From: Alphaproteobacteria bacterium SS10
GTDB taxonomy: Bacteria > Pseudomonadota > Alphaproteobacteria > TMED2
NCBI GenBank assembly: GCA_019192455.1
Contig: JAHCML010000004.1
Coordinates: 1-64,000 of the forward strand
Reading direction: 5' to 3'
DNA length: 64,000 nucleotides
Position numbers and translations under genes: made by a program. The notes under the pieces were generated by a model, which searched no databases, was not told the DNA's origin, and saw nothing but the letters and a program-made list of their open reading frames with translations. Below are positions 1 through 64,000 of the stretch, in pieces; the stretch's first letter is position 1, and each line of letters opens with the position of its first letter.

Positions 1-36
1 GATTTCGTGGTAATCGGGATGGATCTCAGCTTTCAT
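1..36 (-). CDS. rpmE: 50S ribosomal protein L31, N-terminal fragment (runs off the window)
   Basis: The reverse complement of the first 36 bases reads ATG followed by codons for MKAEIHPDYHEI. This is the conserved N-terminus of ribosomal protein L31 (usual pattern MK.xIHPDYH). L31 bridges the large and small ribosomal subunits. Only 12 codons are inside the window. It lies downstream of the stator pair and in the same direction, with a 133-nt gap that holds no other gene. A short purine-rich stretch (GACGAG) just before the ATG may serve as ribosome binding site. The fragment is short, but the motif is specific. Confidence 0.8.
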   Translation of the reverse strand, partial: MKAEIHPDYHEI

Positions 37-169
37 GGCTCGTCATCACTCGGTTTTGCGCGGCTGTCGCTGGTTTAAACAGCGCCCACCGGCAGGTTTT
101 TAAACATTCAAAAACTTAGCGAAGCAGCGTGATACCGAAGCGTTTGCCAGAAAGCAAGTTTTGTCCGCA

Positions 170-1261
170 TCAGCGTTGGTCGAATTTTAGCTCAATCCGG
201 CGGTTACGGAGGCGCGCTTCCGCTGTCTCACCGGTTTCAATCGGCTGGTACTCACCAAAACCCGTCGCGGCCAGGCGCCGCTCTGCGATCCCCTGATCGG
301 CCAGGAACTTCAGGACAGAGATAGCGCGGGCCGACGATAACTCCCAGTTTGAGGGAAACTCAGGCGTGCTAATCGGCACATCATCGGTATGGCCATCAAT
401 TCGTAAAATCCAGTTCAGGTCCTCGGGAAATTCAGAGGCCAAATCCTGCAAGGTTACCGCCAACTGGGCCAGTTGCTCCTGACCCGCCGGCTCAAGCACA
501 TCACTGCCGGACGCAAAGAGAACTTCGGACTGGAAGACAAAGCGGTCACCGACAATCCGGACATCATCCCGCTCGCCCAGAATCTCTCTAAGGCGGCCAA
601 AGAACTCTGATCGGTAACGGGCCAATTCCTGAACCCGATTGGCGAGCGCCTGGTTCAGCCGCTCACCGAGATTGACGATCTGTGCTTCCTTCTCGGCGAT
701 GTCCGCTTCCTGCACCTCTAGCAAGGCATTCAGCCTTGCCAGCTCATCACTAAGCGCGGCCAGCTGGGCATTCAGCGCCTGGATTTGCTGGCGGGAGGCT
801 CTGGTCTCCGCTTCCTGATCACGCAGTGCCTGGAGGGTAAGGTCGACCGTTTCTTCGGTCTCGGCGGTGTTGGCCTGGCTGGTCGCCAAGGCGGCTTCGA
901 TTGAGATCAGGCGGTCTTCAAGATTGTCGCGTTCCTCCGTCCGCTCGGCGAGGGCGGCGCGGGTCGCATCACGCTGTTCCGTAGCGGTGGCTAGCTGCTC
1001 GGTTAGCTGGGTCAGGGTCAGCTCAAGCTCAGTGTTCTCTGATTGTTGGAGGGCGAGCTGTTCGGTCAGCTGGTTGATTTGGCTGTTCAGGCGATCAAGC
1101 TGCAGGTCCCGACCGGTTAGGGCGAATTGCAGGAAGAACTGCGCCATGGTGAACACCAACAGCACAAAGATCACCACCATCAAAAGCGATGACAGGGCAT
1201 CGACCCAACCGGGCCAAACATTAATCGCGGTGGCGCCATTGCGGCGTGGGGGCAGGGGCAT
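170..1261 (-). CDS. OmpA/MotB-domain stator-like protein with long coiled coil
   Basis: A 363-residue inner-membrane protein with a periplasmic peptidoglycan-binding domain. One membrane helix lies at about residues 19-45 and starts WVDALSSLL; its Asp matches the proton-pathway Asp of MotB-type stators. A heptad-like, Glu/Gln/Leu-rich coiled coil covers about 48-225. The OmpA-like domain (about 230-363) has the peptidoglycan signature GHTDDVPI...NWELSSARA...RNRRIEL. The start lies 13 nt after the MotA/ExbB-like gene, so the two are surely co-transcribed and form one complex. Flagellar MotB has a much shorter linker, and no flagellar genes lie nearby, so this is a different ion-driven stator whose work is unknown. 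It resembles the common alphaproteobacterial 'peptidoglycan-binding protein' beside rpmE. Confidence 0.85.
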   Translation of the reverse strand: MPLPPRRNGATAINVWPGWVDALSSLLMVVIFVLLVFTMAQFFLQFALTGRDLQLDRLNSQINQLTEQLALQQSENTELELTLTQLTEQLATATEQRDATRAALAERTEERDNLEDRLISIEAALATSQANTAETEETVDLTLQALRDQEAETRASRQQIQALNAQLAALSDELARLNALLEVQEADIAEKEAQIVNLGERLNQALANRVQELARYRSEFFGRLREILGERDDVRIVGDRFVFQSEVLFASGSDVLEPAGQEQLAQLAVTLQDLASEFPEDLNWILRIDGHTDDVPISTPEFPSNWELSSARAISVLKFLADQGIAERRLAATGFGEYQPIETGETAEARLRNRRIELKFDQR

Positions 1262-1274
1262 CGGGGCTCAGGCC

Positions 1275-2486
1275 TCAGCTCTTGCCCTGTTGCGGCGCCA
1301 GCCATTGGGGTAGGGGCCGCTGAGGCACCTTGGGCTCGTCCTTTGCCTCACCGCCCGTAACGTCAAGATTGGCCACGGTCTTAGCCAGGATACGGATCTC
1401 TGCACGCAGGGCCTCAAGCGTCTCAACCCGCCCTTGCGCGCCCTCATCAAGCAGGCGGTTGAGTTGATTATCCATATTGCGGAGGTGCTGCTGGCTCTCG
1501 GTATCGATGCCCATGCGGCCATCGGCGATGGCCTGGTTGATGGCAATCACCAGCGGCGCCACATCGGCCTGGGTCTCGACCAGCTTAGTCATCAGGCTTT
1601 GCTGGCCCGCCATATGCTGGTTCAGGGTGCCGAGCGTGCCGTTAATCTCAGTCATCAAATCGGCGGTGCGCTTCTTCTCGGCCTCATTGCTCTCAACCAC
1701 GGCGCGTAGGCGGTCCAGGTTCTCTGAATTCTGTTCAACGAGCGCGGCAAGATAAGCGGTGGGCACACCGTCCGCATCAACAGCGGAGCCGGTTGAGCTG
1801 CTGACTTCTGTGTTCTCAGACAGCCAGTCCTCGAGCTCCATATAGAAACGATTCTGAGCTTGGCCCGCCTGAAGGTCGACAAAACCGAGGATTAGGGAGC
1901 CAGCTAGGCCGAAGAGGGAGGAGGAGAATGCGGTGCTCATCCCGGCCAGGGGCGCTTGCAGCCCAGCTTTAAGCTCGGCGAAGACAGTGCCGATATCGCC
2001 GCCATCAACCGATAGGCCGCCGACCACAACACCGATGGAGCCAATGGTGGTTAGCAGACCCCAAAAGGTGCCGAGCAGGCCGAGGAAGACGAGCAGGCCA
2101 ATGCCGTAGCGGTTCAACTCTCGCGTCTCATAGAGCCGGGCCGCAATCCCATCGAGGAGTGAGCGCATGGCGGGCGGACTTAACCGCACCCGATTACTGT
2201 CCGTCAAAATGCGGGATAGGGAGGCGAGCAGGACCGGGTCCTTGCCATAGGAGCGATAATCGCCCCGTTGCGCCCGGTCGAGCCAATCAACCTCCGGCGT
2301 TAGGCGCCAGACCTCGCGAATGGCGAAGACGATGCCGAGCAAGAGGACGCCGAGGATCAAGCCATTGAGCGCTGGGTTCGCCATAAAGGCGTCAATCAGC
2401 GTGCGGAACAGCACCCCGCCAATCACAGCGATGGCCACTAGGAAAATGGCGATACGGATCAGGTACTGGCTTGGTCTTTGGATCAT
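1275..2486 (-). CDS. MotA/TolQ/ExbB-like proton channel protein
   Basis: A 403-residue protein with four predicted membrane helices: two near the N-terminus (about 8-27 and 38-57), then the two hallmark helices around LGLLGTFWGLLTTI and GMSTAFSSSLFGLAGSLILG. This Gly/Thr/Ser-rich pair is the core of the MotA/TolQ/ExbB family. The C-terminal 170 residues are cytoplasmic and coil-rich. I chose the ATG at 2486 (MIQRPSQYLI) over a TTG at 2543 because it leads straight into the first helix; neither has a strong ribosome binding site. It pairs with the OmpA/MotB-like gene 13 nt downstream and probably forms a pentamer around that protein's dimer. Its function is unknown; cell-envelope maintenance is a guess. 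Confidence 0.85.
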   Translation of the reverse strand: MIQRPSQYLIRIAIFLVAIAVIGGVLFRTLIDAFMANPALNGLILGVLLLGIVFAIREVWRLTPEVDWLDRAQRGDYRSYGKDPVLLASLSRILTDSNRVRLSPPAMRSLLDGIAARLYETRELNRYGIGLLVFLGLLGTFWGLLTTIGSIGVVVGGLSVDGGDIGTVFAELKAGLQAPLAGMSTAFSSSLFGLAGSLILGFVDLQAGQAQNRFYMELEDWLSENTEVSSSTGSAVDADGVPTAYLAALVEQNSENLDRLRAVVESNEAEKKRTADLMTEINGTLGTLNQHMAGQQSLMTKLVETQADVAPLVIAINQAIADGRMGIDTESQQHLRNMDNQLNRLLDEGAQGRVETLEALRAEIRILAKTVANLDVTGGEAKDEPKVPQRPLPQWLAPQQGKS

Positions 2487-2570
2487 GCTGGCCCGGCAAA
2501 TCGCGTTTTGATGGTTGGTTTTATAGGCAATTGAACAAGGCAAAGGGATGGCAGCATCAAAACCGCCTGG

Positions 2571-3425
2571 TTAATCAGAGGCTTCCTTTGCCTTCTTCTT
2601 TGCGGCTCGGCGGGCGGCGGTCGGGCTCATCGGCTTTTCCATGCCCACATGCTTCATCAGCTGGGTGTGAATTGGCGTGTTGGCGGCAATGATGTGGCCT
2701 GCGTGGTGGCATTTCCGCTCACCTTTCAGGTCGGAGACGATGCCACCGGCTTCACGCACCATGGCGACGCCAGCTGCCACGTCCCAGGCATTCACATCCT
2801 TCTCCCAGTAAGCATCGAGCTTACCAGCCGCGACATAGGCAAGGTCGAGGGCGGCAGAGCCGGTGCGGCGAACGCCGGCAACGCTGCGCATGACCTGGCC
2901 CAGCGTGCCAAGGATTTCGGAGTGGTCACCACGGCCGATGCCCGGCACATCGGTGGCAACAATCGCCTCATCGAGATGTAAGCGATTGGCAACCCGCATG
3001 CGGCGGTCATTCCAGAAGGCACCCTGGCCCTTTTCGGCCCAGAACAGGTCATCCTTAATCGGGTCATAGATGACACCGGCATGGATATCGCTGTCCCGCT
3101 CTAGCGCGATGGAGATGCACCAATGGGGGAAGCCGTGGAGGAAGTTAGTCGTGCCATCCAGCGGATCGATGATCCAGGTGTTGGAATGGTCCTTGCCCTC
3201 AACGCGGCCGCCCTCTTCAAGCAGGAAGCCAAAATCCGGGCGTGCCTTCTCAAGCGCTTCACGCAGCTTCTTCTCAGCAAACAAATCAGCGGAGGAGACG
3301 AAGTCGCTGGGCCCCTTCTTGGAGACCTGCAGGTTCTCAACCTCGCCGAAGTCGCGGGTTAGCCCCTTGGCGGCCTTCTGGGCTGCCTGCACCATCACAT
3401 TGATAAGTGGGGAGGTATGGGCCAT
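2571..3425 (-). CDS. suhB: Inositol monophosphatase family protein (SuhB-like)
   Basis: A 284-residue Mg-dependent phosphatase of the IMPase fold. The metal-binding residues are visible: Glu70/71 in FLLEEGG, the signature DPLDGTTNF at 87-95, and WDVAAG at 214-219 with Asp215. Members hydrolyse inositol-1-phosphate, and in E. coli SuhB also joins NusA-dependent antitermination complexes on rRNA. The C-terminus (about 269-284) adds a basic Ala/Lys tail beyond the usual roughly 265 residues; this tail might bind nucleic acid, but that is inference. The gene lies 41 nt downstream of efp in the same direction, an arrangement usual for this class. Confidence 0.9.
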   Translation of the reverse strand: MAHTSPLINVMVQAAQKAAKGLTRDFGEVENLQVSKKGPSDFVSSADLFAEKKLREALEKARPDFGFLLEEGGRVEGKDHSNTWIIDPLDGTTNFLHGFPHWCISIALERDSDIHAGVIYDPIKDDLFWAEKGQGAFWNDRRMRVANRLHLDEAIVATDVPGIGRGDHSEILGTLGQVMRSVAGVRRTGSAALDLAYVAAGKLDAYWEKDVNAWDVAAGVAMVREAGGIVSDLKGERKCHHAGHIIAANTPIHTQLMKHVGMEKPMSPTAARRAAKKKAKEASD

Positions 3426-3466
3426 CGGGCCGATCTTTCACGTAACGGTTTAACGGTGCTTATGTC

Positions 3467-4033
3467 TTACTTCGCACGCTCAACATAGGAGCCGTCTTCC
3501 GGCTTCACCACAACCTTGGTGCCCGCCTCAATATGCGGTGGGACCATGATCTTGGCGCCATTCTCAAGCATTGCTGGCTTATAGGAGGAGGAGGCGGTTT
3601 GGCCCTTAACAACTGGGTCAGCCTCAGTGATCTCAAGCACAACAGTGGTCGGCAGTTGAACTGACAGCGCTTCGCTCTCAAACATCTGCAGGATGACCTT
3701 CATGCCTTCCTGAAGATAGATATTCTGTTCGCCGATGATGTCGCCAGAGACGGACATCTGCTCATAATTGTCGTTGTTCATGAAGGCGAAATTGCCGTCA
3801 CCCTCATCGTAGAGATACTGATACTCCACCTCATCGAGGCGCGCGCGCTCGACGGTTTCTTGGGTGCGGAAGCGGACATTGGTCTTGGTACCGGTGCGCA
3901 CATCGCGCATCTCTACCTGCACCACGGAGGCACCCTTACCAGGCTGATAAATCTGGCTTTTCAGAACCTGCCAAAGCTTGCCTTCATGGTCGAGAACGTT
4001 GCCGCCACGAATTTCGATCGCGTTGATTTTCAT
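3467..4033 (-). CDS. efp: Elongation factor P
   Basis: A 188-residue EF-P of standard length. It relieves ribosome stalling at polyproline stretches. Three domains can be followed: an N-terminal KOW-like domain (about 1-64) with the modification loop PGKG, whose Lys33 corresponds to the beta-lysylated Lys34 of E. coli, then two OB folds, ending in the family pattern TKVVVKPEDGSYVERAK. The divergent gene 127 nt away encodes EpmA, the enzyme that modifies this lysine, which fits a lysylated EF-P. Downstream lies suhB. Confidence 0.97.
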   Translation of the reverse strand: MKINAIEIRGGNVLDHEGKLWQVLKSQIYQPGKGASVVQVEMRDVRTGTKTNVRFRTQETVERARLDEVEYQYLYDEGDGNFAFMNNDNYEQMSVSGDIIGEQNIYLQEGMKVILQMFESEALSVQLPTTVVLEITEADPVVKGQTASSSYKPAMLENGAKIMVPPHIEAGTKVVVKPEDGSYVERAK

Positions 4034-4160
4034 ATGCTTGTCGCCGAAAGTCTGCCGGGCCGCTAAACAGGGCCCTTCGGAAAAGGTGGCGGGAAGCTAA
4101 CAGTAAGCGTCGACAGGCGCAATCGCTGGCCCACCCCATAACTCAACTGGCAGCAATACC

Positions 4161-5231
4161 ATGAGCGAACAGCCCGCAAGCCAACCGGTCTGGCATCCAG
4201 ATGCAATGGCCGCAAAGCGAGGGAACCTGGAGACCCGCGCCACCATGATCCGGGCCATCCGTGACTACTTCCACGGTCAGGGTTTTGTCGAGTGTGAGAC
4301 ACCGGCTTTGCAGGTAAGTCCAGGGCTTGAGCCGCATTTGCAGGCGTTCCAGGCCGACTTCATCCATATGGATCGAAAGACCCGGCGGCCCTTCTACCTA
4401 CACACCAGTCCTGAATTCGCGATGAAGAAGCTGTTGGTCGGTGGTTGGGAAAAGCTGTTCCAGATCTGCCGGGTGTTCCGAAACGGCGAACAGGCAGGCC
4501 TGCACCAACCAGAATTCACCATGATTGAGTGGTACCGCACCAATGCCGGGTATCGGGACATCATGGCGGATACGGAAGCGATGGTGAAAGCAGCGGCCAA
4601 GGCCTGTGGTGTAGATCAGCTTCGGTATGGCAATGCCACCGCCGATCCTCATGGTCCGTGGGATTATCTAAGCGTGGCCGAGGCGTTTGAGCGCCATGTC
4701 GGTATCGACATCATGGCGACGATTGGCCCGGATGACTGGAACCCGGATGTCGCCCTTCTGGCACCGGTTGCAAAACAGCTTGGTTATCACGTGGCCGAAG
4801 ATGATCGCTGGGACGATCTGTTCTTCCGCATCTTCCTAGACCGGATTGAGCCAAAGCTTGGCGTTGGTAAGCCCGCCATACTCTACGACTACCCGATCTC
4901 CATGGCCGCCCTGTCGCGCCCCAGCGCCGACAACCCGCGCATGGCAGAGCGGTTCGAGCTCTATATCTGCGGTCTAGAACTCGCCAATGCTTTTGGTGAG
5001 CTGACCGACGCTGGCGAGCAACGCCGCCGGTTCGAGGCCGATATGGACCTCAAAGAACAGCTCTATAGTGAGCGTTACCCGATTGATGATGATTTCATCG
5101 CCGCACTACATCACGGGATGCCCGATGCGGGCGGCATTGCCCTCGGCATCGACCGGCTGGCGATGGTGCTGGCCGGTGCCAGCCATATTGATCAGGTGTG
5201 TTGGCTGCCAATTGATGCGGGCATCGACTAG
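4161..5231 (+). CDS. epmA: EF-P lysine--lysine ligase EpmA (GenX/PoxA, lysyl-tRNA synthetase-like)
   Basis: A 356-residue class II synthetase core without the N-terminal anticodon-binding domain of LysS, the diagnostic architecture of EpmA. Motif 2 lies at about 103-126 (ICRVFRNGE...HQPEFTMIEWYR) and motif 3 near the C-terminus (GGIALGIDRLAMVLAG). The enzyme activates lysine with ATP and attaches it to Lys33 of EF-P. It is divergent from efp, which supports the assignment. EpmB, the lysine 2,3-aminomutase that supplies beta-lysine, is not found in this window although it often clusters with these two. The stop lies only 3 nt from the stop of the convergent VOC gene. Confidence 0.95.
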   Translation: MSEQPASQPVWHPDAMAAKRGNLETRATMIRAIRDYFHGQGFVECETPALQVSPGLEPHLQAFQADFIHMDRKTRRPFYLHTSPEFAMKKLLVGGWEKLFQICRVFRNGEQAGLHQPEFTMIEWYRTNAGYRDIMADTEAMVKAAAKACGVDQLRYGNATADPHGPWDYLSVAEAFERHVGIDIMATIGPDDWNPDVALLAPVAKQLGYHVAEDDRWDDLFFRIFLDRIEPKLGVGKPAILYDYPISMAALSRPSADNPRMAERFELYICGLELANAFGELTDAGEQRRRFEADMDLKEQLYSERYPIDDDFIAALHHGMPDAGGIALGIDRLAMVLAGASHIDQVCWLPIDAGID

Positions 5232-5234
5232 GCG

Positions 5235-5681
5235 TCAGCCCATGCCCAATTTGGCGGCGAGTTCGTGATCCCAGAACGTTGCTTCGATCTTATTGCCGTC
5301 CAAATCGCGGAGGAAGCAACCGTAATAGGGCTCACCGTAAAGTGGGCGTGGGCCCGGTGGGCCGTCATCCGTCGCACCTGCTTTCAAACAGGCAGCGTGG
5401 AACGCATCGACGACCGCTTTTGAGTCCGCGATGAAGGCGAAGTGTTGGCCATTGCCAACCACGGCTGGCTGCTCATCAAATGGTGTTTGAACCCAGAACT
5501 CTGGAAACATCTTGCCATAGGCGGCGGCACCCGGATGGGTCATGAGCCGTTTGGCGCCCACGACGGGCATAACCGCATCATAGAATTCAACCGCGCGGTC
5601 GAAATCATTCGTGCCGACGGAGACGTGGCTGATGATGCTGGGGGACGTGAACTCGGTATCGGTTGGGGGCGCATCGCTCAT
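5235..5681 (-). CDS. VOC family protein (glyoxalase/bleomycin resistance fold)
   Basis: A 148-residue single-domain protein of the vicinal oxygen chelate superfamily. The first beta-alpha-beta-beta-beta module begins IISHVSVGTNDFDRAVEFYDAVM, and the second ends with FLRDLDGNKIEATFWD, where DLDGNKIE is the usual metal-ligand strand containing a Glu. His19 (ISHVSVG) and the last Glu are likely metal ligands. Members act as dioxygenases, glyoxalases or antibiotic-binding proteins, and the substrate cannot be told from sequence. It converges on epmA with a 3-nt gap and is likely monocistronic or linked with the hypothetical gene 30 nt upstream. Confidence 0.85.
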   Translation of the reverse strand: MSDAPPTDTEFTSPSIISHVSVGTNDFDRAVEFYDAVMPVVGAKRLMTHPGAAAYGKMFPEFWVQTPFDEQPAVVGNGQHFAFIADSKAVVDAFHAACLKAGATDDGPPGPRPLYGEPYYGCFLRDLDGNKIEATFWDHELAAKLGMG

Positions 5682-5711
5682 TCGGAGAACTCCTGAGCTT
5701 TAAGGTGATGG

Positions 5712-6209
5712 TTAGGGCGTTTTACCGATAGGCGGGGTGGCCGGTGTGGTGGCAGCCTTCTCTCGGTGTTTCTTTTCTAACCATGCAGAGTAGCGCCCTT
5801 CAAGCAGCGCATCCGCGGCATCGCGTTCCAGTGTCCCGCGCGCGACTGACCCCTCAATGGCCCGTTCAACAATCCGATTAACCCGCGCCTTCTCACGATC
5901 AGCGGCGGATTGTGGCTTAGGCTCAAACTGAGCCTTTTGGGGTGGCAGCGGTGGCCGTTCGCCCATCATGCTAATCGGGGTGTCGTGCAGGGCATCAGCT
6001 AAAGGGGCGTATGAGCCACCACCTTCTCGCCCAATGCCGGATCCGCCAGCGCTTGAGGCCATCATGCTTGGGCTGTCTACCGCCGGTTCTTGGCCGCCAC
6101 GCTGCCGATACCCGGCATAGCGGGCAAGGGAGCCAAAATCGATCCCACCGGCATCGCGCAGGGCGCGGCCGATAATCGACATCCAGTCATTGGCGGTCAT
6201 CTCACTCAT
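5712..6209 (-). CDS. Hypothetical protein, Pro/Ser/Gly-rich centre and basic helical C-terminus
   Basis: A 165-residue protein I do not recognise. The N-terminal 35 residues look helical (MSEMTANDWMSIIGRALRDA). The middle (about 36-100) is low-complexity and rich in Gly, Ser, Pro and Met, so probably disordered. Residues 100-150 form a charged helical stretch (ADREKARVNRIVERAIEG...YSAWLEKKHREKA). There is no signal peptide or membrane helix. It lies on the minus strand between the ThiE-like gene (58 nt upstream) and the VOC gene (30 nt downstream), possibly as one transcript. Codon use matches the neighbours, which argues that it is real. Confidence 0.65.
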   Translation of the reverse strand: MSEMTANDWMSIIGRALRDAGGIDFGSLARYAGYRQRGGQEPAVDSPSMMASSAGGSGIGREGGGSYAPLADALHDTPISMMGERPPLPPQKAQFEPKPQSAADREKARVNRIVERAIEGSVARGTLERDAADALLEGRYSAWLEKKHREKAATTPATPPIGKTP

Positions 6210-6267
6210 ATGGGAAGCCTATGGTTGGTGGTTGAAACCACCAATGCCGAACTGAACCCGGATCAGC

Positions 6268-6831
6268 TTAGTTTGGATGTATCAAAACAAAGTCCGCGCC
6301 TGCCTCGTATAAGGCCTTGGCTTGTTCCGCATCACTGGCGCCATCGGCGACACAGGGCGGCTCCATCATCATCTGCCACCAGCCGACCGTCTCTTTATCG
6401 TCCTCACCCTCAAACGGGCCAAAGCAGACATAGTCGGCGCCCTGTTCCGCGGCAGTGATCGCCTCATGCCGGCTGCTGCCGCATTCAATGCCCAGGATCA
6501 TGTCGGGGCCGATGGCTGCCCGCGCAGCCTTCGCCCCACCTGGCAAATGAACCCCATCACAGTCGAGCGCCTTCGCCACCACCGGATCACCAGCTAGAAG
6601 CAAGGCAATATCTCGCGATTGGATGGCTGGCTGTAGCACGGTGATAGCATCGCCGATGACTACTGGATCATCGCTATCGATGGTGACCAACACCGCCGCC
6701 GGTGACCAGGTGTCGAGCCAAGCCTCAAGCTGCGGCAGGCCAGCGCGCGCGGCCGCCTCATCGCCATAGGCGGGAAGGGCTAGGTAGTGGGCCAGTGGTG
6801 GGCGATCTGGGTCAAATTTATGGTCGGGCAT
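6268..6831 (-). CDS. Thiamine phosphate synthase-like (ThiE/TenI fold) protein
   Basis: A protein of about 187 residues with the TIM-barrel pattern of ThiE/TenI: a phosphate-binding strand DGVHLPGG, then ADYVCFGPF. ThiE joins the pyrimidine and thiazole halves of thiamine phosphate. Several catalytic signatures of true ThiE are missing or degraded: there is no clear TK after GPF, and the usual VAIGGI strand reads CVADGA. It may therefore be a TenI-like or non-catalytic paralogue. I chose the ATG at 6831 (MPDHKFDPD) because the longer reading frame adds 31 residues with no family similarity. The chemoreceptor gene upstream ends 123 nt away with a terminator between them. Confidence 0.75.
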   Translation of the reverse strand: MPDHKFDPDRPPLAHYLALPAYGDEAAARAGLPQLEAWLDTWSPAAVLVTIDSDDPVVIGDAITVLQPAIQSRDIALLLAGDPVVAKALDCDGVHLPGGAKAARAAIGPDMILGIECGSSRHEAITAAEQGADYVCFGPFEGEDDKETVGWWQMMMEPPCVADGASDAEQAKALYEAGADFVLIHPN

Positions 6832-6859
6832 AAGGGCAAGCTGGTTAGGGCATGAACGG

Positions 6860-6888
6860 CAAACAGGGCGGGATGGTGCCCGCCCTGT
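6860..6888 (-). terminator. Rho-independent-type terminator after the chemoreceptor gene
   Basis: On the minus strand a perfect 10-bp stem (ACAGGGCGGG / CCCGCCCTGT) with a 6-nt loop is followed by TTTGCC. It sits about 67 nt past the chemoreceptor stop and before the ThiE-like start. The U-tract is short, so efficiency is uncertain. Confidence 0.6.
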
Positions 6889-6954
6889 CGATCTGCCCGC
6901 TTCACCATCACAAATCAATCGCAACGGTGGCTCTGCGGCTATTTTATTGGGTCG

Positions 6955-9009
6955 TTACGCCGCCCGCATGTTTTGAAGGAAGCGCTGGACCTCATCATGC
7001 AAGGTGGTGGTTTGTTGCGACAGCTCGCTGGCAGCACCCAACACATCCGAGGATGCGCGGCCAGTTTCATCGGCGGCTTGGCTTACATCACCCACACTTG
7101 AGGCAACGCTGGCCGTGCCGTTTGCGGCCTGACCGGCATTTTGGGCAATCTCACGGGTCGCCACATCCTGCTGGTCCATCGCTTCATTGATCGCCTCTGT
7201 GATGTCGGCCATCTGCTGAATGGTCTCGCCAATGCTCGCAATGGCATCCACGGACTCACTGGCGACCTGTTGGACCGTACCAATCTGTTTGCCGATCTCT
7301 TCAGTCGCCTTCGCCGTTTGATTAGCGAGGCCCTTCACCTCAGAGGCCACCACGGCGAAGCCTTTACCAGCCTCGCCAGCACGAGCGGCTTCAATCGTTG
7401 CGTTGAGTGCCAGAAGGTTGGTTTGCTCTGCGATATCCTGGATCAGGATAATGACCTCGTTGATAGACTGCGCCGCATCCGAGAGGCCCTGAATGGTCTC
7501 ATTGGTCTTGGTCGCTTCGCGGGATGCTTTCTGGGCAATCTCTGAGCCGTTCATGACCTGGCGATTTACTTCCGCGATCGAGCTGGAAAGCTCTTCGGAG
7601 GCTGCCGCCATGGTTTGAACGTTTGAGTTTGCCTGATCGGTTGCGGAGGCAGCAGCCACGGTCTGACGGCTTGTCTCCTCAGCAATCGCGGTCATGCTTT
7701 CTGCCGATGCCTTCATCTCGTCAGCGGCGGCACCAAGGCTTTGGATCACGCTGCCAACGCTTGCCTCGAAAGACGAAGCCATTTGATCCATGGCAGCTTG
7801 CTTCTCAGCTTCTGCTTGGGCTTTGCGGGCCTCTTCCTCGGCCTGCATCTCCTGAACGCGCAGCCCGTTCTCTTTGAACACCGCAACCGTCTTGGCCATG
7901 GCACCAATCTCATCGCCGCGATCTTGATCCGGGATGGCGACTGTTAGGTTGCCGCCAGCGATATCCTCCATCACCGACGTCATTTCATTGATTGGCTGGC
8001 TGGTGGCCCGGGCGATTAGAAGTGCAGCCCCTGCTGCTAGTAGGGCACCAACTGCCATCAGAAGGAGCGCTTGTGTTAGGGAGCTAACTACAATGTCATG
8101 GGTTGCATCACCTGTGGTTTTGGTTTCAGCCTGGACGCTCTCAAGCAGTTGAACGAGAAGTCCAGCAACCTCAGGGCCGATCTGGTCGAGCTGACCGGTG
8201 ATTAGGCTGTTACGCTCAGTGATGGCCGTGACTGCACCTTCAAATGCAGTCCCATACTGTTCCATTAACGTGCGGGTTTCAGTTGCCAGGGCCCGTCGGG
8301 TCGGGTTCTGAAGCCGAATGAGCAGATCCCCAATGGCGGAGGCGGTATTGGCCAGCTCAGCTTGGGTGCGGGTGATTGCTTCTGGCTCATTCGTTTGCAA
8401 GAACCGCTCAGCGTAGAAGCGAGCCAGCATCAAGTTTTGTTGGGCCAAGCCAGCATAGTAAGCAGCCTCGGCATCGTTATCCCGGAATGCGCTGGCCATG
8501 ATCTCGCTCAGCTTCTTTCGGGCCTCAGGACCAATGAGGTTCAGCTGCTCCAGAACAAAGCTATTTCGCTCAGCCTGCTTGGCGGCCACCTCATAAAAGG
8601 CTTCTGAATAGGTCTCCATACTCGACTGCACTTGGGTCAGCAGCTGAACGCGCTCAGGCGCCTGAATTGAGGCATTAGCCTGCTGGAGGTAGCCGTCGAC
8701 TTTCTCTAGCCGAGATTTAACGGCATCAATCTCTGCTTGGCCGCCGGAGATAACAAAGTTCTTCACCGCTAACCGGGCAAACAGTAGCTCAGTCTCAAGC
8801 TTTGCCGTGATTGAGCTGTCATCTGACATTGCCTCGAATGTTTCGAGGCTGCCGAGCACCTTGTTGAAGCCGAGGCTGGCGGATACGCCAATGCTGATCA
8901 GAATGGCGACCACCAAACCGAACCCGATGCCGAGTTTGGTGGCGATCGAAAGGTCCTTGAACCGAAACGACACCTTCTTGGGTGTATCGGCTGCTTGCAT
9001 GCTCATCAT
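6955..9009 (-). CDS. Methyl-accepting chemotaxis protein with HBM-type sensor domain
   Basis: A 684-residue transmembrane chemoreceptor. The first membrane helix is at about 26-47, a periplasmic helical sensor at about 55-305, the second membrane helix at about 313-334, HAMP at about 334-386, then the cytoplasmic signalling domain with the conserved tip around [19 protein letters not shown]. The sensor is about 250 residues and contains two copies of ERNS-x4-QL-x2-IGPE (about 147-160 and 265-278), which fits a helical bimodular fold that binds small organic ligands; the ligand is unknown. The ATG at 9009 was chosen because GGAGAG lies 7 nt before it. No CheB/CheR pentapeptide is seen at the C-terminus. 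The cheZ-like gene lies 5.7 kb away. Confidence 0.93.
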
Positions 9010-9126
9010 GATTTTACTCTCCAACCGGGATCAATGGCATAGGCGGCCAGTTGGTTGACCTGCCCGTATTCGACCCACAGGGTGCGCAAAATCAGTTAAT
9101 CGAGGGTTTATTTGCCCCAAACATAC

Positions 9127-9159
9127 AAAACGGCCGGGGCAGTTGCCTGCCGCCGGCCG
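9127..9159 (-). terminator. Rho-independent terminator of the aldolase gene
   Basis: On the minus strand a hairpin with outer stem CGGCCGG/CCGGCCG and inner stem GGCAG/CTGCC (one bulged base, GCAA loop) is followed by TTTT. It starts about 30 nt past the aldolase stop. Confidence 0.75.
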
Positions 9160-9190
9160 CTCTGAATTCGTTTGTCTGAGGGGCTAAGGG

Positions 9191-10120
9191 TTACTCAGCG
9201 CCCTTGAAGATATCGATCATCTTAGCCAGCACCTCGAGCGACTCTTCGCGTGGGCGTTGGAAGACGTTGCGGCCAATAATGGAGCCATTGCCACCGCCTT
9301 GTTGAATGGCGCGGGCATCTTCGTAGAGACCCTCGGTGCCCTTCTTGCCGCCACCGGAGAAGATGACGAGACGGCGACCGTCATAGCAAGACTTCACGAC
9401 ATGCTCGACGCGCTTGGTCAGGGTGCTGACATCAATCTTCTCGTCCTCATAAACCTTCTTGGCTTCTTTGAGTTCGATGAAGTCGGTCGGCAGTTTCACC
9501 TTCACGATGTTAGCGCCGAGCATACAGGCCATGTGCGCACCATAGGCAATCACGTCGACAGCGGTTTCACCGTCTTTGGTCATCGAACCACCACGTGGGT
9601 AGGACCAAACAACGGTGGCAAGGCCAGCGGACTTAGCTTCCAAGGTTAGGTCGCGCAGCTCTTCGAACTGGTCGTAAGCGGCGTCGGAGCCTGGGTAGAT
9701 GGTAAAGCCGATAGCGGAGCAGCCAAGGCGCAGCGCATCATCGATTGTGGCCGTAACGGCCTGGTCAGCATCTTCCTTCTGGCGGGACAGGCTATTAGCG
9801 CTGTTCATCTTCAGGATCAATGGCATCTGGCCAGCAAAGGTATCGGCCACGCATTCCAGCATGCCGAGTGGGGCAGCATAACCAGACAGGCCAGCATCGA
9901 GTGCTAGCTGTGGGTGATACATTGGGTCATAGCCAGCAGGATTGGCGGCGAATGACCGCGCGGGACCGTGCTCAAAGCCTTGGTCAACTGGCAGGATGAT
10001 CAGCTTGCCGGTGCCTTTCAGCTTACCTTCCATGAGGAAGCGGGCGATGTTGGCTTTAACGCCTGGGCTTTCGGTTTCGTAGTAGCTGAGGATCTTGCGG
10101 ACGCGCTGGGTCGTTTTCAT
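9191..10120 (-). CDS. fbaB: Class I fructose-bisphosphate aldolase (DhnA/FbaB type)
   Basis: A 309-residue TIM-barrel aldolase of the DhnA family, which cleaves fructose-1,6-bisphosphate to glyceraldehyde-3-phosphate and dihydroxyacetone phosphate in glycolysis or gluconeogenesis through a Schiff base. The start of the barrel reads LIILPVDQGFEHGP (about 40-53). The Schiff-base lysine is in GANIVKVKLPTD (Lys207 or Lys209), and the phosphate-binding strands are LVIFSGGGKKG (about 251-261) and SIIGRNVFQRP. The length is typical. It stands alone between terminator-like hairpins on both sides. A start at MKTTQRVRKIL is supported by family length. Confidence 0.9.
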   Translation of the reverse strand: MKTTQRVRKILSYYETESPGVKANIARFLMEGKLKGTGKLIILPVDQGFEHGPARSFAANPAGYDPMYHPQLALDAGLSGYAAPLGMLECVADTFAGQMPLILKMNSANSLSRQKEDADQAVTATIDDALRLGCSAIGFTIYPGSDAAYDQFEELRDLTLEAKSAGLATVVWSYPRGGSMTKDGETAVDVIAYGAHMACMLGANIVKVKLPTDFIELKEAKKVYEDEKIDVSTLTKRVEHVVKSCYDGRRLVIFSGGGKKGTEGLYEDARAIQQGGGNGSIIGRNVFQRPREESLEVLAKMIDIFKGAE

Positions 10121-10210
10121 GGTTTTGGTTGTCTCTCGGATAGGTGCTCATGATGAGCGGCAGGTGGGCGGTTGATCCGACCATTCGGGCGCGGTTTTGC
10201 CATGATGAGA

Positions 10211-10240
10211 GCGGCCGGACAAGTACTCTTGCCCGGCCGC
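10211..10240 (-). terminator. Hairpin between the transaminase and aldolase genes
   Basis: An inverted repeat GCGGCCGG/CCGGCCGC with inner CAAG/CTTG and a TACT loop lies 27 nt past the transaminase stop. Its outer stem resembles the terminator stem after the aldolase. A T-run is lacking on both sides, so it may stop transcription poorly or act as an mRNA 3' stabiliser. Confidence 0.45.
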
Positions 10241-10266
10241 TGCCCAGTATTCGTCGATTATCGGTG

Positions 10267-11613
10267 TTAAGCCGCGCGGCGGATTGCCTGACGCAGGGTC
10301 TCAACCAACTGCTCGATATGCTGTTCTTCCATGATCAGTGGCGGTGACATGGCGATGGTATCGCCGGTGAACCGCACCACCACATCATTGTGCCAGCAAT
10401 CGAGGAATACATCGTAAGCACGCTTGGTTGGCGTGCCCGCAACGGGCTCAAGCTCAACGGCGCCGATCATCCCCATATTGCGGATGTCGATGACATTTGG
10501 CTCGTTCTTCAGGCTGTGCAGGGCTTCCTCAAACTTCGGTGCCATCTTAGCCGCATGGTCGAACAGCCCCTCATCCCGATAGATATCGAGGGTGGCAAGC
10601 CCGGCCGCTGCTGCCAGCGGGTGGCCCGAATAGGTGTAGCCATGGAAGAACTCAATCATGTGATCCGGCCCTTGCATGAAGGCGTTGTAGATATCGGCAG
10701 ACACAGCGGTCGCGCCCATGGGTACGACACCATTAGTGATGCCCTTGGCCATGGTCATGATATCCGGCGTGATGCCGAAATACTCAGCCGCCGTGGCGGT
10801 ACCCAATCGGCCAAAGCCGCAGATCACCTCATCAAAGATCAGCAGCAAGCCATGCTTGTCACAGATCTCCCGCAGACGTTCGAGATAGCCTTTCGGTGGC
10901 ACCAACACACCGGTGGACCCGGCAATCGGCTCAACGATCACGGCTGCAATGGTTGATGCATCATGCAGGGCGACGATGTCTTCCAGCTGATCGGCCAGAT
11001 GCGCACCCCATTCGGGCTGACCTTTTGAGAAGGCCTGATGCTCCTTATGGTGGGTGTGTGGCAGGTGATCGACATGGGGCAGTAGCGCACCGTTGAAGGT
11101 CTTCCGGTTATACGGCATGCCGCCAACCGAAATGCCGCCAAAGCCGACACCGTGATAACCACGCTCACGCCCGATAAGACGCGTGCGCTGACCCTCACCG
11201 CGGGCGCGGTGATAGCCAATGGCAATCTTCAGTGCCGTATCCACAGCCTCTGAGCCAGAGTTCGAGAAGAACACATGGTCCAGGCCTTGCGGCAGGATGG
11301 TGGTTAGGCGGCTCGCCATCTCAAAGGCTTTGGGGTGGCCCATTTGGAAGGCTGGGACATAGTCCAGCTCAGCTAGCTGTGCGTTCACTGCATCGGCAAT
11401 GGGTTTGCGGTTGTGGCCCGCATTCACGCACCACAGACCGGCCGCGCCATCTAGCAATTGTCGACCATCTTGCCCAGTATAGTACATGCCGTCGGCACCG
11501 ACGATCATGCGTGGGTCAGCCTTGAACTGCCGGTTCGGGGTGAACGGCATCCAATACGCTTCCAAATCATTTGGGGCGGTAGGCAGGGTTTTTGGATCGA
11601 CTTGCTTATTCAT
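10267..11613 (-). CDS. Class III aminotransferase, beta-alanine:pyruvate (omega-amino acid) type
   Basis: A 448-residue fold-type I PLP enzyme. The N-terminal pattern YWMPFTPNRQFKADPRMIVGA closely follows beta-alanine:pyruvate transaminases (BauA-like). The PLP-binding Asp is in LLIFDEVICGFGR (Asp261) and the Schiff-base lysine in TMAKGITNG (Lys290). Other motifs are NSGSEAVDTALK (about 118-129) and GYTYSGHP. Such enzymes move an omega-amino group from beta-alanine, taurine or polyamine products to pyruvate. No methylmalonate-semialdehyde dehydrogenase gene, the usual partner in beta-alanine breakdown, is adjacent, so the exact substrate is uncertain. It appears monocistronic. Confidence 0.88.
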   Translation of the reverse strand: MNKQVDPKTLPTAPNDLEAYWMPFTPNRQFKADPRMIVGADGMYYTGQDGRQLLDGAAGLWCVNAGHNRKPIADAVNAQLAELDYVPAFQMGHPKAFEMASRLTTILPQGLDHVFFSNSGSEAVDTALKIAIGYHRARGEGQRTRLIGRERGYHGVGFGGISVGGMPYNRKTFNGALLPHVDHLPHTHHKEHQAFSKGQPEWGAHLADQLEDIVALHDASTIAAVIVEPIAGSTGVLVPPKGYLERLREICDKHGLLLIFDEVICGFGRLGTATAAEYFGITPDIMTMAKGITNGVVPMGATAVSADIYNAFMQGPDHMIEFFHGYTYSGHPLAAAAGLATLDIYRDEGLFDHAAKMAPKFEEALHSLKNEPNVIDIRNMGMIGAVELEPVAGTPTKRAYDVFLDCWHNDVVVRFTGDTIAMSPPLIMEEQHIEQLVETLRQAIRRAA

Positions 11614-11801
11614 GGCGATACGTGTCCCGAAAAATGCCCCAACAAAGCGTCAGCCAGTGGGGCGGTGGATTATGGTTTTGGTTTAACTGCAAGCGGTGAA
11701 GCGGCCTGACCATTCAGCAGCCAGGTTGGGGGCAGCACTGCATTGCAATATCCTGCCAGAGTAGGGCCGGTTGATGACGGCTCCAAGCAAGTTTTTCAGC
11801 T

Positions 11802-12629
11802 TTATTCAGTCGGCTTGCTTGGCCGCTTCGATGCCTTGCCTTTAGGTGCCGTTTTGGCACTCGTTGGTCGGAGCTTTTTTGCAGGTTGATCTGACTTGGA
11901 TGTGGGCTTCTTCGCAGTCGCTTTATTCCTTGCGGTGCTGGTACTGGCCGCCTTTGCTTTCGCGGTCATTACCTCTTCGCGCGCAGCCTCTGTACGGCGT
12001 GTCCGCTCAGCCTGAAACTCGGCATCAAAAGTGCGCACCTCGCTGGCTGATAACCAGTCATGGAGGGCTAGGCGGCGCTTATTAAAGTTGGCCGCAAAGA
12101 AGCCCAGGCCAAGTGTGAAGAAGGTGATGAAATGCGCCAATGTCCGCCAGGCGGCTTGGCCGAATGACAGGGCATTTCCATGGCGATCAGTTATCATGAT
12201 CTTGCACCAGCGCATGCCTGGGGTTGCCTGCCACCGGCTCGCCGTGAACATCGAAAAATAGATCATTGGCAACAGGAATGAGAGCCAGAATAGCGGCTGA
12301 AAATTGCCAAGCTGAGCAACCCAATGCTCGAGGATCATGGCCATGGCCTCCTCTTGCGTTGGTATCCGATCAATAGTGCTCGTCGGCATGCCTGAGGCGT
12401 CCAAGGTGATCTGCAAGGCTGGCGGGATCATCTCGAATGCTGGTGCCGGAAAGAAGATGTTCAGAAGGAAGGCGAACAGAAACGACAGCATGGTGAGCAG
12501 AAGGTGATCGACCGTATAGGCGATGGCCCGCTTACCGGTTGATGGATAGACATCGCGTCGGCCACGCTTCTTGGAAGCCATACGTGCCTGAAGGCCAGCG
12601 GAGTCTGGGGTATCGAACTGTGTAGACAT
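11802..12629 (-). CDS. RDD family membrane protein with Lys/Ala-rich tail
   Basis: A 275-residue membrane protein with the RDD fold: the first helix carries the family's Arg and Asp (GKRAIAYTVDHLLLT), and further helices lie around FWLSFLLPMIYFSMF and LAHFITFFTLGLGFF. The motif TPGMRWCKIMITD between helices 2 and 3 is typical. The last 70 residues are Lys/Ala/Thr-rich, histone-like and probably disordered, which is unusual for the family. The function of RDD proteins is mostly unknown. I chose the ATG at 12629 (MSTQFDTPD) over an upstream frame extension because AGGTC lies before it and the extension is not membrane-related. Confidence 0.8.
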   Translation of the reverse strand: MSTQFDTPDSAGLQARMASKKRGRRDVYPSTGKRAIAYTVDHLLLTMLSFLFAFLLNIFFPAPAFEMIPPALQITLDASGMPTSTIDRIPTQEEAMAMILEHWVAQLGNFQPLFWLSFLLPMIYFSMFTASRWQATPGMRWCKIMITDRHGNALSFGQAAWRTLAHFITFFTLGLGFFAANFNKRRLALHDWLSASEVRTFDAEFQAERTRRTEAAREEVMTAKAKAASTSTARNKATAKKPTSKSDQPAKKLRPTSAKTAPKGKASKRPSKPTE

Positions 12630-12820
12630 TGATGACCTAAAAGATGCTGCCGTCGAAACGGCTTCCCACATATTGCTATTTTGCGCTTTTCCAGGCCCAG
12701 GCGCCACGTTCACCGTGATAGAGGATCAGGTGATTAAGCGATTTGAGTACCATGGGCCACACTCGCTTGCCATATAGCGCAAGGTCCAAAACTTCAGAAG
12801 CATTCAGGGGTGCCAAAATC

Positions 12821-14620
12821 ATGCAACGCGACGAAAGAAACGCGATTTGGCGACGGGGCTTAAAAGCCCTTTGTCTTTGTTTAGGTCTGCTGGTTGGTAG
12901 CGGCATGGGCAGCGGTGATGTCGTGGCCCAGACCAACGGTCTTGCCCGCAGCGGTACTGGCGACCGGGCAATGGTTGTGACCGCCCATCCGATTGCCAGT
13001 CAGGTGGGGATGGCAATGCTGGCCGCCGGTGGTAGTGCTGCCGATGCGGCGGTGGCGATCCAGACTGTTCTGACCCTCGTTGAGCCGCAGTCATCTGGCC
13101 TTGGTGGTGGTGCCTTTGCCCTTCATTGGCGTGCCGATCAGCTTCTGTTGGATAGCTATGACGGGCGCGAAACCGCCCCTATGAGTGCCGCGGGCGATTT
13201 GTTTCTCAAGGATGATGGCGACCCAATGCCGTTCTGGGATGCGGTCATCGGTGGCCGCTCCGTTGGTACGCCTGGCACGGTCCGGCTGCTTGAGCGTCTT
13301 CACCAGGATCATGGTCGGATTGATTGGGAAATCTTGCTTCAACCTGCAATCGGCCTCGCCGAGACCGGTTTTCCGATCTCACCACGGCTCCATGCCAGCA
13401 TCGATGCGGCCCAGGGGCTGTTTGATGACAGTGTTACCGCAGCATACTTCTTTGGCTTAGATGGCCGTCCAAGGCCGGTTGGTCATATCCTCAAAAATCA
13501 GCCCTATGCCGATCTTCTCACACGGATCGCACGGGAAGGTGGCGATGCCTTCTATAAAGGGCCTATTGCGGAGGACATCGTTGAGAAGGTTCAGGGCCAC
13601 CCCGTGAACCCAGGTTTGCTGTCGATTGAAGATATGGCGGCATATCGAGCGGTTCGGCGGGCGCCTGTTTGTGGCTTGTTTCGGGTCTACCGTGTTTGTG
13701 GCATGGGTCCCCCCAGCTCTGGTGGTCTAACCGTCGGTCAGATATTGGGCATCTATGATGCTGCCACCATGGCCAAAGGACCGGCCGGGGCCAATTTGGT
13801 GCCCGGCGGCAGTGTGTCTGACCATATCTATGCCGAGGCATCCCGTTTGGCTTATGCGGATCGCGGTCAGTATATGGCGGATGCTGACTATGTATCGGTG
13901 CCTGAGAAGGCGCTGTTAGATCCGGATTATCTTGCTCAACGCGCTGCCCTCATTGATTTGGTTGGTGCCATGGATGGCCGGGCGGAGGCTGGTGAATATC
14001 CGGCCACGCAGATGGCCGCTATGGCCGGGGCAGATGGCACCCAGAAGGATCACGGGACCACCCATTTCACCGTTGTTGATGCTGATGGGAATATCGTTTC
14101 CTACACCGGCAGTATCGAGAGCGCCTTCGGTTCACGCCAGATGGTTCATGGCATTCTTTTGAATAACCAGCTCACTGACTTCTCGTTCCGGCCAATGGAT
14201 GAGGCGGGCAAACCGATTGCCAACCGGGTAGAGCCTGGCAAGCGGCCACGCAGCTCAATGGCGCCAACCATTGTGTTTGACCACTTGTATCATCCAACCC
14301 TGGCGATTGGATCGCCGGGCGGCAGCCGGATCATTGGTTATGTTGCGAGGGCTATTTTGCACATTCTCGATGGCGGCTTGAGCCCAGCTGAAGCAGTCGC
14401 CCAGCCCCATATCGGCAACCGTAATAGCAAGACCGAAATTGAGCAGGGCGCGGCCGGTGATCCGTTTGCCCAAGGCCTCGCCCTAAAGGGGCATGAGGTG
14501 GTCCGGCCAAGTATGGTCAGTGGCCTCCATGCCATTCAGTTTCAGCGTGATGCTGAGGGCAATATGCGGCTGGTCGGCGGCGCGGATCCACGCCGAGAAG
14601 GACATGTGGTTGGCAATTAA
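12821..14620 (+). CDS. ggt: Gamma-glutamyltransferase, exported
   Basis: A 599-residue gamma-glutamyltransferase precursor, an Ntn hydrolase that cleaves the gamma-glutamyl bond of glutathione in the periplasm. A signal peptide is visible at 1-37 (MQRDERNAIWRRG then a hydrophobic core, ending VVAQ). The self-cleavage site is DHGTTHFTVVD; the first Thr of TTH (about Thr413) should be the nucleophile of the small subunit. Other family motifs are EPQSSGLGGGAFAL, GPPSSGGLT and SPGGSRIIGYV. I used the ATG at 12821, which has AGGGG about 10 nt upstream and gives a clean signal peptide, not the frame that opens at 12743. The gene is divergent from the RDD gene. Confidence 0.93.
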   Translation: MQRDERNAIWRRGLKALCLCLGLLVGSGMGSGDVVAQTNGLARSGTGDRAMVVTAHPIASQVGMAMLAAGGSAADAAVAIQTVLTLVEPQSSGLGGGAFALHWRADQLLLDSYDGRETAPMSAAGDLFLKDDGDPMPFWDAVIGGRSVGTPGTVRLLERLHQDHGRIDWEILLQPAIGLAETGFPISPRLHASIDAAQGLFDDSVTAAYFFGLDGRPRPVGHILKNQPYADLLTRIAREGGDAFYKGPIAEDIVEKVQGHPVNPGLLSIEDMAAYRAVRRAPVCGLFRVYRVCGMGPPSSGGLTVGQILGIYDAATMAKGPAGANLVPGGSVSDHIYAEASRLAYADRGQYMADADYVSVPEKALLDPDYLAQRAALIDLVGAMDGRAEAGEYPATQMAAMAGADGTQKDHGTTHFTVVDADGNIVSYTGSIESAFGSRQMVHGILLNNQLTDFSFRPMDEAGKPIANRVEPGKRPRSSMAPTIVFDHLYHPTLAIGSPGGSRIIGYVARAILHILDGGLSPAEAVAQPHIGNRNSKTEIEQGAAGDPFAQGLALKGHEVVRPSMVSGLHAIQFQRDAEGNMRLVGGADPRREGHVVGN

Positions 14621-14644
14621 CTGGTTCGATTTCTAGCCAATCCA

Positions 14645-14675
14645 CAGCCTGCTTTAAGCTTTCGGAAAGCGGCTG
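14645..14675 (+). other. Hairpin after ggt
   Basis: CAGC..GCTTT pairs with AAAGC.GCTG (10-nt loop). A second GCTTT inside the loop can instead pair as GCTTT-CGG-AAAGC, so two folds compete. No T-run follows. It is a possible 3'-end or weak terminator of ggt. Confidence 0.35.
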
Positions 14676-14722
14676 CGGCCTAGTCTGGTGCCACACTAAC
14701 TGTTCTATCAGGAGCAGCCAGT

Positions 14723-15469
14723 ATGGCCTATGAACCCCCACGCCCCTATCGCATTGAACGACAACGCGATGGCAAACCGGTTGCCGCGCAGAAACCAGCG
14801 CAACCAAAGACACCAGCCCCATCGACCCATGATCACCTTGATCAGTTAATGGCGGCTATCAGCCGGGTGGAAAGCCGTATCACGGTCATTGCCGATCGCC
14901 TTGATGATGACCCTGACACACACGCTAATTTTACGGCCCCAAGCGCCGATCAATCAGAGGGGGGTGGCCCAGATTTCGGCCGCGACCTGGTTCGCGATTT
15001 CCGTTCCATCTCTGCTGGTAACCGTCGCATTGATGGGGCTGCTGACGAGCTCACCTCAGTAATCAAAAGCACAGAGCAGGCGACGGAGGAGATCCTGACG
15101 GCCTGTGAGGCGATTGATGAGGTTGCCACCGATCTGGGCCAGCAGCTGGCAAACATCGACGCCGCGGAGCATCTGGCACCAGAGATGAATACCATCCGCG
15201 ATCAGGTTGTGCGGATATTCCAGGCCTCAAGCTTCCAAGACCTGACGGGGCAGCGGCTATCCAACGTCACCCAAATTCTGAACTCGGTAGAGTCTCGTCT
15301 GCAGGATGTGGAGCGTGCGATGGGCGTTGATCACAGCGCGGATGATAGCGGCGATGAAGAGGTCGCTTGCGGTGATCCCAATGATAAGCACTTTGATGAG
15401 AGTGGCTTGCTCAATGGCCCAGCCGATGACGGCATCAGCCAAGACGACATAGATAAGCTGTTCGGCTGA
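14723..15469 (+). CDS. cheZ: Protein phosphatase CheZ
   Basis: A 248-residue CheZ-like protein, which removes phosphate from CheY-P. The active-site helix reads SSFQDLTGQRLSNV at 169-182, with Asp173 and Gln177 matching the catalytic Asp and Gln of E. coli CheZ. The N-terminal 35 residues are Pro/Lys-rich and the centre is helical. The last ten residues, ISQDDIDKLF (238-247), resemble the CheY-binding N-terminal peptide of FliM rather than the E. coli CheZ tail. The ribosome binding site is AGGAG. No flagellar or cheA/cheY genes are near; it serves chemotaxis encoded elsewhere, together with the chemoreceptor at 7-9 kb. Confidence 0.88.
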   Translation: MAYEPPRPYRIERQRDGKPVAAQKPAQPKTPAPSTHDHLDQLMAAISRVESRITVIADRLDDDPDTHANFTAPSADQSEGGGPDFGRDLVRDFRSISAGNRRIDGAADELTSVIKSTEQATEEILTACEAIDEVATDLGQQLANIDAAEHLAPEMNTIRDQVVRIFQASSFQDLTGQRLSNVTQILNSVESRLQDVERAMGVDHSADDSGDEEVACGDPNDKHFDESGLLNGPADDGISQDDIDKLFG

Positions 15470-15512
15470 CTTAACAGCGGAACAGCTCTCCTAAACTCTG
15501 ATTGTACTGAGA

Positions 15513-15869
15513 TTACTCAGCGGCGATGTCTGGTCGCTCAGCTGGTGGGCGGCGATCATTGGCCGCTTCACGATCATAAACATCGGCAAACCGCTCAAGA
15601 TAGCCGAGCAGGTCTGGCACATACTGGTCATCCAACCGGTAATAGATGTTCTGTGCATCCCGACGGGTCGCCACCAACTCATCACGGCGTAGGCGTGCCA
15701 GATGCTGTGATAGGGCCGATTGGCTGATACCGATCAGGTTCTGAAGGTCGGTCACGGTTTTCTCACCCTCGGCAAGTTCGCAAAGGATGGACAGACGACG
15801 TGCATTCGCGACGGCCTTCAAAAGCCGGGCAACGCCGCCGGCTTGTTCGCGCAGAATACGAAATGGCAT
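15513..15869 (-). CDS. ArsR/SmtB-family winged-helix regulator
   Basis: A 118-residue ArsR-type repressor. The helix-turn-helix reads KTVTDLQNLIGISQSALSQHLARLRRDELVATRRDAQNIYYRL. Only one cysteine (SILCEL) is present, so the classic ELCVCDL arsenic/zinc site is absent; the sensor chemistry may be another ligand or a redox event. It lies 111 nt downstream of the RND pump gene on the same strand and may control that operon or itself. The intervening DNA contains inverted repeats that could be its operator. Confidence 0.88.
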   Translation of the reverse strand: MPFRILREQAGGVARLLKAVANARRLSILCELAEGEKTVTDLQNLIGISQSALSQHLARLRRDELVATRRDAQNIYYRLDDQYVPDLLGYLERFADVYDREAANDRRPPAERPDIAAE

Positions 15870-15936
15870 TGGTCAACCTTAGGTGGCAATCAACGATGAA
15901 CTTCAACTAGGTTAAGTATGCAGGAGATCAACCGTA

Positions 15937-15954
15937 TGCATTAGAAAAAATGCA
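15937..15954. promoter_or_regulatory. Inverted repeat upstream of the arsR-type gene
   Basis: TGCATT-6 nt-AATGCA is a perfect inverted repeat in the AT-rich 111-nt gap before the arsR-type gene. A second, imperfect repeat (CTTCAACTAGGTTAAG, 15900-15915) lies closer to the start. Either is a plausible ArsR operator; this is inference from position and symmetry only. Confidence 0.35.
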
Positions 15955-15980
15955 ATTAAGGGTTGAGTAATATGCGCTGG

Positions 15981-18900
15981 CTACTCGGCAGCCGCGACAT
16001 TCCCGCCTTGATTTGCGGATGTCCCACCCGCATCGGCCGTTGTATCTCGCCCTTCGATAAGCGGCGCAACCAGGCCCAAAAGTGGCGGAATCACCGCCAA
16101 GGTCAGTACCGCTGAGAGCGACAGACCGCCCAGAACCACTGACCCTAAACCACGATATAGTTCGGAACCGGCACCGGGAAAGAGCACGAGTGGCAGGATT
16201 CCGAAAATACTGGTCATCGATGACATAAAGATGGGGCGGATACGGTTGGTGGTGGCATCAATGATCGCGGCCTCAACCCCCATGCCGTCATGGCGCAGGT
16301 GGTGCAGCGTCTGGTGGACCAACAGGATAGCGTTGTTCACCACAATCCCGACCAGGATGACGAAGCCCAGCATTGTCAGCATGTCCAACTGCTGCAGCGT
16401 AAAGAGATTGAGGACAGCCAGGCCACCAATGCCGCCAGCGGTCGCCAGTGGCACTGACACCATGATGATCAGCGGGTACCAGAAGCTTTCAAACAGTACC
16501 GCCATCACCAGATAGACGATGATCAGCGCGATTAAGAGGTCGAGCACAATCTCGTTCCAGGTCTCGGTCAACTGATCCGCCGTACCTGATAGCCGCATAT
16601 TGATCCCGGCGGGCACGCCCTCATTACTCAACCTGTCGATCACATCGCGCTGCAGGATCTCCATCGCGGCCTCAAGGGCGAGGGCATTTGATGGCCGGAC
16701 CTCCAGCGTCACCGTTCTTAGGCGCTCACGATGCCGTATCTCTGTAGGGCCTGCCGTAACCTGCACATCGGCGAGGCTGGCAGCGGGCACGATGCGCCCT
16801 TCGCGGGTCACGACCGGCAGGTTGCCAATGTCCTGTGTGGCCCCAGTTTCGGTGTTTTCACCGCGCAGGGTCAGATCGATCCGCTCGCCGCCAACCGTGA
16901 TCTCAGCAACCCGCAGCCCATCATTAAAGGCATCGATGGTGGCGCCAAAATCCCTGGTGTTGAGGCCGTTATCGGCGAGGCGCAGCGGGTCGGGGATCAA
17001 CCGAACCTCAGGCGCGCCAAGCTCTAGGCCAGGCTGTGGGCGGAATTGATGGCCCTCGGCTGGTGGGAAGGTTTCGCGCAGGATGTTGGCGGCACGTTGG
17101 GCCACATCCAGGATGGTCGGTAGATCCGGGCCAGAGATGTCGAGGTCGATTGACCGGCCACCGCCAATGCCGCGACCAAACAGCGATGGTTGGGTGATGA
17201 AGCCAAAGGTGCCCGGCTCTTCAAAGATCGGGGCGCCGACAACCGGGATAAGCTCCGACACGCGAGAGGCCTGATCATCCGTGGCGGCACTGCCAAAGAA
17301 TAGCTGTGTGCGCAGAGCGACGAAAAAGAAGTGCTGCATCTTCGGCGGTTCACCAGGCTCAGCCTCTGGGCCAGTCTCTCTGGCCCAAAGATGCCGGGTC
17401 GCGCTCTCCACCTTCTCTGCGATCTCGGTTGAGGTGTCGAGATTGTAACCGGGTGGTGGTAGGGCGACGCCAAAGATCAGATTGCGGTTCCCCTCCGGAA
17501 GGTACTCAAGCTTAGGCAGGAAGGCCCAGGTCGCGACCGCCGCCAAACCGGAGATGCCAACCACCACGCCAATCGCTAGGGGGCGGTTGCTAATCACCTG
17601 CTTGGTCAGGCCAACAACGCTGTCCTTAAACTTGGCCGCCATGGGGTCAATGACGGGGAGGCGCACAACCTCCTTACCCTCGGGCATGCGTCGTAATAGG
17701 CGAGAGCCGAGCGCTGGGATCACCGTCACGGCAACAATAAGGGACAGGACCACAGAGACTGAGATCGCAACCGCGATGTCGCGGAACAGCTGACCAACCT
17801 CAAGCTCCATCACCAGGATGGGAATGAACACCATCACGGTGGTGAGTGAGGAGACGAGTACCGCCCCCCATACCTGTGAGGTGCCCTGATAGGCGGCTTC
17901 ACGCGCACTTAACCCGCGTTGTCGCAGTCGGAAGATATTCTCCAGCACCACAATGGCGGCGTCGACCACCATACCAACAGCGAAGGCAAGACCGGCAAGG
18001 GAGATGACATTGATTGATCGCCCAAGTGCCGCCATGGCGACGAATGAGCCAATGATTGAGACGGGGATCGCCAAGCTGACAATCAGTGTTGGTCGCCAGG
18101 AACGGAGGAACAGCAGCAGTATCGACCCCGCCAGCAGGCCACCGAACAGGATGTTCTGCTGCACCAGATCGATCGCTGAGTTGATGTAGATCGTCTCGTC
18201 ATAGACTTGGGTCAGCACCAGCCCGGCATTGGGGAGGGCATTGGCGTTTAGCTCATCCACCGCCTCGGCAATGCCGGCCATGGTCTCAATCACATTGGCG
18301 CCGGTTTCACGCACCGCATTAAAGGCGATGGAGGGTTCGCCCAGCTGGCGAATACGCGCCGTACTCTCTTTGAAGCCAAACTCGACCTGGGCGATGTCGC
18401 CGACGGTGACCCGGGCAACCCGGCCGGTCTCCTCATCGACCTCTGAGCGGATGATGACCTCACGCACCTGGTCTAGGGTTTCAAAGTCGCCCTCTGTACG
18501 GACCACGTAGCGGCGCTTACCCTCGTTAATGTCACCGGCGGATACTGAGGCGTTTGCTGCCCGAAGTGATGCAACCATATCCGGGACGGTGATGCCGTAT
18601 TGGGCCATGGCGTTGGGGTTAACGCTGATCTGCATCTCCCGCTCAACACCACCAAAGACATTGACCCGGCTGACGCCTGGCACACGCTCGATGCGGTCCT
18701 GAATGATATCTTCAACAAACTCACGATAGGTCCAGATGGCCCGGTTGTTGCCGGGTGCCGCCCGCAGGTGGAACCAGGCGATGGGGCTATCCTCTGCCGC
18801 TGAGGTGTCGAGCACCGGCTGGTCAGCCTCGGCCGGGTAACCATCAACCCGGTCTAGGCGATTGGCGACCAAGAGCAGTGAGCGGCTCATATCCGCGCCG

Positions 18901-19190
18901 ACATTGAACTCGAGCGTAATCTCCCCCTCATCATTGCGGGAGCGGCTGGTCATTTTGACCAAGCCATCGAGGCCCTTCAGCTCTTCTTCCTGAAGATTGA
19001 CGATCTCGCGCTCAACCTCCGCTGGGGCAGCACCGGGCCAACGGGTTTCCACCGTGATGATTGGGCGGTTCACATCCGGTGCCAGCTGGATTGGGATGCT
19101 CTGCAGCGCCACGGCGCCAAACATGATGACCATGGCCACACCGGCCAGGATGGCGATGGGGCGCTCAATGGCGATGCGGATCAAGTTCAT
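15981..19190 (-). CDS. RND-family efflux transporter, inner-membrane pump (AcrB/HAE1-like)
   Basis: A 1069-residue pump, normal for the AcrB family: two repeats of six membrane helices, each with a large periplasmic loop. It starts MNLIRIAIERPIAILAGVAMVIMFG and contains RAxA-type motifs such as GMVVDAAIVVLENIFRLR (helix 4, proton-relay Asp) and VGIVVNNAILLVHQTLHH in the second half. It drives drug, solvent or metabolite export by proton exchange. The adaptor gene ends 6 nt upstream, so they are one operon. No outer-membrane channel gene is in this window, so a TolC-like partner encoded elsewhere is implied. The substrate is unknown. Confidence 0.93.
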   Translation of the reverse strand: MNLIRIAIERPIAILAGVAMVIMFGAVALQSIPIQLAPDVNRPIITVETRWPGAAPAEVEREIVNLQEEELKGLDGLVKMTSRSRNDEGEITLEFNVGADMSRSLLLVANRLDRVDGYPAEADQPVLDTSAAEDSPIAWFHLRAAPGNNRAIWTYREFVEDIIQDRIERVPGVSRVNVFGGVEREMQISVNPNAMAQYGITVPDMVASLRAANASVSAGDINEGKRRYVVRTEGDFETLDQVREVIIRSEVDEETGRVARVTVGDIAQVEFGFKESTARIRQLGEPSIAFNAVRETGANVIETMAGIAEAVDELNANALPNAGLVLTQVYDETIYINSAIDLVQQNILFGGLLAGSILLLFLRSWRPTLIVSLAIPVSIIGSFVAMAALGRSINVISLAGLAFAVGMVVDAAIVVLENIFRLRQRGLSAREAAYQGTSQVWGAVLVSSLTTVMVFIPILVMELEVGQLFRDIAVAISVSVVLSLIVAVTVIPALGSRLLRRMPEGKEVVRLPVIDPMAAKFKDSVVGLTKQVISNRPLAIGVVVGISGLAAVATWAFLPKLEYLPEGNRNLIFGVALPPPGYNLDTSTEIAEKVESATRHLWARETGPEAEPGEPPKMQHFFFVALRTQLFFGSAATDDQASRVSELIPVVGAPIFEEPGTFGFITQPSLFGRGIGGGRSIDLDISGPDLPTILDVAQRAANILRETFPPAEGHQFRPQPGLELGAPEVRLIPDPLRLADNGLNTRDFGATIDAFNDGLRVAEITVGGERIDLTLRGENTETGATQDIGNLPVVTREGRIVPAASLADVQVTAGPTEIRHRERLRTVTLEVRPSNALALEAAMEILQRDVIDRLSNEGVPAGINMRLSGTADQLTETWNEIVLDLLIALIIVYLVMAVLFESFWYPLIIMVSVPLATAGGIGGLAVLNLFTLQQLDMLTMLGFVILVGIVVNNAILLVHQTLHHLRHDGMGVEAAIIDATTNRIRPIFMSSMTSIFGILPLVLFPGAGSELYRGLGSVVLGGLSLSAVLTLAVIPPLLGLVAPLIEGRDTTADAGGTSANQGGNVAAAE

Positions 19191-19196
19191 GCTGTA

Positions 19197-20432
19197 TCAG
19201 CCCTGCTCAGCGGTGCTGACCGGTGGCAGTTGTAAGGCCTGGCCGGGGCGTAGGCGCTCATTGCCACGGGTTACAGCCAACTCGCCGGCGACGAGGCCAT
19301 CCAAAACCTCAAACCGCTCACCAACCGCACGACCCAGGCGAACCTTGCGTTGGCTTGCCGTGGCGGCATCGCCGCCATCGGCTGTTGGCTCGGCCACAAA
19401 AACGATGGAGCCATCCAGGCGCTTAATCACCGCGTCTTTATGAACCGTAAGGGCCTGGGCCTCAGCATCTAACGGCACCATCACTGTGGTCGCGGCGTTG
19501 ATCGCGAGGCCAGCGGCCAGTTCAGCATCCTTTACAGAGAGACGCACGGCGCGGGTTCGGGTGCGTGGGTTCTCCTCCGGCACGACGGTTCGGACGGGTA
19601 AAGCCTGCTGGTGACCATTATCGAATTCAACGGTGACTAGCGTGCCGGGTCGAAGACCGGCTAGGCGGTCGAAGGGCACATCGGCCTCAATCTCAAGTTC
19701 GCTCAAATCCATCAGTGTGATGACAGACTCGCCAACCGCGAGATAGGCGCCAGGCTCTGCATGGCGCATGGTGACAACGCCATCATAGGGTGCGCGCACC
19801 TCGGCGCGGGTCAGGTCGAGTTGTGCCAAATCCAGGGCGGCTTTGGCGCGCTGTTGCCTTGCCTCGGCGGCGACAATCTCACTCCGGGTCCGGATAACCT
19901 CGGTCTCAGCATCTTCATATCGGGCTTGTGAGAAGGCGGCGGATCCTTGAAGTCGGTCAAGGCGGTCAAACTCTAACCCAGCCTGGGTACGGCGCGCCCT
20001 GGCGGTCGCCAGATCGGCATCGGCGGTCGCCAGTTCAGCGGCGGCCAGGTCAACCTCAAGCTGTAGGCGGTCACGATCCAGAACGGCCAACAGGTCATTC
20101 GCCGCCACTTGATCACCGACATTCGCCGTCACCGATTGCACTGGTCCTGCAACCCGTGCTGCGATTACCCCACCCTGACGGGTAACCACCCGCCCTAAAA
20201 CTGGGGTAGTGGCATCAAGGGCGGTCATGGCAACCGCATCCACCCGAACAGCGGCCGCTTGTGGTGGCCCACCTTGAGCGATCGCGATGCCCCCCTGGGC
20301 CCAAAGGCCAATCATAAGTAGCCCGCCCAGAACCATAGAAATGGCTGGGGCAGCTCGTGGGGCGGTGGGCCGTTTGTTCATCATGGCCATGACTTGAGAA
20401 GCCTGTCTTGGGTAATCGCTGTGGTTTGACAT
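19197..20432 (-). CDS. RND efflux periplasmic adaptor (membrane fusion protein, HlyD/AcrA-like)
   Basis: A protein of about 411 residues with an N-terminal hydrophobic signal or anchor (VLGGLLMIGLWAQGGIAIAQ). Then come a lipoyl-like half (GVIAARVAGPVQSVTANVGDQVAANDLLAVLD), an alpha-helical hairpin (about 125-190, Ala/Arg/Glu-rich), the second lipoyl half (LDLTRAEVRAPYDGVVTMRHAEPGAYLAVGE) and beta-barrel/MP domains. It links the inner-membrane pump with an outer-membrane channel. I chose the ATG at 20432 (MSNHSDYPRQ), with AGG upstream, over a TTG at 20483. It is the first gene of the pump operon and divergent from the HDAC-like gene. Confidence 0.9.
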   Translation of the reverse strand: MSNHSDYPRQASQVMAMMNKRPTAPRAAPAISMVLGGLLMIGLWAQGGIAIAQGGPPQAAAVRVDAVAMTALDATTPVLGRVVTRQGGVIAARVAGPVQSVTANVGDQVAANDLLAVLDRDRLQLEVDLAAAELATADADLATARARRTQAGLEFDRLDRLQGSAAFSQARYEDAETEVIRTRSEIVAAEARQQRAKAALDLAQLDLTRAEVRAPYDGVVTMRHAEPGAYLAVGESVITLMDLSELEIEADVPFDRLAGLRPGTLVTVEFDNGHQQALPVRTVVPEENPRTRTRAVRLSVKDAELAAGLAINAATTVMVPLDAEAQALTVHKDAVIKRLDGSIVFVAEPTADGGDAATASQRKVRLGRAVGERFEVLDGLVAGELAVTRGNERLRPGQALQLPPVSTAEQG

Positions 20433-20565
20433 AGGTTGCCTGCCAACAGAAAGTAAGCACTGCCAGCCACGAAGAAAGGTCAATCTCAGCGAATTGACCG
20501 GTCAGCCGGGTGAAACAATCGGCTATGGCATTGGCACCCACCTTTGGCTTGAGGGCCGAGCACCC

Positions 20566-21519
20566 ATGTCTTTACCCCCAAACGCGCTGGCGATTATTCA
20601 GCATGATAGCGGTATGGCCCATGATACCGGGCCCGGCCATCCAGAGCGAATTGACCGTCTAAATGCGGTTGCAGATGCCCTTGCTGCCCCTCAATTTGCT
20701 GAAGCGGTAAGGATAGAGGCGCCGGCCGCCGACATATCAGTGATCGATCGGGTGCACCTGCCTGGCTATGCCGAGGCGGTACTTGAGGCCGTGCCAGAGG
20801 AAGGCATGGTGCGGGTTGATGGCGATACCGTATTGAGCCAGGGCAGCGGTACGGCCGCCCTGCATGCCGCTGGTGGTGCCGTGCTGGCCGTGGATCAGGT
20901 TCTATCTGGTGCGGTCAGTCGCGCCTTTTTGGCGATGAGGCCACCTGGTCACCATGCGGAACCGGCCGAGTGCATGGGCTTCTGTATCTTTAACAACGTA
21001 GCTGTGGGTGCCGCCCATGCGTTGGAGGCTGGTGGGCTAAACCGGGTCGCCATCGTCGATTTTGATGTCCATCACGGCAATGGCACACAGACCATGGCCG
21101 AGGCCGATCCCCGGATGCTTTACATCTCACTCCATGAGTTTCCGCTGTTTCCCGGCACTGGCCTGCCGCAAGAGCAGGGTGCCCATGGGAACATCATGAA
21201 CATTCCCATTCGTGCCGGATCAGATGGTGAGACCTACCGCCGGGCGTTTGAGCAAGATGTGATCCCCCGACTCACCAAGTTTGAACCCGAACTCCTTTTC
21301 ATCTCCGCCGGATTTGATGCGGATGCGCGTGACCCATTGGCGGGGGTTGAGTTGGGCCCCGCCGATTTCCACTGGATGACTGAAGCGTTGAGCCAGGTGG
21401 CTGACAGCTATGCATCTGGTCGTATCGTCTCTGTCCTCGAGGGGGGGTATGATTTGGATGCGTTGCGGGAAGGGGTTTCCGCCCATTTGGGGGCGCTTTT
21501 GGGACAGGATTTCAGCTAG
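20566..21519 (+). CDS. Histone deacetylase-family hydrolase (acetylpolyamine amidohydrolase-like)
   Basis: A 317-residue Zn-dependent deacetylase of the arginase/HDAC fold. Active-site motifs are RPPGHHAEPAECMGFCIFNNVAVGA (paired catalytic His), VAIVDFDVHHGNGTQ (Zn ligands Asp and His) and ISAGFDADARDPLAG (third Zn ligand Asp), with the late motif VLEGGYDLDAL. Bacterial members remove acyl groups from polyamines or other small amides. The ATG at 20566 has GAGGG upstream; the frame extends to 20494 without family similarity. In many alphaproteobacteria this gene directly precedes xseB; here a 629-residue gene stands between them. Confidence 0.92.
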   Translation: MSLPPNALAIIQHDSGMAHDTGPGHPERIDRLNAVADALAAPQFAEAVRIEAPAADISVIDRVHLPGYAEAVLEAVPEEGMVRVDGDTVLSQGSGTAALHAAGGAVLAVDQVLSGAVSRAFLAMRPPGHHAEPAECMGFCIFNNVAVGAAHALEAGGLNRVAIVDFDVHHGNGTQTMAEADPRMLYISLHEFPLFPGTGLPQEQGAHGNIMNIPIRAGSDGETYRRAFEQDVIPRLTKFEPELLFISAGFDADARDPLAGVELGPADFHWMTEALSQVADSYASGRIVSVLEGGYDLDALREGVSAHLGALLGQDFS

Positions 21520-21682
21520 GCGAAAGACCGTCTGCGAAATGTGTCCGGGGTTTGGCACTTTCTTCCAAATAACCAAGGATGGTGTTTAAGCAATAGTGCG
21601 CGCGATCATGGGGGTTACGCCTACTAGATGCTTGGACAACAAATTTAGTTTTTTGTGCCTTTTGGGGATTGGTTTGCAAAAA

Positions 21683-21727
21683 ATTTTAGCTAAAATCTTC
21701 CCAAAAGTTTCACAATTCATGATTGTG
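21683..21727. promoter_or_regulatory. AT-rich region with two symmetric elements upstream of the LPD7-like gene
   Basis: The perfect 14-bp palindrome ATTTTAGCTAAAAT (21683-21696) is followed by CACAAT-5 nt-ATTGTG (21711-21727). The surrounding 100 bp are much richer in A/T than the neighbours. This looks like a promoter with operators for the 629-residue gene that starts at 21798, but no -35/-10 pair stands out. Confidence 0.4.
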
Positions 21728-21797
21728 CGTTGCATTAGTCATGATGCCATGGTGCTATCGAAAGCAAACGATCATCCGATCGTGGTAGGGGATTAAA

Positions 21798-23687
21798 ATG
21801 AGCAACTTGGGACCCGAAGACGGGGAACAGCCAGAAGCCACCGGTGCAGCACCGAATGATCCGGATGCACGTGTGGCCCAGGAACTCGAGCAGGCGCGCA
21901 TCGCTGCCGCTGAGGAAGATGCAATCGTTCCTGACGCTGATGCTGCTGAACAAGCGTCACCTGAAACGCCGATTGCAAGCATTGCAGCCGACGACACCGA
22001 CCCTGACGCTAGCAGCGCCAATCAGGTCGAGGCTGAGTTTACCGAAGGCCCTGCACCTAAGAAGAACGCAGCCCAAGACGGTCAGCCACAAGAACCAGTT
22101 TTCGACGATCCGTCCCTAGAAGATAAGGTGACGCGGGTTCGCCAGTCCGAACCAGATAATGACGATGCCTCGGTTAAGGCTCAGTACTACCGGGAATCGA
22201 AAAAGTTTCTCGACATCAAGCGTAAAGAGCCTGGCCAGGGCATCCAGCTCGCTGACGAAGACGCAGAGCTGGTCGACAGCGTTCGCCCGGTTGATCCGGA
22301 CTCCCCACGCCTATCCATGAATTTGAAGCGTGGTGGCAGCGTTGAGATCGGTAACAAAACTGCCCGCGCAAACGGTCTTCACACCCATGAGGAGCGTGAC
22401 CTGGCCGCAGCTCAGATCGTTGCAAATGCCCAAGAGCAGGGCATGGCGCGCATCCGGATTAAGGGTAGCGACCCAGAAGCCAAAGCACGCCTTTACTACC
22501 ATGCCCGCGCCGCTGGCCTTGGCACCGTTGGTTTCGTACCACCTGTGCCTGCGAAAGAACGCCGCGCAGAGATCGACGGTATCCGCGCCAAAATGGCCCG
22601 TGACCGTGACTTCTACTATGACCGGAAGGAAGAGGTTCAGCTTGGCGCCGAGATGGAGCCGGGTGTTGATCCAAAACCAGGTCCAGATGATGAACCCCCA
22701 GGTATTGCGCCTGGTGGCGACGATGGTGGTCCGAAGCCTGGTGATGGCGGCGGTACCGGCCTTGCCAAGCGTTTGGATGTTGCGGCCCTGACCGCCGGTG
22801 CCGCAAGTGCACCAGGTGGCTTGCTTGAGGCCATGCAAGAGACCATGCGCGGCGACTCAACTGAGAAAGCTGGCCCTGCAGAGGTTGATCTAGGCATCAA
22901 TCAGATGCAGCAGACCCAAATTGATGCGGCCGCAATCAGCATGGCGAATGCCAAGCTCGATATTGAAGCGATGCCGCTGGGTACCCCTAAGGCATTTGAA
23001 GATGCCGGACGTGCCCGTTTTGAGCAGGCGATGCCAGGCATCGGTGCCAATGTTCATGATCATCTGTTCGGCACCCCGAACGCCGACACTGGCGCTGCAT
23101 TTAAAGACATGCTTGGCCAGGCTGGTGTTGATGTGGAAACCGCGAATATCGACGGCATTGCCGAGCGAATGCGCGGCACCGCGCAGCGCCACATGGAAGA
23201 TGAGCGCAGCTTTGCCAATGGCGCGGCCCCAGATGCCGCTGAGCCCAAGCCAGCTGAGCCAGCCCCAATTGTCGCTGGTCTTATCGGTGAGACCGCCCAA
23301 CCGAAGCCGACAACGGCCGCCTTGGTTGATGCCCTGAACCCAAGCACGGGTAACGGCGTTGATGCCAAACGCGCGATTGAGGTTGTAGCGACCGATCCGA
23401 AGGTCCGTGGCGCTGTTAATCGCGCTGTTGCCGCCTTGCCATTGATCGTCGATGGTGCCGCTGAAGCTGCCAAGACAAACGGTGTTAAGGGGGCCATTGT
23501 CGCAGCAGGTAAGGGTGTCGTTGAAGCCGCCGCTGGTGGTGAAGACGGCCTACATGCTGGTGCTTTGGCTAAGGTTCATGAGAACCGTGCCCAGGCCGTG
23601 ATTGGCGCACCAACGCCTGGTGATGTTATTGCGCTGCCAGGCCCAACGGACAGCAAACCAGGCCGGGATCGCCCCGCTCTGACATAA
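21798..23687 (+). CDS. Large acidic protein with LPD7-like domain, unknown function
   Basis: A 629-residue soluble protein. Residues 1-125 are acidic and Ala/Asp/Glu/Pro-rich, probably disordered. Residues about 172-258 resemble the LPD7 domain of relaxases and polyvalent phage/plasmid proteins: a basic strand (MNLKRGGSVEIGNK), a helix (ERDLAAAQIVANAQEQG), the strand ARIRIKGSDPEAKARLYYHARAAGLGTVGF. Then follow a charged helix (PAKERRAEIDGIRAKMARDRDFYYDRKEE), a Pro/Gly/Asp linker (285-320) and an Ala-rich helical C-terminal half with no recognised motif. It has no cysteine, signal peptide or membrane helix. It splits the usual HDAC-like/xseB neighbourhood and has its own AT-rich upstream region, which suggests an insertion. 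Codon use does not look foreign. The domain call is by eye. Confidence 0.7.
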   Translation: MSNLGPEDGEQPEATGAAPNDPDARVAQELEQARIAAAEEDAIVPDADAAEQASPETPIASIAADDTDPDASSANQVEAEFTEGPAPKKNAAQDGQPQEPVFDDPSLEDKVTRVRQSEPDNDDASVKAQYYRESKKFLDIKRKEPGQGIQLADEDAELVDSVRPVDPDSPRLSMNLKRGGSVEIGNKTARANGLHTHEERDLAAAQIVANAQEQGMARIRIKGSDPEAKARLYYHARAAGLGTVGFVPPVPAKERRAEIDGIRAKMARDRDFYYDRKEEVQLGAEMEPGVDPKPGPDDEPPGIAPGGDDGGPKPGDGGGTGLAKRLDVAALTAGAASAPGGLLEAMQETMRGDSTEKAGPAEVDLGINQMQQTQIDAAAISMANAKLDIEAMPLGTPKAFEDAGRARFEQAMPGIGANVHDHLFGTPNADTGAAFKDMLGQAGVDVETANIDGIAERMRGTAQRHMEDERSFANGAAPDAAEPKPAEPAPIVAGLIGETAQPKPTTAALVDALNPSTGNGVDAKRAIEVVATDPKVRGAVNRAVAALPLIVDGAAEAAKTNGVKGAIVAAGKGVVEAAAGGEDGLHAGALAKVHENRAQAVIGAPTPGDVIALPGPTDSKPGRDRPALT

Positions 23688-23798
23688 GTTTCGCTGTTTT
23701 TCGGTCGATATACCTACAGCTGTGAATTGACACCTTTATGGTGCCGCTTTAGGGGTTTGGGTTGGATTTCTTAAGATCAGACCCGAACACCCTTTCGC

Positions 23799-24059
23799 AT
23801 GTCGAATACCAGCCCAGAAATATCGCCAGAAATTGCCGCCATGTCGTTCGAGGCTGCCCTGGCCGAACTCGAGACCATCGTACGTGGGCTTGAGAGTGGC
23901 TCTGCCAAGCTGGATGAGGCTGTCACCTCGTATGAGCGTGGCGCTGAGTTGAAGCGGCATTGCGAAGAAAAGCTCAAACAGGCGCAGGCGAAGATCGAAC
24001 GCCTGAACATTGCGGCCGATGGCTCTGTTGCCGGGGCTGCCCCGCTGGATAACGACTGA
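23799..24059 (+). CDS. xseB: Exodeoxyribonuclease VII small subunit
   Basis: An 86-residue XseB. The family pattern MSFEAALAELETIVRGLESGSAKLDEAVTSYERGAELKRHCEEKLKQAQAKIERL covers the central helical hairpin. It binds many copies per XseA subunit in the exonuclease that degrades single-stranded DNA. It lies 75 nt upstream of dxs; in many relatives ispA (farnesyl diphosphate synthase) lies between xseB and dxs but is absent here. Confidence 0.95.
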   Translation: MSNTSPEISPEIAAMSFEAALAELETIVRGLESGSAKLDEAVTSYERGAELKRHCEEKLKQAQAKIERLNIAADGSVAGAAPLDND

Positions 24060-24134
24060 CCAGCCCGAATCAAACACCCAACTTAAATCCGTGAGCCGAC
24101 CTGCAGTGAACTGGCTTCCTTAACGCTAGGACAG

Positions 24135-26084
24135 ATGATGACCACTCAATCAGCTTCTAAAACGCCACTGCTCGACCGGGTCGAGGATCTTGAAACGCTG
24201 CGCACGCTCTCCGATGAAGAGCTGAAGCAATATGCTGACGAGCTGCGGACCGAAACCGTCGATGCCGTCTCTGTCACCGGTGGCCACCTCGGTGCGGGCC
24301 TTGGCGTGGTTGAGCTGACCACCGCGATCCATGCTGTGTTCAATACCCCGGCGGATCGTCTGATCTTTGATGTCGGGCACCAATGTTACCCGCACAAAAT
24401 CATGACCGGTCGTCGTGATCGTATCCGAACCCTGCGCCAGGGCGGTGGCCTTAGTGGTTTCACCAAGCGGAGCGAGAGCGAGTTTGACCCATTTGGCGCT
24501 GCCCACAGCTCAACCTCCATCTCCGCTGGTTTGGGCATGGCCGTGGGCCGCGACCTTGGTGACGGCGACAACAACGTGATCTGTGTGATTGGCGACGGTG
24601 CGATGAGTGCCGGCATGGCCTATGAGGCGATGAACAACGCCGGTGCGATGCAGAGCAAGCTGATCGTCATCCTGAACGACAACGACATGTCTATTGCCCC
24701 GCCGGTTGGGGCGATGAGCGCGTATCTCTCACGCCTGCTGTCTTCCAAGCCATATCGGAACTTCCGCCAAAACGTTCTCAACTTCATGGAGAACCTGCCG
24801 CGTCCGCTGAAAAATGCGACCAAGAAGGCTGAGGAATACGCCCGTGGCATGGTCACCGGCGGCACCCTGTTTGAAGAGCTTGGCTTCTTCTATGTCGGCC
24901 CAATTGATGGCCACAATCTGGAGCATCTGCTGCCGGTCTTGCGCAATGTGCGTGATGATCAGGGCGAGGGGCCAATCCTGGTTCATGTGGTCACCCAGAA
25001 GGGCAAGGGCTACACCCCGGCTGAGGAATCCGCCGATAAGATGCACGGCGTGTCCAAGTTTGATGTGGTTACCGGCGCCCAATCTAAGGGCAAGCCAAAC
25101 GCACCTGCCTATACCAAGGTCTTTGCCAACAGCTTGGTCAAAGAAGCTGAGAAGGACGACAAGATCGTCGCCATTTCCGCGGCCATGCCATCCGGCACCG
25201 GCCTTGATGTGTTCGGTAAGGCATTCCCAGACCGCACCTTCGATGTAGGCATTGCCGAGCAGCACGGCGTGACCTTCGCTGCTGGCCTTGCCACCGAGGG
25301 CTACAAGCCGTTTGCCGCGATCTATTCTACCTTCCTTCAGCGTGGTTATGACCAAGTGGTCCACGATGTGGCGATCCAGGGCCTGCCGGTCCGTTTTGCC
25401 ATCGACCGGGCTGGTTTGGTTGGTGCCGATGGCTCCACCCATGCTGGTGCCTTCGACATTGCTTATCTCGGTTGCTTGCCGGGCTTTGTCCTGATGGCGG
25501 CCTCAGATGAGGTTGAGTTGCAGGATATGGTGGCAACGGCGGTGGCGATTGATGATCGCCCCTCCGCCTTCCGCTACCCACGTGGTGAAGCGGTTGGCAT
25601 CGACATGCCTGAAGCTGGCCGGGTCCTAGAGATCGGTAAGGGCAAGATTGTTAAGGAAGGCACCAAGGTGGCGCTGCTGTCCTATGGTGGTCGCTTGCAA
25701 GAATGCCTGAAGGCCGCAGAAGAGCTGGATAGCCGTGGCCTGTCCACGACGGTTGCCGATGCCCGCTTTGCCAAGCCGTTGGATGAGGACCTGATCCGCC
25801 GCCTAGCGAAGGAGCACGAGGTTCTGATCACCATTGAGGAAGGCTCCGTCGGTGGTTTTGGTGCCTTTGTCCTGCACTTCATGGCTGGTGATGGCCTGCT
25901 CGATAAGGGCATGACCATCCGCACCATGACCCTGCCGGATATCTTCCAAGATCAGGATAAACCAGAGCTGCAATACGAGCAGGCCGGCCTTAGCGCCCGC
26001 CACATCGTTGCCAAGGCGCTGGAAGCCCTAGGGGCGGATGAGAGCGTGATTGCGGCGGCCGTGACGGCACCGCAGAGCGCTTAA
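24135..26084 (+). CDS. dxs: 1-deoxy-D-xylulose-5-phosphate synthase
   Basis: A 649-residue TPP enzyme, the first step of the MEP isoprenoid pathway (pyruvate plus glyceraldehyde-3-phosphate to DXP). The TPP motif reads [18 protein letters not shown] and ends [21 protein letters not shown] and [13 protein letters not shown] are early family motifs. The transketolase pyrimidine domain contains [23 protein letters not shown], and the C-terminal domain has EEGSVGGFG. Length and domain order are standard. It is followed after 39 nt by tlyA on the same strand, a common alphaproteobacterial arrangement. Confidence 0.97.
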
Positions 26085-26123
26085 AGCCTGATCCATACGG
26101 TGCCCAGCTGGGGACGCTGATCC

Positions 26124-26879
26124 ATGGCTGGGAAAAGCCCGAAAATTCGTGCCGACCAACGGTTGGTTGACCTCGGCCTGGTCGAGAGCAAAAGCCGTGC
26201 CCAGGCCGTCATCATGGCTGGGCTGGTCTTTTCTAAAGAACAACGGATCGCCAAGCCGGGGCAGATGCTGGCCCTCGACACACCGCTTGAACTGCGCGGC
26301 AAGGATCACCCCTGGGTGTCCCGTGGTGGGCTAAAGCTGGCCCATGCGATTGAGGCGTTTGACCTCGACCCCGCCGGTGTGACGGCGATTGATGTTGGCG
26401 CCTCCACCGGTGGCTTCACGGATGTTCTGCTACACCATGGCGCTGATCGGGTTTTTGCCGTCGATGTGGGGCGTGGGCAGCTTGCTTGGAAGCTTAGGGA
26501 AGATGAGCGGGTTGTCGTGCTAGAGCAGACCAATGCCCGCCACCTGACCGAAGAGGTCATCACAACCCCGGCGGATTGGGTGGTTTGCGATGCGAGTTTC
26601 ATTGGCCTGGAAACCGTGCTGCCCGCCGCCATGGCCTTAACCAACCCAAAGTCAACGTTGGTGGCATTGATTAAGCCGCAATTTGAGGTTGGCCGTGACC
26701 AGGTCGGCAAGAAGGGCGTGGTTCGCGATCCCGAGCTGCATCAGGCCGTTTGCGATCGGATCAGTGATTGGCTCGCCGCACAGCCTGGTTGGACCGTGCG
26801 CGGCGTTAGTCCCAGCCCGATTACCGGGCCAGAGGGTAATGTTGAGTTCCTAATCGTCGGCGAACGTGGTGCCGCCTAA
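26124..26879 (+). CDS. tlyA: TlyA-family rRNA (2'-O-ribose) methyltransferase
   Basis: A 251-residue protein with an N-terminal S4 RNA-binding domain (IRADQRLVDLGLVESKSRAQAVIMAGLVF) and an FtsJ-type methyltransferase domain. The SAM motif reads VTAIDVGASTGGFTDVLLHHGA. The Lys-Asp-Lys-Glu catalytic set is visible in SRGGLKL, WVVCDASFI, ALIKPQFE and NVEFLIV. TlyA methylates cytidines of 16S and/or 23S rRNA; in mycobacteria its loss gives capreomycin resistance. It lies downstream of dxs, and its stop converges on sppA 11 nt away. Confidence 0.93.
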   Translation: MAGKSPKIRADQRLVDLGLVESKSRAQAVIMAGLVFSKEQRIAKPGQMLALDTPLELRGKDHPWVSRGGLKLAHAIEAFDLDPAGVTAIDVGASTGGFTDVLLHHGADRVFAVDVGRGQLAWKLREDERVVVLEQTNARHLTEEVITTPADWVVCDASFIGLETVLPAAMALTNPKSTLVALIKPQFEVGRDQVGKKGVVRDPELHQAVCDRISDWLAAQPGWTVRGVSPSPITGPEGNVEFLIVGERGAA

Positions 26880-26890
26880 GACGGGTTAGC

Positions 26891-28903
26891 TTAACGCGGC
26901 AATGGCATCGGCAGCGGTGTCCGTACTGGCTGTTCCGCCGCCTCTAGCGCCTCAAGCGTTTCATCAACGCCGGCATGCTCTGCAATGCGGCTCAGCTTAT
27001 TCAGAATATCCAGGCCTTCGCTGATCCCACCGAGGCTCTCGAAGATCTCAATCGCGGTGTCAAAGCGGCTTTGGCGGCGCGGGTAGTTGGTCAGCACGGC
27101 CTCGTCCACTTCAAGCCCAGCCGCCGAGGCAGCCAGCCGGAATGCGGTTTCGATCCCACCCAACTCATCAACCAGCCCAACCTGGAAGGCCTGCCGACCA
27201 CTCCAGACACGACCCTTGGCAATCTCGCGGGCCTCTTCCGTGCTGAAACCACGGGCCTCTGCCACACGCTCAAGGAACGCATCATAGATGTGATCTAGAT
27301 CCTCGTTCATCTTGGCGAGGCCACGGGCATCGAATGGGCGGTTGGTTGAGACGATATCGGCATTCTCACCCCGATAAATCGGCGCCCAATTCACGTCCCA
27401 CTCCTCCCAAACACCAGCGAGGTTTGGTTTGCCCGCCAGCACACCGATGGAACCGGTAAAGGTGCCGGGCTGGGCCACAATGGCGTCGGCGCCGCTAGCG
27501 ATCCAATAGCCGCCGGAGGCTGCGACCTGGGCCATTGAGATCACCACTGGTTTGCCCGCTTCACTGACCCGGGTTACCGCGCGCCGAACAAACTCAGATG
27601 CAGCGGGGGAGCCGCCAGGGCTATCCAGGCGCAGGACAACCGCCTCAATGGCGTCATCCTCGATGATCTCATCCAGGGTGGTGTCAATGCGCATGATTGG
27701 CATGGCGCCACTGAAGACGGAACTGCCGCCCGCCCCCTGAACAATCGGGCCAGAGGCTTGAACCAAGGCAATGCCATTGCTGGTTGGCTCACTCTCGGTC
27801 AGTTGGCTGCTATAGCCGGTGAGGGAGATGATTTCGCCATCTTCCTCAATCGCGTCCAGAAACTCGTCGCGGTAGCCGATGCGGTCGATCAGACCACCCT
27901 CAAGCGCCGTCTGGGCGGTGAGGGGCGCATTGTCGATTAAGCTCTCCAGCTGCTCTGGCGTCAGGTTGCGGTCAGCGGCGATGTCTTCAACGATCTGCTC
28001 AAACAGATCATTGATCAGGCTTTCCATATTCTCCCGTACCGCTGGCGGGATATCGCTTTCGGTAAACTGCGCCAGGGCGGATTTGTATTCCTCCCGGGTG
28101 ACTGCTTCGAACTCGACATTGAAACGTTCAAGCAAGTCAGCAGCGAAGGGAAGCTCCATCCCCAGGCCATTGATTGCAATGCCGCCCACAGGCTGCAGCC
28201 ACACCTCATCAAACGCGCTGGCGAGGTAGTAGGGGCCCGTACCCCCGGCGAAATCACCCATGGAGAAGCTGAAGGCATGGGCAAACTTACCGGCCTCGCG
28301 GAACCGTTTAACGGCGTCGCGCACTTCCTGGATATGGCCAAAGGACATCGGCACGGGTTCCATGCGCACGATGAGGCCCTTAACCCGGTCATCTCGAGCA
28401 GCGGCATTCAGCGTTCGCACCAGCTGAGGCACCGTTAGGTCGCGTTCAACGAGGCTCGCAAGCCCGCCACCTGCGCGGGTTTCCACCAGCGGCTTACCAA
28501 ATGCGTGTGATAGGACAATGTCTTGTGGCAGGGCCGGTGCTACTGGGCCCTCAACCTCGCCCAGCAGGGAGATAAGGCTCATCACGCTGGCGAAGACAAA
28601 CAGCCCAAGGCCAGCAAAGGTGAAGACAAAGATTGCCGCAACACCTTTGGCAAAGCTCCACCAGCCACTACCTTTGCCGTCACCGGTGCCGCCGCCATTA
28701 CCGCCTGATCCGCCTGCTGTAGGCCGATAGCGGGGTGGTGCCGTCGCGCCGCTCATTGGATCAGCGGTCGATTGCCGGCTTTGCATCCGTTGCTGGGCAC
28801 TGGCCGCCGTGCCTGGCATTTGACCAAGCTCTTCAGCGCTGGGTGCTGCTGGCTCTACTGGCTTACTGCGGAAAGGGTTATTCGGCGTCTGATCTGAAGG
28901 CAC
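26891..28903 (-). CDS. sppA: Signal peptide peptidase SppA (67K type)
   Basis: A 670-residue membrane-bound Ser/Lys protease that degrades cleaved signal peptides. A cytoplasmic, Pro/Gly/Ser-rich N-terminal stretch of about 80 residues precedes one membrane helix (about 84-115). Two tandem peptidase S49 domains follow. The general base Lys274 (EEYKSALAQF) lies in the first and the nucleophile Ser463 (QVAASGGYWIAS) in the second, as in E. coli SppA. The start is GTG at 28903, 26 nt inside the end of the AhpD-like gene, which suggests translational coupling. The long N-terminal cytoplasmic region is unusual compared with E. coli. Confidence 0.92.
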   Translation of the reverse strand: MPSDQTPNNPFRSKPVEPAAPSAEELGQMPGTAASAQQRMQSRQSTADPMSGATAPPRYRPTAGGSGGNGGGTGDGKGSGWWSFAKGVAAIFVFTFAGLGLFVFASVMSLISLLGEVEGPVAPALPQDIVLSHAFGKPLVETRAGGGLASLVERDLTVPQLVRTLNAAARDDRVKGLIVRMEPVPMSFGHIQEVRDAVKRFREAGKFAHAFSFSMGDFAGGTGPYYLASAFDEVWLQPVGGIAINGLGMELPFAADLLERFNVEFEAVTREEYKSALAQFTESDIPPAVRENMESLINDLFEQIVEDIAADRNLTPEQLESLIDNAPLTAQTALEGGLIDRIGYRDEFLDAIEEDGEIISLTGYSSQLTESEPTSNGIALVQASGPIVQGAGGSSVFSGAMPIMRIDTTLDEIIEDDAIEAVVLRLDSPGGSPAASEFVRRAVTRVSEAGKPVVISMAQVAASGGYWIASGADAIVAQPGTFTGSIGVLAGKPNLAGVWEEWDVNWAPIYRGENADIVSTNRPFDARGLAKMNEDLDHIYDAFLERVAEARGFSTEEAREIAKGRVWSGRQAFQVGLVDELGGIETAFRLAASAAGLEVDEAVLTNYPRRQSRFDTAIEIFESLGGISEGLDILNKLSRIAEHAGVDETLEALEAAEQPVRTPLPMPLPR

Positions 28904-29465
28904 TGTGATATTCCCGGTTCGGTATCATCTCAACCGCGCTGGCAACGCGGTTCGACATGTTGAAAAAGCCTGTCACGTCGGCGATGTCAAAAATCTCTTC
29001 TTCGCTGAAGCCTGCCTGGCGGAGTGCTTCTCGGTCAGCCTCGCCCATTTGATGGGGTTCGGTGGTCAGCTTCCAGGCAAAATCCAGCATGGCACGTTGT
29101 CGGTCATCCAGGGCAGCGGTGCGATAGTTCATCACTAACATTTCACCAAGCTCTGGATCGCCTGAGAGCTGCCGCACGGCTGCCCCATGGGCCACGAGGC
29201 AGTAATAGCAGTGATTGGCCGAGGAAACGACGACCGCGATCATCTCGCGCTCTAATTTGGAGAGCTTGCTATCGCCCAGCATCAGCTCGTTGTAATGCCT
29301 TGAAAAGGTGCGGAGTTTTGCCTCACGCGCGCTATAGGCTTGAAGTACATTTGGCACGAAGCCAAGCTTGTCACGGCATAGCTGGAAGAATTTTTGATGC
29401 TCGTCATCCAGGCTGGTCTCATCCGGCACAATGTCCAAGGCCATCACGTGTTCCGGCTGCGGCAT
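28878..29465 (-). CDS. Peroxidase-related AhpD/carboxymuconolactone decarboxylase-like protein
   Basis: A 195-residue all-helical protein of the AhpD-like superfamily. The redox CxxC is in SSANHCYYCLVAHG, with the downstream His of the proton relay. The pattern LDEHQKFFQLCRDKLGFVPNVLQAYS fits the uncharacterised 'peroxidase-related enzyme' group. These proteins reduce peroxides or act as disulfide reductases. GGAGG stands 5 nt before the ATG at 29465, which fixes the start. The 3' end overlaps the sppA start by 26 nt, so they are one transcript. Confidence 0.85.
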   Translation of the reverse strand: MPQPEHVMALDIVPDETSLDDEHQKFFQLCRDKLGFVPNVLQAYSAREAKLRTFSRHYNELMLGDSKLSKLEREMIAVVVSSANHCYYCLVAHGAAVRQLSGDPELGEMLVMNYRTAALDDRQRAMLDFAWKLTTEPHQMGEADREALRQAGFSEEEIFDIADVTGFFNMSNRVASAVEMIPNREYHSAFRSDAE

Positions 29466-29604
29466 GGGAGCCTCCCTCACTTGCTATCTTGTCGTTTTGT
29501 GCTGCCCGTGGTTCGCTAGTCGAGTTCGGGCGTCGTGAACAGGTGCGGCAGGGTAGTCCAGCCGTGGCCTAAGACGCAAAGCGCTAAATCAATTGTCGCG
29601 AATT

Positions 29605-30369
29605 ATGGTTGAACAACGTTGGGACGCTGAGGCCTATGCCAGGCACGCCCGTTTTGTCACAGATCTAGGCGAGCCTGTCTTCGATCTGCTTTCCCCGGTG
29701 GAGGGTGAAACCATTATCGATCTCGGCTGCGGTGATGGGGTGCTAACCCAACGTATCGCCGAGAAGGGCGCCAAGGTTATCGGGGTTGATGCAGACCCCG
29801 ACATGGTTGCCGCCGCTGATGAGCTTGGCCTCGATGCGCGCGTTGCTGACGCGACAGATTTTGACCTTGGCATCACCGCCGATGCCGTCTTCTCTAACGC
29901 TGCCCTTCACTGGATCAAGGACGCGGACAAGGTTATCGAGCGGGTTAAGGAACACCTGAAGCCCGGTGGCCGGTTTGTCGCTGAGTTTGGCGGCTTCGGC
30001 AATATCGCGGCAATCTCAACCGCGCTTCGATCCACCGCTATCCGCTGGGGGCTTGGCCCTGACTGTCTGCCCGATTGGTACTTCCCAACTGAGGATGAGT
30101 ATCGGGAGCTGCTCGAGGATGCGGGTTTCGCCGTCCTGCATATGCAGCTGCATCCCCGCCAGACCCGCGTCACTGCAGGCATGGAAGCCTGGCTCGAGAT
30201 TATGACGGCTAAAACCATCGGCAAGTTGCCGGTGAATGAGCGTGAGGCTTTCGTTAAAGAGGTGCGTGTGCTGCTTGAACCGACGCTGAAGGCATCGGAC
30301 GGCACATGGTACGCCGATTATGTGCGCCTACGCTTCCATGCGGTCTTGCCGGAAGAGCTTGAGGATTAA
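29605..30369 (+). CDS. Class I SAM-dependent methyltransferase (trans-aconitate methyltransferase-like)
   Basis: A 254-residue Rossmann-fold methyltransferase. Motif I reads [32 protein letters not shown]. The region [38 protein letters not shown] matches the Tam/BioC-like group, whose members methylate small carboxylates. The substrate is not known. The ATG at 29605 was preferred to a TTG four codons upstream. Its stop codon overlaps the aroC stop on the opposite strand by 4 nt. Confidence 0.88.
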
Positions 30370-31499
30370 TCCCGCTTATCCCAAGGGCGGTCGAAGGCGA
30401 CTGCATCACCACTCGCAAGATGGCGCAGCAGATGGTCGGCCAGGACGCAGGCCATCATCGCCTCGGCAACCGGGGCGCCGCGAATACCAACGCATGGGTC
30501 ATGCCGACCCTTAGTCACGACCTCAACCTCTTCACCGAAGCGGTTGATCGTGTTGCGTGGTGTGAGGATTGAGCTGGTTGGCTTAATCGCCAGGCGGACG
30601 ACGATATCTTGACCACTTGAGATGCCGCCCAGCACACCGCCAGCTTTGTTTGACTGAAACACTGGCTTGCCATCGGCGTCGAGGCGGATTTCATCGGCAT
30701 TCTCCGCACCATCAAGGGCGGCGGTTGCGAACCCGGCGCCAATCTCAACACCCTTGGCGGCATTGATCGACATCATGGCACCGGCGAGCTCGGCATCCAG
30801 TTTGCCATAGACCGGGGTTCCTAGACCTGGCGGGACATTCATGGCCACGCACTCGATAACCGCACCGGCGGATAGGCCCCCTTTACGGATTTGGTCCAGG
30901 TAATCGGCCCAGTGTTCGGCTGCCTTGGCGTCGGGGCTGAAGAATGGGTTGCGATCAACCTCATCCCAATCCCAATTCTCTCGGTCGAGGCCATGGGGGC
31001 CGATCTGGGTAACCGCCGCCTTGATCTCAATTGGTGGCCGGTCAGCCAGGGCAGGGTGGTGCGCTAAGATTTGTCTTGCGACACCGCCTGCGGCCACTCG
31101 CATCGCGGTTTCCCGGGCGGAGGCACGACCACCGCCTCGATAATCCCGCATGCCGTATTTGGCCCAATAGGTGTAATCCGCGTGACCGGGGCGAAACTTA
31201 TCGGCGATATCGCCATAGTCTTTGGAGCGCTGATCGGTGTTCTGGATGGTCAGGCCGATGGGCGTGCCCGTGGTCTGGCCCTCAAATACGCCAGACTGAA
31301 TGGCCACCTCATCCGCTTCACGTCGCTGGGTGGTGAAACGGGATTGGCCGGGTTTCCGGCGATCCAGATGGGTTTGAAGATCGGCTTCACTCAGCGGAAT
31401 GCCGGCCGGGCAGCCATCAACGACACAGCCCAGAGAGGGGCCATGGCTCTCGCCATAGGTTGTGAAGCGAAAGGTCTGACCGAAGCTGTTTTCCGCCAT
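30366..31499 (-). CDS. aroC: Chorismate synthase
   Basis: A 377-residue FMN-dependent chorismate synthase, the last step of the shikimate pathway (EPSP to chorismate). Visible signatures are [17 protein letters not shown] near the N-terminus, [29 protein letters not shown], and [19 protein letters not shown] and KPTSSI in the C-terminal half. Length is normal. It begins 9 nt after the fabI stop, so fabI-aroC form an operon. Confidence 0.97.
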
Positions 31500-31508
31500 G
31501 GGTTGGGT

Positions 31509-32348
31509 CTAGCCTTGATCACCGAGGCTTTGCAGCAGGGCGCCGCTTTCGCCAGCACCATCAACTGAGGCCATGCCGACCACGTGATAGCCCGCATCCA
31601 CATGCAGGCATTCACCCGTAACGCCGGTGCCGAGATCACTGAGCAGGTACAGCGCGCTCTTGCCCACCTCGTCCTGGGTGACATTACGCTTGAGCGGGGC
31701 GTTGTACTCATTCCAACGCAGGATATAGCGGAAGTCGCCAATACCGCTTGCCGCCAAGGTTTTGATTGGGCCAGCAGAGATCGAGTTCACCCGCACATTC
31801 TGCTTACCCATATCGACGGCCAGATACTGGACGGAAGCTTCCAAAGCCGCCTTGGCAACACCCATCACATTGTAATGGGGCATCACCTTCTCAGCGCCGT
31901 AATAGGTGAGGGTGACGATAGAGCCACCTTCAGTCATCAGCGGGGCTGCCCGTTGGCAGACAGCGGTGAAGGAGTAGCAGGAGATATCCATCGTCATGCG
32001 GAAGTTATCTGGCGTCGTGTCCAGATAACGACCGTCGAGCTCGCGCTTGTCTGAGTAAGCAATGGCGTGGACGAGGAAATCGATCTTCCCCCACTTCTTG
32101 CCGATCTCATCGAACGCGGCGTCGAGTGAGGCGGCATCGGTGACATCGCAGTCGATCAGCGTGTCACAGCCAATACGCTCAGCCAGTGGTTTCACCCGCT
32201 TGGCAAAGGCATCGCCCTGATAGGTGAGGGCCAGTTCGGCGCCAGCGTTGTGCAAAGCCTCAGCGATGCCCCAGGCGATGGAGCGGTCATTGGCAACGCC
32301 CATGATCAGGCCGCGCTTCCCGGCCATTAATCCTGTGCTGTCAGTCAT
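31509..32348 (-). CDS. fabI: Enoyl-[acyl-carrier-protein] reductase (NADH)
   Basis: A 279-residue short-chain dehydrogenase-type enoyl-ACP reductase, which reduces the double bond in each fatty-acid elongation cycle and is the target of triclosan. The family N-terminus KRGLIMGVANDRSIAWGIAEALHNAGAELALTYQG is present, as is the Tyr-x6-Lys catalytic set (MPHYNVMGVAKAALE) and the adenine-site pattern DFLVHAIAYSDK. The C-terminus is about 20 residues longer than E. coli FabI. It is the first gene of a pair with aroC. Confidence 0.96.
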   Translation of the reverse strand: MTDSTGLMAGKRGLIMGVANDRSIAWGIAEALHNAGAELALTYQGDAFAKRVKPLAERIGCDTLIDCDVTDAASLDAAFDEIGKKWGKIDFLVHAIAYSDKRELDGRYLDTTPDNFRMTMDISCYSFTAVCQRAAPLMTEGGSIVTLTYYGAEKVMPHYNVMGVAKAALEASVQYLAVDMGKQNVRVNSISAGPIKTLAASGIGDFRYILRWNEYNAPLKRNVTQDEVGKSALYLLSDLGTGVTGECLHVDAGYHVVGMASVDGAGESGALLQSLGDQG

Positions 32349-32495
32349 AGTCTGTGGGTTTCCCGGCAGCGCTTGACGGTTGGCTGCACCAGTTTGGCCT
32401 GGTTCTCACCACCGTTCTTAGACATGTGATTAATCGGCGCTCAAATGCGGGACCCCGCGCTGCGCGCCTGTTATGCCGAGGTGTTAGCAGGCTGG

Positions 32496-33014
32496 TTAGT
32501 TAACCACAACCCAATCGCCGTTTGGCTGACGGCATGCGGTACCGAAAGCTTCCTCAACGCTACCAGCAATATTGATGATCTGCTGGTACTGGCGGCAGAC
32601 GCTGCCGATGGTTGAGAGGCCCTGGCGGATCGGCGTAATGGTGCCGGAGTTGCCAGATTGTGGGTTGGCCCACTGGACGGTCTGACCAAGCGCGGCGGAA
32701 TGGGCCCGGAAACCGGCCTCTTCAGCAAAGATTTGGTCGGTGCGCGTTAGGCGACGACCCGGTTGGCCAGGAATGGCAGCGCCCAGGATGGTTGCCTGGG
32801 GCGCCGCCGCTATCGGTCCCTTGCCCGGGTCCAATTGGGTTGAGATCAGCCCACCACGGATCGGCGTTACGCGCACGGCTGGGCTATCAATGGTGTCGTA
32901 GAAAAGCGGAATATGCTCTGGCGTGCAGGCGGTGACGCCCAGCACCATAAGGCTGGCAGCCGCCATGCGAGCGGTCAGGGAAGATTTCTTCAATCCGTTC
33001 AGGAAGCCAATCAT
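32496..33014 (-). CDS. Outer-membrane lipoprotein with 17-kDa surface-antigen domain
   Basis: A 172-residue protein. The N-terminus has a basic stretch, a hydrophobic core and a lipobox ending LGVTAC, so it is probably lipidated at Cys30. The C-terminal half (about 108-172) reads QTVQWANPQSGNSGTITPIR...VCRQYQQIINIAGSVEEAFGTACRQPNGDWVVVN, the pattern of the rickettsial 17-kDa antigen/RT0821 family common in alphaproteobacteria. Its role is structural or unknown. It is a single gene, with 147 nt to fabI downstream. Confidence 0.85.
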   Translation of the reverse strand: MIGFLNGLKKSSLTARMAAASLMVLGVTACTPEHIPLFYDTIDSPAVRVTPIRGGLISTQLDPGKGPIAAAPQATILGAAIPGQPGRRLTRTDQIFAEEAGFRAHSAALGQTVQWANPQSGNSGTITPIRQGLSTIGSVCRQYQQIINIAGSVEEAFGTACRQPNGDWVVVN

Positions 33015-33281
33015 TGGTCCGATTCCTTCAAGCGAAACGCCGTTCTGGCGGGCGCAAACTGTTGGATGAAATGTCTTAGATTCTGTCGATTCTGTCAGGT
33101 TGAATGCGCGTTTTCGGCAAAATCACGATGGGGGTGTGGATAAACGGGCACGTCGGGCCTTTTGGGCGGTACAAGGCCTGACAGCCGCAGATCGTCGCTA
33201 TCGAAGCCGTGGTCGTTGCCAGGGCGGGCCAGACCAACTATTTCCCTGGACCACAACTCTTCCGTTTCTCAGGGGCCTAGC

Positions 33282-33947
33282 ATGTCTGTTTTCACCACCG
33301 GCGACGACACCAGGGATGAGGGCGTTTCCGCCATCGACATCATCAACCCGTTCAAGCTGTTCGGGCAGTGGTTTGAGGATGCGAAAGAGAATGAAATCAA
33401 CGATCCCAACGCAATGACCATCGCCACGGTGGACGAGGATGGCATGCCATCCGCCCGCATGGTGCTGCTGAAAGACTTCGATGAGCGTGGGTTCGTCTTC
33501 TACACCAATCACACCTCGCGCAAGGGGCGTGAGCTTTACGACAATCCAGCGACCGCGCTGATGTTCTACTGGAAGTCTCTACGCCGTCAGGTGCGGATTG
33601 AGGGCGACGCAGCGCCGGTTCCGGACGCAGAGGCCGATGCTTATTTCGCAAGCCGCAGCCGTGGCAGCCGGATTGGCGCCTGGGCGTCCCTGCAGTCACA
33701 GCCGCTGGAAAGCCGGGAGGCTTTGAAGGCGCGGGTTGAGGCGATTGAGGCTGCCTATCCGGGTGAGGATGTGCCGCGACCACCCCATTGGTCTGGTTTC
33801 CGGGTTAGCCCGCGCCGGATTGAGTTCTGGGAAGATATGCCGTTCCGCCTCCACAACCGGATCGTGTTCCACGCCGTGCCCACCGCCACGGATGACCCTG
33901 CAGCGGGTACCGTTGCGGGCTGGCGCACCGAACGGCTTTACCCGTAA
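33282..33947 (+). CDS. pdxH: Pyridoxamine 5'-phosphate oxidase
   Basis: A 221-residue FMN enzyme that makes pyridoxal 5'-phosphate from pyridoxine or pyridoxamine phosphate. The FMN-binding region is SARMVLLKDFDERGFVFYTNHTSRKGREL, then RQVRIEGDAAPV, SRGSRIGAWASLQSQPL and the C-terminal pattern FRVSPRRIEFWEDMPFRLHNRIVF...WRTERLYP, diagnostic of PdxH. The ATG at 33282 with AGGGG upstream gives the usual length; the frame stays open upstream for 40 more codons without similarity. The PLP made here serves enzymes such as the transaminase at 10.3-11.6 kb. Confidence 0.96.
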   Translation: MSVFTTGDDTRDEGVSAIDIINPFKLFGQWFEDAKENEINDPNAMTIATVDEDGMPSARMVLLKDFDERGFVFYTNHTSRKGRELYDNPATALMFYWKSLRRQVRIEGDAAPVPDAEADAYFASRSRGSRIGAWASLQSQPLESREALKARVEAIEAAYPGEDVPRPPHWSGFRVSPRRIEFWEDMPFRLHNRIVFHAVPTATDDPAAGTVAGWRTERLYP

Positions 33948-33979
33948 CGCCTGACCCGGTTGATTGAAGGCGGTTTTCC

Positions 33980-34933
33980 ATGGCCAAGGCAGCGACCCTA
34001 GATGCCGTGCGTGATGCGCGGCTTAGGCGTTGGGCGGCCTATGCCAGCGTGACCGTCGCTGTGACCCTGATTGGGGCGAAGATTTTTGCCTTTGTTAGTT
34101 CCAACAGCATTGGCGTCTTGGTCAGCTTGATCGATAGTTTCCTCGATCTACTGGCCTCCTCGATCATCTTGCTGAGCGTTATGTACGCGCAGCGTCCAGC
34201 GGATCGCTCGCACCGGTTTGGCCATGGCAAGGCGGAGCCGGTAGCCGCCCTAGCCCAGTCCGGCTTTATCGCGGGCTCTGCCATTTTTGTGGCCATCGAA
34301 ACCCTGAACCGGGTAATTGAACCGCAAGCCGTTGGCCCCACCACGCCGGCCATCGCCACCTTGGTGTTCTCGATTGTCCTGACCAGCTGCCTTGTCGCCT
34401 GGCAAAGTTGGGTGGGGGCACGCACCGGGTCAGTCGCGATCCAAGCCGATCGCGCCCATTATGTGGGCGATGTCTTGATGAACTTGGCGATCATCTCCGC
34501 CCTGTTTCTCACTGATTTCACGGGTAAATCCGGTTTCGACACCGGCTTGGCCGCCTTTGCCATTCTGTACTGGCTTTGGAATGCCTGGAAGATCGGCTAC
34601 CGCGCCTTCCACCTGCTTTTGGATCATGAACAACCGGCCGAGGTTCGGGATCGGATTATCGAGATCGTTACCGCCCATAACCATGCGGATGACATCCATG
34701 ACCTCAGAACCAGAAGCGATGGCACCACCTTGTTCATTGAGTTCCATTTGGAGATGGATGGGGAGATGACAATCGCCGAGGCACACCATGTGACGGATGC
34801 GCTGGAGGCCGATTTGATCGGTGCATTTCCCAATGCTGAGATCATCATCCATCAGGAGCCAGCGGGCATTGATGATGAGCGGCTGGATACGCGGCTGGGT
34901 GTCGATGCCCGTCAGGGACGCCTGTTCAACTAA
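33980..34933 (+). CDS. Cation diffusion facilitator transporter (FieF-like)
   Basis: A 317-residue CDF exporter with six predicted membrane helices and a C-terminal cytoplasmic metallo-chaperone-like domain (about 215-300). Metal-site motifs match YiiP/FieF: DSFLD in helix 2 and HYVGD in helix 5 (His and Asp four residues apart), plus HRFGHGKAEP. CDF proteins export Zn, Fe, Mn or Co by proton antiport. Convergence with mntR (21-nt gap) and closeness to sitABCD suggest manganese or iron as substrate, which is inference. It lies 32 nt downstream of pdxH and may be co-transcribed with it. Confidence 0.9.
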   Translation: MAKAATLDAVRDARLRRWAAYASVTVAVTLIGAKIFAFVSSNSIGVLVSLIDSFLDLLASSIILLSVMYAQRPADRSHRFGHGKAEPVAALAQSGFIAGSAIFVAIETLNRVIEPQAVGPTTPAIATLVFSIVLTSCLVAWQSWVGARTGSVAIQADRAHYVGDVLMNLAIISALFLTDFTGKSGFDTGLAAFAILYWLWNAWKIGYRAFHLLLDHEQPAEVRDRIIEIVTAHNHADDIHDLRTRSDGTTLFIEFHLEMDGEMTIAEAHHVTDALEADLIGAFPNAEIIIHQEPAGIDDERLDTRLGVDARQGRLFN

Positions 34934-34954
34934 GCCAAACCGGCCAAGCCGCTG

Positions 34955-35416
34955 CTATCGCTTGCCCTTCTTAGATACTTCACGCTGGAAGGCGGCGATG
35001 GTCTCTTCGCTGACATGGTGTTCAATGCCCTCGGCATCGATCTCCGCAATCTCCCGGCTGATGCCCAGGGTCATCAGGAAATCCACGACCAGCTTGTGCC
35101 GCTTGCGCGAGGCGATGGCCATTTCGCGGCCAGCCTTGGTCAGGAAGATTGAGCGATAGGGGCGCTTATCGACCAAGCCATCACGGACCAGTCGTTGTAG
35201 GGCACTGTTCACCGTGGCGGGTGTCACGCTCAACCGCTCTGCTAAGTCAGTGACCCGTGCCTCGCCCATATTATCGATTAGGTCGGCGATCAGTTCGACA
35301 TAGTCTTCCGCCATCTCCCGTTGATGGGCATCGCGCAACGCTTCAAACCGGCGGGCCTGGCGCCGGGCATCCTGCATTTCATTTAGTGGTAAGCCATCCT
35401 GATTGGGGTCTGCCAC
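34955..35416 (-). CDS. mntR: Manganese-responsive regulator MntR (DtxR family)
   Basis: A 153-residue DtxR/MntR repressor. The winged helix includes ARVTDLAERLSVTPATVNSALQRLVRDGLVDKRPYRSIFLT. The metal site is recognisable in EDYVELI and in the C-terminal helix EIDAEGIEHHVSEETI (Glu and His ligands of MntR). It lacks the SH3-like third domain of DtxR, as MntR does. It is divergent from sitABCD, with a DtxR-type inverted repeat in between, and should repress that Mn importer when manganese is ample. It converges on a CDF exporter gene. Confidence 0.93.
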   Translation of the reverse strand: MADPNQDGLPLNEMQDARRQARRFEALRDAHQREMAEDYVELIADLIDNMGEARVTDLAERLSVTPATVNSALQRLVRDGLVDKRPYRSIFLTKAGREMAIASRKRHKLVVDFLMTLGISREIAEIDAEGIEHHVSEETIAAFQREVSKKGKR

Positions 35417-35517
35417 GGTTGTTATTCCAGCCTGCTTGCAAATTGTTGCGCTTGGTTTTTCAGCGGCTTAGGGGTGTTTCTTTTACTTTTCAACGACCTA
35501 AGGCCTAGCCATAAAAA

Positions 35518-35533
35518 TTTAGGCAAGGCTAAA
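35518..35533. promoter_or_regulatory. Probable MntR operator between mntR and sitA
   Basis: TTTAG-6 nt-CTAAA (centre GCAAGG) is an inverted repeat of the DtxR/MntR style (TTAGG..CTAA half sites). It lies 13 nt upstream of the sitA -35 element and 101 nt from the mntR start. A second near-palindrome (CTAAGGCCTAG, 35498-35508) lies next to it on the mntR side and may be a second site. Confidence 0.6.
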
Positions 35534-35545
35534 ACTTTTAGATTA

Positions 35546-35573
35546 TTGACGCAACACCCTGCTCACCTAAATT
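35546..35573 (+). promoter_or_regulatory. sigma-70-type promoter of sitABCD
   Basis: TTGACG and TAAATT are separated by 16 nt, about 35 nt upstream of the sitA start, directly after the inverted repeat proposed as MntR operator. Confidence 0.55.
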
Positions 35574-35608
35574 ACGAATCATCAGTTTGATTGATGCAAG
35601 AGCTTAAA

Positions 35609-36577
35609 ATGCAGGTCTCACGCCGCCTTTTTATCGTTAGTGCCTTAGCACTTAGCCTTGTCTTCTCGCCCGTCAGTGCAGAAGCAACGGGTAAGCCATA
35701 TCGAATCGTTGCGACGACCGGCATGCTGGCTGACCTGATTCAGGTCATCGGCGGCGAAGTGGTTCAGGTCCAGGCGCTAATGGGCCCGGGTATTGATCCC
35801 CATGCCTATCGCCAGACCCGTTCCGACATTGTGGCCATGGCCAATGCCGATCTGGTGATCTGGCACGGCCTCTATCTTGAGGCGCAGCTTGAGGATTTCA
35901 TGGCCGAGCTGGGCGAGCGTCAGGCCGTCGTGGCCTTAGGCGATCAGGTGTCGACGGATCAGCTGCTGGCCCATGACGATTATGATGGGCGCTACGATCC
36001 CCACGTCTGGATGAACCCCGTGCTTTGGGGGCAGGTGGTGGATGCCGCCGTTGCCGCGTTGTCTCAGAATTTCCCACGGGATGCCGAACTGTTCGCTACC
36101 AATGCTGATAGCTATCGAGGTGAGCTTGCCGCCCTAGCAACCTATGCCGATACGGTGTTGGCGACGGTACCTGAGGCTGCCCGCGTGCTAATCAGCGCCC
36201 ATGACGCCTTCAACTACTTTGGCGATGCCTATGGCTTCGACGTGGTCGGTATTCAGGGCATCTCAACGGAGAGCGAAGCAGGGCTACGCCGGATCGAGGC
36301 GCTCGTTGATCGACTGGTCGAGGATGACGTCCGCGCTGTCTTTGTTGAGAGTTCGGTTGCTGATCGGAATGTGCGGGCATTGATTGAAGGGGCCGCCGCG
36401 CGAGGCCATGAGGTCAGCATTGGCGGTGAATTATTCTCCGATGCTATGGGCCCTGCCGGTACCTATGAGGGCAGCTATCTCGGCATGATTGACCATAACG
36501 CGACCACCATCACCCGTGCACTGGGTGGCGAGGCCCCTGCCCAGGGGCGTCTCGGTAAGCTTGGTATCGAGGGCTAA
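35609..36577 (+). CDS. sitA: Manganese ABC transporter, periplasmic metal-binding protein
   Basis: A 322-residue cluster A-I solute-binding protein with a signal peptide (MQVSRRLFIVSALALSLVFSP, cleavage near SAEA). The four metal ligands of Mn/Fe-type proteins are visible: His in GIDPHAY, His in DPHVWMN, Glu in STESEAGL and Asp in GMIDHN. A long His-rich loop, typical of Zn-specific ZnuA, is missing. This and the neighbouring mntR support manganese (or ferrous iron). AAGAG is 6 nt before the ATG at 35609; earlier in-frame starts at 35591 and 35594 fit less well. It is the first gene of sitABCD, with 4 nt to sitB. Confidence 0.92.
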   Translation: MQVSRRLFIVSALALSLVFSPVSAEATGKPYRIVATTGMLADLIQVIGGEVVQVQALMGPGIDPHAYRQTRSDIVAMANADLVIWHGLYLEAQLEDFMAELGERQAVVALGDQVSTDQLLAHDDYDGRYDPHVWMNPVLWGQVVDAAVAALSQNFPRDAELFATNADSYRGELAALATYADTVLATVPEAARVLISAHDAFNYFGDAYGFDVVGIQGISTESEAGLRRIEALVDRLVEDDVRAVFVESSVADRNVRALIEGAAARGHEVSIGGELFSDAMGPAGTYEGSYLGMIDHNATTITRALGGEAPAQGRLGKLGIEG

Positions 36578-36581
36578 TCGG

Positions 36582-37361
36582 ATGTTGATGGCCCGGCAGC
36601 TTAAACCAGCGCTTGATCCGGATATCCGTGATGCAGCCCTCGCCGTGCGTGGGTTGACGGTTAGCTATGGTGCGCGGCCGGTCATCTTCTCTGTCGACCT
36701 GACGGTGCCCAAAGGCGCCATGATGGCCATTGTTGGTCCTAACGGTGCGGGCAAGTCGACCCTGATTAAGGGGGCGCTTGGCATTCAGCCTGCGATGGCT
36801 GGCACCGCCTCAATGTTTGGTAAAGCGGTGTCAGATGCCCGCGATCAGTTTGCTTATGTGCCCCAGCGCGCTGCCGTTGACTGGGATTTCCCGGTTCGGG
36901 TGCTGGATGTGGTGTTGATGGGTGCGTATCGACGCCTGGGGCCGTTTAGATGGACCGGAAAGGCTGAACGCGACTTGGCCATGACTTGCCTTGAACAGGT
37001 TGGCATGACTGATTTTGCCACGCGTCAGATCGGTGCCCTATCCGGCGGGCAGCAGCAACGCGTCTTCCTCGCCCGTGCCCTGGCACAGCAGGCTGACCTA
37101 CTAATCTTGGATGAGCCCTTTGCCGGCGTTGATGCCGCGACTGAGCAGGCGATTATCGGTGTCCTCCGCAACCTTCGTGACCAGGGTAAGACGGTGCTGG
37201 CCGTCCATCATGACCTCAACACGCTTGGTGACTATTTCGACAGGGTTTTGATGATCAACACCCAGTGCATCGCTGAGGGGCCCATGGCCACCACGCTCAC
37301 CGATGACAATCTGAAGGTCACCTATGGTGGCCAGCTGGAGCAGCTCGCAGCTTCCGCGTGA
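36582..37361 (+). CDS. sitB: Manganese ABC transporter, ATP-binding protein
   Basis: A 259-residue ABC ATPase. Walker A reads GPNGAGKST, the Q-loop is in YVPQRAAVDWDFP, the signature is LSGGQQQR, Walker B reads LLILDEPFAGVD, and the H-loop is in VHHDLN. The YVPQR...DWDFPV sequence is typical of metal-type (cluster A-I) transporters. It energises uptake through SitC/SitD. The start at 36582 has GAGGG 8 nt upstream and lies 4 nt after sitA; the stop overlaps the sitC start by one base. Confidence 0.95.
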   Translation: MLMARQLKPALDPDIRDAALAVRGLTVSYGARPVIFSVDLTVPKGAMMAIVGPNGAGKSTLIKGALGIQPAMAGTASMFGKAVSDARDQFAYVPQRAAVDWDFPVRVLDVVLMGAYRRLGPFRWTGKAERDLAMTCLEQVGMTDFATRQIGALSGGQQQRVFLARALAQQADLLILDEPFAGVDAATEQAIIGVLRNLRDQGKTVLAVHHDLNTLGDYFDRVLMINTQCIAEGPMATTLTDDNLKVTYGGQLEQLAASA

Positions 37362-38581
37362 TGGATCTCTCGCTTCTTTTAAATGCCCTGATCCTGTGGG
37401 CCGGATACAACACGGCGATTGTGTCTATTGGTGCGGCTTTGCTTGGTGCCGCCGGCGGCGCCATTGGCAGTTTCATCCTGCTGCGGCGCCAGGCGATGGT
37501 CTCCGACGCCATAAGCCATGCAACCCTGCCTGGTGTGGCGCTTGCCTTTATCATCATGGCGGCAGCGGGTGGTGATGGTCGCTTCTTGCCCGGCCTCCTA
37601 TTGGGCGCGGCGGTCACGGCGGGGTTGGGCCTGCTTGCCGTTGAATGGATGGGACGCCGCACCCGGCTGCCAGAGGATGCGGCCATTGGGGCTGTCCTCT
37701 CTGTCACCTTCGGCATTGGTATCGTTGCCCTTACCGTGATTCAGACCATGGGTATTGGCAAGCCGGCGGGGCTGGAGGGATTTCTGCTGGGTAATGCGGC
37801 GGCGATGCTCGCCTCTGAGGCGGTGATGGTGCTGGTCGGTGCGGCGTTGGCGTCGCTCGGTATCTTTCTGTTTCAGCGGCGCATGCTGATCACCGCCTTT
37901 GATCCAGCTTATGCCCGTTCGGTTGGCATCGATTTGAAGGTGACCGACCGGGTGATGATGGCACTCGCCCTTGGCATCACCGTGATCGGCTTGAAGCTGG
38001 TCGGCCTGGTTCTAATCGTGGCGCTGATGATCATCCCGCCCGTCGCCGCCCGTTTCTGGACGGAGCGCGCGGATCACATGGTTCTAACCGGTGGTGGGTT
38101 GGGAGCTTTAGGCGGATATCTTGGTACGGCCATCTCTGCCAGCGGTGAGGGGTTGCCGACAGGATCAATCATCGTTTTGGTCCTGGCTGGCCTGTTTGTG
38201 TTGTCGCTGCTATTCGCCCCCGCCCGTGGCCTGGTGGCCGCCAAATCGGCCCAATGGCGCTACCGGCAGGCAGTACGTCAGCGCCAGGGTTTGCTCGCCA
38301 TCGCCGGGGGCAAACCGGTGCACGATCGCAGCATACGCCGTGCCCTGCAGCAGGTGGCGTTTCTGGATGATAAGGGCAGTCCGACCGAGGCTGGTCACCT
38401 GGCCGCCGGTGATGCGGCGCTGGATGAGGCGCGCTGGACCTTGTTCCGGCATCATAATCCCGCCGCCGCATTGGCCAGGGGCTATGATGGTATTACCTCA
38501 ATCAACCAACTGCTAACGGCGGATGAGATCGCCTGGCTCGACCGTCAGATGGCCCCGAAAGCGAATGGGGTGCCAGGATGA
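37361..38581 (+). CDS. sitC: Manganese ABC transporter permease with C-terminal DtxR-like extension
   Basis: A 406-residue ABC-3 family permease with eight or nine membrane helices in the first 285 residues (LLRRQAMVSDAISHATLPGVALAF is the conserved cytoplasmic region). The usual family length is about 280. The extra 120 residues are cytoplasmic: a basic helix (about 290-315), then a helical stretch RSIRRALQQVAFLDDKGSPTEAGHLAAGDAAL and NQLLTADEIAWLDRQM. This order resembles the winged-helix and dimerisation segments of DtxR-type regulators, as in known permease-repressor fusions, though it is degenerate and by eye only. The ATG at 37361 overlaps the sitB stop and the 3' end overlaps the sitD start. 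Confidence 0.9.
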   Translation: MDLSLLLNALILWAGYNTAIVSIGAALLGAAGGAIGSFILLRRQAMVSDAISHATLPGVALAFIIMAAAGGDGRFLPGLLLGAAVTAGLGLLAVEWMGRRTRLPEDAAIGAVLSVTFGIGIVALTVIQTMGIGKPAGLEGFLLGNAAAMLASEAVMVLVGAALASLGIFLFQRRMLITAFDPAYARSVGIDLKVTDRVMMALALGITVIGLKLVGLVLIVALMIIPPVAARFWTERADHMVLTGGGLGALGGYLGTAISASGEGLPTGSIIVLVLAGLFVLSLLFAPARGLVAAKSAQWRYRQAVRQRQGLLAIAGGKPVHDRSIRRALQQVAFLDDKGSPTEAGHLAAGDAALDEARWTLFRHHNPAAALARGYDGITSINQLLTADEIAWLDRQMAPKANGVPG

Positions 38582-39489
38582 ACGAGTTTGTTGCTCTCAG
38601 CCTGATCCCCATCCTTATTGGTGTGCTGGCCGCCCTGACCTGCGCTTTACCAGGCAACTTTCTGCTGCTGCGGCGGCAGGCGCTCATCGGTGATGCGATC
38701 AGCCATGTGGTGCTGCCCGGTATCGTGGTTGGATTTCTAATCAGTGGCGCTGTGACTACCTGGCCTATGCTGCTCGGTGCCGCCGTCGCTGCGGTTATCG
38801 CCGTGACCCTGATCGAGTTGATCCGCCAGATTGGCAAGGTTGAGGCGGGTGCTGCCATGGGCGTCGTCTTCACCAGCATGTTTGCCGCTGGCGTATTGCT
38901 GTTAGAGATCACGGATACAAGCCAGGTGCACCTGGATGTTGAACACGCACTCTATGGCAATCTGGAGAGCCTGATCTGGTTAAGTGGGACGAGCTGGGGC
39001 TCAATCTTTGATCCGGCGGCTCTGGCAGACTTACCGGCGGCCTTTTGGCGAGTTATGGCCGCGCTGGCCCTTGTCGCTTCATTCATTGCTGTCTTCTGGC
39101 GGGTCCTGAAGATCTCAACCTTCGATCCCGCCTATGCTGCGACGCTGGGTATTCCGGTCCGATTGCTCAGCTTTGCCCTGGTAGTGTTGGTTTCGATTGC
39201 CGCTGTCGCCGCGTTTGATGCGGTGGGATCGATCATCGTGATTGCGATGATGATTTGCCCACCCGCTGCGGCCAGGTTGATGACCGACCAGCTGGGCCGT
39301 CAGATTGCCTGGTCATGCTTGTTTGCTGTTCTCTCAGCCGTGGCGGGCTACGCCCTGGCTGGCTACGGACCGATCTGGCTTGGCTTCGACAATGCCGTCA
39401 GCGCAGCGGGCATGATCGCGGCCGTCAGCGGCGCCGTTCTCTTATTGGCTTGTTGCTACGGGCCGCACCGCCAGCGCCTGGCCGCATAA
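38578..39489 (+). CDS. sitD: Manganese ABC transporter permease, second subunit
   Basis: A 303-residue ABC-3 family permease of normal length with about eight membrane helices. Conserved parts are LLRRQALIGDAISHVVLPGIVVGFL near the N-terminus, KISTFDPAYAATLGIPVRL (coupling region) and VGSIIVIAMMICPPAAARLMTDQL. It pairs with SitC to form the channel of the Mn transporter. The start overlaps the sitC stop (ATGA), indicating coupled translation. No C-terminal extension is present here. Confidence 0.94.
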   Translation: MNEFVALSLIPILIGVLAALTCALPGNFLLLRRQALIGDAISHVVLPGIVVGFLISGAVTTWPMLLGAAVAAVIAVTLIELIRQIGKVEAGAAMGVVFTSMFAAGVLLLEITDTSQVHLDVEHALYGNLESLIWLSGTSWGSIFDPAALADLPAAFWRVMAALALVASFIAVFWRVLKISTFDPAYAATLGIPVRLLSFALVVLVSIAAVAAFDAVGSIIVIAMMICPPAAARLMTDQLGRQIAWSCLFAVLSAVAGYALAGYGPIWLGFDNAVSAAGMIAAVSGAVLLLACCYGPHRQRLAA

Positions 39490-39700
39490 ACCAGTTTAGT
39501 TTGGGTGGTCTATTGCCCAGGCAATACTCTGGGATCGGGTCCTAAGAACGACTACCGGGGCACACGATAAACCGTTCATCCATCGCGCAGGGGGGATGGA
39601 TGCATGGCTCTTCTGCAGAAAATTGGTTTGCCAATCTACCCAACTTCCGTTGTTTTGCGCGCCCATTGGCGCCAATCGCGCCGGAGATGGACAAGCTATT

Positions 39701-40216
39701 ATGCAAGATGATCGTACGGTAAGAGTTCTGCGCTCTGGCCCCAATCGATGCCAACGAGATGCGAGGCTTGAGATTCCAGGCGGGCTGCTGCCAAAAATTG
39801 GCGGCTGGTTAAACCGCAATGTCGCTGGGCCAGTCGCGCGCCATATCGCAACAGACAAGTTCGTGCTTAGGACTGGTAAAGTCCTGACTGCAGCGATGTT
39901 TGGTACGATGTACGCGGCAGACGCTGGGATTGTGGACTACAGCATTGCCAAGCCGGTTGTGCGCACTTTAATCCCGCTATCGATTGGTTCCTTAACTATC
40001 ACCATGGTGCCTTGGATGGCGGGTCGCCAGCGGACCGCTGCTTTCTTTGAGATGCTTCCGAACAGCCCCGTCCACGCCCGCTCACGGTACTATGAAAGAC
40101 TGGCAAACCGCTTGAACCAACGCGGCAATTTCTATGGTGCGGACAACGCGGAGCGGACGGCCCAGAAGTTGCGGGCGCATGTGGACGAGCACATAAACTA
40201 TCGCCCCAGAATCTGA
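39701..40216 (+). CDS. Hypothetical protein with two possible membrane helices
   Basis: A 171-residue protein I do not recognise. Two moderately hydrophobic stretches, around VLTAAMFGTMYAADAG and VVRTLIPLSIGSLTITMVPWMAG, could be membrane helices. The C-terminal 50 residues are charged (SRYYERLANRLNQRGNFYGADNAERTAQKLRAHVDEHI) and likely helical. The ATG at 39701 is used; the frame is open 35 codons further upstream, with a Cys-rich sequence that looks non-coding. It lies alone between sitD (211 nt) and uvrD (146 nt). Moderate confidence that it is a gene. Confidence 0.5.
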   Translation: MQDDRTVRVLRSGPNRCQRDARLEIPGGLLPKIGGWLNRNVAGPVARHIATDKFVLRTGKVLTAAMFGTMYAADAGIVDYSIAKPVVRTLIPLSIGSLTITMVPWMAGRQRTAAFFEMLPNSPVHARSRYYERLANRLNQRGNFYGADNAERTAQKLRAHVDEHINYRPRI

Positions 40217-40271
40217 AGCCTTTGATCGATAGTCGTTCTGCAAGACATATGAACAAGCACAAAAGGCAGTG

Positions 40272-40294
40272 TGGCTTTTTACACAGAAAAGCCA
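40272..40294. other. Perfect inverted repeat upstream of uvrD
   Basis: TGGCTTTT-7 nt-AAAAGCCA, an 8-bp perfect stem, lies 55 nt past the hypothetical gene and 69 nt before uvrD. The sequence after it on the plus strand is T-rich (GAATGTTCTTGTTTTGATC) but the T-run is not immediate. It could be a weak terminator for the upstream gene or an operator. Confidence 0.4.
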
Positions 40295-40324
40295 GAATGT
40301 TCTTGTTTTGATCTTTTTGTCGGG

Positions 40325-40352
40325 TTGGTCCTTGGCCGACCGTTGCTATATT
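40325..40352 (+). promoter_or_regulatory. uvrD: Promoter of uvrD, placed for leaderless transcription
   Basis: TTGGTC and TATATT lie 16 nt apart. The -10 element ends 10 nt before the uvrD ATG, so the transcript should begin within a few bases of the start codon. No Shine-Dalgarno sequence lies between the two. Confidence 0.55.
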
Positions 40353-40362
40353 CCTCAACATC

Positions 40363-42669
40363 ATGAGTGAGCCTGCCCAAAATCCCGATGCCGGGGTTCC
40401 GCCTTCGGCTGCTGAACCGCCCTATCTTGACGGCCTAAACCCGCCGCAACGTGAGGCTGTGCTGACCACTGAGGGGCCGGTCCTTGTGCTGGCCGGTGCC
40501 GGAACCGGTAAGACCCGCGCCCTGACCACCCGTTTGGCCCATTTGCTGGCGACGCGTAAGGCAGCGCCGCATCAAATCCTGGCCGTAACCTTCACCAATA
40601 AAGCGGCCCGTGAGATGCGGGAGCGGGTTGGCGGTTTGTTAGGTGTGCCGGTTGAGGGTTGGTGGCTGGGAACGTTCCACGCCCTTTGTGCCCGCATGCT
40701 CCGCCGGAATGCGGAGTTGGTGGGCTTACGCTCTGACTTCACCATCATCGATGCCGATGACCAGATCCGCCTGCTGAAGCAGATCATGGAGGCGGAGAAT
40801 GTCGACCTAAAGGCCTGGCCACCCCGGGTGTTGATGGGTGTGATCCAGCGCTGGAAGGATCGTGGGCTGACCCCGGACAAGTTAAGCCGGGCCGATGCCG
40901 GCGACCTGGCTGGCGGGCGCCTCAATGACATCTATGCCCAGTATCAGGCGCGGCTTCAGACGCTGAATGCTTGTGACTTCGGCGACCTGCTGCTGCACAT
41001 GCTGACGATCTTTCAGGACCCAGCCAATGCTGAGGCACTGCAGGGTTATCATCGGCAGTTCAAATACATCCTGGTTGATGAGTATCAGGACACCAATGTC
41101 GCCCAATACATGTGGCTGCGTCTGCTGGCCCAGGCCTCAAAGAACATCTGCTGTGTTGGTGATGATGATCAATCGATCTATGGCTGGCGCGGGGCTGAGG
41201 TTGGCAACATCCTCCGCTTTGAAGAAGACTTCCCAGGTGCTGCCGTCATCCGGTTGGAAGAGAATTACCGTTCCACCAGCCACATCCTTGCCTGCGCTGC
41301 CGGGGTAATTGCCCATAACCAAGGGCGCCTCGGAAAGACGCTGTGGACCAATGCCGATGGCGGTGAGAAGGTTCGGGTGCGCAGCGTTTGGGACGGTGAG
41401 GAAGAGGCCCGTTGGGTCGGTGATGAGGTTGAAGCCCTGCAAACCAAGGGTGAGAGCCTTGCTGATATGGCCGTGCTAGTGCGTGCTGGCTTCCAAACCC
41501 GGGAGTTTGAAGAGCGGTTTATGACCCTCGGCATCCCCTACATCGTTGTGGGTGGTGCGCGGTTCTATGAACGGCAGGAAATTCGGGACGCGCTTGCCTA
41601 TCTACGCGTTGTCGCCCAACCCGCCGATGATCTGGCCTTTGAACGGATCATCAATAAGCCTAAGCGAGGCATTGGGGCCAAGACCCTACAGAACCTGCAA
41701 ATCGCTGCCCGGGATATGGGCGTGCCGCTGGCCGAGGCCACTTGGCGCCTAACCGAAACCGATGCCTTAAAGGGCAAGACACGAACCACCCTGCGCGGGC
41801 TAATGGAAGACTTTGCCCGTTGGCGTGGGTTGGTTGAGACCGAGGATCACACCGATCTCGCCAAGATCGTGCTGGAGGAGAGTGGCTATACCGCTATGTG
41901 GATGGCGGATAAGTCGCCCGAGGCACCGGGACGCCTTGAGAACCTGAAGGAACTCGTCAGCGCGATGGAAGAGTTTGAGAGCCTGCAAGGCTTCCTCGAA
42001 CACGTCTCTCTGGTGATGGAAAATCAGGAGAATGCGGCCGATGCCTCGATCACCCTGATGACCCTGCACGGTGCGAAGGGTTTGGAGTTCGATACCGTCT
42101 TCCTCCCCGGTTGGGAGGAGGGGGTGTTCCCCAACCAACGCGCGATGGATGAGAATGGGATCGCCGGGCTAGAGGAAGAGCGGCGTCTCGCCTATGTCGG
42201 CATTACCCGGGCGCGGCAGCGGGCGATCATCACCCATGCTGGCAATCGTCGCATTCATGGCTCTTGGACCGCATCCATCCCGTCACGTTTTGTCGATGAG
42301 CTGCCGGATGAGCATGCGGATGTTGAGGCCGAAAGCCCGGTCACGAGCGAGAAGATCGGCTGGGGCAGAGGCTTTGGCGGTGCGGATTGGTCAAAGATTG
42401 GCCAACAGCCAAGCGCATCGGCGGCCCGCCTGCGTGATGCCATTACCGATGCCCGTAAGCTGCAGCCGCGCGAACGGGTGCCGGATTACGAGGTGCCCAA
42501 GCGGGATCGCCCTAACATCGCCTTCCGGCCCGGCGACCGTGTGTTCCATGACAAGTTCGGCTATGGCACCGTGACCGGCGTCGATAACGACAAGCTCAAG
42601 GTCAATTTTGACCATACGGGCGAGAAGAAGCTGATGGATAGCTTCCTCAAATTGGCCAGCGACGTATGA
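40363..42669 (+). CDS. uvrD: UvrD/PcrA-type DNA helicase II
   Basis: A 768-residue SF1A helicase for nucleotide-excision and mismatch repair and for clearing RecA or stalled polymerase from DNA. Motifs in order: Q-motif LNPPQREAV, Walker A GAGTGKTR (Lys50), TFTNKAAREM, ILVDEYQDTN, GDDDQSIYGWRGA, LEENYRST, TLHGAKGLEFDTVFLPGWEEGVFP and YVGITRAR. The C-terminal 50 residues (FRPGDRVFHDKFGYGTVTGVD..KLKVNFDHTGEKKLMDSFLKL) form the Tudor-like domain that binds RNA polymerase in PcrA. The promoter position and lack of a ribosome binding site suggest a leaderless mRNA. The stop overlaps the prmA start by 4 nt. Confidence 0.97.
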   Translation: MSEPAQNPDAGVPPSAAEPPYLDGLNPPQREAVLTTEGPVLVLAGAGTGKTRALTTRLAHLLATRKAAPHQILAVTFTNKAAREMRERVGGLLGVPVEGWWLGTFHALCARMLRRNAELVGLRSDFTIIDADDQIRLLKQIMEAENVDLKAWPPRVLMGVIQRWKDRGLTPDKLSRADAGDLAGGRLNDIYAQYQARLQTLNACDFGDLLLHMLTIFQDPANAEALQGYHRQFKYILVDEYQDTNVAQYMWLRLLAQASKNICCVGDDDQSIYGWRGAEVGNILRFEEDFPGAAVIRLEENYRSTSHILACAAGVIAHNQGRLGKTLWTNADGGEKVRVRSVWDGEEEARWVGDEVEALQTKGESLADMAVLVRAGFQTREFEERFMTLGIPYIVVGGARFYERQEIRDALAYLRVVAQPADDLAFERIINKPKRGIGAKTLQNLQIAARDMGVPLAEATWRLTETDALKGKTRTTLRGLMEDFARWRGLVETEDHTDLAKIVLEESGYTAMWMADKSPEAPGRLENLKELVSAMEEFESLQGFLEHVSLVMENQENAADASITLMTLHGAKGLEFDTVFLPGWEEGVFPNQRAMDENGIAGLEEERRLAYVGITRARQRAIITHAGNRRIHGSWTASIPSRFVDELPDEHADVEAESPVTSEKIGWGRGFGGADWSKIGQQPSASAARLRDAITDARKLQPRERVPDYEVPKRDRPNIAFRPGDRVFHDKFGYGTVTGVDNDKLKVNFDHTGEKKLMDSFLKLASDV

Positions 42670-43547
42670 TTGCGCAAGCAGGCGAGAGTTGGGTCGCCAC
42701 TATCCACCTTGAGACCGACCATCCGACGGCGGAGGCTTTTGCCGTCTCGCTCACCGACTTCACCGATGCCCAGATGGAGTTTGAGGTGCGGGAGGATGTT
42801 TGGGCGGCCAAGGGTTATGCCGCTGAAAAGCCTGACCAGGCTGGGATTGAGGCAATGGCCTCGGTCATTGCCGCTGGGCTTAACCTGCCATCCCCTTCTG
42901 TCTCGGTTGAGCGGTTGCCGCCAACCGATTGGGTCGCCCATGTTTATGAGGGCTTTAAGCCGATCCAGCTTGGTCGATTTTTTATCCATGGCAGCCACCA
43001 TGACGCCCCACCGCTGAACAGCTGGTCCTTAAAAATCGATGCCGCGACGGCATTTGGCACTGGCGATCATGGCTCGACAAGCGGCTGTCTGCTTGCCTTT
43101 GACCAGCTGGTGAAGATGCGGTCATTCCCCAATGTGCTGGATGTGGGCACGGGCACGGGCGTGCTGGCCATGGCCGCAATTCGGGCCGGGTCAACACGCG
43201 CGGTGGCCGTTGATATCGACCCACAAGCGGTCGCTGTAGCGACCCAGAATGTTCGGGATAATGGCCTGCAGGCGAAGGTGCGTACAGGCCAGGCTGATGG
43301 CACGAACAGCAATCTGGTTCGCGCTGGCCTGCCCTATGATCTGGTCTTTGCCAACATCTTGGCAGGCCCGCTTGAGGCGCTGTCTTATGACCTGACCGCC
43401 ACCATGGCGCCGGGTGCGCCCTTGATCCTGGCGGGGCTTTTAAACCGCCAGGCGCCGCGCATTATCGCCGCCTATCGCCGACAGGGTCTGGTGCTCATCG
43501 GTCGGATCCAGCGCGGTATCTGGACCACGCTGGTATTCCAACGTTGA
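42666..43547 (+). CDS. prmA: Ribosomal protein L11 methyltransferase
   Basis: A 293-residue SAM-dependent enzyme that trimethylates ribosomal protein L11 (encoded here at 55.0 kb). An N-terminal substrate-binding domain (about 1-100) leads to the methyltransferase domain with LKIDAATAFGTGDHGSTSGCLLAFD, motif I LDVGTGTGVLAMAAIRAG and the PrmA/NPPY-like motif DLVFANILAGPLEAL. ATGA overlap with uvrD indicates translational coupling. It ends 5 nt from the convergent small gene. Confidence 0.95.
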   Translation: MIAQAGESWVATIHLETDHPTAEAFAVSLTDFTDAQMEFEVREDVWAAKGYAAEKPDQAGIEAMASVIAAGLNLPSPSVSVERLPPTDWVAHVYEGFKPIQLGRFFIHGSHHDAPPLNSWSLKIDAATAFGTGDHGSTSGCLLAFDQLVKMRSFPNVLDVGTGTGVLAMAAIRAGSTRAVAVDIDPQAVAVATQNVRDNGLQAKVRTGQADGTNSNLVRAGLPYDLVFANILAGPLEALSYDLTATMAPGAPLILAGLLNRQAPRIIAAYRRQGLVLIGRIQRGIWTTLVFQR

Positions 43548-43551
43548 GGCT

Positions 43552-43782
43552 TTAAGCCTTCTGCGTGCGGGCACCGTGGATGAAGCGCCGGTCGGTTGCA
43601 CCGTCCAGGGTGTTGCGTGGGGCATTGAACAGGCGGTTTAGGCCGCCGATAAATGCCTCTGAGCGCATGCGACGGCCACGTGCCATCATGGCATCAAGGT
43701 CGACGGCCATTGAAACAGGGGCGTCGTCGTCATCAAAGTAGTCATCGATCGGTGAGATCGCATCTAGGGTCGGTTTGGTCAT
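43552..43782 (-). CDS. Small hypothetical protein, acidic N-half and basic C-half
   Basis: A 76-residue protein of unknown function. The N-terminus contains an Asp-rich patch (IDDYFDDDDAPVSMAVDLDAMM), followed by an Arg-rich helix (ARGRRMRSEAFIGGLNRLFNAPRN). That second half is reminiscent of small DUF1127-like proteins, but the match is too weak to assign. The ATG at 43782 was chosen; the frame is open 18 codons further upstream. On its strand TTGTTG-18 nt-TAATAC lies about 130 nt upstream and could be its promoter. It is convergent with prmA. Confidence 0.55.
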   Translation of the reverse strand: MTKPTLDAISPIDDYFDDDDAPVSMAVDLDAMMARGRRMRSEAFIGGLNRLFNAPRNTLDGATDRRFIHGARTQKA

Positions 43783-44093
43783 GGTCTGCGCCTTCAGCTT
43801 ATGGCCCTCAACAAGGGCAATTGCGGATTGCGCCACCGGTCATTTCCATTCCCACGATCCAGCTCTTAAGTCCTGGCTCTTAGCCTTTGGCGGCCAGATC
43901 GTTTGTATGCTTATAGGTCAGTATTACTGTCTTTTTGTGCGTTGCAACAAAAATCGTCGCTTCAGTGGTTTTTTCAAGGGGGATAAGTGGTCGCATGAGC
44001 CCTGGTCGATTTACCGAGTATCCCCGCTTGCCAGCCAGCCGACAGCACCCTAGCGTGCCAGGGTCATACTGACCTGACTGATAAGCCGTAATC
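43783..44093. other. 311-nt intergenic region, divergent promoters likely
   Basis: The stretch separates the small minus-strand gene from the aminopeptidase P gene and holds no convincing coding frame. Its centre (about 43900-43990) is AT-rich and contains a minus-strand TTGTTG-18 nt-TAATAC pair. On the plus side TTGCCA-17 nt-TAGCGT lies about 45 nt before the aminopeptidase start but matches poorly. No hairpin with a T-run is seen. Confidence 0.35.
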
Positions 44094-46142
44094 ATGACCG
44101 CCACAGATCTTAAGCCGCTTCTTAGTGCCGTGAAGGCTTCTGGTGCTGACACGTTGACGGAGGTGGGGTTGGAGAGCTGGCTAAATGGTCTAGCCGCCGT
44201 GCCGAAGCGTTCGGGTGAGGATCAGCCAGGCGAGCGCTACGCCGCCCTGTTGGAGCGGCTGGATGATGGTCAGGCTGATGCTGTGATGGCGGCCGTTGAG
44301 GCGCGACGCCTACCACCACCCACCGAGCAGCCGCCAAGCTTTGACCAGCAGGCCGCCCGCCTTAAGGCCCTGCGCCTGGCAATGAAGACTGCCCGGGTGA
44401 ATGCCTTCATCATCCCGCGCGCGGATCGATTCCAGGGCGAGCAGGTGCCGCCGGGGGATGAGCGTCTGGCCTGGTTGACCGGCTTTAGTGGGTCGGCGGG
44501 CCTAGCTGTGGTCACCGCCGATGCGGGCGCGGTGATTGTCGATGGTCGGTATACCCTGCAGGTGCGCCAACAGGTGAATGGCGACCTCTATGATTTCCCA
44601 AACTATGGGCAGGACGCCCTGGGTGATTGGCTGGGTGAAGCTTTGTCCAAGGGCGATACCGTTGGGTTTGATCCTTGGCTTCACACCGATGCCGGTTATC
44701 GACGGCTTGAGAAGAGCCTGGGGGCCAAGGGCATTAAGCTTAAGGCGCTTGATCAGAACCCCATCGATGGCGTTTGGCAGGCAGAGCCGAGTGGGCAACC
44801 CCAGGCACCGCTGGGCACAGTTTTACCCCATGCCCAAAGCTTTGCGGGCGAGGGGGCCGCGGATAAGCGTGAGCGGCTCGCCGACCGGCTTCAGGAACAG
44901 GGACTGGCGGGACAGTTACTGTGCCAGCCCGATGGCATCGCCTGGCTGCTAAATATTCGTGGGCGGGATGTACCGAACGCGCCTTTGCCACTCAGCTTTG
45001 CAATGTTAAGCGCCGATGGTGCGGTTGACTTGTTCTGCGACCGCCGGAAGCTGCCCGGCCAAACGCGCAGCCATCTGGGCAATGCCGTGACCGTCCATGA
45101 CCCGGATCATCTGCCTGATTGGTTAGCTGGGTTTGTGAAGCGCGCAAAGGGGCGGGGCATCGGCCTCGCCGCCGGTTCAACGCCACAGCGGCTGATCGAG
45201 GTTCTGTCGGCGGCTGATGCCAAGCTGGTGCGTGGCTATGACCATGTGGAGCTGGCCAAGGCACATAAGAACTCAACCGAGCAGCAGGGCATGCGCAACG
45301 CCCATCTACGTGATGGTGTGGCCGTCACCCGTTTCCTAGCCTGGTTGGACAGGACGGCACCGAAGGGCGACGTCACCGAATTGCAGGTGGTTGAAAAGCT
45401 GCGTGAATGCCGGCGTTCGGTTGATGGCTATCTGGATGACAGTTTCGACGCGATTGCCGGCGCTGGCCCCAATGGCGCTATCGTGCATTACCGGGTCACA
45501 CCAGAGACGGATGCCAAACTGACCGATGGCAGCTTGTTCCTGCTCGATAGTGGTGGCCAATACGCCGATGGTACGACCGACATCACCCGTACCGTGGCGA
45601 TTGGACGGCCAAGCCCACAAATGTGCCTCCACTACACCCTGGTGCTTCAGGCCCATTTGGCCGTTGCGATGGCGCGCTTTCCGAAGGGGACGAATGGGGC
45701 GGCATTAGATGCCTTAGCACGGCAACCGCTCTGGGTTCGTGGTCTCGATTTTGATCATGGCACCGGCCATGGCGTCGGCAGCTATCTCTGCGTTCATGAA
45801 GGGCCGCATCGTATCTCTAAGGCTAGCCACGACTTCTCTCTCGAGCCAGGCGTGATCCTGTCGAATGAGCCGGGTTACTACCGTGAGGGTGAGTACGGCA
45901 TCAGGATCGAGAATTTGGTGATTGTTCAGCCGCGCCCACTGCCGGGGGATGAGCGGGAGATGTTGGGCTTTGAAACCCTGACCCTGGCGCCCTTTGACCG
46001 GCGCTTGATCATCGGTGCGATGTTGAGCGGGGAAGAGCAGGCCTGGATCGAGGCCTATCACAACCGGGTCTATGACATGCTGTCGCCGCTGCTGGAGGAA
46101 GAAACCCGCCAGTGGTTGGAGCAGGCAACCCAACCGGTATAA
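44094..46142 (+). CDS. Aminopeptidase P family metallopeptidase with N-terminal extension
   Basis: A 682-residue Xaa-Pro aminopeptidase of the long XPNPEP1-like type. From about residue 84 it follows the family: creatinase-like N domain (IIPRADRFQGEQVPPGDERLAWLTGFSGSAG), middle domain, then the pita-bread peptidase domain. Metal ligands are LLDSGGQYADGTTDITRT (two Asp), FDHGTGHGVGSYLCVHEGP (His), SNEPGYY (Glu) and RIENLV (Glu). It cleaves N-terminal residues before proline. The first about 80 residues (SAVKASGADTLTEVGLESWL...ALLERLDDGQADAVMAAVEAR) are extra and helical, with normal codon use. No strong ribosome binding site precedes the ATG. Confidence 0.92.
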   Translation: MTATDLKPLLSAVKASGADTLTEVGLESWLNGLAAVPKRSGEDQPGERYAALLERLDDGQADAVMAAVEARRLPPPTEQPPSFDQQAARLKALRLAMKTARVNAFIIPRADRFQGEQVPPGDERLAWLTGFSGSAGLAVVTADAGAVIVDGRYTLQVRQQVNGDLYDFPNYGQDALGDWLGEALSKGDTVGFDPWLHTDAGYRRLEKSLGAKGIKLKALDQNPIDGVWQAEPSGQPQAPLGTVLPHAQSFAGEGAADKRERLADRLQEQGLAGQLLCQPDGIAWLLNIRGRDVPNAPLPLSFAMLSADGAVDLFCDRRKLPGQTRSHLGNAVTVHDPDHLPDWLAGFVKRAKGRGIGLAAGSTPQRLIEVLSAADAKLVRGYDHVELAKAHKNSTEQQGMRNAHLRDGVAVTRFLAWLDRTAPKGDVTELQVVEKLRECRRSVDGYLDDSFDAIAGAGPNGAIVHYRVTPETDAKLTDGSLFLLDSGGQYADGTTDITRTVAIGRPSPQMCLHYTLVLQAHLAVAMARFPKGTNGAALDALARQPLWVRGLDFDHGTGHGVGSYLCVHEGPHRISKASHDFSLEPGVILSNEPGYYREGEYGIRIENLVIVQPRPLPGDEREMLGFETLTLAPFDRRLIIGAMLSGEEQAWIEAYHNRVYDMLSPLLEEETRQWLEQATQPV

Positions 46143-46177
46143 GGCCGAAACCCAATCCAAACGGCACAAATAGCAAA

Positions 46178-46202
46178 AGCGCGAACCGGGCTGGCTCGCG
46201 CT
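46178..46202. terminator. Bidirectional terminator between the aminopeptidase and rpsU
   Basis: The stem AGCGCGA/TCGCGCT with inner CC/GG and a GGGCT loop lies between two convergent genes. On the minus strand TTTTGCTATTT follows (for rpsU); on the plus strand CTAACTTTTAG follows (for the aminopeptidase). Confidence 0.7.
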
Positions 46203-46253
46203 CTAACTTTTAGTGTGAGGTGGGCAGGCGAGTGCCCAGGCCGTGGTTAAGGC

Positions 46254-46460
46254 TTAATAGCCTTCACGGTCCATGCGCTTGCGCATCAGCTTGCGATGGC
46301 GGCGCTGTGCTTCGGCCTTCTCACGAGCCTTCTTCTCAGATGGCTTCTCGTAATTCCGGCGAAGTTTCATCTCACGGAAAACACCCTCGCGCTGCAGCTT
46401 CTTCTTCAGCGCGCGCAGGGCCTGATCGACGTTATTGTCGCGAACCTGAACGTTAACGAT
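46254..46460 (-). CDS. rpsU: 30S ribosomal protein S21, apparent AUC start
   Basis: A 68-residue S21 ([20 protein letters not shown]..., ending [13 protein letters not shown]), the small basic protein near the 3' end of 16S rRNA. The family normally begins one or two residues before [12 protein letters not shown]. Here that place holds ATC, preceded by GGAGG with an ideal 8-nt spacing, and no ATG, GTG or TTG fits so well. Alternatives are TTG at 46475, which overlaps the GGAGG, and a TTG at 46544, which coincides with a -35-like TTGGCC. I take ATC as the likely start, by inference. The gene body itself is certain. Confidence 0.85.
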
Positions 46461-46833
46461 GGTCCTATCCTCCAATTGACGCTGCGGGGCTCGCCCTCGC
46501 GGCGTGTCACTTCCTAATAGCCTATCATGTGTCTGACCGGCCAAATTCCGACGCGATGACCCATGCGATTGACGCCATAAAGCGGCACGGTAAGGAAACC
46601 ATCAAGGGGGCAAATGGTCCGATCTGACCAACCAGCGCGCCAAAAACAGGCATCTACACAGGTTGTCCGGTAATCGAGAAGCTGGGTGATACACGAGCGA
46701 TACGTTGCCGTAAAGCCCCAATAAGCGTGTTAGGCACTTGCTGCAAACCAGTATTTCGCGCTTTTAATGCGTGGTGTTTGCGCGGTGGCTGTCTTGTGGA
46801 CGTCGCTGCTTCCTGATGGGTGCCAGAAAAGCC
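46461..46833. other. 373-nt intergenic region between rpsU and def (divergent)
   Basis: It holds the rpsU leader with GGAGG at 46469-46473 and a possible minus-strand promoter: TTGGCC (46539-46544) with CTATTA (46515-46520) 18 nt further. Towards def no clear promoter stands out, apart from a weak TTGTCC at 46669. I see no coding frame with normal codon use and no terminator. Confidence 0.4.
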
Positions 46834-47406
46834 ATGGCCATCTTGCCAATTCTGCGAATGGGGCATCCCACCCTCCGCCGCCTTGCTGAGCCGTTAGAAC
46901 TACCCGCAAAGCCAGAGATACGGCGCCTTGCCGCCGATATGATTGAAACCATGGTGGCCGCCCCGGGGGTTGGGCTCGCCGCCCCTCAGATCGGCCAATC
47001 GGTGCGGATGATCGTCTATCAACTGCCCGCCGCCCGGCTTGAGGCGCAGCCCGATGGTGATGAACCGACCCCACCCATGCCGCCAACGGTTTTGATTAAT
47101 CCAGTGCTGCGCCCACTATCAGAGGCACAGCATTATCGGGCTGAGGGGTGCCTCTCCATCCCCGGTATTAGGGGCGAGGTGCCGCGTTACCGCCATCTCA
47201 GCTATCACGGCTATGACTTGGACGGTCAGCCGATCAGCGGTGAGGCCCATGATTTCCATGCACGGGTTTTGCAGCATGAGGTGGACCACCTGGATGGTGT
47301 GCTCTATCTCGATCGTATGGTCGATATGATGAGCATCGGTTTCCTTGATGCCATGATAGAGCCAGCCGCCGATGCCGACCCTATTGAGACAGTAGAGAAA
47401 GACTGA
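46834..47406 (+). CDS. def: Peptide deformylase
   Basis: A 190-residue metallo-deformylase that removes the formyl group from nascent proteins. All three motifs are present: GVGLAAPQIG, EGCLSIP (Cys ligand) and HEVDHLDG (two His ligands and catalytic Glu). A loop of about 15 extra residues (LEAQPDGDEPTPPMP) lies before the second motif. The ATG at 46834 (MAILPILRMGHPTLRR) matches the family N-terminus; the frame also has an ATG at 46816 and stays open to 46771. It lies 5 nt upstream of coq9. No fmt gene follows, unlike the common def-fmt pair. Confidence 0.94.
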   Translation: MAILPILRMGHPTLRRLAEPLELPAKPEIRRLAADMIETMVAAPGVGLAAPQIGQSVRMIVYQLPAARLEAQPDGDEPTPPMPPTVLINPVLRPLSEAQHYRAEGCLSIPGIRGEVPRYRHLSYHGYDLDGQPISGEAHDFHARVLQHEVDHLDGVLYLDRMVDMMSIGFLDAMIEPAADADPIETVEKD

Positions 47407-47411
47407 CCGCC

Positions 47412-48137
47412 ATGACCGCCCAGATTGATGAGATGGAAGAGCTTCGTGACCGTCTATTGCTCGCGGTGATGGATAGTGTCCCGTTTGATGGCTGGACGGA
47501 GCGGGCCCTGCGCCAGGCCGCCGATATGTGCGGCGAAGACTACGCAACGGTTGAACGGGCGTTTCCCCGCGGTATCCCGCAGGTTCTTGACCGCATGGCC
47601 GATTGGGCCGACCGGCAGGCGGTTGATTTCCTCTTAAGCCACAAGGTGGAAGAGATGCGGGTGCGGGACCGGATCACAGTCGCGGTCCGTGCCCGGCTTG
47701 AGGCGCTTGCCCCTTATAAGGACGCGGTTCGCCGCTCCATGGCGCTGATCGCCAGCCCACCCAGCGGACGGCAAGTGCCCGGCGTGATTTGGCGAACGGC
47801 GGATCGGTTCTGGGATGCTGCCGGTGACACCGCCACAGACTACAATCGCTATACCAAGCGTGGCCTGCTCTCAGGTGTTTTGGTCTCCACCACCCTGTTT
47901 TGGCTGACCGACGATAGCGATGGCCATGAGGCAACCTGGACCTTCCTTGACCGCCGCATCGACAATGTCCTGACGCTTGGCAAGAATTTGGGCCGCATTA
48001 AGCCGGTGCTGGATCGGGCGGATAAAGCCTCTGAACTACCGCGCAGCCTGTTGAAGCGGCTCGCTGGTCGTTTCGGCGCGGATCAGGCGCGGGGCGGTGA
48101 TCAGCCCAATGCCCCAGGCTCTGACGCCCTCCATTAG
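47412..48137 (+). CDS. coq9: COQ9-family ubiquinone biosynthesis protein
   Basis: A 241-residue COQ9 homologue. The N-terminal half is TetR-like in fold (LRDRLLLAVMDSVPFDGWTERALRQAADMCGEDYATVERAFP), and the C-terminal half has the family core DRFWDAAGDTATDYNRYTKRGLLSGVLVSTTLFWLTDDS followed by WTFLDRRIDNVLTLG. COQ9 binds lipid and presents quinone intermediates to the COQ7 hydroxylase in ubiquinone synthesis; it is found in alphaproteobacteria and mitochondria. It probably forms an operon with def. The C-terminal 30 residues are variable. Confidence 0.93.
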   Translation: MTAQIDEMEELRDRLLLAVMDSVPFDGWTERALRQAADMCGEDYATVERAFPRGIPQVLDRMADWADRQAVDFLLSHKVEEMRVRDRITVAVRARLEALAPYKDAVRRSMALIASPPSGRQVPGVIWRTADRFWDAAGDTATDYNRYTKRGLLSGVLVSTTLFWLTDDSDGHEATWTFLDRRIDNVLTLGKNLGRIKPVLDRADKASELPRSLLKRLAGRFGADQARGGDQPNAPGSDALH

Positions 48138-48143
48138 GCCGAT

Positions 48144-49088
48144 CTAGCTGGCCCGTCTTGCCAGATAAATACCGGTCAGAACCACCAGCCCGCCGATAAT
48201 ATGCAGCGGGCCCAACGCTTCACCAAAGATGACCCAGGCCAGCAGGGCCGCCACCACTGGCTGCAACAGCAGGCTGGTCGAGGCGAAGGTTGAGTTCAGG
48301 TGCGCGAACCCATAGGCGATGCAAGTCTGGCCACCAGCATGGCTAATCACCGCAAGCGCGATGACCGCACCCCAGCCAAAGCCGCTGCTTGGCCAAATCT
48401 GCTCACCCAAGATAACGGCCAGAAGCACCAGGATCGGCGTGGTGATCAGGGATGACCATGCCATGATGGTGAGCGGGTCAAAGCGACGGCTGAGTTTGGC
48501 GACGCTTAACTGATAGGCGGCATAGGCCATGGCGGTGGCGATACCTAGCACATCGCCGATCAAGTTCCGGTTGCCCAGCTCCAGGCTGGTGAACATCAGG
48601 ATGACACAGCCAATCATCGCCAGCGCCAACCCCATCACCAGGCCGCGATTGGGTGGATCCTTGAACAGTAGCCAGGCGGCTAGGGCGACAAAGATCGGGG
48701 CAAGATTGGCGAGTAGGGTTGAGTTGGCGACGGTGGTGAACTCGATTGAGTAGTGCCAAAAACCCAAATCCGCGGCGAAGCTCAAGCCGCAGAAACCCAG
48801 GCCCAAAGCGCTGCCCTGGATGAAAAAGGCCTGGAATGGGGGTGGCCCCGGGTCGGTGTGCCGGGCGCGCCGCTTATGGGAAATGGCCGCCAGCAGAAAC
48901 AATAGCGGCGTCGCCAGGCCAACCCGCCAAACCGCACTGGCCACTGGCCCCACATCACTCAACCGCACAAAGATGGGCGCAAACGCAATGCCGATCGCGC
49001 CGGCAATAATGGCAAGAAGGGCCAGCCTTTGCGGCCTGGCGGCCTGGTTTGCCGCCTCATCATCGCTGAGGGTGAGCGGGCTGCTCAT
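48144..49088 (-). CDS. EamA/DMT-family transporter
   Basis: A 314-residue inner-membrane protein with ten predicted helices in two EamA repeats. Repeat 1 includes IGIAFAPIFVRLSDVGPVASAVWRVGLATPLLFLLA and repeat 2 includes GDVLGIATAMAYAAYQLSVAKLSRRFDPLTIMAWSSL and LLQPVVAALLAWVIFGEALGPLHIIGGLVVLTGIYLAR. Such proteins export amino acids or other metabolites; the substrate is unknown. It converges on coq9 with a 6-nt gap. Confidence 0.9.
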   Translation of the reverse strand: MSSPLTLSDDEAANQAARPQRLALLAIIAGAIGIAFAPIFVRLSDVGPVASAVWRVGLATPLLFLLAAISHKRRARHTDPGPPPFQAFFIQGSALGLGFCGLSFAADLGFWHYSIEFTTVANSTLLANLAPIFVALAAWLLFKDPPNRGLVMGLALAMIGCVILMFTSLELGNRNLIGDVLGIATAMAYAAYQLSVAKLSRRFDPLTIMAWSSLITTPILVLLAVILGEQIWPSSGFGWGAVIALAVISHAGGQTCIAYGFAHLNSTFASTSLLLQPVVAALLAWVIFGEALGPLHIIGGLVVLTGIYLARRAS

Positions 49089-49188
49089 GCTGGGCTAACA
49101 GGGGCAGGTTGCGGTTGTGAAGACCCGCGCAGCCTAACCCAGGTGTCGCGTTAATCCGATACCGGAAATCGGCATTGGCGCCATGCCC

Positions 49189-49713
49189 TTAGGGTTGGTC
49201 CTGGCGCTTCTCCGTGCCGGTCAGGTCAAGGCGTGCGCTGCGAAGCTCTTGTGCTAGGTCGCGAAGCCGCTTTGCCGCCCGCCGTAACTCATCCGCCGGG
49301 TCCTGGAGCGAGGTATTGCTTGGGGCCTTGGTTACGTTGGCATTGGCCGACGCTTGTCGTTGTTGTTCCGCCTGCTGTCGTCGATAGCGGCCACGGGCGA
49401 TCCAGCGGGCATAATCATCCAGCTGCTGGCGTTCTTCCGCATCGGGCTGTTTGCCCAGATTGCCGTCATAAGCCTCTGCACCACGTGGAACATAGTTGCT
49501 CAACTCTTCCTGTCTGGGGCGGTCTGGGATCCAGGCGGCTTGGCCTGAAATGCCGGTTTCGCCTTCTGGCTCGTCGCGGTCATCAATGATTTCAGGATCG
49601 TAGTCGCTGGAGAGCCAAGGCTCCGGCAGGACGATCTGCGGTTGGTAGGCCGCGCGCTGGGCGATCTCTTTCGGTCCGAGGAGGCGTTTGGTGTAAAAAT
49701 CGATAACCAGCAT
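49189..49713 (-). CDS. Hypothetical protein with coil-forming C-terminus
   Basis: A 174-residue protein I do not recognise. The N-terminus (MLVIDFYTKRLLGPKEIAQRAAYQPQIVLPEPWLSSDYDPEII) is followed by an acidic Pro-rich part and, from about residue 90, helices rich in Arg, Gln and Ala (QQLDDYARWIARGRYRRQQAEQQRQA and ADELRRAAKRLRDLAQELRSARLDL). There is no signal peptide or membrane helix. It is divergent from the Gly/Met-rich gene, with 141 nt between the starts. Codon use is like that of the neighbours. Confidence 0.6.
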   Translation of the reverse strand: MLVIDFYTKRLLGPKEIAQRAAYQPQIVLPEPWLSSDYDPEIIDDRDEPEGETGISGQAAWIPDRPRQEELSNYVPRGAEAYDGNLGKQPDAEERQQLDDYARWIARGRYRRQQAEQQRQASANANVTKAPSNTSLQDPADELRRAAKRLRDLAQELRSARLDLTGTEKRQDQP

Positions 49714-49854
49714 GGCGACGGCTTTCCCTATCGTTGGTTTCCATCAGTGGATGGTCGTCAGTTAGCCGCAGCTGCCCTTATCATTCACGATTTATTGTCT
49801 GTTAAACTGTGTTAAGATCAGCTTACCGTGGTGGGCAGTAATCGGGGGATAGCC

Positions 49855-50907
49855 ATGCCATTTGCATTTCAGCCGGTATCGCGCGGCTCTACGCGTCAGA
49901 ACCAGCGTCGCCGGGCGTTTGAGCGCCAGGCCGCCGAAGAGGCGCAGCGCCGTGAACGTATAACCGGCGCCGGATGGCTTGCTCTCGCAGCCGGTGCGGG
50001 TTTCGCCATGCTGGCCTGGCAGGCGACAGCAAATGCCCAGGCTTATGGCGGTGGACATGGCGGCTTTGGCCAGCCTGAGACCTATGCCTGCAGCCCACAC
50101 TCTCATGCTCTACTCTCACAAGTTGAGATGATGAAGGTTGCCGGTCGTGGCATCCAACAACGCTGGGCGAACGAGGGTTTTGGCGCCGCTGTTGGTCAGC
50201 CTAATGACGGTAACAGGATTATGCAGGTGGCCACCGGTATCGCCGGCGGCACGAACATGATTAACGATATCACCAGCGGTAACGCGCCGGCTGGTCCACA
50301 GCCTGGGGTGATCCCCGGCACCAATGGCGCCTTCGGCAGTCACGCCTCAATGGGCGGTGGAATGGGCGGTATGGGGGGCCATGGTGATATGGGCGGCGGT
50401 TATGGCGGCCCACCAACCGGTCCAGGTGCCGGTGGTTTTGCCATGCCAGCGATGGCTGGTGTGCCCGGTATGGGCGGTGGCATGGGTGGCGCTGGTTATG
50501 GTGGCGGACACGCTCAAATGGCCATGGCCTCACCAATGTCAGCCGCTGGTCAGGCTGCTGGCACCCCAGATTTGGCGCAGCAGATGGGCCTCGGCCCGAA
50601 CAGCCTGTTGGGCGCAAACCCACAGCAGTTGAACGCTGGCCTCAACGACATGATGAACAGTGTGAACCCGATCGCGCCAAGCTATGAGCGGTTCTTCCAG
50701 GCCCATCCGAGCATGAAAACCCATCTCGAGATGGCGCAATCCATGGGTTATGTGACGCCAGCGGTCAATGTTGACCCGGCCGCCGTCGCCCGTCAGTTCG
50801 GTATTGAATATGACGGCAACTCGATGGACCCATATGCGTATATCCCGCCAAACACGGGCTCTGCGCTGAGCCGGATTGCCATGCGGTTCCGCAGCTTGTT
50901 CTACTAG
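49855..50907 (+). CDS. Gly/Met-rich exported or membrane-anchored protein, unknown function
   Basis: A 350-residue protein. A basic, Arg/Gln-rich N-terminus of about 40 residues precedes one hydrophobic segment (AGWLALAAGAGFAMLAWQATANAQ) that ends like a signal-peptidase site. A short conserved-looking part with one Cys follows (PETYACSPHSHALLSQVEMMKVAGRGIQQRW). The centre (about 155-235) is low-complexity with repeated GGGMGG and GGYGG units rich in Met and His. The C-terminus is globular, with PIAPSYERFFQAHPSMKTHLEMAQSMGYVTPAVNVDPAAVARQFGI. The ATG at 49855 has GGGGG 7 nt before it. I know no family. Met/His could bind copper, which is speculation. Confidence 0.7.
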   Translation: MPFAFQPVSRGSTRQNQRRRAFERQAAEEAQRRERITGAGWLALAAGAGFAMLAWQATANAQAYGGGHGGFGQPETYACSPHSHALLSQVEMMKVAGRGIQQRWANEGFGAAVGQPNDGNRIMQVATGIAGGTNMINDITSGNAPAGPQPGVIPGTNGAFGSHASMGGGMGGMGGHGDMGGGYGGPPTGPGAGGFAMPAMAGVPGMGGGMGGAGYGGGHAQMAMASPMSAAGQAAGTPDLAQQMGLGPNSLLGANPQQLNAGLNDMMNSVNPIAPSYERFFQAHPSMKTHLEMAQSMGYVTPAVNVDPAAVARQFGIEYDGNSMDPYAYIPPNTGSALSRIAMRFRSLFY

Positions 50908-51091
50908 GGCAGGCGTTTAAGGCACCAAAACAGCGCGCTTGCCTATCGTCGGTTTCGGTGGGCACTAAAATCTCTGTCGTAAGTCGGCGTTTGTGTTACC
51001 ACACGCCGACTTTTTCATTTTTCATGAACCGCTTAGGCCCATCCTGGCCGTTTGCGGTCATGTGACCGATCAATCCCAACCAGCCTGACCG

Positions 51092-52042
51092 ATGAAGCTG
51101 TACCGAAATCCAAGCGATCTTGGCACCGATGCCCAGGGCGGCGCGGTGGTGATCGGTAATTTCGATGGTGTCCATCGCGGTCACCAAGCGCTGATCGATG
51201 CCGCCAAGGGGCTGGTTGAGGACGCCCCGGTTGGGGTGCTGAGTTTTGAGCCGCACCCGCGTCAGTTCTTTAAGCCTGATACCCCGCCATTCCGCCTGAC
51301 CCTGTTCCGCCAGAAGGCGCGGTTGTTGCAGCGGGCGGGTGTCGGTCATTTTCTGGTCCGTGGCTTCAATCAGGATCTAGCCAATCAAAGTGCCGAACAG
51401 TTTGTAGAGGAGCACCTGCTTCAGGGGTTCCGGGCGCGTCACGTGGTTGTTGGCGCAGACTTCAAATTCGGTAAGGGCCGAACCGGCAATCCAAACCTCC
51501 TGGCCAAGATGATGGCAGAGGCGGGCGGTGAGGTAACCGTCCTTGGAGCCGTAGGCGATGAGGTTGGGACCTTATCCTCATCCCGTGTCCGGGATGCGCT
51601 GATCGAGGGCGATGTGGCCGAGGCCGCCAGTATCTTGGGACGACCATTTGATCTGGGTGGCATGGTGCAGAAGGGCGCGCAGCGTGGCCGCACTATGGAG
51701 TTCCCCACCGCCAATATCTCGCTTGATGAGGCGCTACAGCGCCCAGCTTACGGGGTCTATGCGGTAACCGCCGCCGTCAGTTCAGACAGTATTGAGGCGG
51801 ATGAGCCGGAGCATTGGTGGCAAGGTGTCGCCAATTTCGGCAAGCGACCAACCGTCGACGGTGTTCAAGAGCTGCTGGAGGTGCACCTTTTTGATGTGCA
51901 GCCCGACCTCTATGACAGCTACCTAAGGGTTCAGCTGCATCACTTCATTCGACCCGAACAGAAGTTCGATGGGGTCGAGGCACTAAAGCGGCAGATCGAG
52001 TTGGATGCTGCTGCGGCCAAAACTGAACTGTCCAAAGTATAA
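51092..52042 (+). CDS. ribF: Bifunctional riboflavin kinase/FAD synthetase
   Basis: A 316-residue RibF that makes FMN and then FAD from riboflavin. The N-terminal nucleotidyltransferase domain has VVIGNFDGVHRGHQALIDAA and VVVGADFKFGKGRTGN, then SSSRVRDALIEGDVAEA. The C-terminal kinase domain has GAQRGRTMEFPTANI, AYGVYAV and NFGKRPTVDG...LEVHLFD. FMN made here feeds PdxH and AroC. It stands alone between hypothetical genes; its 3' end converges on the zf-TFIIB gene 35 nt away. Confidence 0.96.
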   Translation: MKLYRNPSDLGTDAQGGAVVIGNFDGVHRGHQALIDAAKGLVEDAPVGVLSFEPHPRQFFKPDTPPFRLTLFRQKARLLQRAGVGHFLVRGFNQDLANQSAEQFVEEHLLQGFRARHVVVGADFKFGKGRTGNPNLLAKMMAEAGGEVTVLGAVGDEVGTLSSSRVRDALIEGDVAEAASILGRPFDLGGMVQKGAQRGRTMEFPTANISLDEALQRPAYGVYAVTAAVSSDSIEADEPEHWWQGVANFGKRPTVDGVQELLEVHLFDVQPDLYDSYLRVQLHHFIRPEQKFDGVEALKRQIELDAAAAKTELSKV

Positions 52043-52077
52043 GGCCTCTGCGCCGCTTAGCCCTTTGGATTGAAGCC

Positions 52078-52821
52078 CTACTGTAGGGCCTCAAATATTG
52101 AGCTCAGCATGTCGTAGGCTTCACCCGCACCGTCTGCGGTTTCGTAGGCAGTGAAGGCATGGCTCGCCAGGCTACTTCCCTTCTTTAGTCTACCCCGTCG
52201 CAGGCTTTGCATCTCCTGCTCCTGCTGTTTTAGCTGCCGCCTGACACTAAACGGTGTCGACGTCGCCAAGTTCAGCTCGTAAACGCCCTTTTCTCTATGA
52301 CGGGATCGTTGGGTTAGTGCCTCAACGAAGTTTCGATCTGCAATGGCCTGTTGTTGTGGAGAGAGGCGGTTCTTGCCTGACCGGGGTGATGCCCCCATAG
52401 GGATCGGCTTAGTTCGAATAGCCTCGGCCTCTGCTGCCGCTTCATGGACGAGATAGCAGGCGGCCAGGCTGATGATCATCTGCAGTTCGCCGGCATCTAG
52501 CCAGACCCCCTCACACAAAGGACAGATGTCGACCGCAACGCCAAACCGGTCAAAATGCTCCATCCCCGCGCCATCGATAGGGCAGGGGCGATGGTCAGTA
52601 TTCTGTTTGGTCATGGCCATGTTGGTGATGACCGTGCGGGTGAGCTTCTTATGCTTACTGCGCATTATGGCGAGTGGCCGTGCTGCCCGCTCCACAATCG
52701 TCTCAAGCTCACCCTTATCGCAGAAGATGCCCCGGCATTTCGGGCATTGGTCAACAACGACACCTTGGTACTCAACTTCGACGAGAGTAGCGCCATCAAC
52801 GGGGCATTTTCGATCAATCAT
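52078..52821 (-). CDS. Double zf-TFIIB zinc-ribbon protein
   Basis: A 247-residue soluble protein with two zinc ribbons of the zf-TFIIB family: CPVDGATLVEVEYQGVVVDQCPKCRGIFCDKGEL at about 6-39 and CPIDGAGMEHFDRFGVAVDICPLCEGVWLDAGEL at about 80-113. Each has two CxxC-type pairs followed by the typical (D/K)-GEL. The C-terminal 130 residues are basic and helical (RHREKGVYELNLA, VRRQLKQQEQEMQSLRRGRLKKG). The role of these ribbons in bacteria is largely unknown; zinc or nucleic-acid binding is inference. It is divergent from the LamG-like gene. Confidence 0.85.
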   Translation of the reverse strand: MIDRKCPVDGATLVEVEYQGVVVDQCPKCRGIFCDKGELETIVERAARPLAIMRSKHKKLTRTVITNMAMTKQNTDHRPCPIDGAGMEHFDRFGVAVDICPLCEGVWLDAGELQMIISLAACYLVHEAAAEAEAIRTKPIPMGASPRSGKNRLSPQQQAIADRNFVEALTQRSRHREKGVYELNLATSTPFSVRRQLKQQEQEMQSLRRGRLKKGSSLASHAFTAYETADGAGEAYDMLSSIFEALQ

Positions 52822-52985
52822 GTAAGCTCACGTGGTTGTTCTAGCCAGCCTGTTCAAGTTGGACGTTTTGCTTGGGCAAGTGCTTGGCCAGGCTCGGCTA
52901 AGTTACGGCCGCTACACAATGCTTCCGCTTGTAGAGAATATATGATAGGAAAATAATCCTTATTTACTTGCTTGGAGCGTAAGAC

Positions 52986-53597
52986 ATGTTGGCAAATATG
53001 GGGCTCGGTATGCGGGCCATGATGACGCCACTCATATCTGGCCCCAGCTTTGACCCAGAGGCAGGCTTGGCACTGACCGTCGCCTTGCCCCAGGGTGCCT
53101 TAGATGCGCAGTTAGATCCCTACAACCCCGTCGATGTTGTGTTCGCCACCAGTGCGGTGTTCCCAAGCAACCCGGTGAATGGTGTTCTGTTTGAACATGG
53201 CGGCGGCGGTATCGGTCATACCGTCCTGCTGCGAAATGGCGGCAGCGTATTGCGGGTCCGTGCCGGTGATGGCGCCAGTTCTTACAAGGTTAATGAGACG
53301 GCGATCCTGGATCTCACCGACTTCCCGAAGGATGACCAATGGCATGCTGTGGTTTGGGATGTTCGGATTAGTGCCCCCGGTCGTGTGCGGCTCTGGATTG
53401 ATGGGGTGTTTCAAGGTGAAGCGGTCACCGGTGGCAACGCATTAGAGAGCAATAAATGGTCGGGTGGTGGCTCTGGCGGCTTTGCGACGGGGGCTAATGC
53501 CAATGTCAGTGGCGAGGTTGGGCAGCTGCCGTGGCCCGCGACCGTCGCTTCGGAATTGCGTCTCTATGCCAATCAACTGGTGCTGAGTGAGGGTTAG
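52986..53597 (+). CDS. LamG/concanavalin A-like jelly-roll protein
   Basis: A 203-residue beta-rich protein that looks like a single LamG-type jelly roll: strands VDVVFATSAVF, GVLFEHGGGGIGHTVLLRNGGSVLRVRAGDG, QWHAVVWDVRISAPGRVRLWIDGVFQGEAV and ASELRLYANQLVL. The central WHxVxWDVR...VRLWIDG pattern is typical of the fold. There is no signal peptide or anchor. Such folds occur in phage tail or fibre proteins and in sugar-binding proteins. GGAG lies 8 nt before the ATG. It sits just upstream of the tRNA-Gly promoter without phage neighbours. Function unknown. Confidence 0.65.
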   Translation: MLANMGLGMRAMMTPLISGPSFDPEAGLALTVALPQGALDAQLDPYNPVDVVFATSAVFPSNPVNGVLFEHGGGGIGHTVLLRNGGSVLRVRAGDGASSYKVNETAILDLTDFPKDDQWHAVVWDVRISAPGRVRLWIDGVFQGEAVTGGNALESNKWSGGGSGGFATGANANVSGEVGQLPWPATVASELRLYANQLVLSEG

Positions 53598-53600
53598 GGC

Positions 53601-53629
53601 TTGGCCTCCAGCCAGCACTCGCCTATAGC
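53601..53629 (+). promoter_or_regulatory. Promoter of the tRNA-Gly gene
   Basis: TTGGCC and TATAGC are exactly 17 nt apart. The -10 element ends 15 nt before the first base of tRNA-Gly, overlapping no coding sequence. Confidence 0.65.
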
Positions 53630-53644
53630 TGGGGCACATGCGAT

Positions 53645-53718
53645 GCGGGTGTAGCTCAATGGTAGAGCCCCAGTCTTCCAAACTGGTGGTGTGGGTTCGA
53701 TTCCCATCACCCGCTCCA
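53645..53718 (+). tRNA. tRNA-Gly (anticodon TCC)
   Basis: The acceptor stem GCGGGTG pairs with CACCCGC. The D arm AGCTCAATGGTAGAGC, the anticodon stem CCAGT/ACTGG with loop CTTCCAA (anticodon TCC) and the T arm GGGTTCGATTCCC are all in place. The 3' CCA is encoded. It reads GGA and GGG codons. Confidence 0.97.
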
Positions 53719-53874
53719 TCTTCCCCAGCCATTTGTGATCAGCTCAATCATGCCTAGGCCGGCATTGTCGGTTGCTTGTTGGCGGGCTATTGGTTATCAC
53801 CACCACTCAGCTTACATCTTGGAACTAAGGTAACGCCCGGCGGGCGAACCCTGGCTCCATGATTTGAGCCGTGT

Positions 53875-53950
53875 AGGAGCGTAGCTCAATTGGTAGAGCA
53901 CCGGTCTCCAAAACCGGGGGTTGTGGGTTCGAGTCCCTCCGCTCCTGCCA
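53875..53950 (+). tRNA. tRNA-Trp (anticodon CCA)
   Basis: The acceptor stem AGGAGCG pairs with CGCTCCT. The anticodon stem CCGGT/ACCGG encloses CTCCAAA (anticodon CCA), and the T arm reads GGGTTCGAGTCCC. The 3' CCA is encoded. It lies 66 nt upstream of secE, the usual alphaproteobacterial order tRNA-Trp-secE-nusG, so processing of a common transcript is likely. Confidence 0.97.
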
Positions 53951-54016
53951 TCTTCCAAAGGCCTTGGTCGGCGGTGGATGGCAACAGCTAATCTGGTTGA
54001 TGAAGTAGGCAGACAC

Positions 54017-54211
54017 ATGTCGAGTTGGCGCCCCCTGACATTCGCTCGCGAAGTGCGAACCGAAGGCGAAAAGGTCACCTGGCCGAGCCGTAAAGAGACC
54101 ATGACCACGTCCATGTTCGTGTTCCTGATGGTCGCGTTCTGTGGCGTGTTCTTCGTGATTGCCGACCAGATCATCCTCTGGGTGGTCAGCGCCATCCTTG
54201 GAATTGGCTGA
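54017..54211 (+). CDS. secE: Preprotein translocase subunit SecE
   Basis: A 64-residue, single-membrane-span SecE, the clamp subunit of the SecYEG protein channel. The amphipathic helix reads FAREVRTEGEKVTWPSRKET (conserved KVTWPSRKE), followed by the membrane helix MFVFLMVAFCGVFFVIADQIILWVV. The ATG at 54017 with AGG 7 nt upstream fits the family; an ATG at 53978 would add 13 residues. nusG follows after 44 nt. Confidence 0.94.
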   Translation: MSSWRPLTFAREVRTEGEKVTWPSRKETMTTSMFVFLMVAFCGVFFVIADQIILWVVSAILGIG

Positions 54212-54255
54212 TTTAGTTTAATCAAGCGTAATGCTTCGTGAAGGAGTGAGCGGCG

Positions 54256-54789
54256 ATGGCTGAGCCCCGCTGGTATGTGGTCCATGTCTATTCCGGCTTT
54301 GAGACGAAGGTGGCTGAAGCCATCCGTGAGAAAGCCGAGAAGGTGGGCCTCGCTGATAGTTTTGATGAGATCCTGGTCCCCACCGAAGAGGTGGTTGAGA
54401 TGCGCCGGGGTCAAAAGGTCAACGCCGAGCGTAAGTTCTTCCCCGGCTATGTGCTGGTACGGATGAAGCTGAGCGATGAGAGCTGGCACCTGGTCAAGAA
54501 CACCCCGAAGGTTACGACCTTCCTTGGTGGTGGCGGCAAGCCAATGCCGATCCCAGACCGGGAAGCCGAGCAGATCATGAACCAGGTGCAGGAAGGTGTG
54601 GAACGTCCACGTCCATCCATCACCTTCGAGATTGGCGAGCAGGTGCGGGTGGCCGATGGTCCGTTCGCCTCGTTCAACGGCTCGGTTGAGGAAGTCGATG
54701 AAGAGCGCGCGCGCCTTAAGGTGGCTGTGTCGATCTTCGGTCGCTCCACCCCGGTGGAACTGGAATTCAATCAGGTTGAGAAGACCTGA
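54256..54789 (+). CDS. nusG: Transcription termination/antitermination protein NusG
   Basis: A 177-residue NusG of standard length. The NGN domain (WYVVHVYSGFETKVAEAIREKA...FFPGYVLVRMKLSDESWHLVKNTPKVTTFLG) binds RNA polymerase, and the KOW domain (GEQVRVADGPFASFNGSVEEVDEERARLKVAVSIFGRSTPVELEFNQVEK) binds Rho or ribosomal protein S10. A GGAG ribosome binding site precedes the start. It is co-transcribed with secE; the ribosomal protein genes follow after a 245-nt leader. Confidence 0.97.
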   Translation: MAEPRWYVVHVYSGFETKVAEAIREKAEKVGLADSFDEILVPTEEVVEMRRGQKVNAERKFFPGYVLVRMKLSDESWHLVKNTPKVTTFLGGGGKPMPIPDREAEQIMNQVQEGVERPRPSITFEIGEQVRVADGPFASFNGSVEEVDEERARLKVAVSIFGRSTPVELEFNQVEKT

Positions 54790-55034
54790 TCTAAAGATTG
54801 GTCGGGCCCGGCTTTCACGGCTGGGCTTGCCAAATGGTGTGGAAGTCTATTTATTCCGCGCCGCTGAGCGGCCAAAAGGTTAGTAACCAGGCGGCCTGAC
54901 TTAGCTTGTATGTGTGGGAGATCGGGTCTCCGGGTTGTACTCCACCCGGCACCAAATAACGGTCGAACCACGCGCCCTTAAAAATCAGATTGCCCACACC
55001 GGGTAATTGGAAATCGGGTAAACGGAGAAAACCG
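54790..55034 (+). other. Leader region of rplKA with hairpins
   Basis: This 245-nt gap between nusG and rplK has no coding frame. It holds GCCCGGC/GCTGGGC (54806-54829), possibly a weak terminator after nusG, and two hairpins that exclude each other: GGAGA/TCTCC (54917-54931) and CCGGG/CCCGG (54930-54949), which share two bases. L1 autoregulates the L11 operon in E. coli through a leader structure; whether that site lies here cannot be proven by eye. Confidence 0.4.
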
Positions 55035-55466
55035 ATGGCTAAAAAAGTCACCGGCACCATCAAACTTCAGGTGCCAGCCGGTAAAGCTAACCCATCGCCG
55101 CCAATTGGGCCGGCACTGGGTCAGGCCGGTGTTAACATCATGGAATTCTGTAAGGCTTTCAATGCCGCCACTGGCGAGCAAGAGCCTGGTGTTCCGCTAC
55201 CGACCATTATCACTGTCTATCAGGATCGGTCTTTCACCTTTGAGACCAAAACCCCACCTGCCTCCTTCTATCTGAAGAAGGCCGCCAAGGTCCAAAAGGG
55301 CTCCGGCGAAGTGGGCCGTGGCGCCACGGTTGGCAAAGTCAGCCGCGCCCAGGTCAAAGAGATCGCGGAAGCGAAAATGAAGGATCTGAACGCAGCTGAT
55401 ATCGAAGCTGCAATGCGCATGATCGAAGGGTCAGCGCGATCCATGGGCATCGAGGTGACGGGGTAA
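55035..55466 (+). CDS. rplK: 50S ribosomal protein L11
   Basis: A 143-residue L11 of the GTPase-associated centre. The N-terminal domain reads [37 protein letters not shown], and the rRNA-binding C-terminal domain ends [17 protein letters not shown]. It is the substrate of PrmA, encoded at 42.7 kb. The ATG at 55035 follows GGAG; the frame is open 15 codons upstream without similarity. rplA follows after 5 nt. Confidence 0.98.
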
Positions 55467-55471
55467 GCGAC

Positions 55472-56176
55472 ATGGCAAAACTAGGTAAGCGCACCAAAGC
55501 CCTTCGCGAGGGCTATGACCGTGAGGCCCCACTGGGTCTCAGCGAAGCGGTCGATCTGGTTCTTAAGAATGCAAACGCCAAGTTCGACGAGACGATTGAA
55601 GTCTCGATGAACCTCGGTGTTGATCCACGCCACGCTGATCAGATGGTCCGCGGCATGGTTAACCTGCCAAATGGCACTGGTAAAACCGTTCGTGTTGCCG
55701 TGTTTGCGAAAGGCGATAAGGCTGACGAAGCTAAGGCAGCTGGTGCTGACATCGTCGGTGCTGAAGATCTGATGGAAACCGTCCAGGGCGGCACCATCGA
55801 TTTCGATCGTTGCATCGCAACCCCAGACATGATGCCTGTCGTCGGTCGACTGGGTAAGGTGCTCGGCCCACGTGGCATGATGCCGAACCCTAAGCTTGGC
55901 ACCGTGACCCCGAATGTTGCTGACGCTGTTAAATCAGCCAAAGGCGGTTCGGTTGAGTTCCGGGTTGAGAAGGCCGGGATCATCCATGCCGGTGTTGGTA
56001 AAGCCAGCTTCGGTAAGGATAAGGTTCTTGAGAATGTGCAGTCTTTCATTGGCGCCATTCAAAAGGCTAAGCCATCAGGTGCCAAAGGTACTTACGTCAC
56101 AAAAGTCACGCTGACCTCGACCATGGGTCCAGCCATTAGCGTGGAATTAGGTGACATTTCGGATTTGGCAGCGTAA
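55472..56176 (+). CDS. rplA: 50S ribosomal protein L1
   Basis: A 234-residue L1 of the ribosomal stalk at the E site. The family pattern is complete: [57 protein letters not shown] and [20 protein letters not shown]1 also represses its own operon by binding the mRNA leader. It is coupled to rplK (5-nt gap) and followed by a long leader before rplJ. Confidence 0.98.
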
Positions 56177-56609
56177 GTTGCCGCCGATTTTCGGATCGGG
56201 GCAGCCTTCATAGGCAATCCCGATCCGATATTCCCGGGCCAATCCGGCGGGGGTTTCCCCACACGCGATGCCCGGTTCTGTCCAAGACCGTAGGTGCTGT
56301 TCCAACCCTTTAAGGCGCGGGGCGGCTTAATCCGGCGAAGTGATGAGCTTCAGATGCGGGCCTGCCTAGACGGAAGATCAAGCAGATGATTTCGCCGGCG
56401 TTGATCGCCGTGCCGATCCTCTTGCGCCTAGCCTTTCATCAGGCTGGATGAGCTTCTGGGACAGATACGGCCCTCTTGGGTCTGACCGATTGGTTCGCCG
56501 ATCGCGTTAGCCATTGGGGTTTGAACTGCCGGTTGGGCGGGTCCGGGCTTTGGCCTGGGTTTGACTGGCCGGTGCTTTCCACGGAGCAGGACAAGAGGAG
56601 ACGAATTCC
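56177..56609 (+). other. 433-nt rplA-rplJ intergenic region: hairpin and rplJL leader
   Basis: No coding frame with normal codon use is seen. Soon after the rplA stop a strong hairpin CGGATCGGG/CCCGATCCG (56192-56227) encloses an 18-nt loop with GCC/GGC inside; no T-run follows. A smaller hairpin AGCCT/AGGCT lies near 56430. Further on the sequence is GT-rich and leads to the rplJ ribosome binding site (AAGAGGAG). L10 or the L10-L12 complex binds such a leader to repress rplJL in other bacteria; the binding site itself was not identified. Confidence 0.5.
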
Positions 56610-57128
56610 GTGCTTCGCAATGAAAAAGAGGCGCTTGTCGCTTCGCTGAACGAGACCTTCAAGTCGGCCTCCCTCGTGGTGGTCAGCCATTATTCTGGGC
56701 TGTCCGTCTCTGAGATGGAGAGCTTGCGCGCGAAGGTTCGTGAAGCGGATGCGGGGTTCAAGGTGACCAAGAACCGTCTCGCTAAAATTGCCATCGAAGG
56801 CACTGACTTCGGTGACATGGGCGAGCTGTTCAAAGGCCCGACCGCCATCACTTACTCGGCCGATCCAATTGCGGCCGCGAAGGTGACGACGGACTTCGCA
56901 AAAGACAACGAAAAGCTACAGATCGTTGGTGGGGCGTTTGGCTCCCAGATCCTTGACGCCAAAAGCGTTGAGGCCCTGGCCAAGCTGCCATCCCTCGACG
57001 AGCTGCGATCCAAACTGGTGGGTCTGCTGCAAGCTCCAGCTCAGCAGATTGTCACCGTCACGCAGGCGCCGGCCACCCAGTTGGCGCGTGTGTTCCAAGC
57101 CTATGCCGATCAGGGCGAAGCCGCGTAA
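56610..57128 (+). CDS. rplJ: 50S ribosomal protein L10
   Basis: A 172-residue L10, the base of the L7/L12 stalk. The N-terminal rRNA-binding domain reads [58 protein letters not shown]. The C-terminal helix ([10 protein letters not shown]-like, here [14 protein letters not shown] region) carries the L12 dimers. The start codon is GTG at 56610, with GAGGAG 9 nt before it. rplL follows after 53 nt. Confidence 0.97.
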
Positions 57129-57181
57129 TCGCGTTGGCAGCCTGATCGAAAACAACTGCTAGATCTGAAGGAAATTGAACA

Positions 57182-57562
57182 ATGACCGATCTAACTAAAC
57201 TGGTTGAAGACCTTTCCAGCCTTTCCGTTCTGGAAGCTGCTGAGCTGTCCAAGCTTCTCGAAGAGAAGTGGGGCGTTTCTGCTGCTGCTGCTCCTGTTGC
57301 TGTTGCTGCCGTTGGTGGCGCTGGCGACGCCGGTGGCGCTGCTGAAGAGAAAACCGAATTCGACGTGATCCTGGCTTCTGCCGGCGACAAGAAAATCAAC
57401 GTCATTAAAGAAGTCCGTGGCATCACCGGCCTGGGCCTCAAAGAAGCCAAAGACCTGGTCGAAGGCGCGCCAAAAGCCGTTAAGGAAGGCGTTGCTAAGG
57501 ACGAGGCTGAAGAGCTGAAGAAGAAACTGGAAGAAGCCGGCGCTACCGTCGAGCTCAAGTAA
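57182..57562 (+). CDS. rplL: 50S ribosomal protein L7/L12
   Basis: A 126-residue stalk protein. The N-terminal dimerisation domain ([29 protein letters not shown]) is followed by an Ala-rich hinge (about 37-58) and the factor-binding domain with [43 protein letters not shown]. Its codons are highly biased, as expected of an abundant protein. A strong hairpin with a T-rich tail lies 27 nt after the stop. Confidence 0.98.
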
Positions 57563-57588
57563 TCTCGTCACATCATAGTGATGGGGTG

Positions 57589-57628
57589 CGGCTGGCTGTC
57601 ACGTGACAGCCAGCCGTTCTTCGTTTTG
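57589..57628 (+). terminator. Terminator/attenuator after rplL
   Basis: A 13-bp perfect palindrome, GGCTGGCTGTCAC/GTGACAGCCAGCC, extended by one more pair, is followed by GTTCTTCGTTTT. It resembles the partial terminator between rplL and rpoB known in E. coli, which reduces rpoBC transcription relative to the ribosomal genes. Confidence 0.75.
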
Positions 57629-57774
57629 GGCCTAGCCCTATGAAGGCAGGCATGGGCTGGAACTGTTGATAAACCTGGGCTTTGCCGTCTTTTGCTCTTG
57701 ACAATTTACGTTCACGCCCAACCTCCAAATTCATGCGCTGCACAAGAATCGTCAAAAAATACGTAAATCGGCGA

Positions 57775-57803
57775 TTGTCAGTGTCGTATTTCATGCCTAT
57801 AAC
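57775..57803 (+). promoter_or_regulatory. Promoter-like pair in the rplL-rpoB gap
   Basis: TTGTCA and TATAAC are 17 nt apart. They lie 147 nt after the rplL terminator hairpin and just before the series of stem-loops. A further TTGACA (57698) upstream lacks a clear -10. Confidence 0.6.
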
Positions 57804-57809
57804 AGCGAT

Positions 57810-58131
57810 CTCTCAATATCCGGATGATTGCGTTGACGCGCCGAGGTGGCATGCCACACCCCAAGGAATTTTCGTCACGCCGCACTGTTAAGGCAGCGCG
57901 AGCGGGCATTCTGCTGTTTGCGACCACTGTCGCAACCGGCAGAAGCTGTCGAAAGCTTTTGACGGCAAAGCGAAGCAAGAAACGGCTCGCTTTAAAAATC
58001 GCCAGCAAGGCCGCCATGGGCGCCTGTGTGACGGCGACGTGCATGATGCGGCACCGGAAGGGATTGGCCGAGGCCAACTAAAATTGACTGACTAAACAGA
58101 GCGGGTCGGCCCTCGAGGCCGTGCCCGTTTT
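57810..58131 (+). ncRNA. Candidate structured RNA between rplL and rpoB
   Basis: About 320 nt between a promoter-like pair and a terminator-like hairpin. Stems visible by eye: GCG.TGACG/CGTCACGC (57830-57838 with 57873-57880) enclosing GTGG/CCAC (57846-57857); TTCTGC plus TTGCGAC with GTCGCAA plus GCAGAA (57909-57944, 13 Watson-Crick pairs, CACT loop); AAAGCG.AGC with GCTCGCTTT (57967-57993). An 85-codon frame (57824-58081) crosses it but has no ribosome binding site and uses rare codons (AGA, TTA, several CGA), so I doubt that it is translated. It does not match tmRNA, RNase P, 6S or SRP RNA as far as I can see. It could also be just the rpoB leader. Confidence 0.4.
58102..58131 (+). terminator. 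Terminator-like hairpin (attenuator) upstream of rpoB
   Basis: CGGGT-CGGCC pairs with GGCCG-(T)-GCCCG (ten pairs, one G-T, one bulge, CTCGA loop) and TTTTCG follows. It lies 257 nt before rpoB. It may end the candidate RNA or attenuate rpoBC. Confidence 0.6.
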
Positions 58132-58388
58132 CGTGACTTTAAAAGAGACGACCGTGCGGCCTGACTTCAAGGGCCAAGCGGTGAAGGCAATAGCAAAGGC
58201 AGCAGGTTAAGGATCAGGAGACCGCCAACCCAACCATTCAAACCCTATCATCGTCGAATGATCAGCATCCTCCGTGAAGAGAATGCACCCCGCGTCAACG
58301 AGCGATCATCGACGAGTTATCGGTCTGAATTGATTGGTGAGACGGTACCTGGCCGAAACCAGCAGGGCGAAGCAGATAGGAAACGAGT
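58132..58388 (+). other. rpoB 5' leader
   Basis: This 257-nt stretch has no credible gene and no promoter that I would trust. It ends in the rpoB ribosome binding site region (GGAAACGAGT, a weak GGA 8 nt before the ATG). If the hairpin at 58102 is a full terminator, rpoBC needs a promoter here; otherwise read-through supplies it. Confidence 0.4.
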
Positions 58389-61300
58389 ATGTCGAAGCCG
58401 TTCACAGCCGTTAAGCGTGTGCGCAAGAACTTCGGGCGGATTACCGAAGTGACGGAGATGCCAAACCTGATTGAGGTGCAGCGCAGCTCCTATGACAAGT
58501 TTCTCCAGCCAAGTGAGGATGATCCCTCAGGTTTGGCCGAGGTGTTTAAATCGGTGTTCCCGATCCGTGATTTCTCGGATCGTGCGGAACTCGATTTCGT
58601 CTCTTATGAGCTGGAAGACCCGAAATATGACACTGAAGAGTGTCAGCAGCGTGGTCTGACCTACGCAGCACCTTTGAAGGTGACCCTGCGCCTCTCCGTC
58701 TTTGACGTTGATGAGGATAGCGGCCTGCGCTCGATCCGGGACATCAAAGAGCAAGACGTCTATATGGGCGACATGCCGCTGATGACCGATAACGGTACGT
58801 TCATCGTGAACGGCACCGAGCGGGTGATCGTTAGCCAGATGCACCGTAGCCCTGGCGTGTTCTTCGATCACGATAAGGGCAAGACCCACGCTTCCGGTAA
58901 ATACCTCTTTGCTTCCCGCGTGATCCCTTACCGCGGTTCCTGGCTCGACTTTGAGTTCGATCCCAAGGACATGGTTTATGTGCGTATCGACCGTCGCCGG
59001 AAGCTGCCGGTGACCACCCTTCTTTACGCCCTCGACAGTGCGGAGACCGAAGAGTACCGCGCCGAGGTTGAGGCCAAGAAGGTCGATGGTGTCGACGCCG
59101 AAGTGGATCGCATGCTGATCAACGGCATGACCCGTGAGGAAATCCTCGCCAACTTCTACCAGCCAATGGTGGTGAGTAAGGGCAAGGATGGCTGGGTCGT
59201 CGATTTCAGCGCTGACGCTGTTAAGGCCCTTAAGCTCTCCGGCGACCTGCTGGACGGTAAGAGTGGAAAGGTCGTGCTTGAGGCTGGCAAGAAGCTGACC
59301 CCACGTACCCTGAAAAAGCTCGATGAGTCTGGCGTTAAGTCCATTCGCGTTGCTGAAGAGAACCTGGTCGGCATGTTCCTCGCCAATGACTTGGTGGACA
59401 TGGCAACCGGTGAAGTCATCCAGGAAGCTGGTGACGAGATCGATGAGGACATGCTCGCTGTTCTAGCTGAGCGGAAGATCACCGATCTGAACCTCCTGCA
59501 GCTCGACCAGGTGTCTGTTGGCGCCTACATCCGCAACACCATGGCGATCGATAAGAACGCCACGCGTGAAGATGCGCTGATCGATATCTATCGCGTCATG
59601 CGCCCAGGTGAGCCGCCAACCTTGGAAAGCGCAGAGGCGCTGTTCCACGGCCTGTTCTTCGATCAAGAGCGCTACGACCTCTCGGCTGTTGGTCGGGTGA
59701 AGATGAATTCTCGCCTGGATCAAGAAACCGATGATCAGCTGCGTGTGCTGCGTAAGCAGGACATCCTTGAAATCCTTAAGATCCTAATGGAGCTGAAGGA
59801 CGGCAAAGGCGAGATCGACGATATTGACCACCTCGGTAACCGCCGGGTCCGTTCGGTCGGTGAGTTGATGGAGAACCAGTATCGCGTTGGCCTGCTGCGT
59901 ATGGAGCGTGCCATTCGTGAGCGGATGTCCTCTGTCGATATCGACACCGTCATGCCGCATGACCTGATCAATGCGAAGCCGGCTGCTGCTGCTGTGCGTG
60001 AGTTCTTTGGCTCATCCCAGCTCAGCCAATTTATGGACCAAACCAACCCGCTCTCTGAGATTACCCACAAGCGCCGTCTGTCAGCGCTTGGCCCGGGTGG
60101 TCTGACCCGTGAGCGTGCTGGCTTTGAGGTTCGTGACGTTCACACCACCCACTATGGTCGTATCTGCCCGATTGAGACCCCTGAAGGTCCAAACATTGGT
60201 CTAATCAACTCGCTCGCTACCTATGCTCGCGTGAACCGCTATGGCTTCATTGAGAGCCCATATCGGAAGGTCGAGAAGAGCAAGGTGACCGATGAGGTGG
60301 TTTACCTCTCCGCTATGGAAGAGGGCCGCTACACCATCGCTCAGGCGAACTCTGAGCTGGATGGCAAAGGTCAGTTCGTTGAAGAGCTGGTTGACTGTCG
60401 TCAGGCCGGTGACGGTGTCCCCGCGATGCCTGAACAGATCGACATGATCGACGTCTCGCCAAAGCAGCTTGTCTCGGTTGCGGCCGCACTCATCCCGTTC
60501 CTTGAGAACGATGATGCGAACCGCGCGCTGATGGGCTCGAACATGCAACGTCAGGCTGTGCCACTGCTGCAAGCAGATGCACCGCTGGTTGGTACCGGCA
60601 TGGAAGCAACCGTGGCCCGCGATAGTGGCGCCTCCGTGGTTGCTCGCCGCACCGGTGTGGTTGACCAAGTCGATGGTAACCGGATCGTTGTCCGGGCCAC
60701 CGAAGAGGATGACCCAACCGCACCAGTGGTCGACATCTACAAGCTGCGGAAGTTCCAACGCTCGAACCAGAACACCTGTATTACCCAGCGTCCGTTGATC
60801 AAAACCGGCGATTTGGTTCAGGCTGGTGAGATCATCGCTGATGGCCCATCGACCCAGTTCGGTGAGCTGGCGCTTGGCCGTAACGTGCTCTGCGCGTTCA
60901 TGCCTTGGATGGGCTACAACTTTGAGGATTCCATCCTGATCTCTGAGCGGATCGTTCGTGATGACGTCTTCACCTCGATCCACATTGAAGAGTTCGAGGT
61001 CATGGCCCGCGATACCAAGCTGGGCCAAGAGGACATCACCCGCGACATCCCGAACACCGGTGAAGAAGCGCTGCGCAACCTTGATGAGGCTGGCATCGTC
61101 TATATCGGTGCCGAGATTGAGCCGGGCGATATCCTGGTCGGTAAGGTGACGCCAAAGGGTGAGAGCCCAATGACGCCGGAGGAGAAACTGCTCCGCGCCA
61201 TCTTTGGTGAGAAAGCGTCCGACGTTAAGGATACCTCGCTAAAGGTGCCACCAGGTGTGACCGGTACGGTCGTTGAGGTTCGTGTCTTCTCACGCCGCGG

Positions 61301-62585
61301 CGTTGATAAGGACGAGCGGGCGCTGTCGATCGAGCAAGCTGAGATCGAGCGCCTCGCGAAGGACCGTGATGACGAGCGTCGCATCCTTGAGCGTAACTTC
61401 TATGGTCGCCTGCGCGAGCTGCTGATCGATCAGAAGTCCGCTTCTGGTCCGAAAGGCTTCAAAACCGGTGGCAAGATCACCCCAGAGGATCTGGATCAGT
61501 TCACCCCTGGCCAATGGCGCCAGATCACGGTGGCTGACGATAAGGCTATGGGTACGATTGAAGCGATCGGCGCCACCTTCGACAGTGCTATTGAAGCCCT
61601 GTTGAGCCGCTTCGAAGACAAGATCGAGAAGCTGCAACGTGGTGATGAGCTGCTGCCTGGTGTGATGAAGATGGTCAAAGTCTTCGTCGCGGTGAAGCGT
61701 AAGCTTCAGCCTGGTGACAAGATGGCTGGCCGCCACGGCAACAAGGGTGTGATTTCCAAGATCGTTCCGATTGAGGACATGCCTTACCTCGAAGACGGCA
61801 CCCATGTGGACATCGTCCTGAACCCGCTGGGCGTGCCCTCGCGGATGAATGTGGGTCAGATTCTTGAAACCCATCTGGGCTGGGCAGCGGCATCGCTGGG
61901 CCAGCAGATCGGTAAAACCGTGAACCGGGTCCAGGCGCTGGCGCGCTCGGATCAAGACACGGCGCCGATGATGGAAGACCTCAAGACCAAGCTGAAAGAC
62001 GTCTATGGCGACGCTCAGTACAAAGCTGAGGTTGAGCCCATGAACGAGCAGCAGCTGCTTGATCTTGGCAAGAACCTGACCGGCGGCGTGCCAATGGCAA
62101 CGCCAGTCTTTGACGGTGCCCGTGAGGAAGAAATCAACGGCATGCTTGAGCTTGCTGGTCTGTCGACCTCGGGTCAGGTGACCCTGATCGACGGCCGGAC
62201 GGGTGAGCCGTTCCACCGGATGGTGACCGTTGGCTACATCTACATGCTGAAGCTGCACCACTTGGTGGATGACAAAATCCACGCCCGTTCGATTGGCCCA
62301 TACAGCCTCGTCACCCAGCAGCCGCTTGGTGGTAAGGCCCAGTTCGGTGGTCAGCGCTTCGGTGAGATGGAGTGTTGGGCGCTGCAGGCCTATGGCGCTG
62401 CTTACACGCTGCAGGAAATGCTGACCGTCAAATCGGATGACGTCTCTGGCCGTACCAAGGTCTATGAGTCGATCGTTCGCGGCGATGACAATTTCGAGGC
62501 TGGTATTCCAGAATCCTTCAACGTCCTCGTGAAGGAACTGAAATCCCTTGGCCTGAATGTGGATCTAACCCAAAGGGCGCTTTGA
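58389..62585 (+). CDS. rpoB: DNA-directed RNA polymerase subunit beta
   Basis: A 1398-residue beta subunit, with the lineage-typical insertions of proteobacteria. The N-terminus reads [36 protein letters not shown]. The rifampicin region is present and wild type in pattern ([30 protein letters not shown], about 535-565). Later catalytic parts include [34 protein letters not shown] and [38 protein letters not shown] near the C-terminus. It forms the active centre with RpoC. A perfect hairpin surrounds its stop codon, and rpoC starts 94 nt later. Confidence 0.99.
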
Positions 62586-62597
62586 TTAGCGCCCTTT
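62572..62597 (+). other. Perfect hairpin around the rpoB stop codon
   Basis: AAAGGGCGCT and AGCGCCCTTT form a 10-bp perfect stem whose 6-nt loop TTGATT contains most of the TGA stop. The descending arm ends in TTT but no real T-run follows. It could affect rpoB-rpoC mRNA processing or the ratio of the two subunits. Confidence 0.6.
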
Positions 62598-62616
62598 AGG
62601 GAAATTGGACGACTGA

Positions 62617-64000
<1,384 letters not shown>

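What the first reader, a model, noticed from the sequence alone, without database searches (positions are those of the whole stretch)
21798..23687. Chromosomal orphan protein with an LPD7-like domain between the HDAC-like gene and xseB
Residues about 172-258 look like the LPD7 domain known from relaxases and from large polyvalent proteins of phages and plasmids. Here it sits in a stand-alone 629-residue protein with disordered acidic and Pro/Gly linkers and no relaxase, toxin or phage gene nearby. The gene interrupts an HDAC-like/xseB order common in alphaproteobacteria and has its own AT-rich control region. It may be a domesticated mobile-element protein with a new cellular job, for example DNA binding, or an anti-phage factor.
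Basis: partly seen in the sequence, partly recalled or inferred. Interest (0 to 1): 0.6.

Follow-up and report, generated by a model that had tools for sequence, protein, structure and literature searches.

The report
Orphan LPD7-like protein, possible T4BSS cargo
A gene found only in this bacterium encodes a mostly disordered protein with one small domain of a kind otherwise known from DNA-transfer proteins, and its control site also occurs at both type IV secretion loci of the same genome, so it may be a protein that machine exports, though this is unproven.

Summary
The 629-aa ORF (21798-23687) is real, has normal codon usage and lies in core chromosome. Residues ~170-270 form an LPD7-like domain: Pfam LPD7 scores only 17.8 bits (cut-off 27), but an independent LPD7 profile built without this protein scores 20.2 bits against at most 8.4 in 5000 shuffles. 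The protein is an orphan: no relative in 57 class relatives, GTDB contigs, plasmids, phages or viral contigs. HDAC and xseB lie within 200 bp in 22 of 29 relatives, so the gene is a lineage-specific insertion. No relaxase domain; no other LPD7 in the genome. New: the genome carries a chromosomal Dot/Icm-type T4BSS. The palindrome AAATTTTANNTAAAWT, 100 bp before the gene, recurs at both T4BSS loci and before several orphan genes (one followed by a patatin phospholipase) and is absent from 400 kb of control chromosome. Best reading: a T4BSS-co-regulated protein, probably a secreted substrate. Domain and motif are shown; co-regulation is suggestive (p about 0.01-0.04); export is inferred. 'Chromosomal LPD7 without a mobile element' is not new: acidic LPD7 proteins sit beside gap-pgk in several small alphaproteobacterial genomes.

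The parts
21798..23687 (+). Orphan gene, 629-aa LPD7-like protein (P0001)
   Evidence: ORF with SD site; coding statistics; no homolog found
21678..21696 (+). AAAAAATTTTAGCTAAAAT; contains the palindromic site AAATTTTAGCTAAAAT (21681-21696), 101 bp before the ATG
   Evidence: 19-bp exact match at G000:C3:1492364-1492382; genome-wide 7 sites with <=2 mismatches, reversed control 1; 0 expected in window shuffles
21768..21783 (+). Second inverted repeat ACGATC-ATCC-GATCGT in the leader
   Evidence: Sequence; only ACGATCN{2,6}GATCGT copy in the window; function unknown
21787..21791 (+). Shine-Dalgarno AGGGG
   Evidence: Sequence
21798..22271 (+). Residues 1-158, acidic disordered N-terminus (pI 4.05, net charge -25)
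22299..22571 (+). Residues 168-258, LPD7-like domain
   Evidence: single-sequence AF2 core pLDDT about 82, strands and helices alternating
22668..22772 (+). Residues 291-325, Gly/Pro/Asp linker
22773..23684 (+). Residues 326-629, Ala-rich, predicted mostly helical at low confidence, Pro/Gly-rich tail
20494..21519 (+). HDAC-like upstream neighbour
   Evidence: PF00850
23799..24059 (+). xseB downstream neighbour
   Evidence: PF02609

Best explanation
The gene encodes a lineage-specific protein that carries an LPD7-like domain between disordered regions and is expressed together with the genome's chromosomal Dot/Icm-type T4BSS under an unknown regulator that binds the palindrome AAATTTTANNTAAAWT. 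Its most likely job is to be a substrate (effector) of that T4BSS. LPD7 occurs in relaxases, which are themselves T4SS cargo, so here it could help docking on the DotL/DotM coupling complex, while the disordered acidic and Pro/Gly segments suit unfolding and export. Shown: the ORF, the LPD7 similarity, the T4BSS, the motif occurrences. Suggestive: co-regulation. Inferred: export and the role of LPD7.
For: LPD7 similarity: an independent HMM gives 20.2 bits against at most 8.4 in 5000 shuffles. Two of the tblastn hits of the domain in other genomes (G073:C34, G002:C128) fall on loci that Pfam LPD7 found independently. T4BSS: DotH PF12293, DotC PF16932, DotD PF16816, DotB (T2SSE) and DotG (TrbI), plus a pilus secretin, at C3:1493-1519k; DotL, DotM PF23127 and a DotA-like protein at C3:697-712k. 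Motif: exact 19-bp match 22 bp before a DsbC/TrbB-like gene at the end of the T4BSS/pilus locus; a one-mismatch site 150 bp before the orphan+DotA genes of the other T4BSS locus; none with <=1 mismatch in 400 kb of control chromosome or elsewhere in the window. Other motif genes are mostly orphans, one followed by a patatin-like phospholipase (E 3e-27), and one RTX protein.
Against: The gene is not linked to the T4BSS loci. No LPD7-like ORF was found within the up to 10 kb held on each side of DotL in 80 other genomes. Of about 10 other DotL-bearing genomes in the class sample only G100 has an LPD7-like protein, while eight genomes without a detected DotL have a non-relaxase one. No Dot/Icm E-block: the last 30 residues hold no Glu. 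Motif statistics are post hoc, about p 0.01-0.04, and AT-rich palindromes favour intergenic DNA. The regulon proteins share no domain. I found no experiment that shows LPD7 acting in docking.
Confidence: 0.38

Rival explanations
1. A domesticated, lineage-specific cytoplasmic protein that uses the LPD7-like domain for a nucleic-acid or protein contact inside the cell, with no link to secretion; the shared palindrome marks only a global AT-rich-site regulator.
For: Orphan and chromosomal; the motif regulon is mixed and includes an RTX protein; acidic LPD7 proteins beside gap-pgk occur in genomes where DotL was not detected.
Against: Both T4BSS loci carry the site while 400 kb of control DNA does not.
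Confidence: 0.35
2. Remnant of a relaxase or large polyvalent protein of a decayed mobile element.
For: LPD7 is found in relaxases of the same class (L032-L034, L044).
Against: Intact 629-aa frame, native codon usage, own control region, no relaxase domain, no mobile-element genes seen in the window, no plasmid or phage relative.
Confidence: 0.1
3. The LPD7 resemblance is chance; the protein is an unrelated orphan.
For: Score below Pfam's cut-off; single-sequence model only moderately confident and without fold matches.
Against: Shuffle test, and coincidence of tblastn hits with true LPD7 loci.
Confidence: 0.12
4. Anti-phage factor.
For: Weak PADLOC AbiEii match, 14.6 bits.
Against: That match lies in the low-complexity N-terminal region; no defence genes seen in the window.
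Confidence: 0.03

Closest known systems
Pfam LPD7 (PF18821), found in the C-terminal part of many relaxases
   Same: Pattern helix - Gly - strand (I-x-[IVL]-x-G-S) - helix - Gly-[LM], plus the N-terminal hairpin, aligned over about 100 residues
   Different: Below the curated cut-off; one-residue insertion in the G-S-D-P-E loop; no relaxase domain
Acidic non-relaxase LPD7 proteins beside gap-pgk in small alphaproteobacterial genomes (G284, G073, G190, G002, G166, G038:C39, G050:C79)
   Same: Chromosomal, LPD7 among acidic or low-complexity stretches
   Different: Different locus; sometimes several copies side by side; DotL not detected in those genomes; only 16-28% identity in the domain
G100:C9 798-aa LPD7-like acidic/Pro-rich protein (L097)
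   Same: Divergent LPD7 (17.1 bits) between acidic Pro-rich stretches, in a genome that has DotL
   Different: 18% identity in the domain; different neighbours
XVIPCD of Xanthomonas T4SS effectors (PF20410)
   Same: Weak local match to the same helix-Gly-strand stretch (E 0.15)
   Different: Far below cut-off (13.1 against 24.9 bits); a lead only

Membership tests
Pfam LPD7 (PF18821) | Score over the curated cut-off (27 bits) | tested here: not met
   14.0 bits full, 17.8 bits trimmed
Pfam LPD7 (PF18821) | Homology over the domain beyond chance | tested here: met
   20.2 bits against at most 8.4 in 5000 shuffles; overlap of tblastn hits with true LPD7 loci
Conjugative relaxase | Relaxase catalytic domain | tested here: not met
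   No relaxase family at E<=10
Large polyvalent protein of phage or plasmid | Several enzyme domains and mobile-element context | tested here: not met
   One domain only; core-chromosome neighbours by eye
T4BSS (Dot/Icm) effector | Genome carries a T4BSS | tested here: met
   DotB/C/D/G/H/L/M genes by profile or similarity, DotA and DotO by size and position
T4BSS (Dot/Icm) effector | Co-regulation with the T4BSS | tested here: inconclusive
   Shared palindrome at both loci, p about 0.01-0.04
T4BSS (Dot/Icm) effector | C-terminal Glu-rich E-block signal (not universal) | tested here: not met
   No Glu in the last 30 residues
T4BSS (Dot/Icm) effector | DotL-dependent translocation | not testable with these tools
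   Needs an experiment
Anti-phage system | Match to a known defence family or a defence neighbourhood | tested here: not met
   Only 14.6 bits to AbiEii in a low-complexity region

The most novel reading that the evidence does not exclude
LPD7 is a portable docking module for T4SS cargo: relaxases carry it for DNA transfer, and in Alphaproteobacteria it has been re-used in stand-alone protein effectors. P0001 belongs to a T4BSS effector regulon (palindrome AAATTTTANNTAAAWT) of a deep alphaproteobacterial lineage with no described effectors.
Probability: 0.2. Interest if true: 0.75.

Novelty: new variant of a known kind. Interest (0 to 1): 0.5.

Why it matters
I found no assigned function for LPD7, and no solved relative by sequence in the PDB. 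A stand-alone LPD7-like protein that shares a control site with a chromosomal T4BSS would give a simple system to test whether the domain is a T4SS export or docking module. The palindrome also gives a short list of candidate effectors in a lineage where I know of none.

Tried and rejected
tblastn of the domain in 385 genomes: the hits I read, apart from those that coincide with Pfam LPD7 loci, were ordinary proteins such as threonine synthase, or non-coding frames. I first misread the G073 hit because I took the wrong strand of its locus. Structure searches of the single-sequence model gave nothing at E<0.001; the C-terminal model is unreliable (pLDDT 48). PHROGs, NCBIfam and PADLOC gave nothing usable. 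The viral-contig alignment scans failed or were empty. LPD7 near DotL in 80 genomes: none. Shared domains among the regulon proteins: none. The 425- to 1393-bp HDAC-xseB gaps of four relatives show no LPD7-like gene by eye. Full-text searches for LPD7 found no relevant paper.

Full report
OBSERVATION. The 629-aa frame at 21798-23687 is present, has a good Shine-Dalgarno site, and its codon usage resembles its neighbours'. HDAC, xseB and dxs flank it. The window is core chromosome by eye (ribosomal proteins, RNA polymerase subunits, aroC, fabI, efp), with no mobile-element gene seen. The genome (3.19 Mb, 16 contigs) has no close relatives in the held set; all 57 'relatives' share only the class.

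DOMAIN. Pfam LPD7 is the only family that hits residues 192-256, below its cut-off. Three further lines make the relation credible. First, an HMM built from 15 LPD7 domains of Alphaproteobacteria found by the Pfam model, ours excluded, scores our domain 20.2 bits against a maximum of 8.4 in 5000 shuffles, with the alignment running from residue 170 to 270. Second, tblastn with our domain alone over 385 genomes gave mostly chance hits, but G073:C34 and G002:C128 are loci that the Pfam model found independently; G050:C79 was later found by a profile that includes ours, which is partly circular. Third, the single-sequence AF2 model has alternating strands and helices with core pLDDT about 82, although no fold match reached E 0.001. 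I therefore call it LPD7-like, not a Pfam LPD7 member.

DISTRIBUTION. No relative of the whole protein was found in GTDB contigs (close relatives only), 57 class relatives, plasmids, phages, viral contigs or elsewhere in its own genome. No Pfam LPD7 match exists in the genome. Of 29 HDAC loci examined in other genomes, 26 have xseB within the locus; in 22 the two genes are within 200 bp and in four the gap is larger (425-1393 bp), three of those filled by unrelated genes. The gene is thus a lineage-specific insertion.

OTHER LPD7 PROTEINS. In 289 class genomes the Pfam model finds two kinds: relaxases, and acidic or low-complexity proteins without a recognised relaxase domain, one of them with ankyrin repeats. 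The second kind lies beside gap-pgk in G284, G073, G190, G002, G166, G050:C79 and G038:C39, sometimes in several copies. A stand-alone chromosomal LPD7 protein is therefore not unique to this genome.

T4BSS. The coupling-protein family hit one ORF of the genome. Its surroundings hold DotL, DotM (PF23127, E 1e-45) and a 969-aa DotA-like protein. A second locus at C3:1493-1519k holds DotH, DotG, DotD, DotC and DotB genes, an ORF of DotO size, and a pilus secretin. DotL-like proteins at 41-48% identity occur in many uncultured Alphaproteobacteria, among them Micavibrio.

CONTROL SITE. The 231-bp region upstream of the gene matches one other place in the genome over 19 exact bases (E 0.014). That place is 22 bp before a DsbC/TrbB-like gene at the end of the T4BSS/pilus locus. 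The 14-bp palindrome core occurs 7 times in the genome with up to 2 mismatches, the reversed control once. One of the 7 is inside an RTX gene; the others lie upstream of genes: P0001, the DsbC-like gene, a 239-aa orphan followed by a patatin-like phospholipase, a 186-aa orphan, a 304/395-aa orphan pair, and an RTX protein. 'Orphan' here means no Pfam match. A scoring matrix built without the T4BSS sites finds its best hit of the DotL/DotA region at C3:702117, upstream of the orphan+DotA genes, and another site before a 175-aa orphan. The consensus with up to 1 mismatch is absent from 400 kb of control chromosome. My rough estimate from these counts is p about 0.01-0.04 for both T4BSS loci carrying it; the test was post hoc.

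MECHANISM. Relaxases are T4SS cargo, and their mapped translocation signals are mostly internal (review PMC10025392). With a T4BSS in the genome and the shared site, the simplest joint explanation is that P0001 is a T4BSS substrate. LPD7 as a docking module is my inference; the paper that defined the LPDs leaves most of their functions open (PMC5512222). Against this stand the lack of genomic linkage, the rarity of LPD7 in other DotL genomes and the missing E-block.

VERDICT. Observation confirmed with the caveat on the Pfam cut-off. Interpretation partly supported. Interest 0.5: an orphan with a rare domain is of moderate interest, and the T4BSS-linked control site makes it testable.

Noticed in passing
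G000:C3:697000-712500 and C3:1493000-1519500 (own genome, L050-L051, L171-L172): Chromosomal Dot/Icm-type T4BSS split over two loci, one joined to thin-pilus-like genes (secretin, PilQ/PilR-like).
   Followed up: partly
G000:C3:907712, C3:168715, C3:1108337, C4:245336, C5:210613, C3:702117, C3:1492367: Palindrome AAATTTTANNTAAAWT-like sites before orphan genes, a patatin-like phospholipase gene, an RTX gene and T4BSS genes: a possible regulon.
   Followed up: partly
L054, L055, L056, L058-L060, L157, L159: Acidic non-relaxase LPD7 proteins, sometimes several in a row, beside gap-pgk in small alphaproteobacterial genomes; one has ankyrin repeats.
   Followed up: partly
L282 and other Micavibrio loci: DotL-like coupling ATPases in many Micavibrio MAGs, whereas the 2011 M. 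aeruginosavorus ARL-13 genome paper (PMC3189940) reports no evidence of a type IV secretion system.
   Followed up: no
window 24059-24135: No gene between xseB and dxs, while many relatives have about 1 kb there, probably ispA.
   Followed up: no
window 21768-21783: Perfect inverted repeat ACGATC-ATCC-GATCGT just before the SD site of the gene.
   Followed up: no
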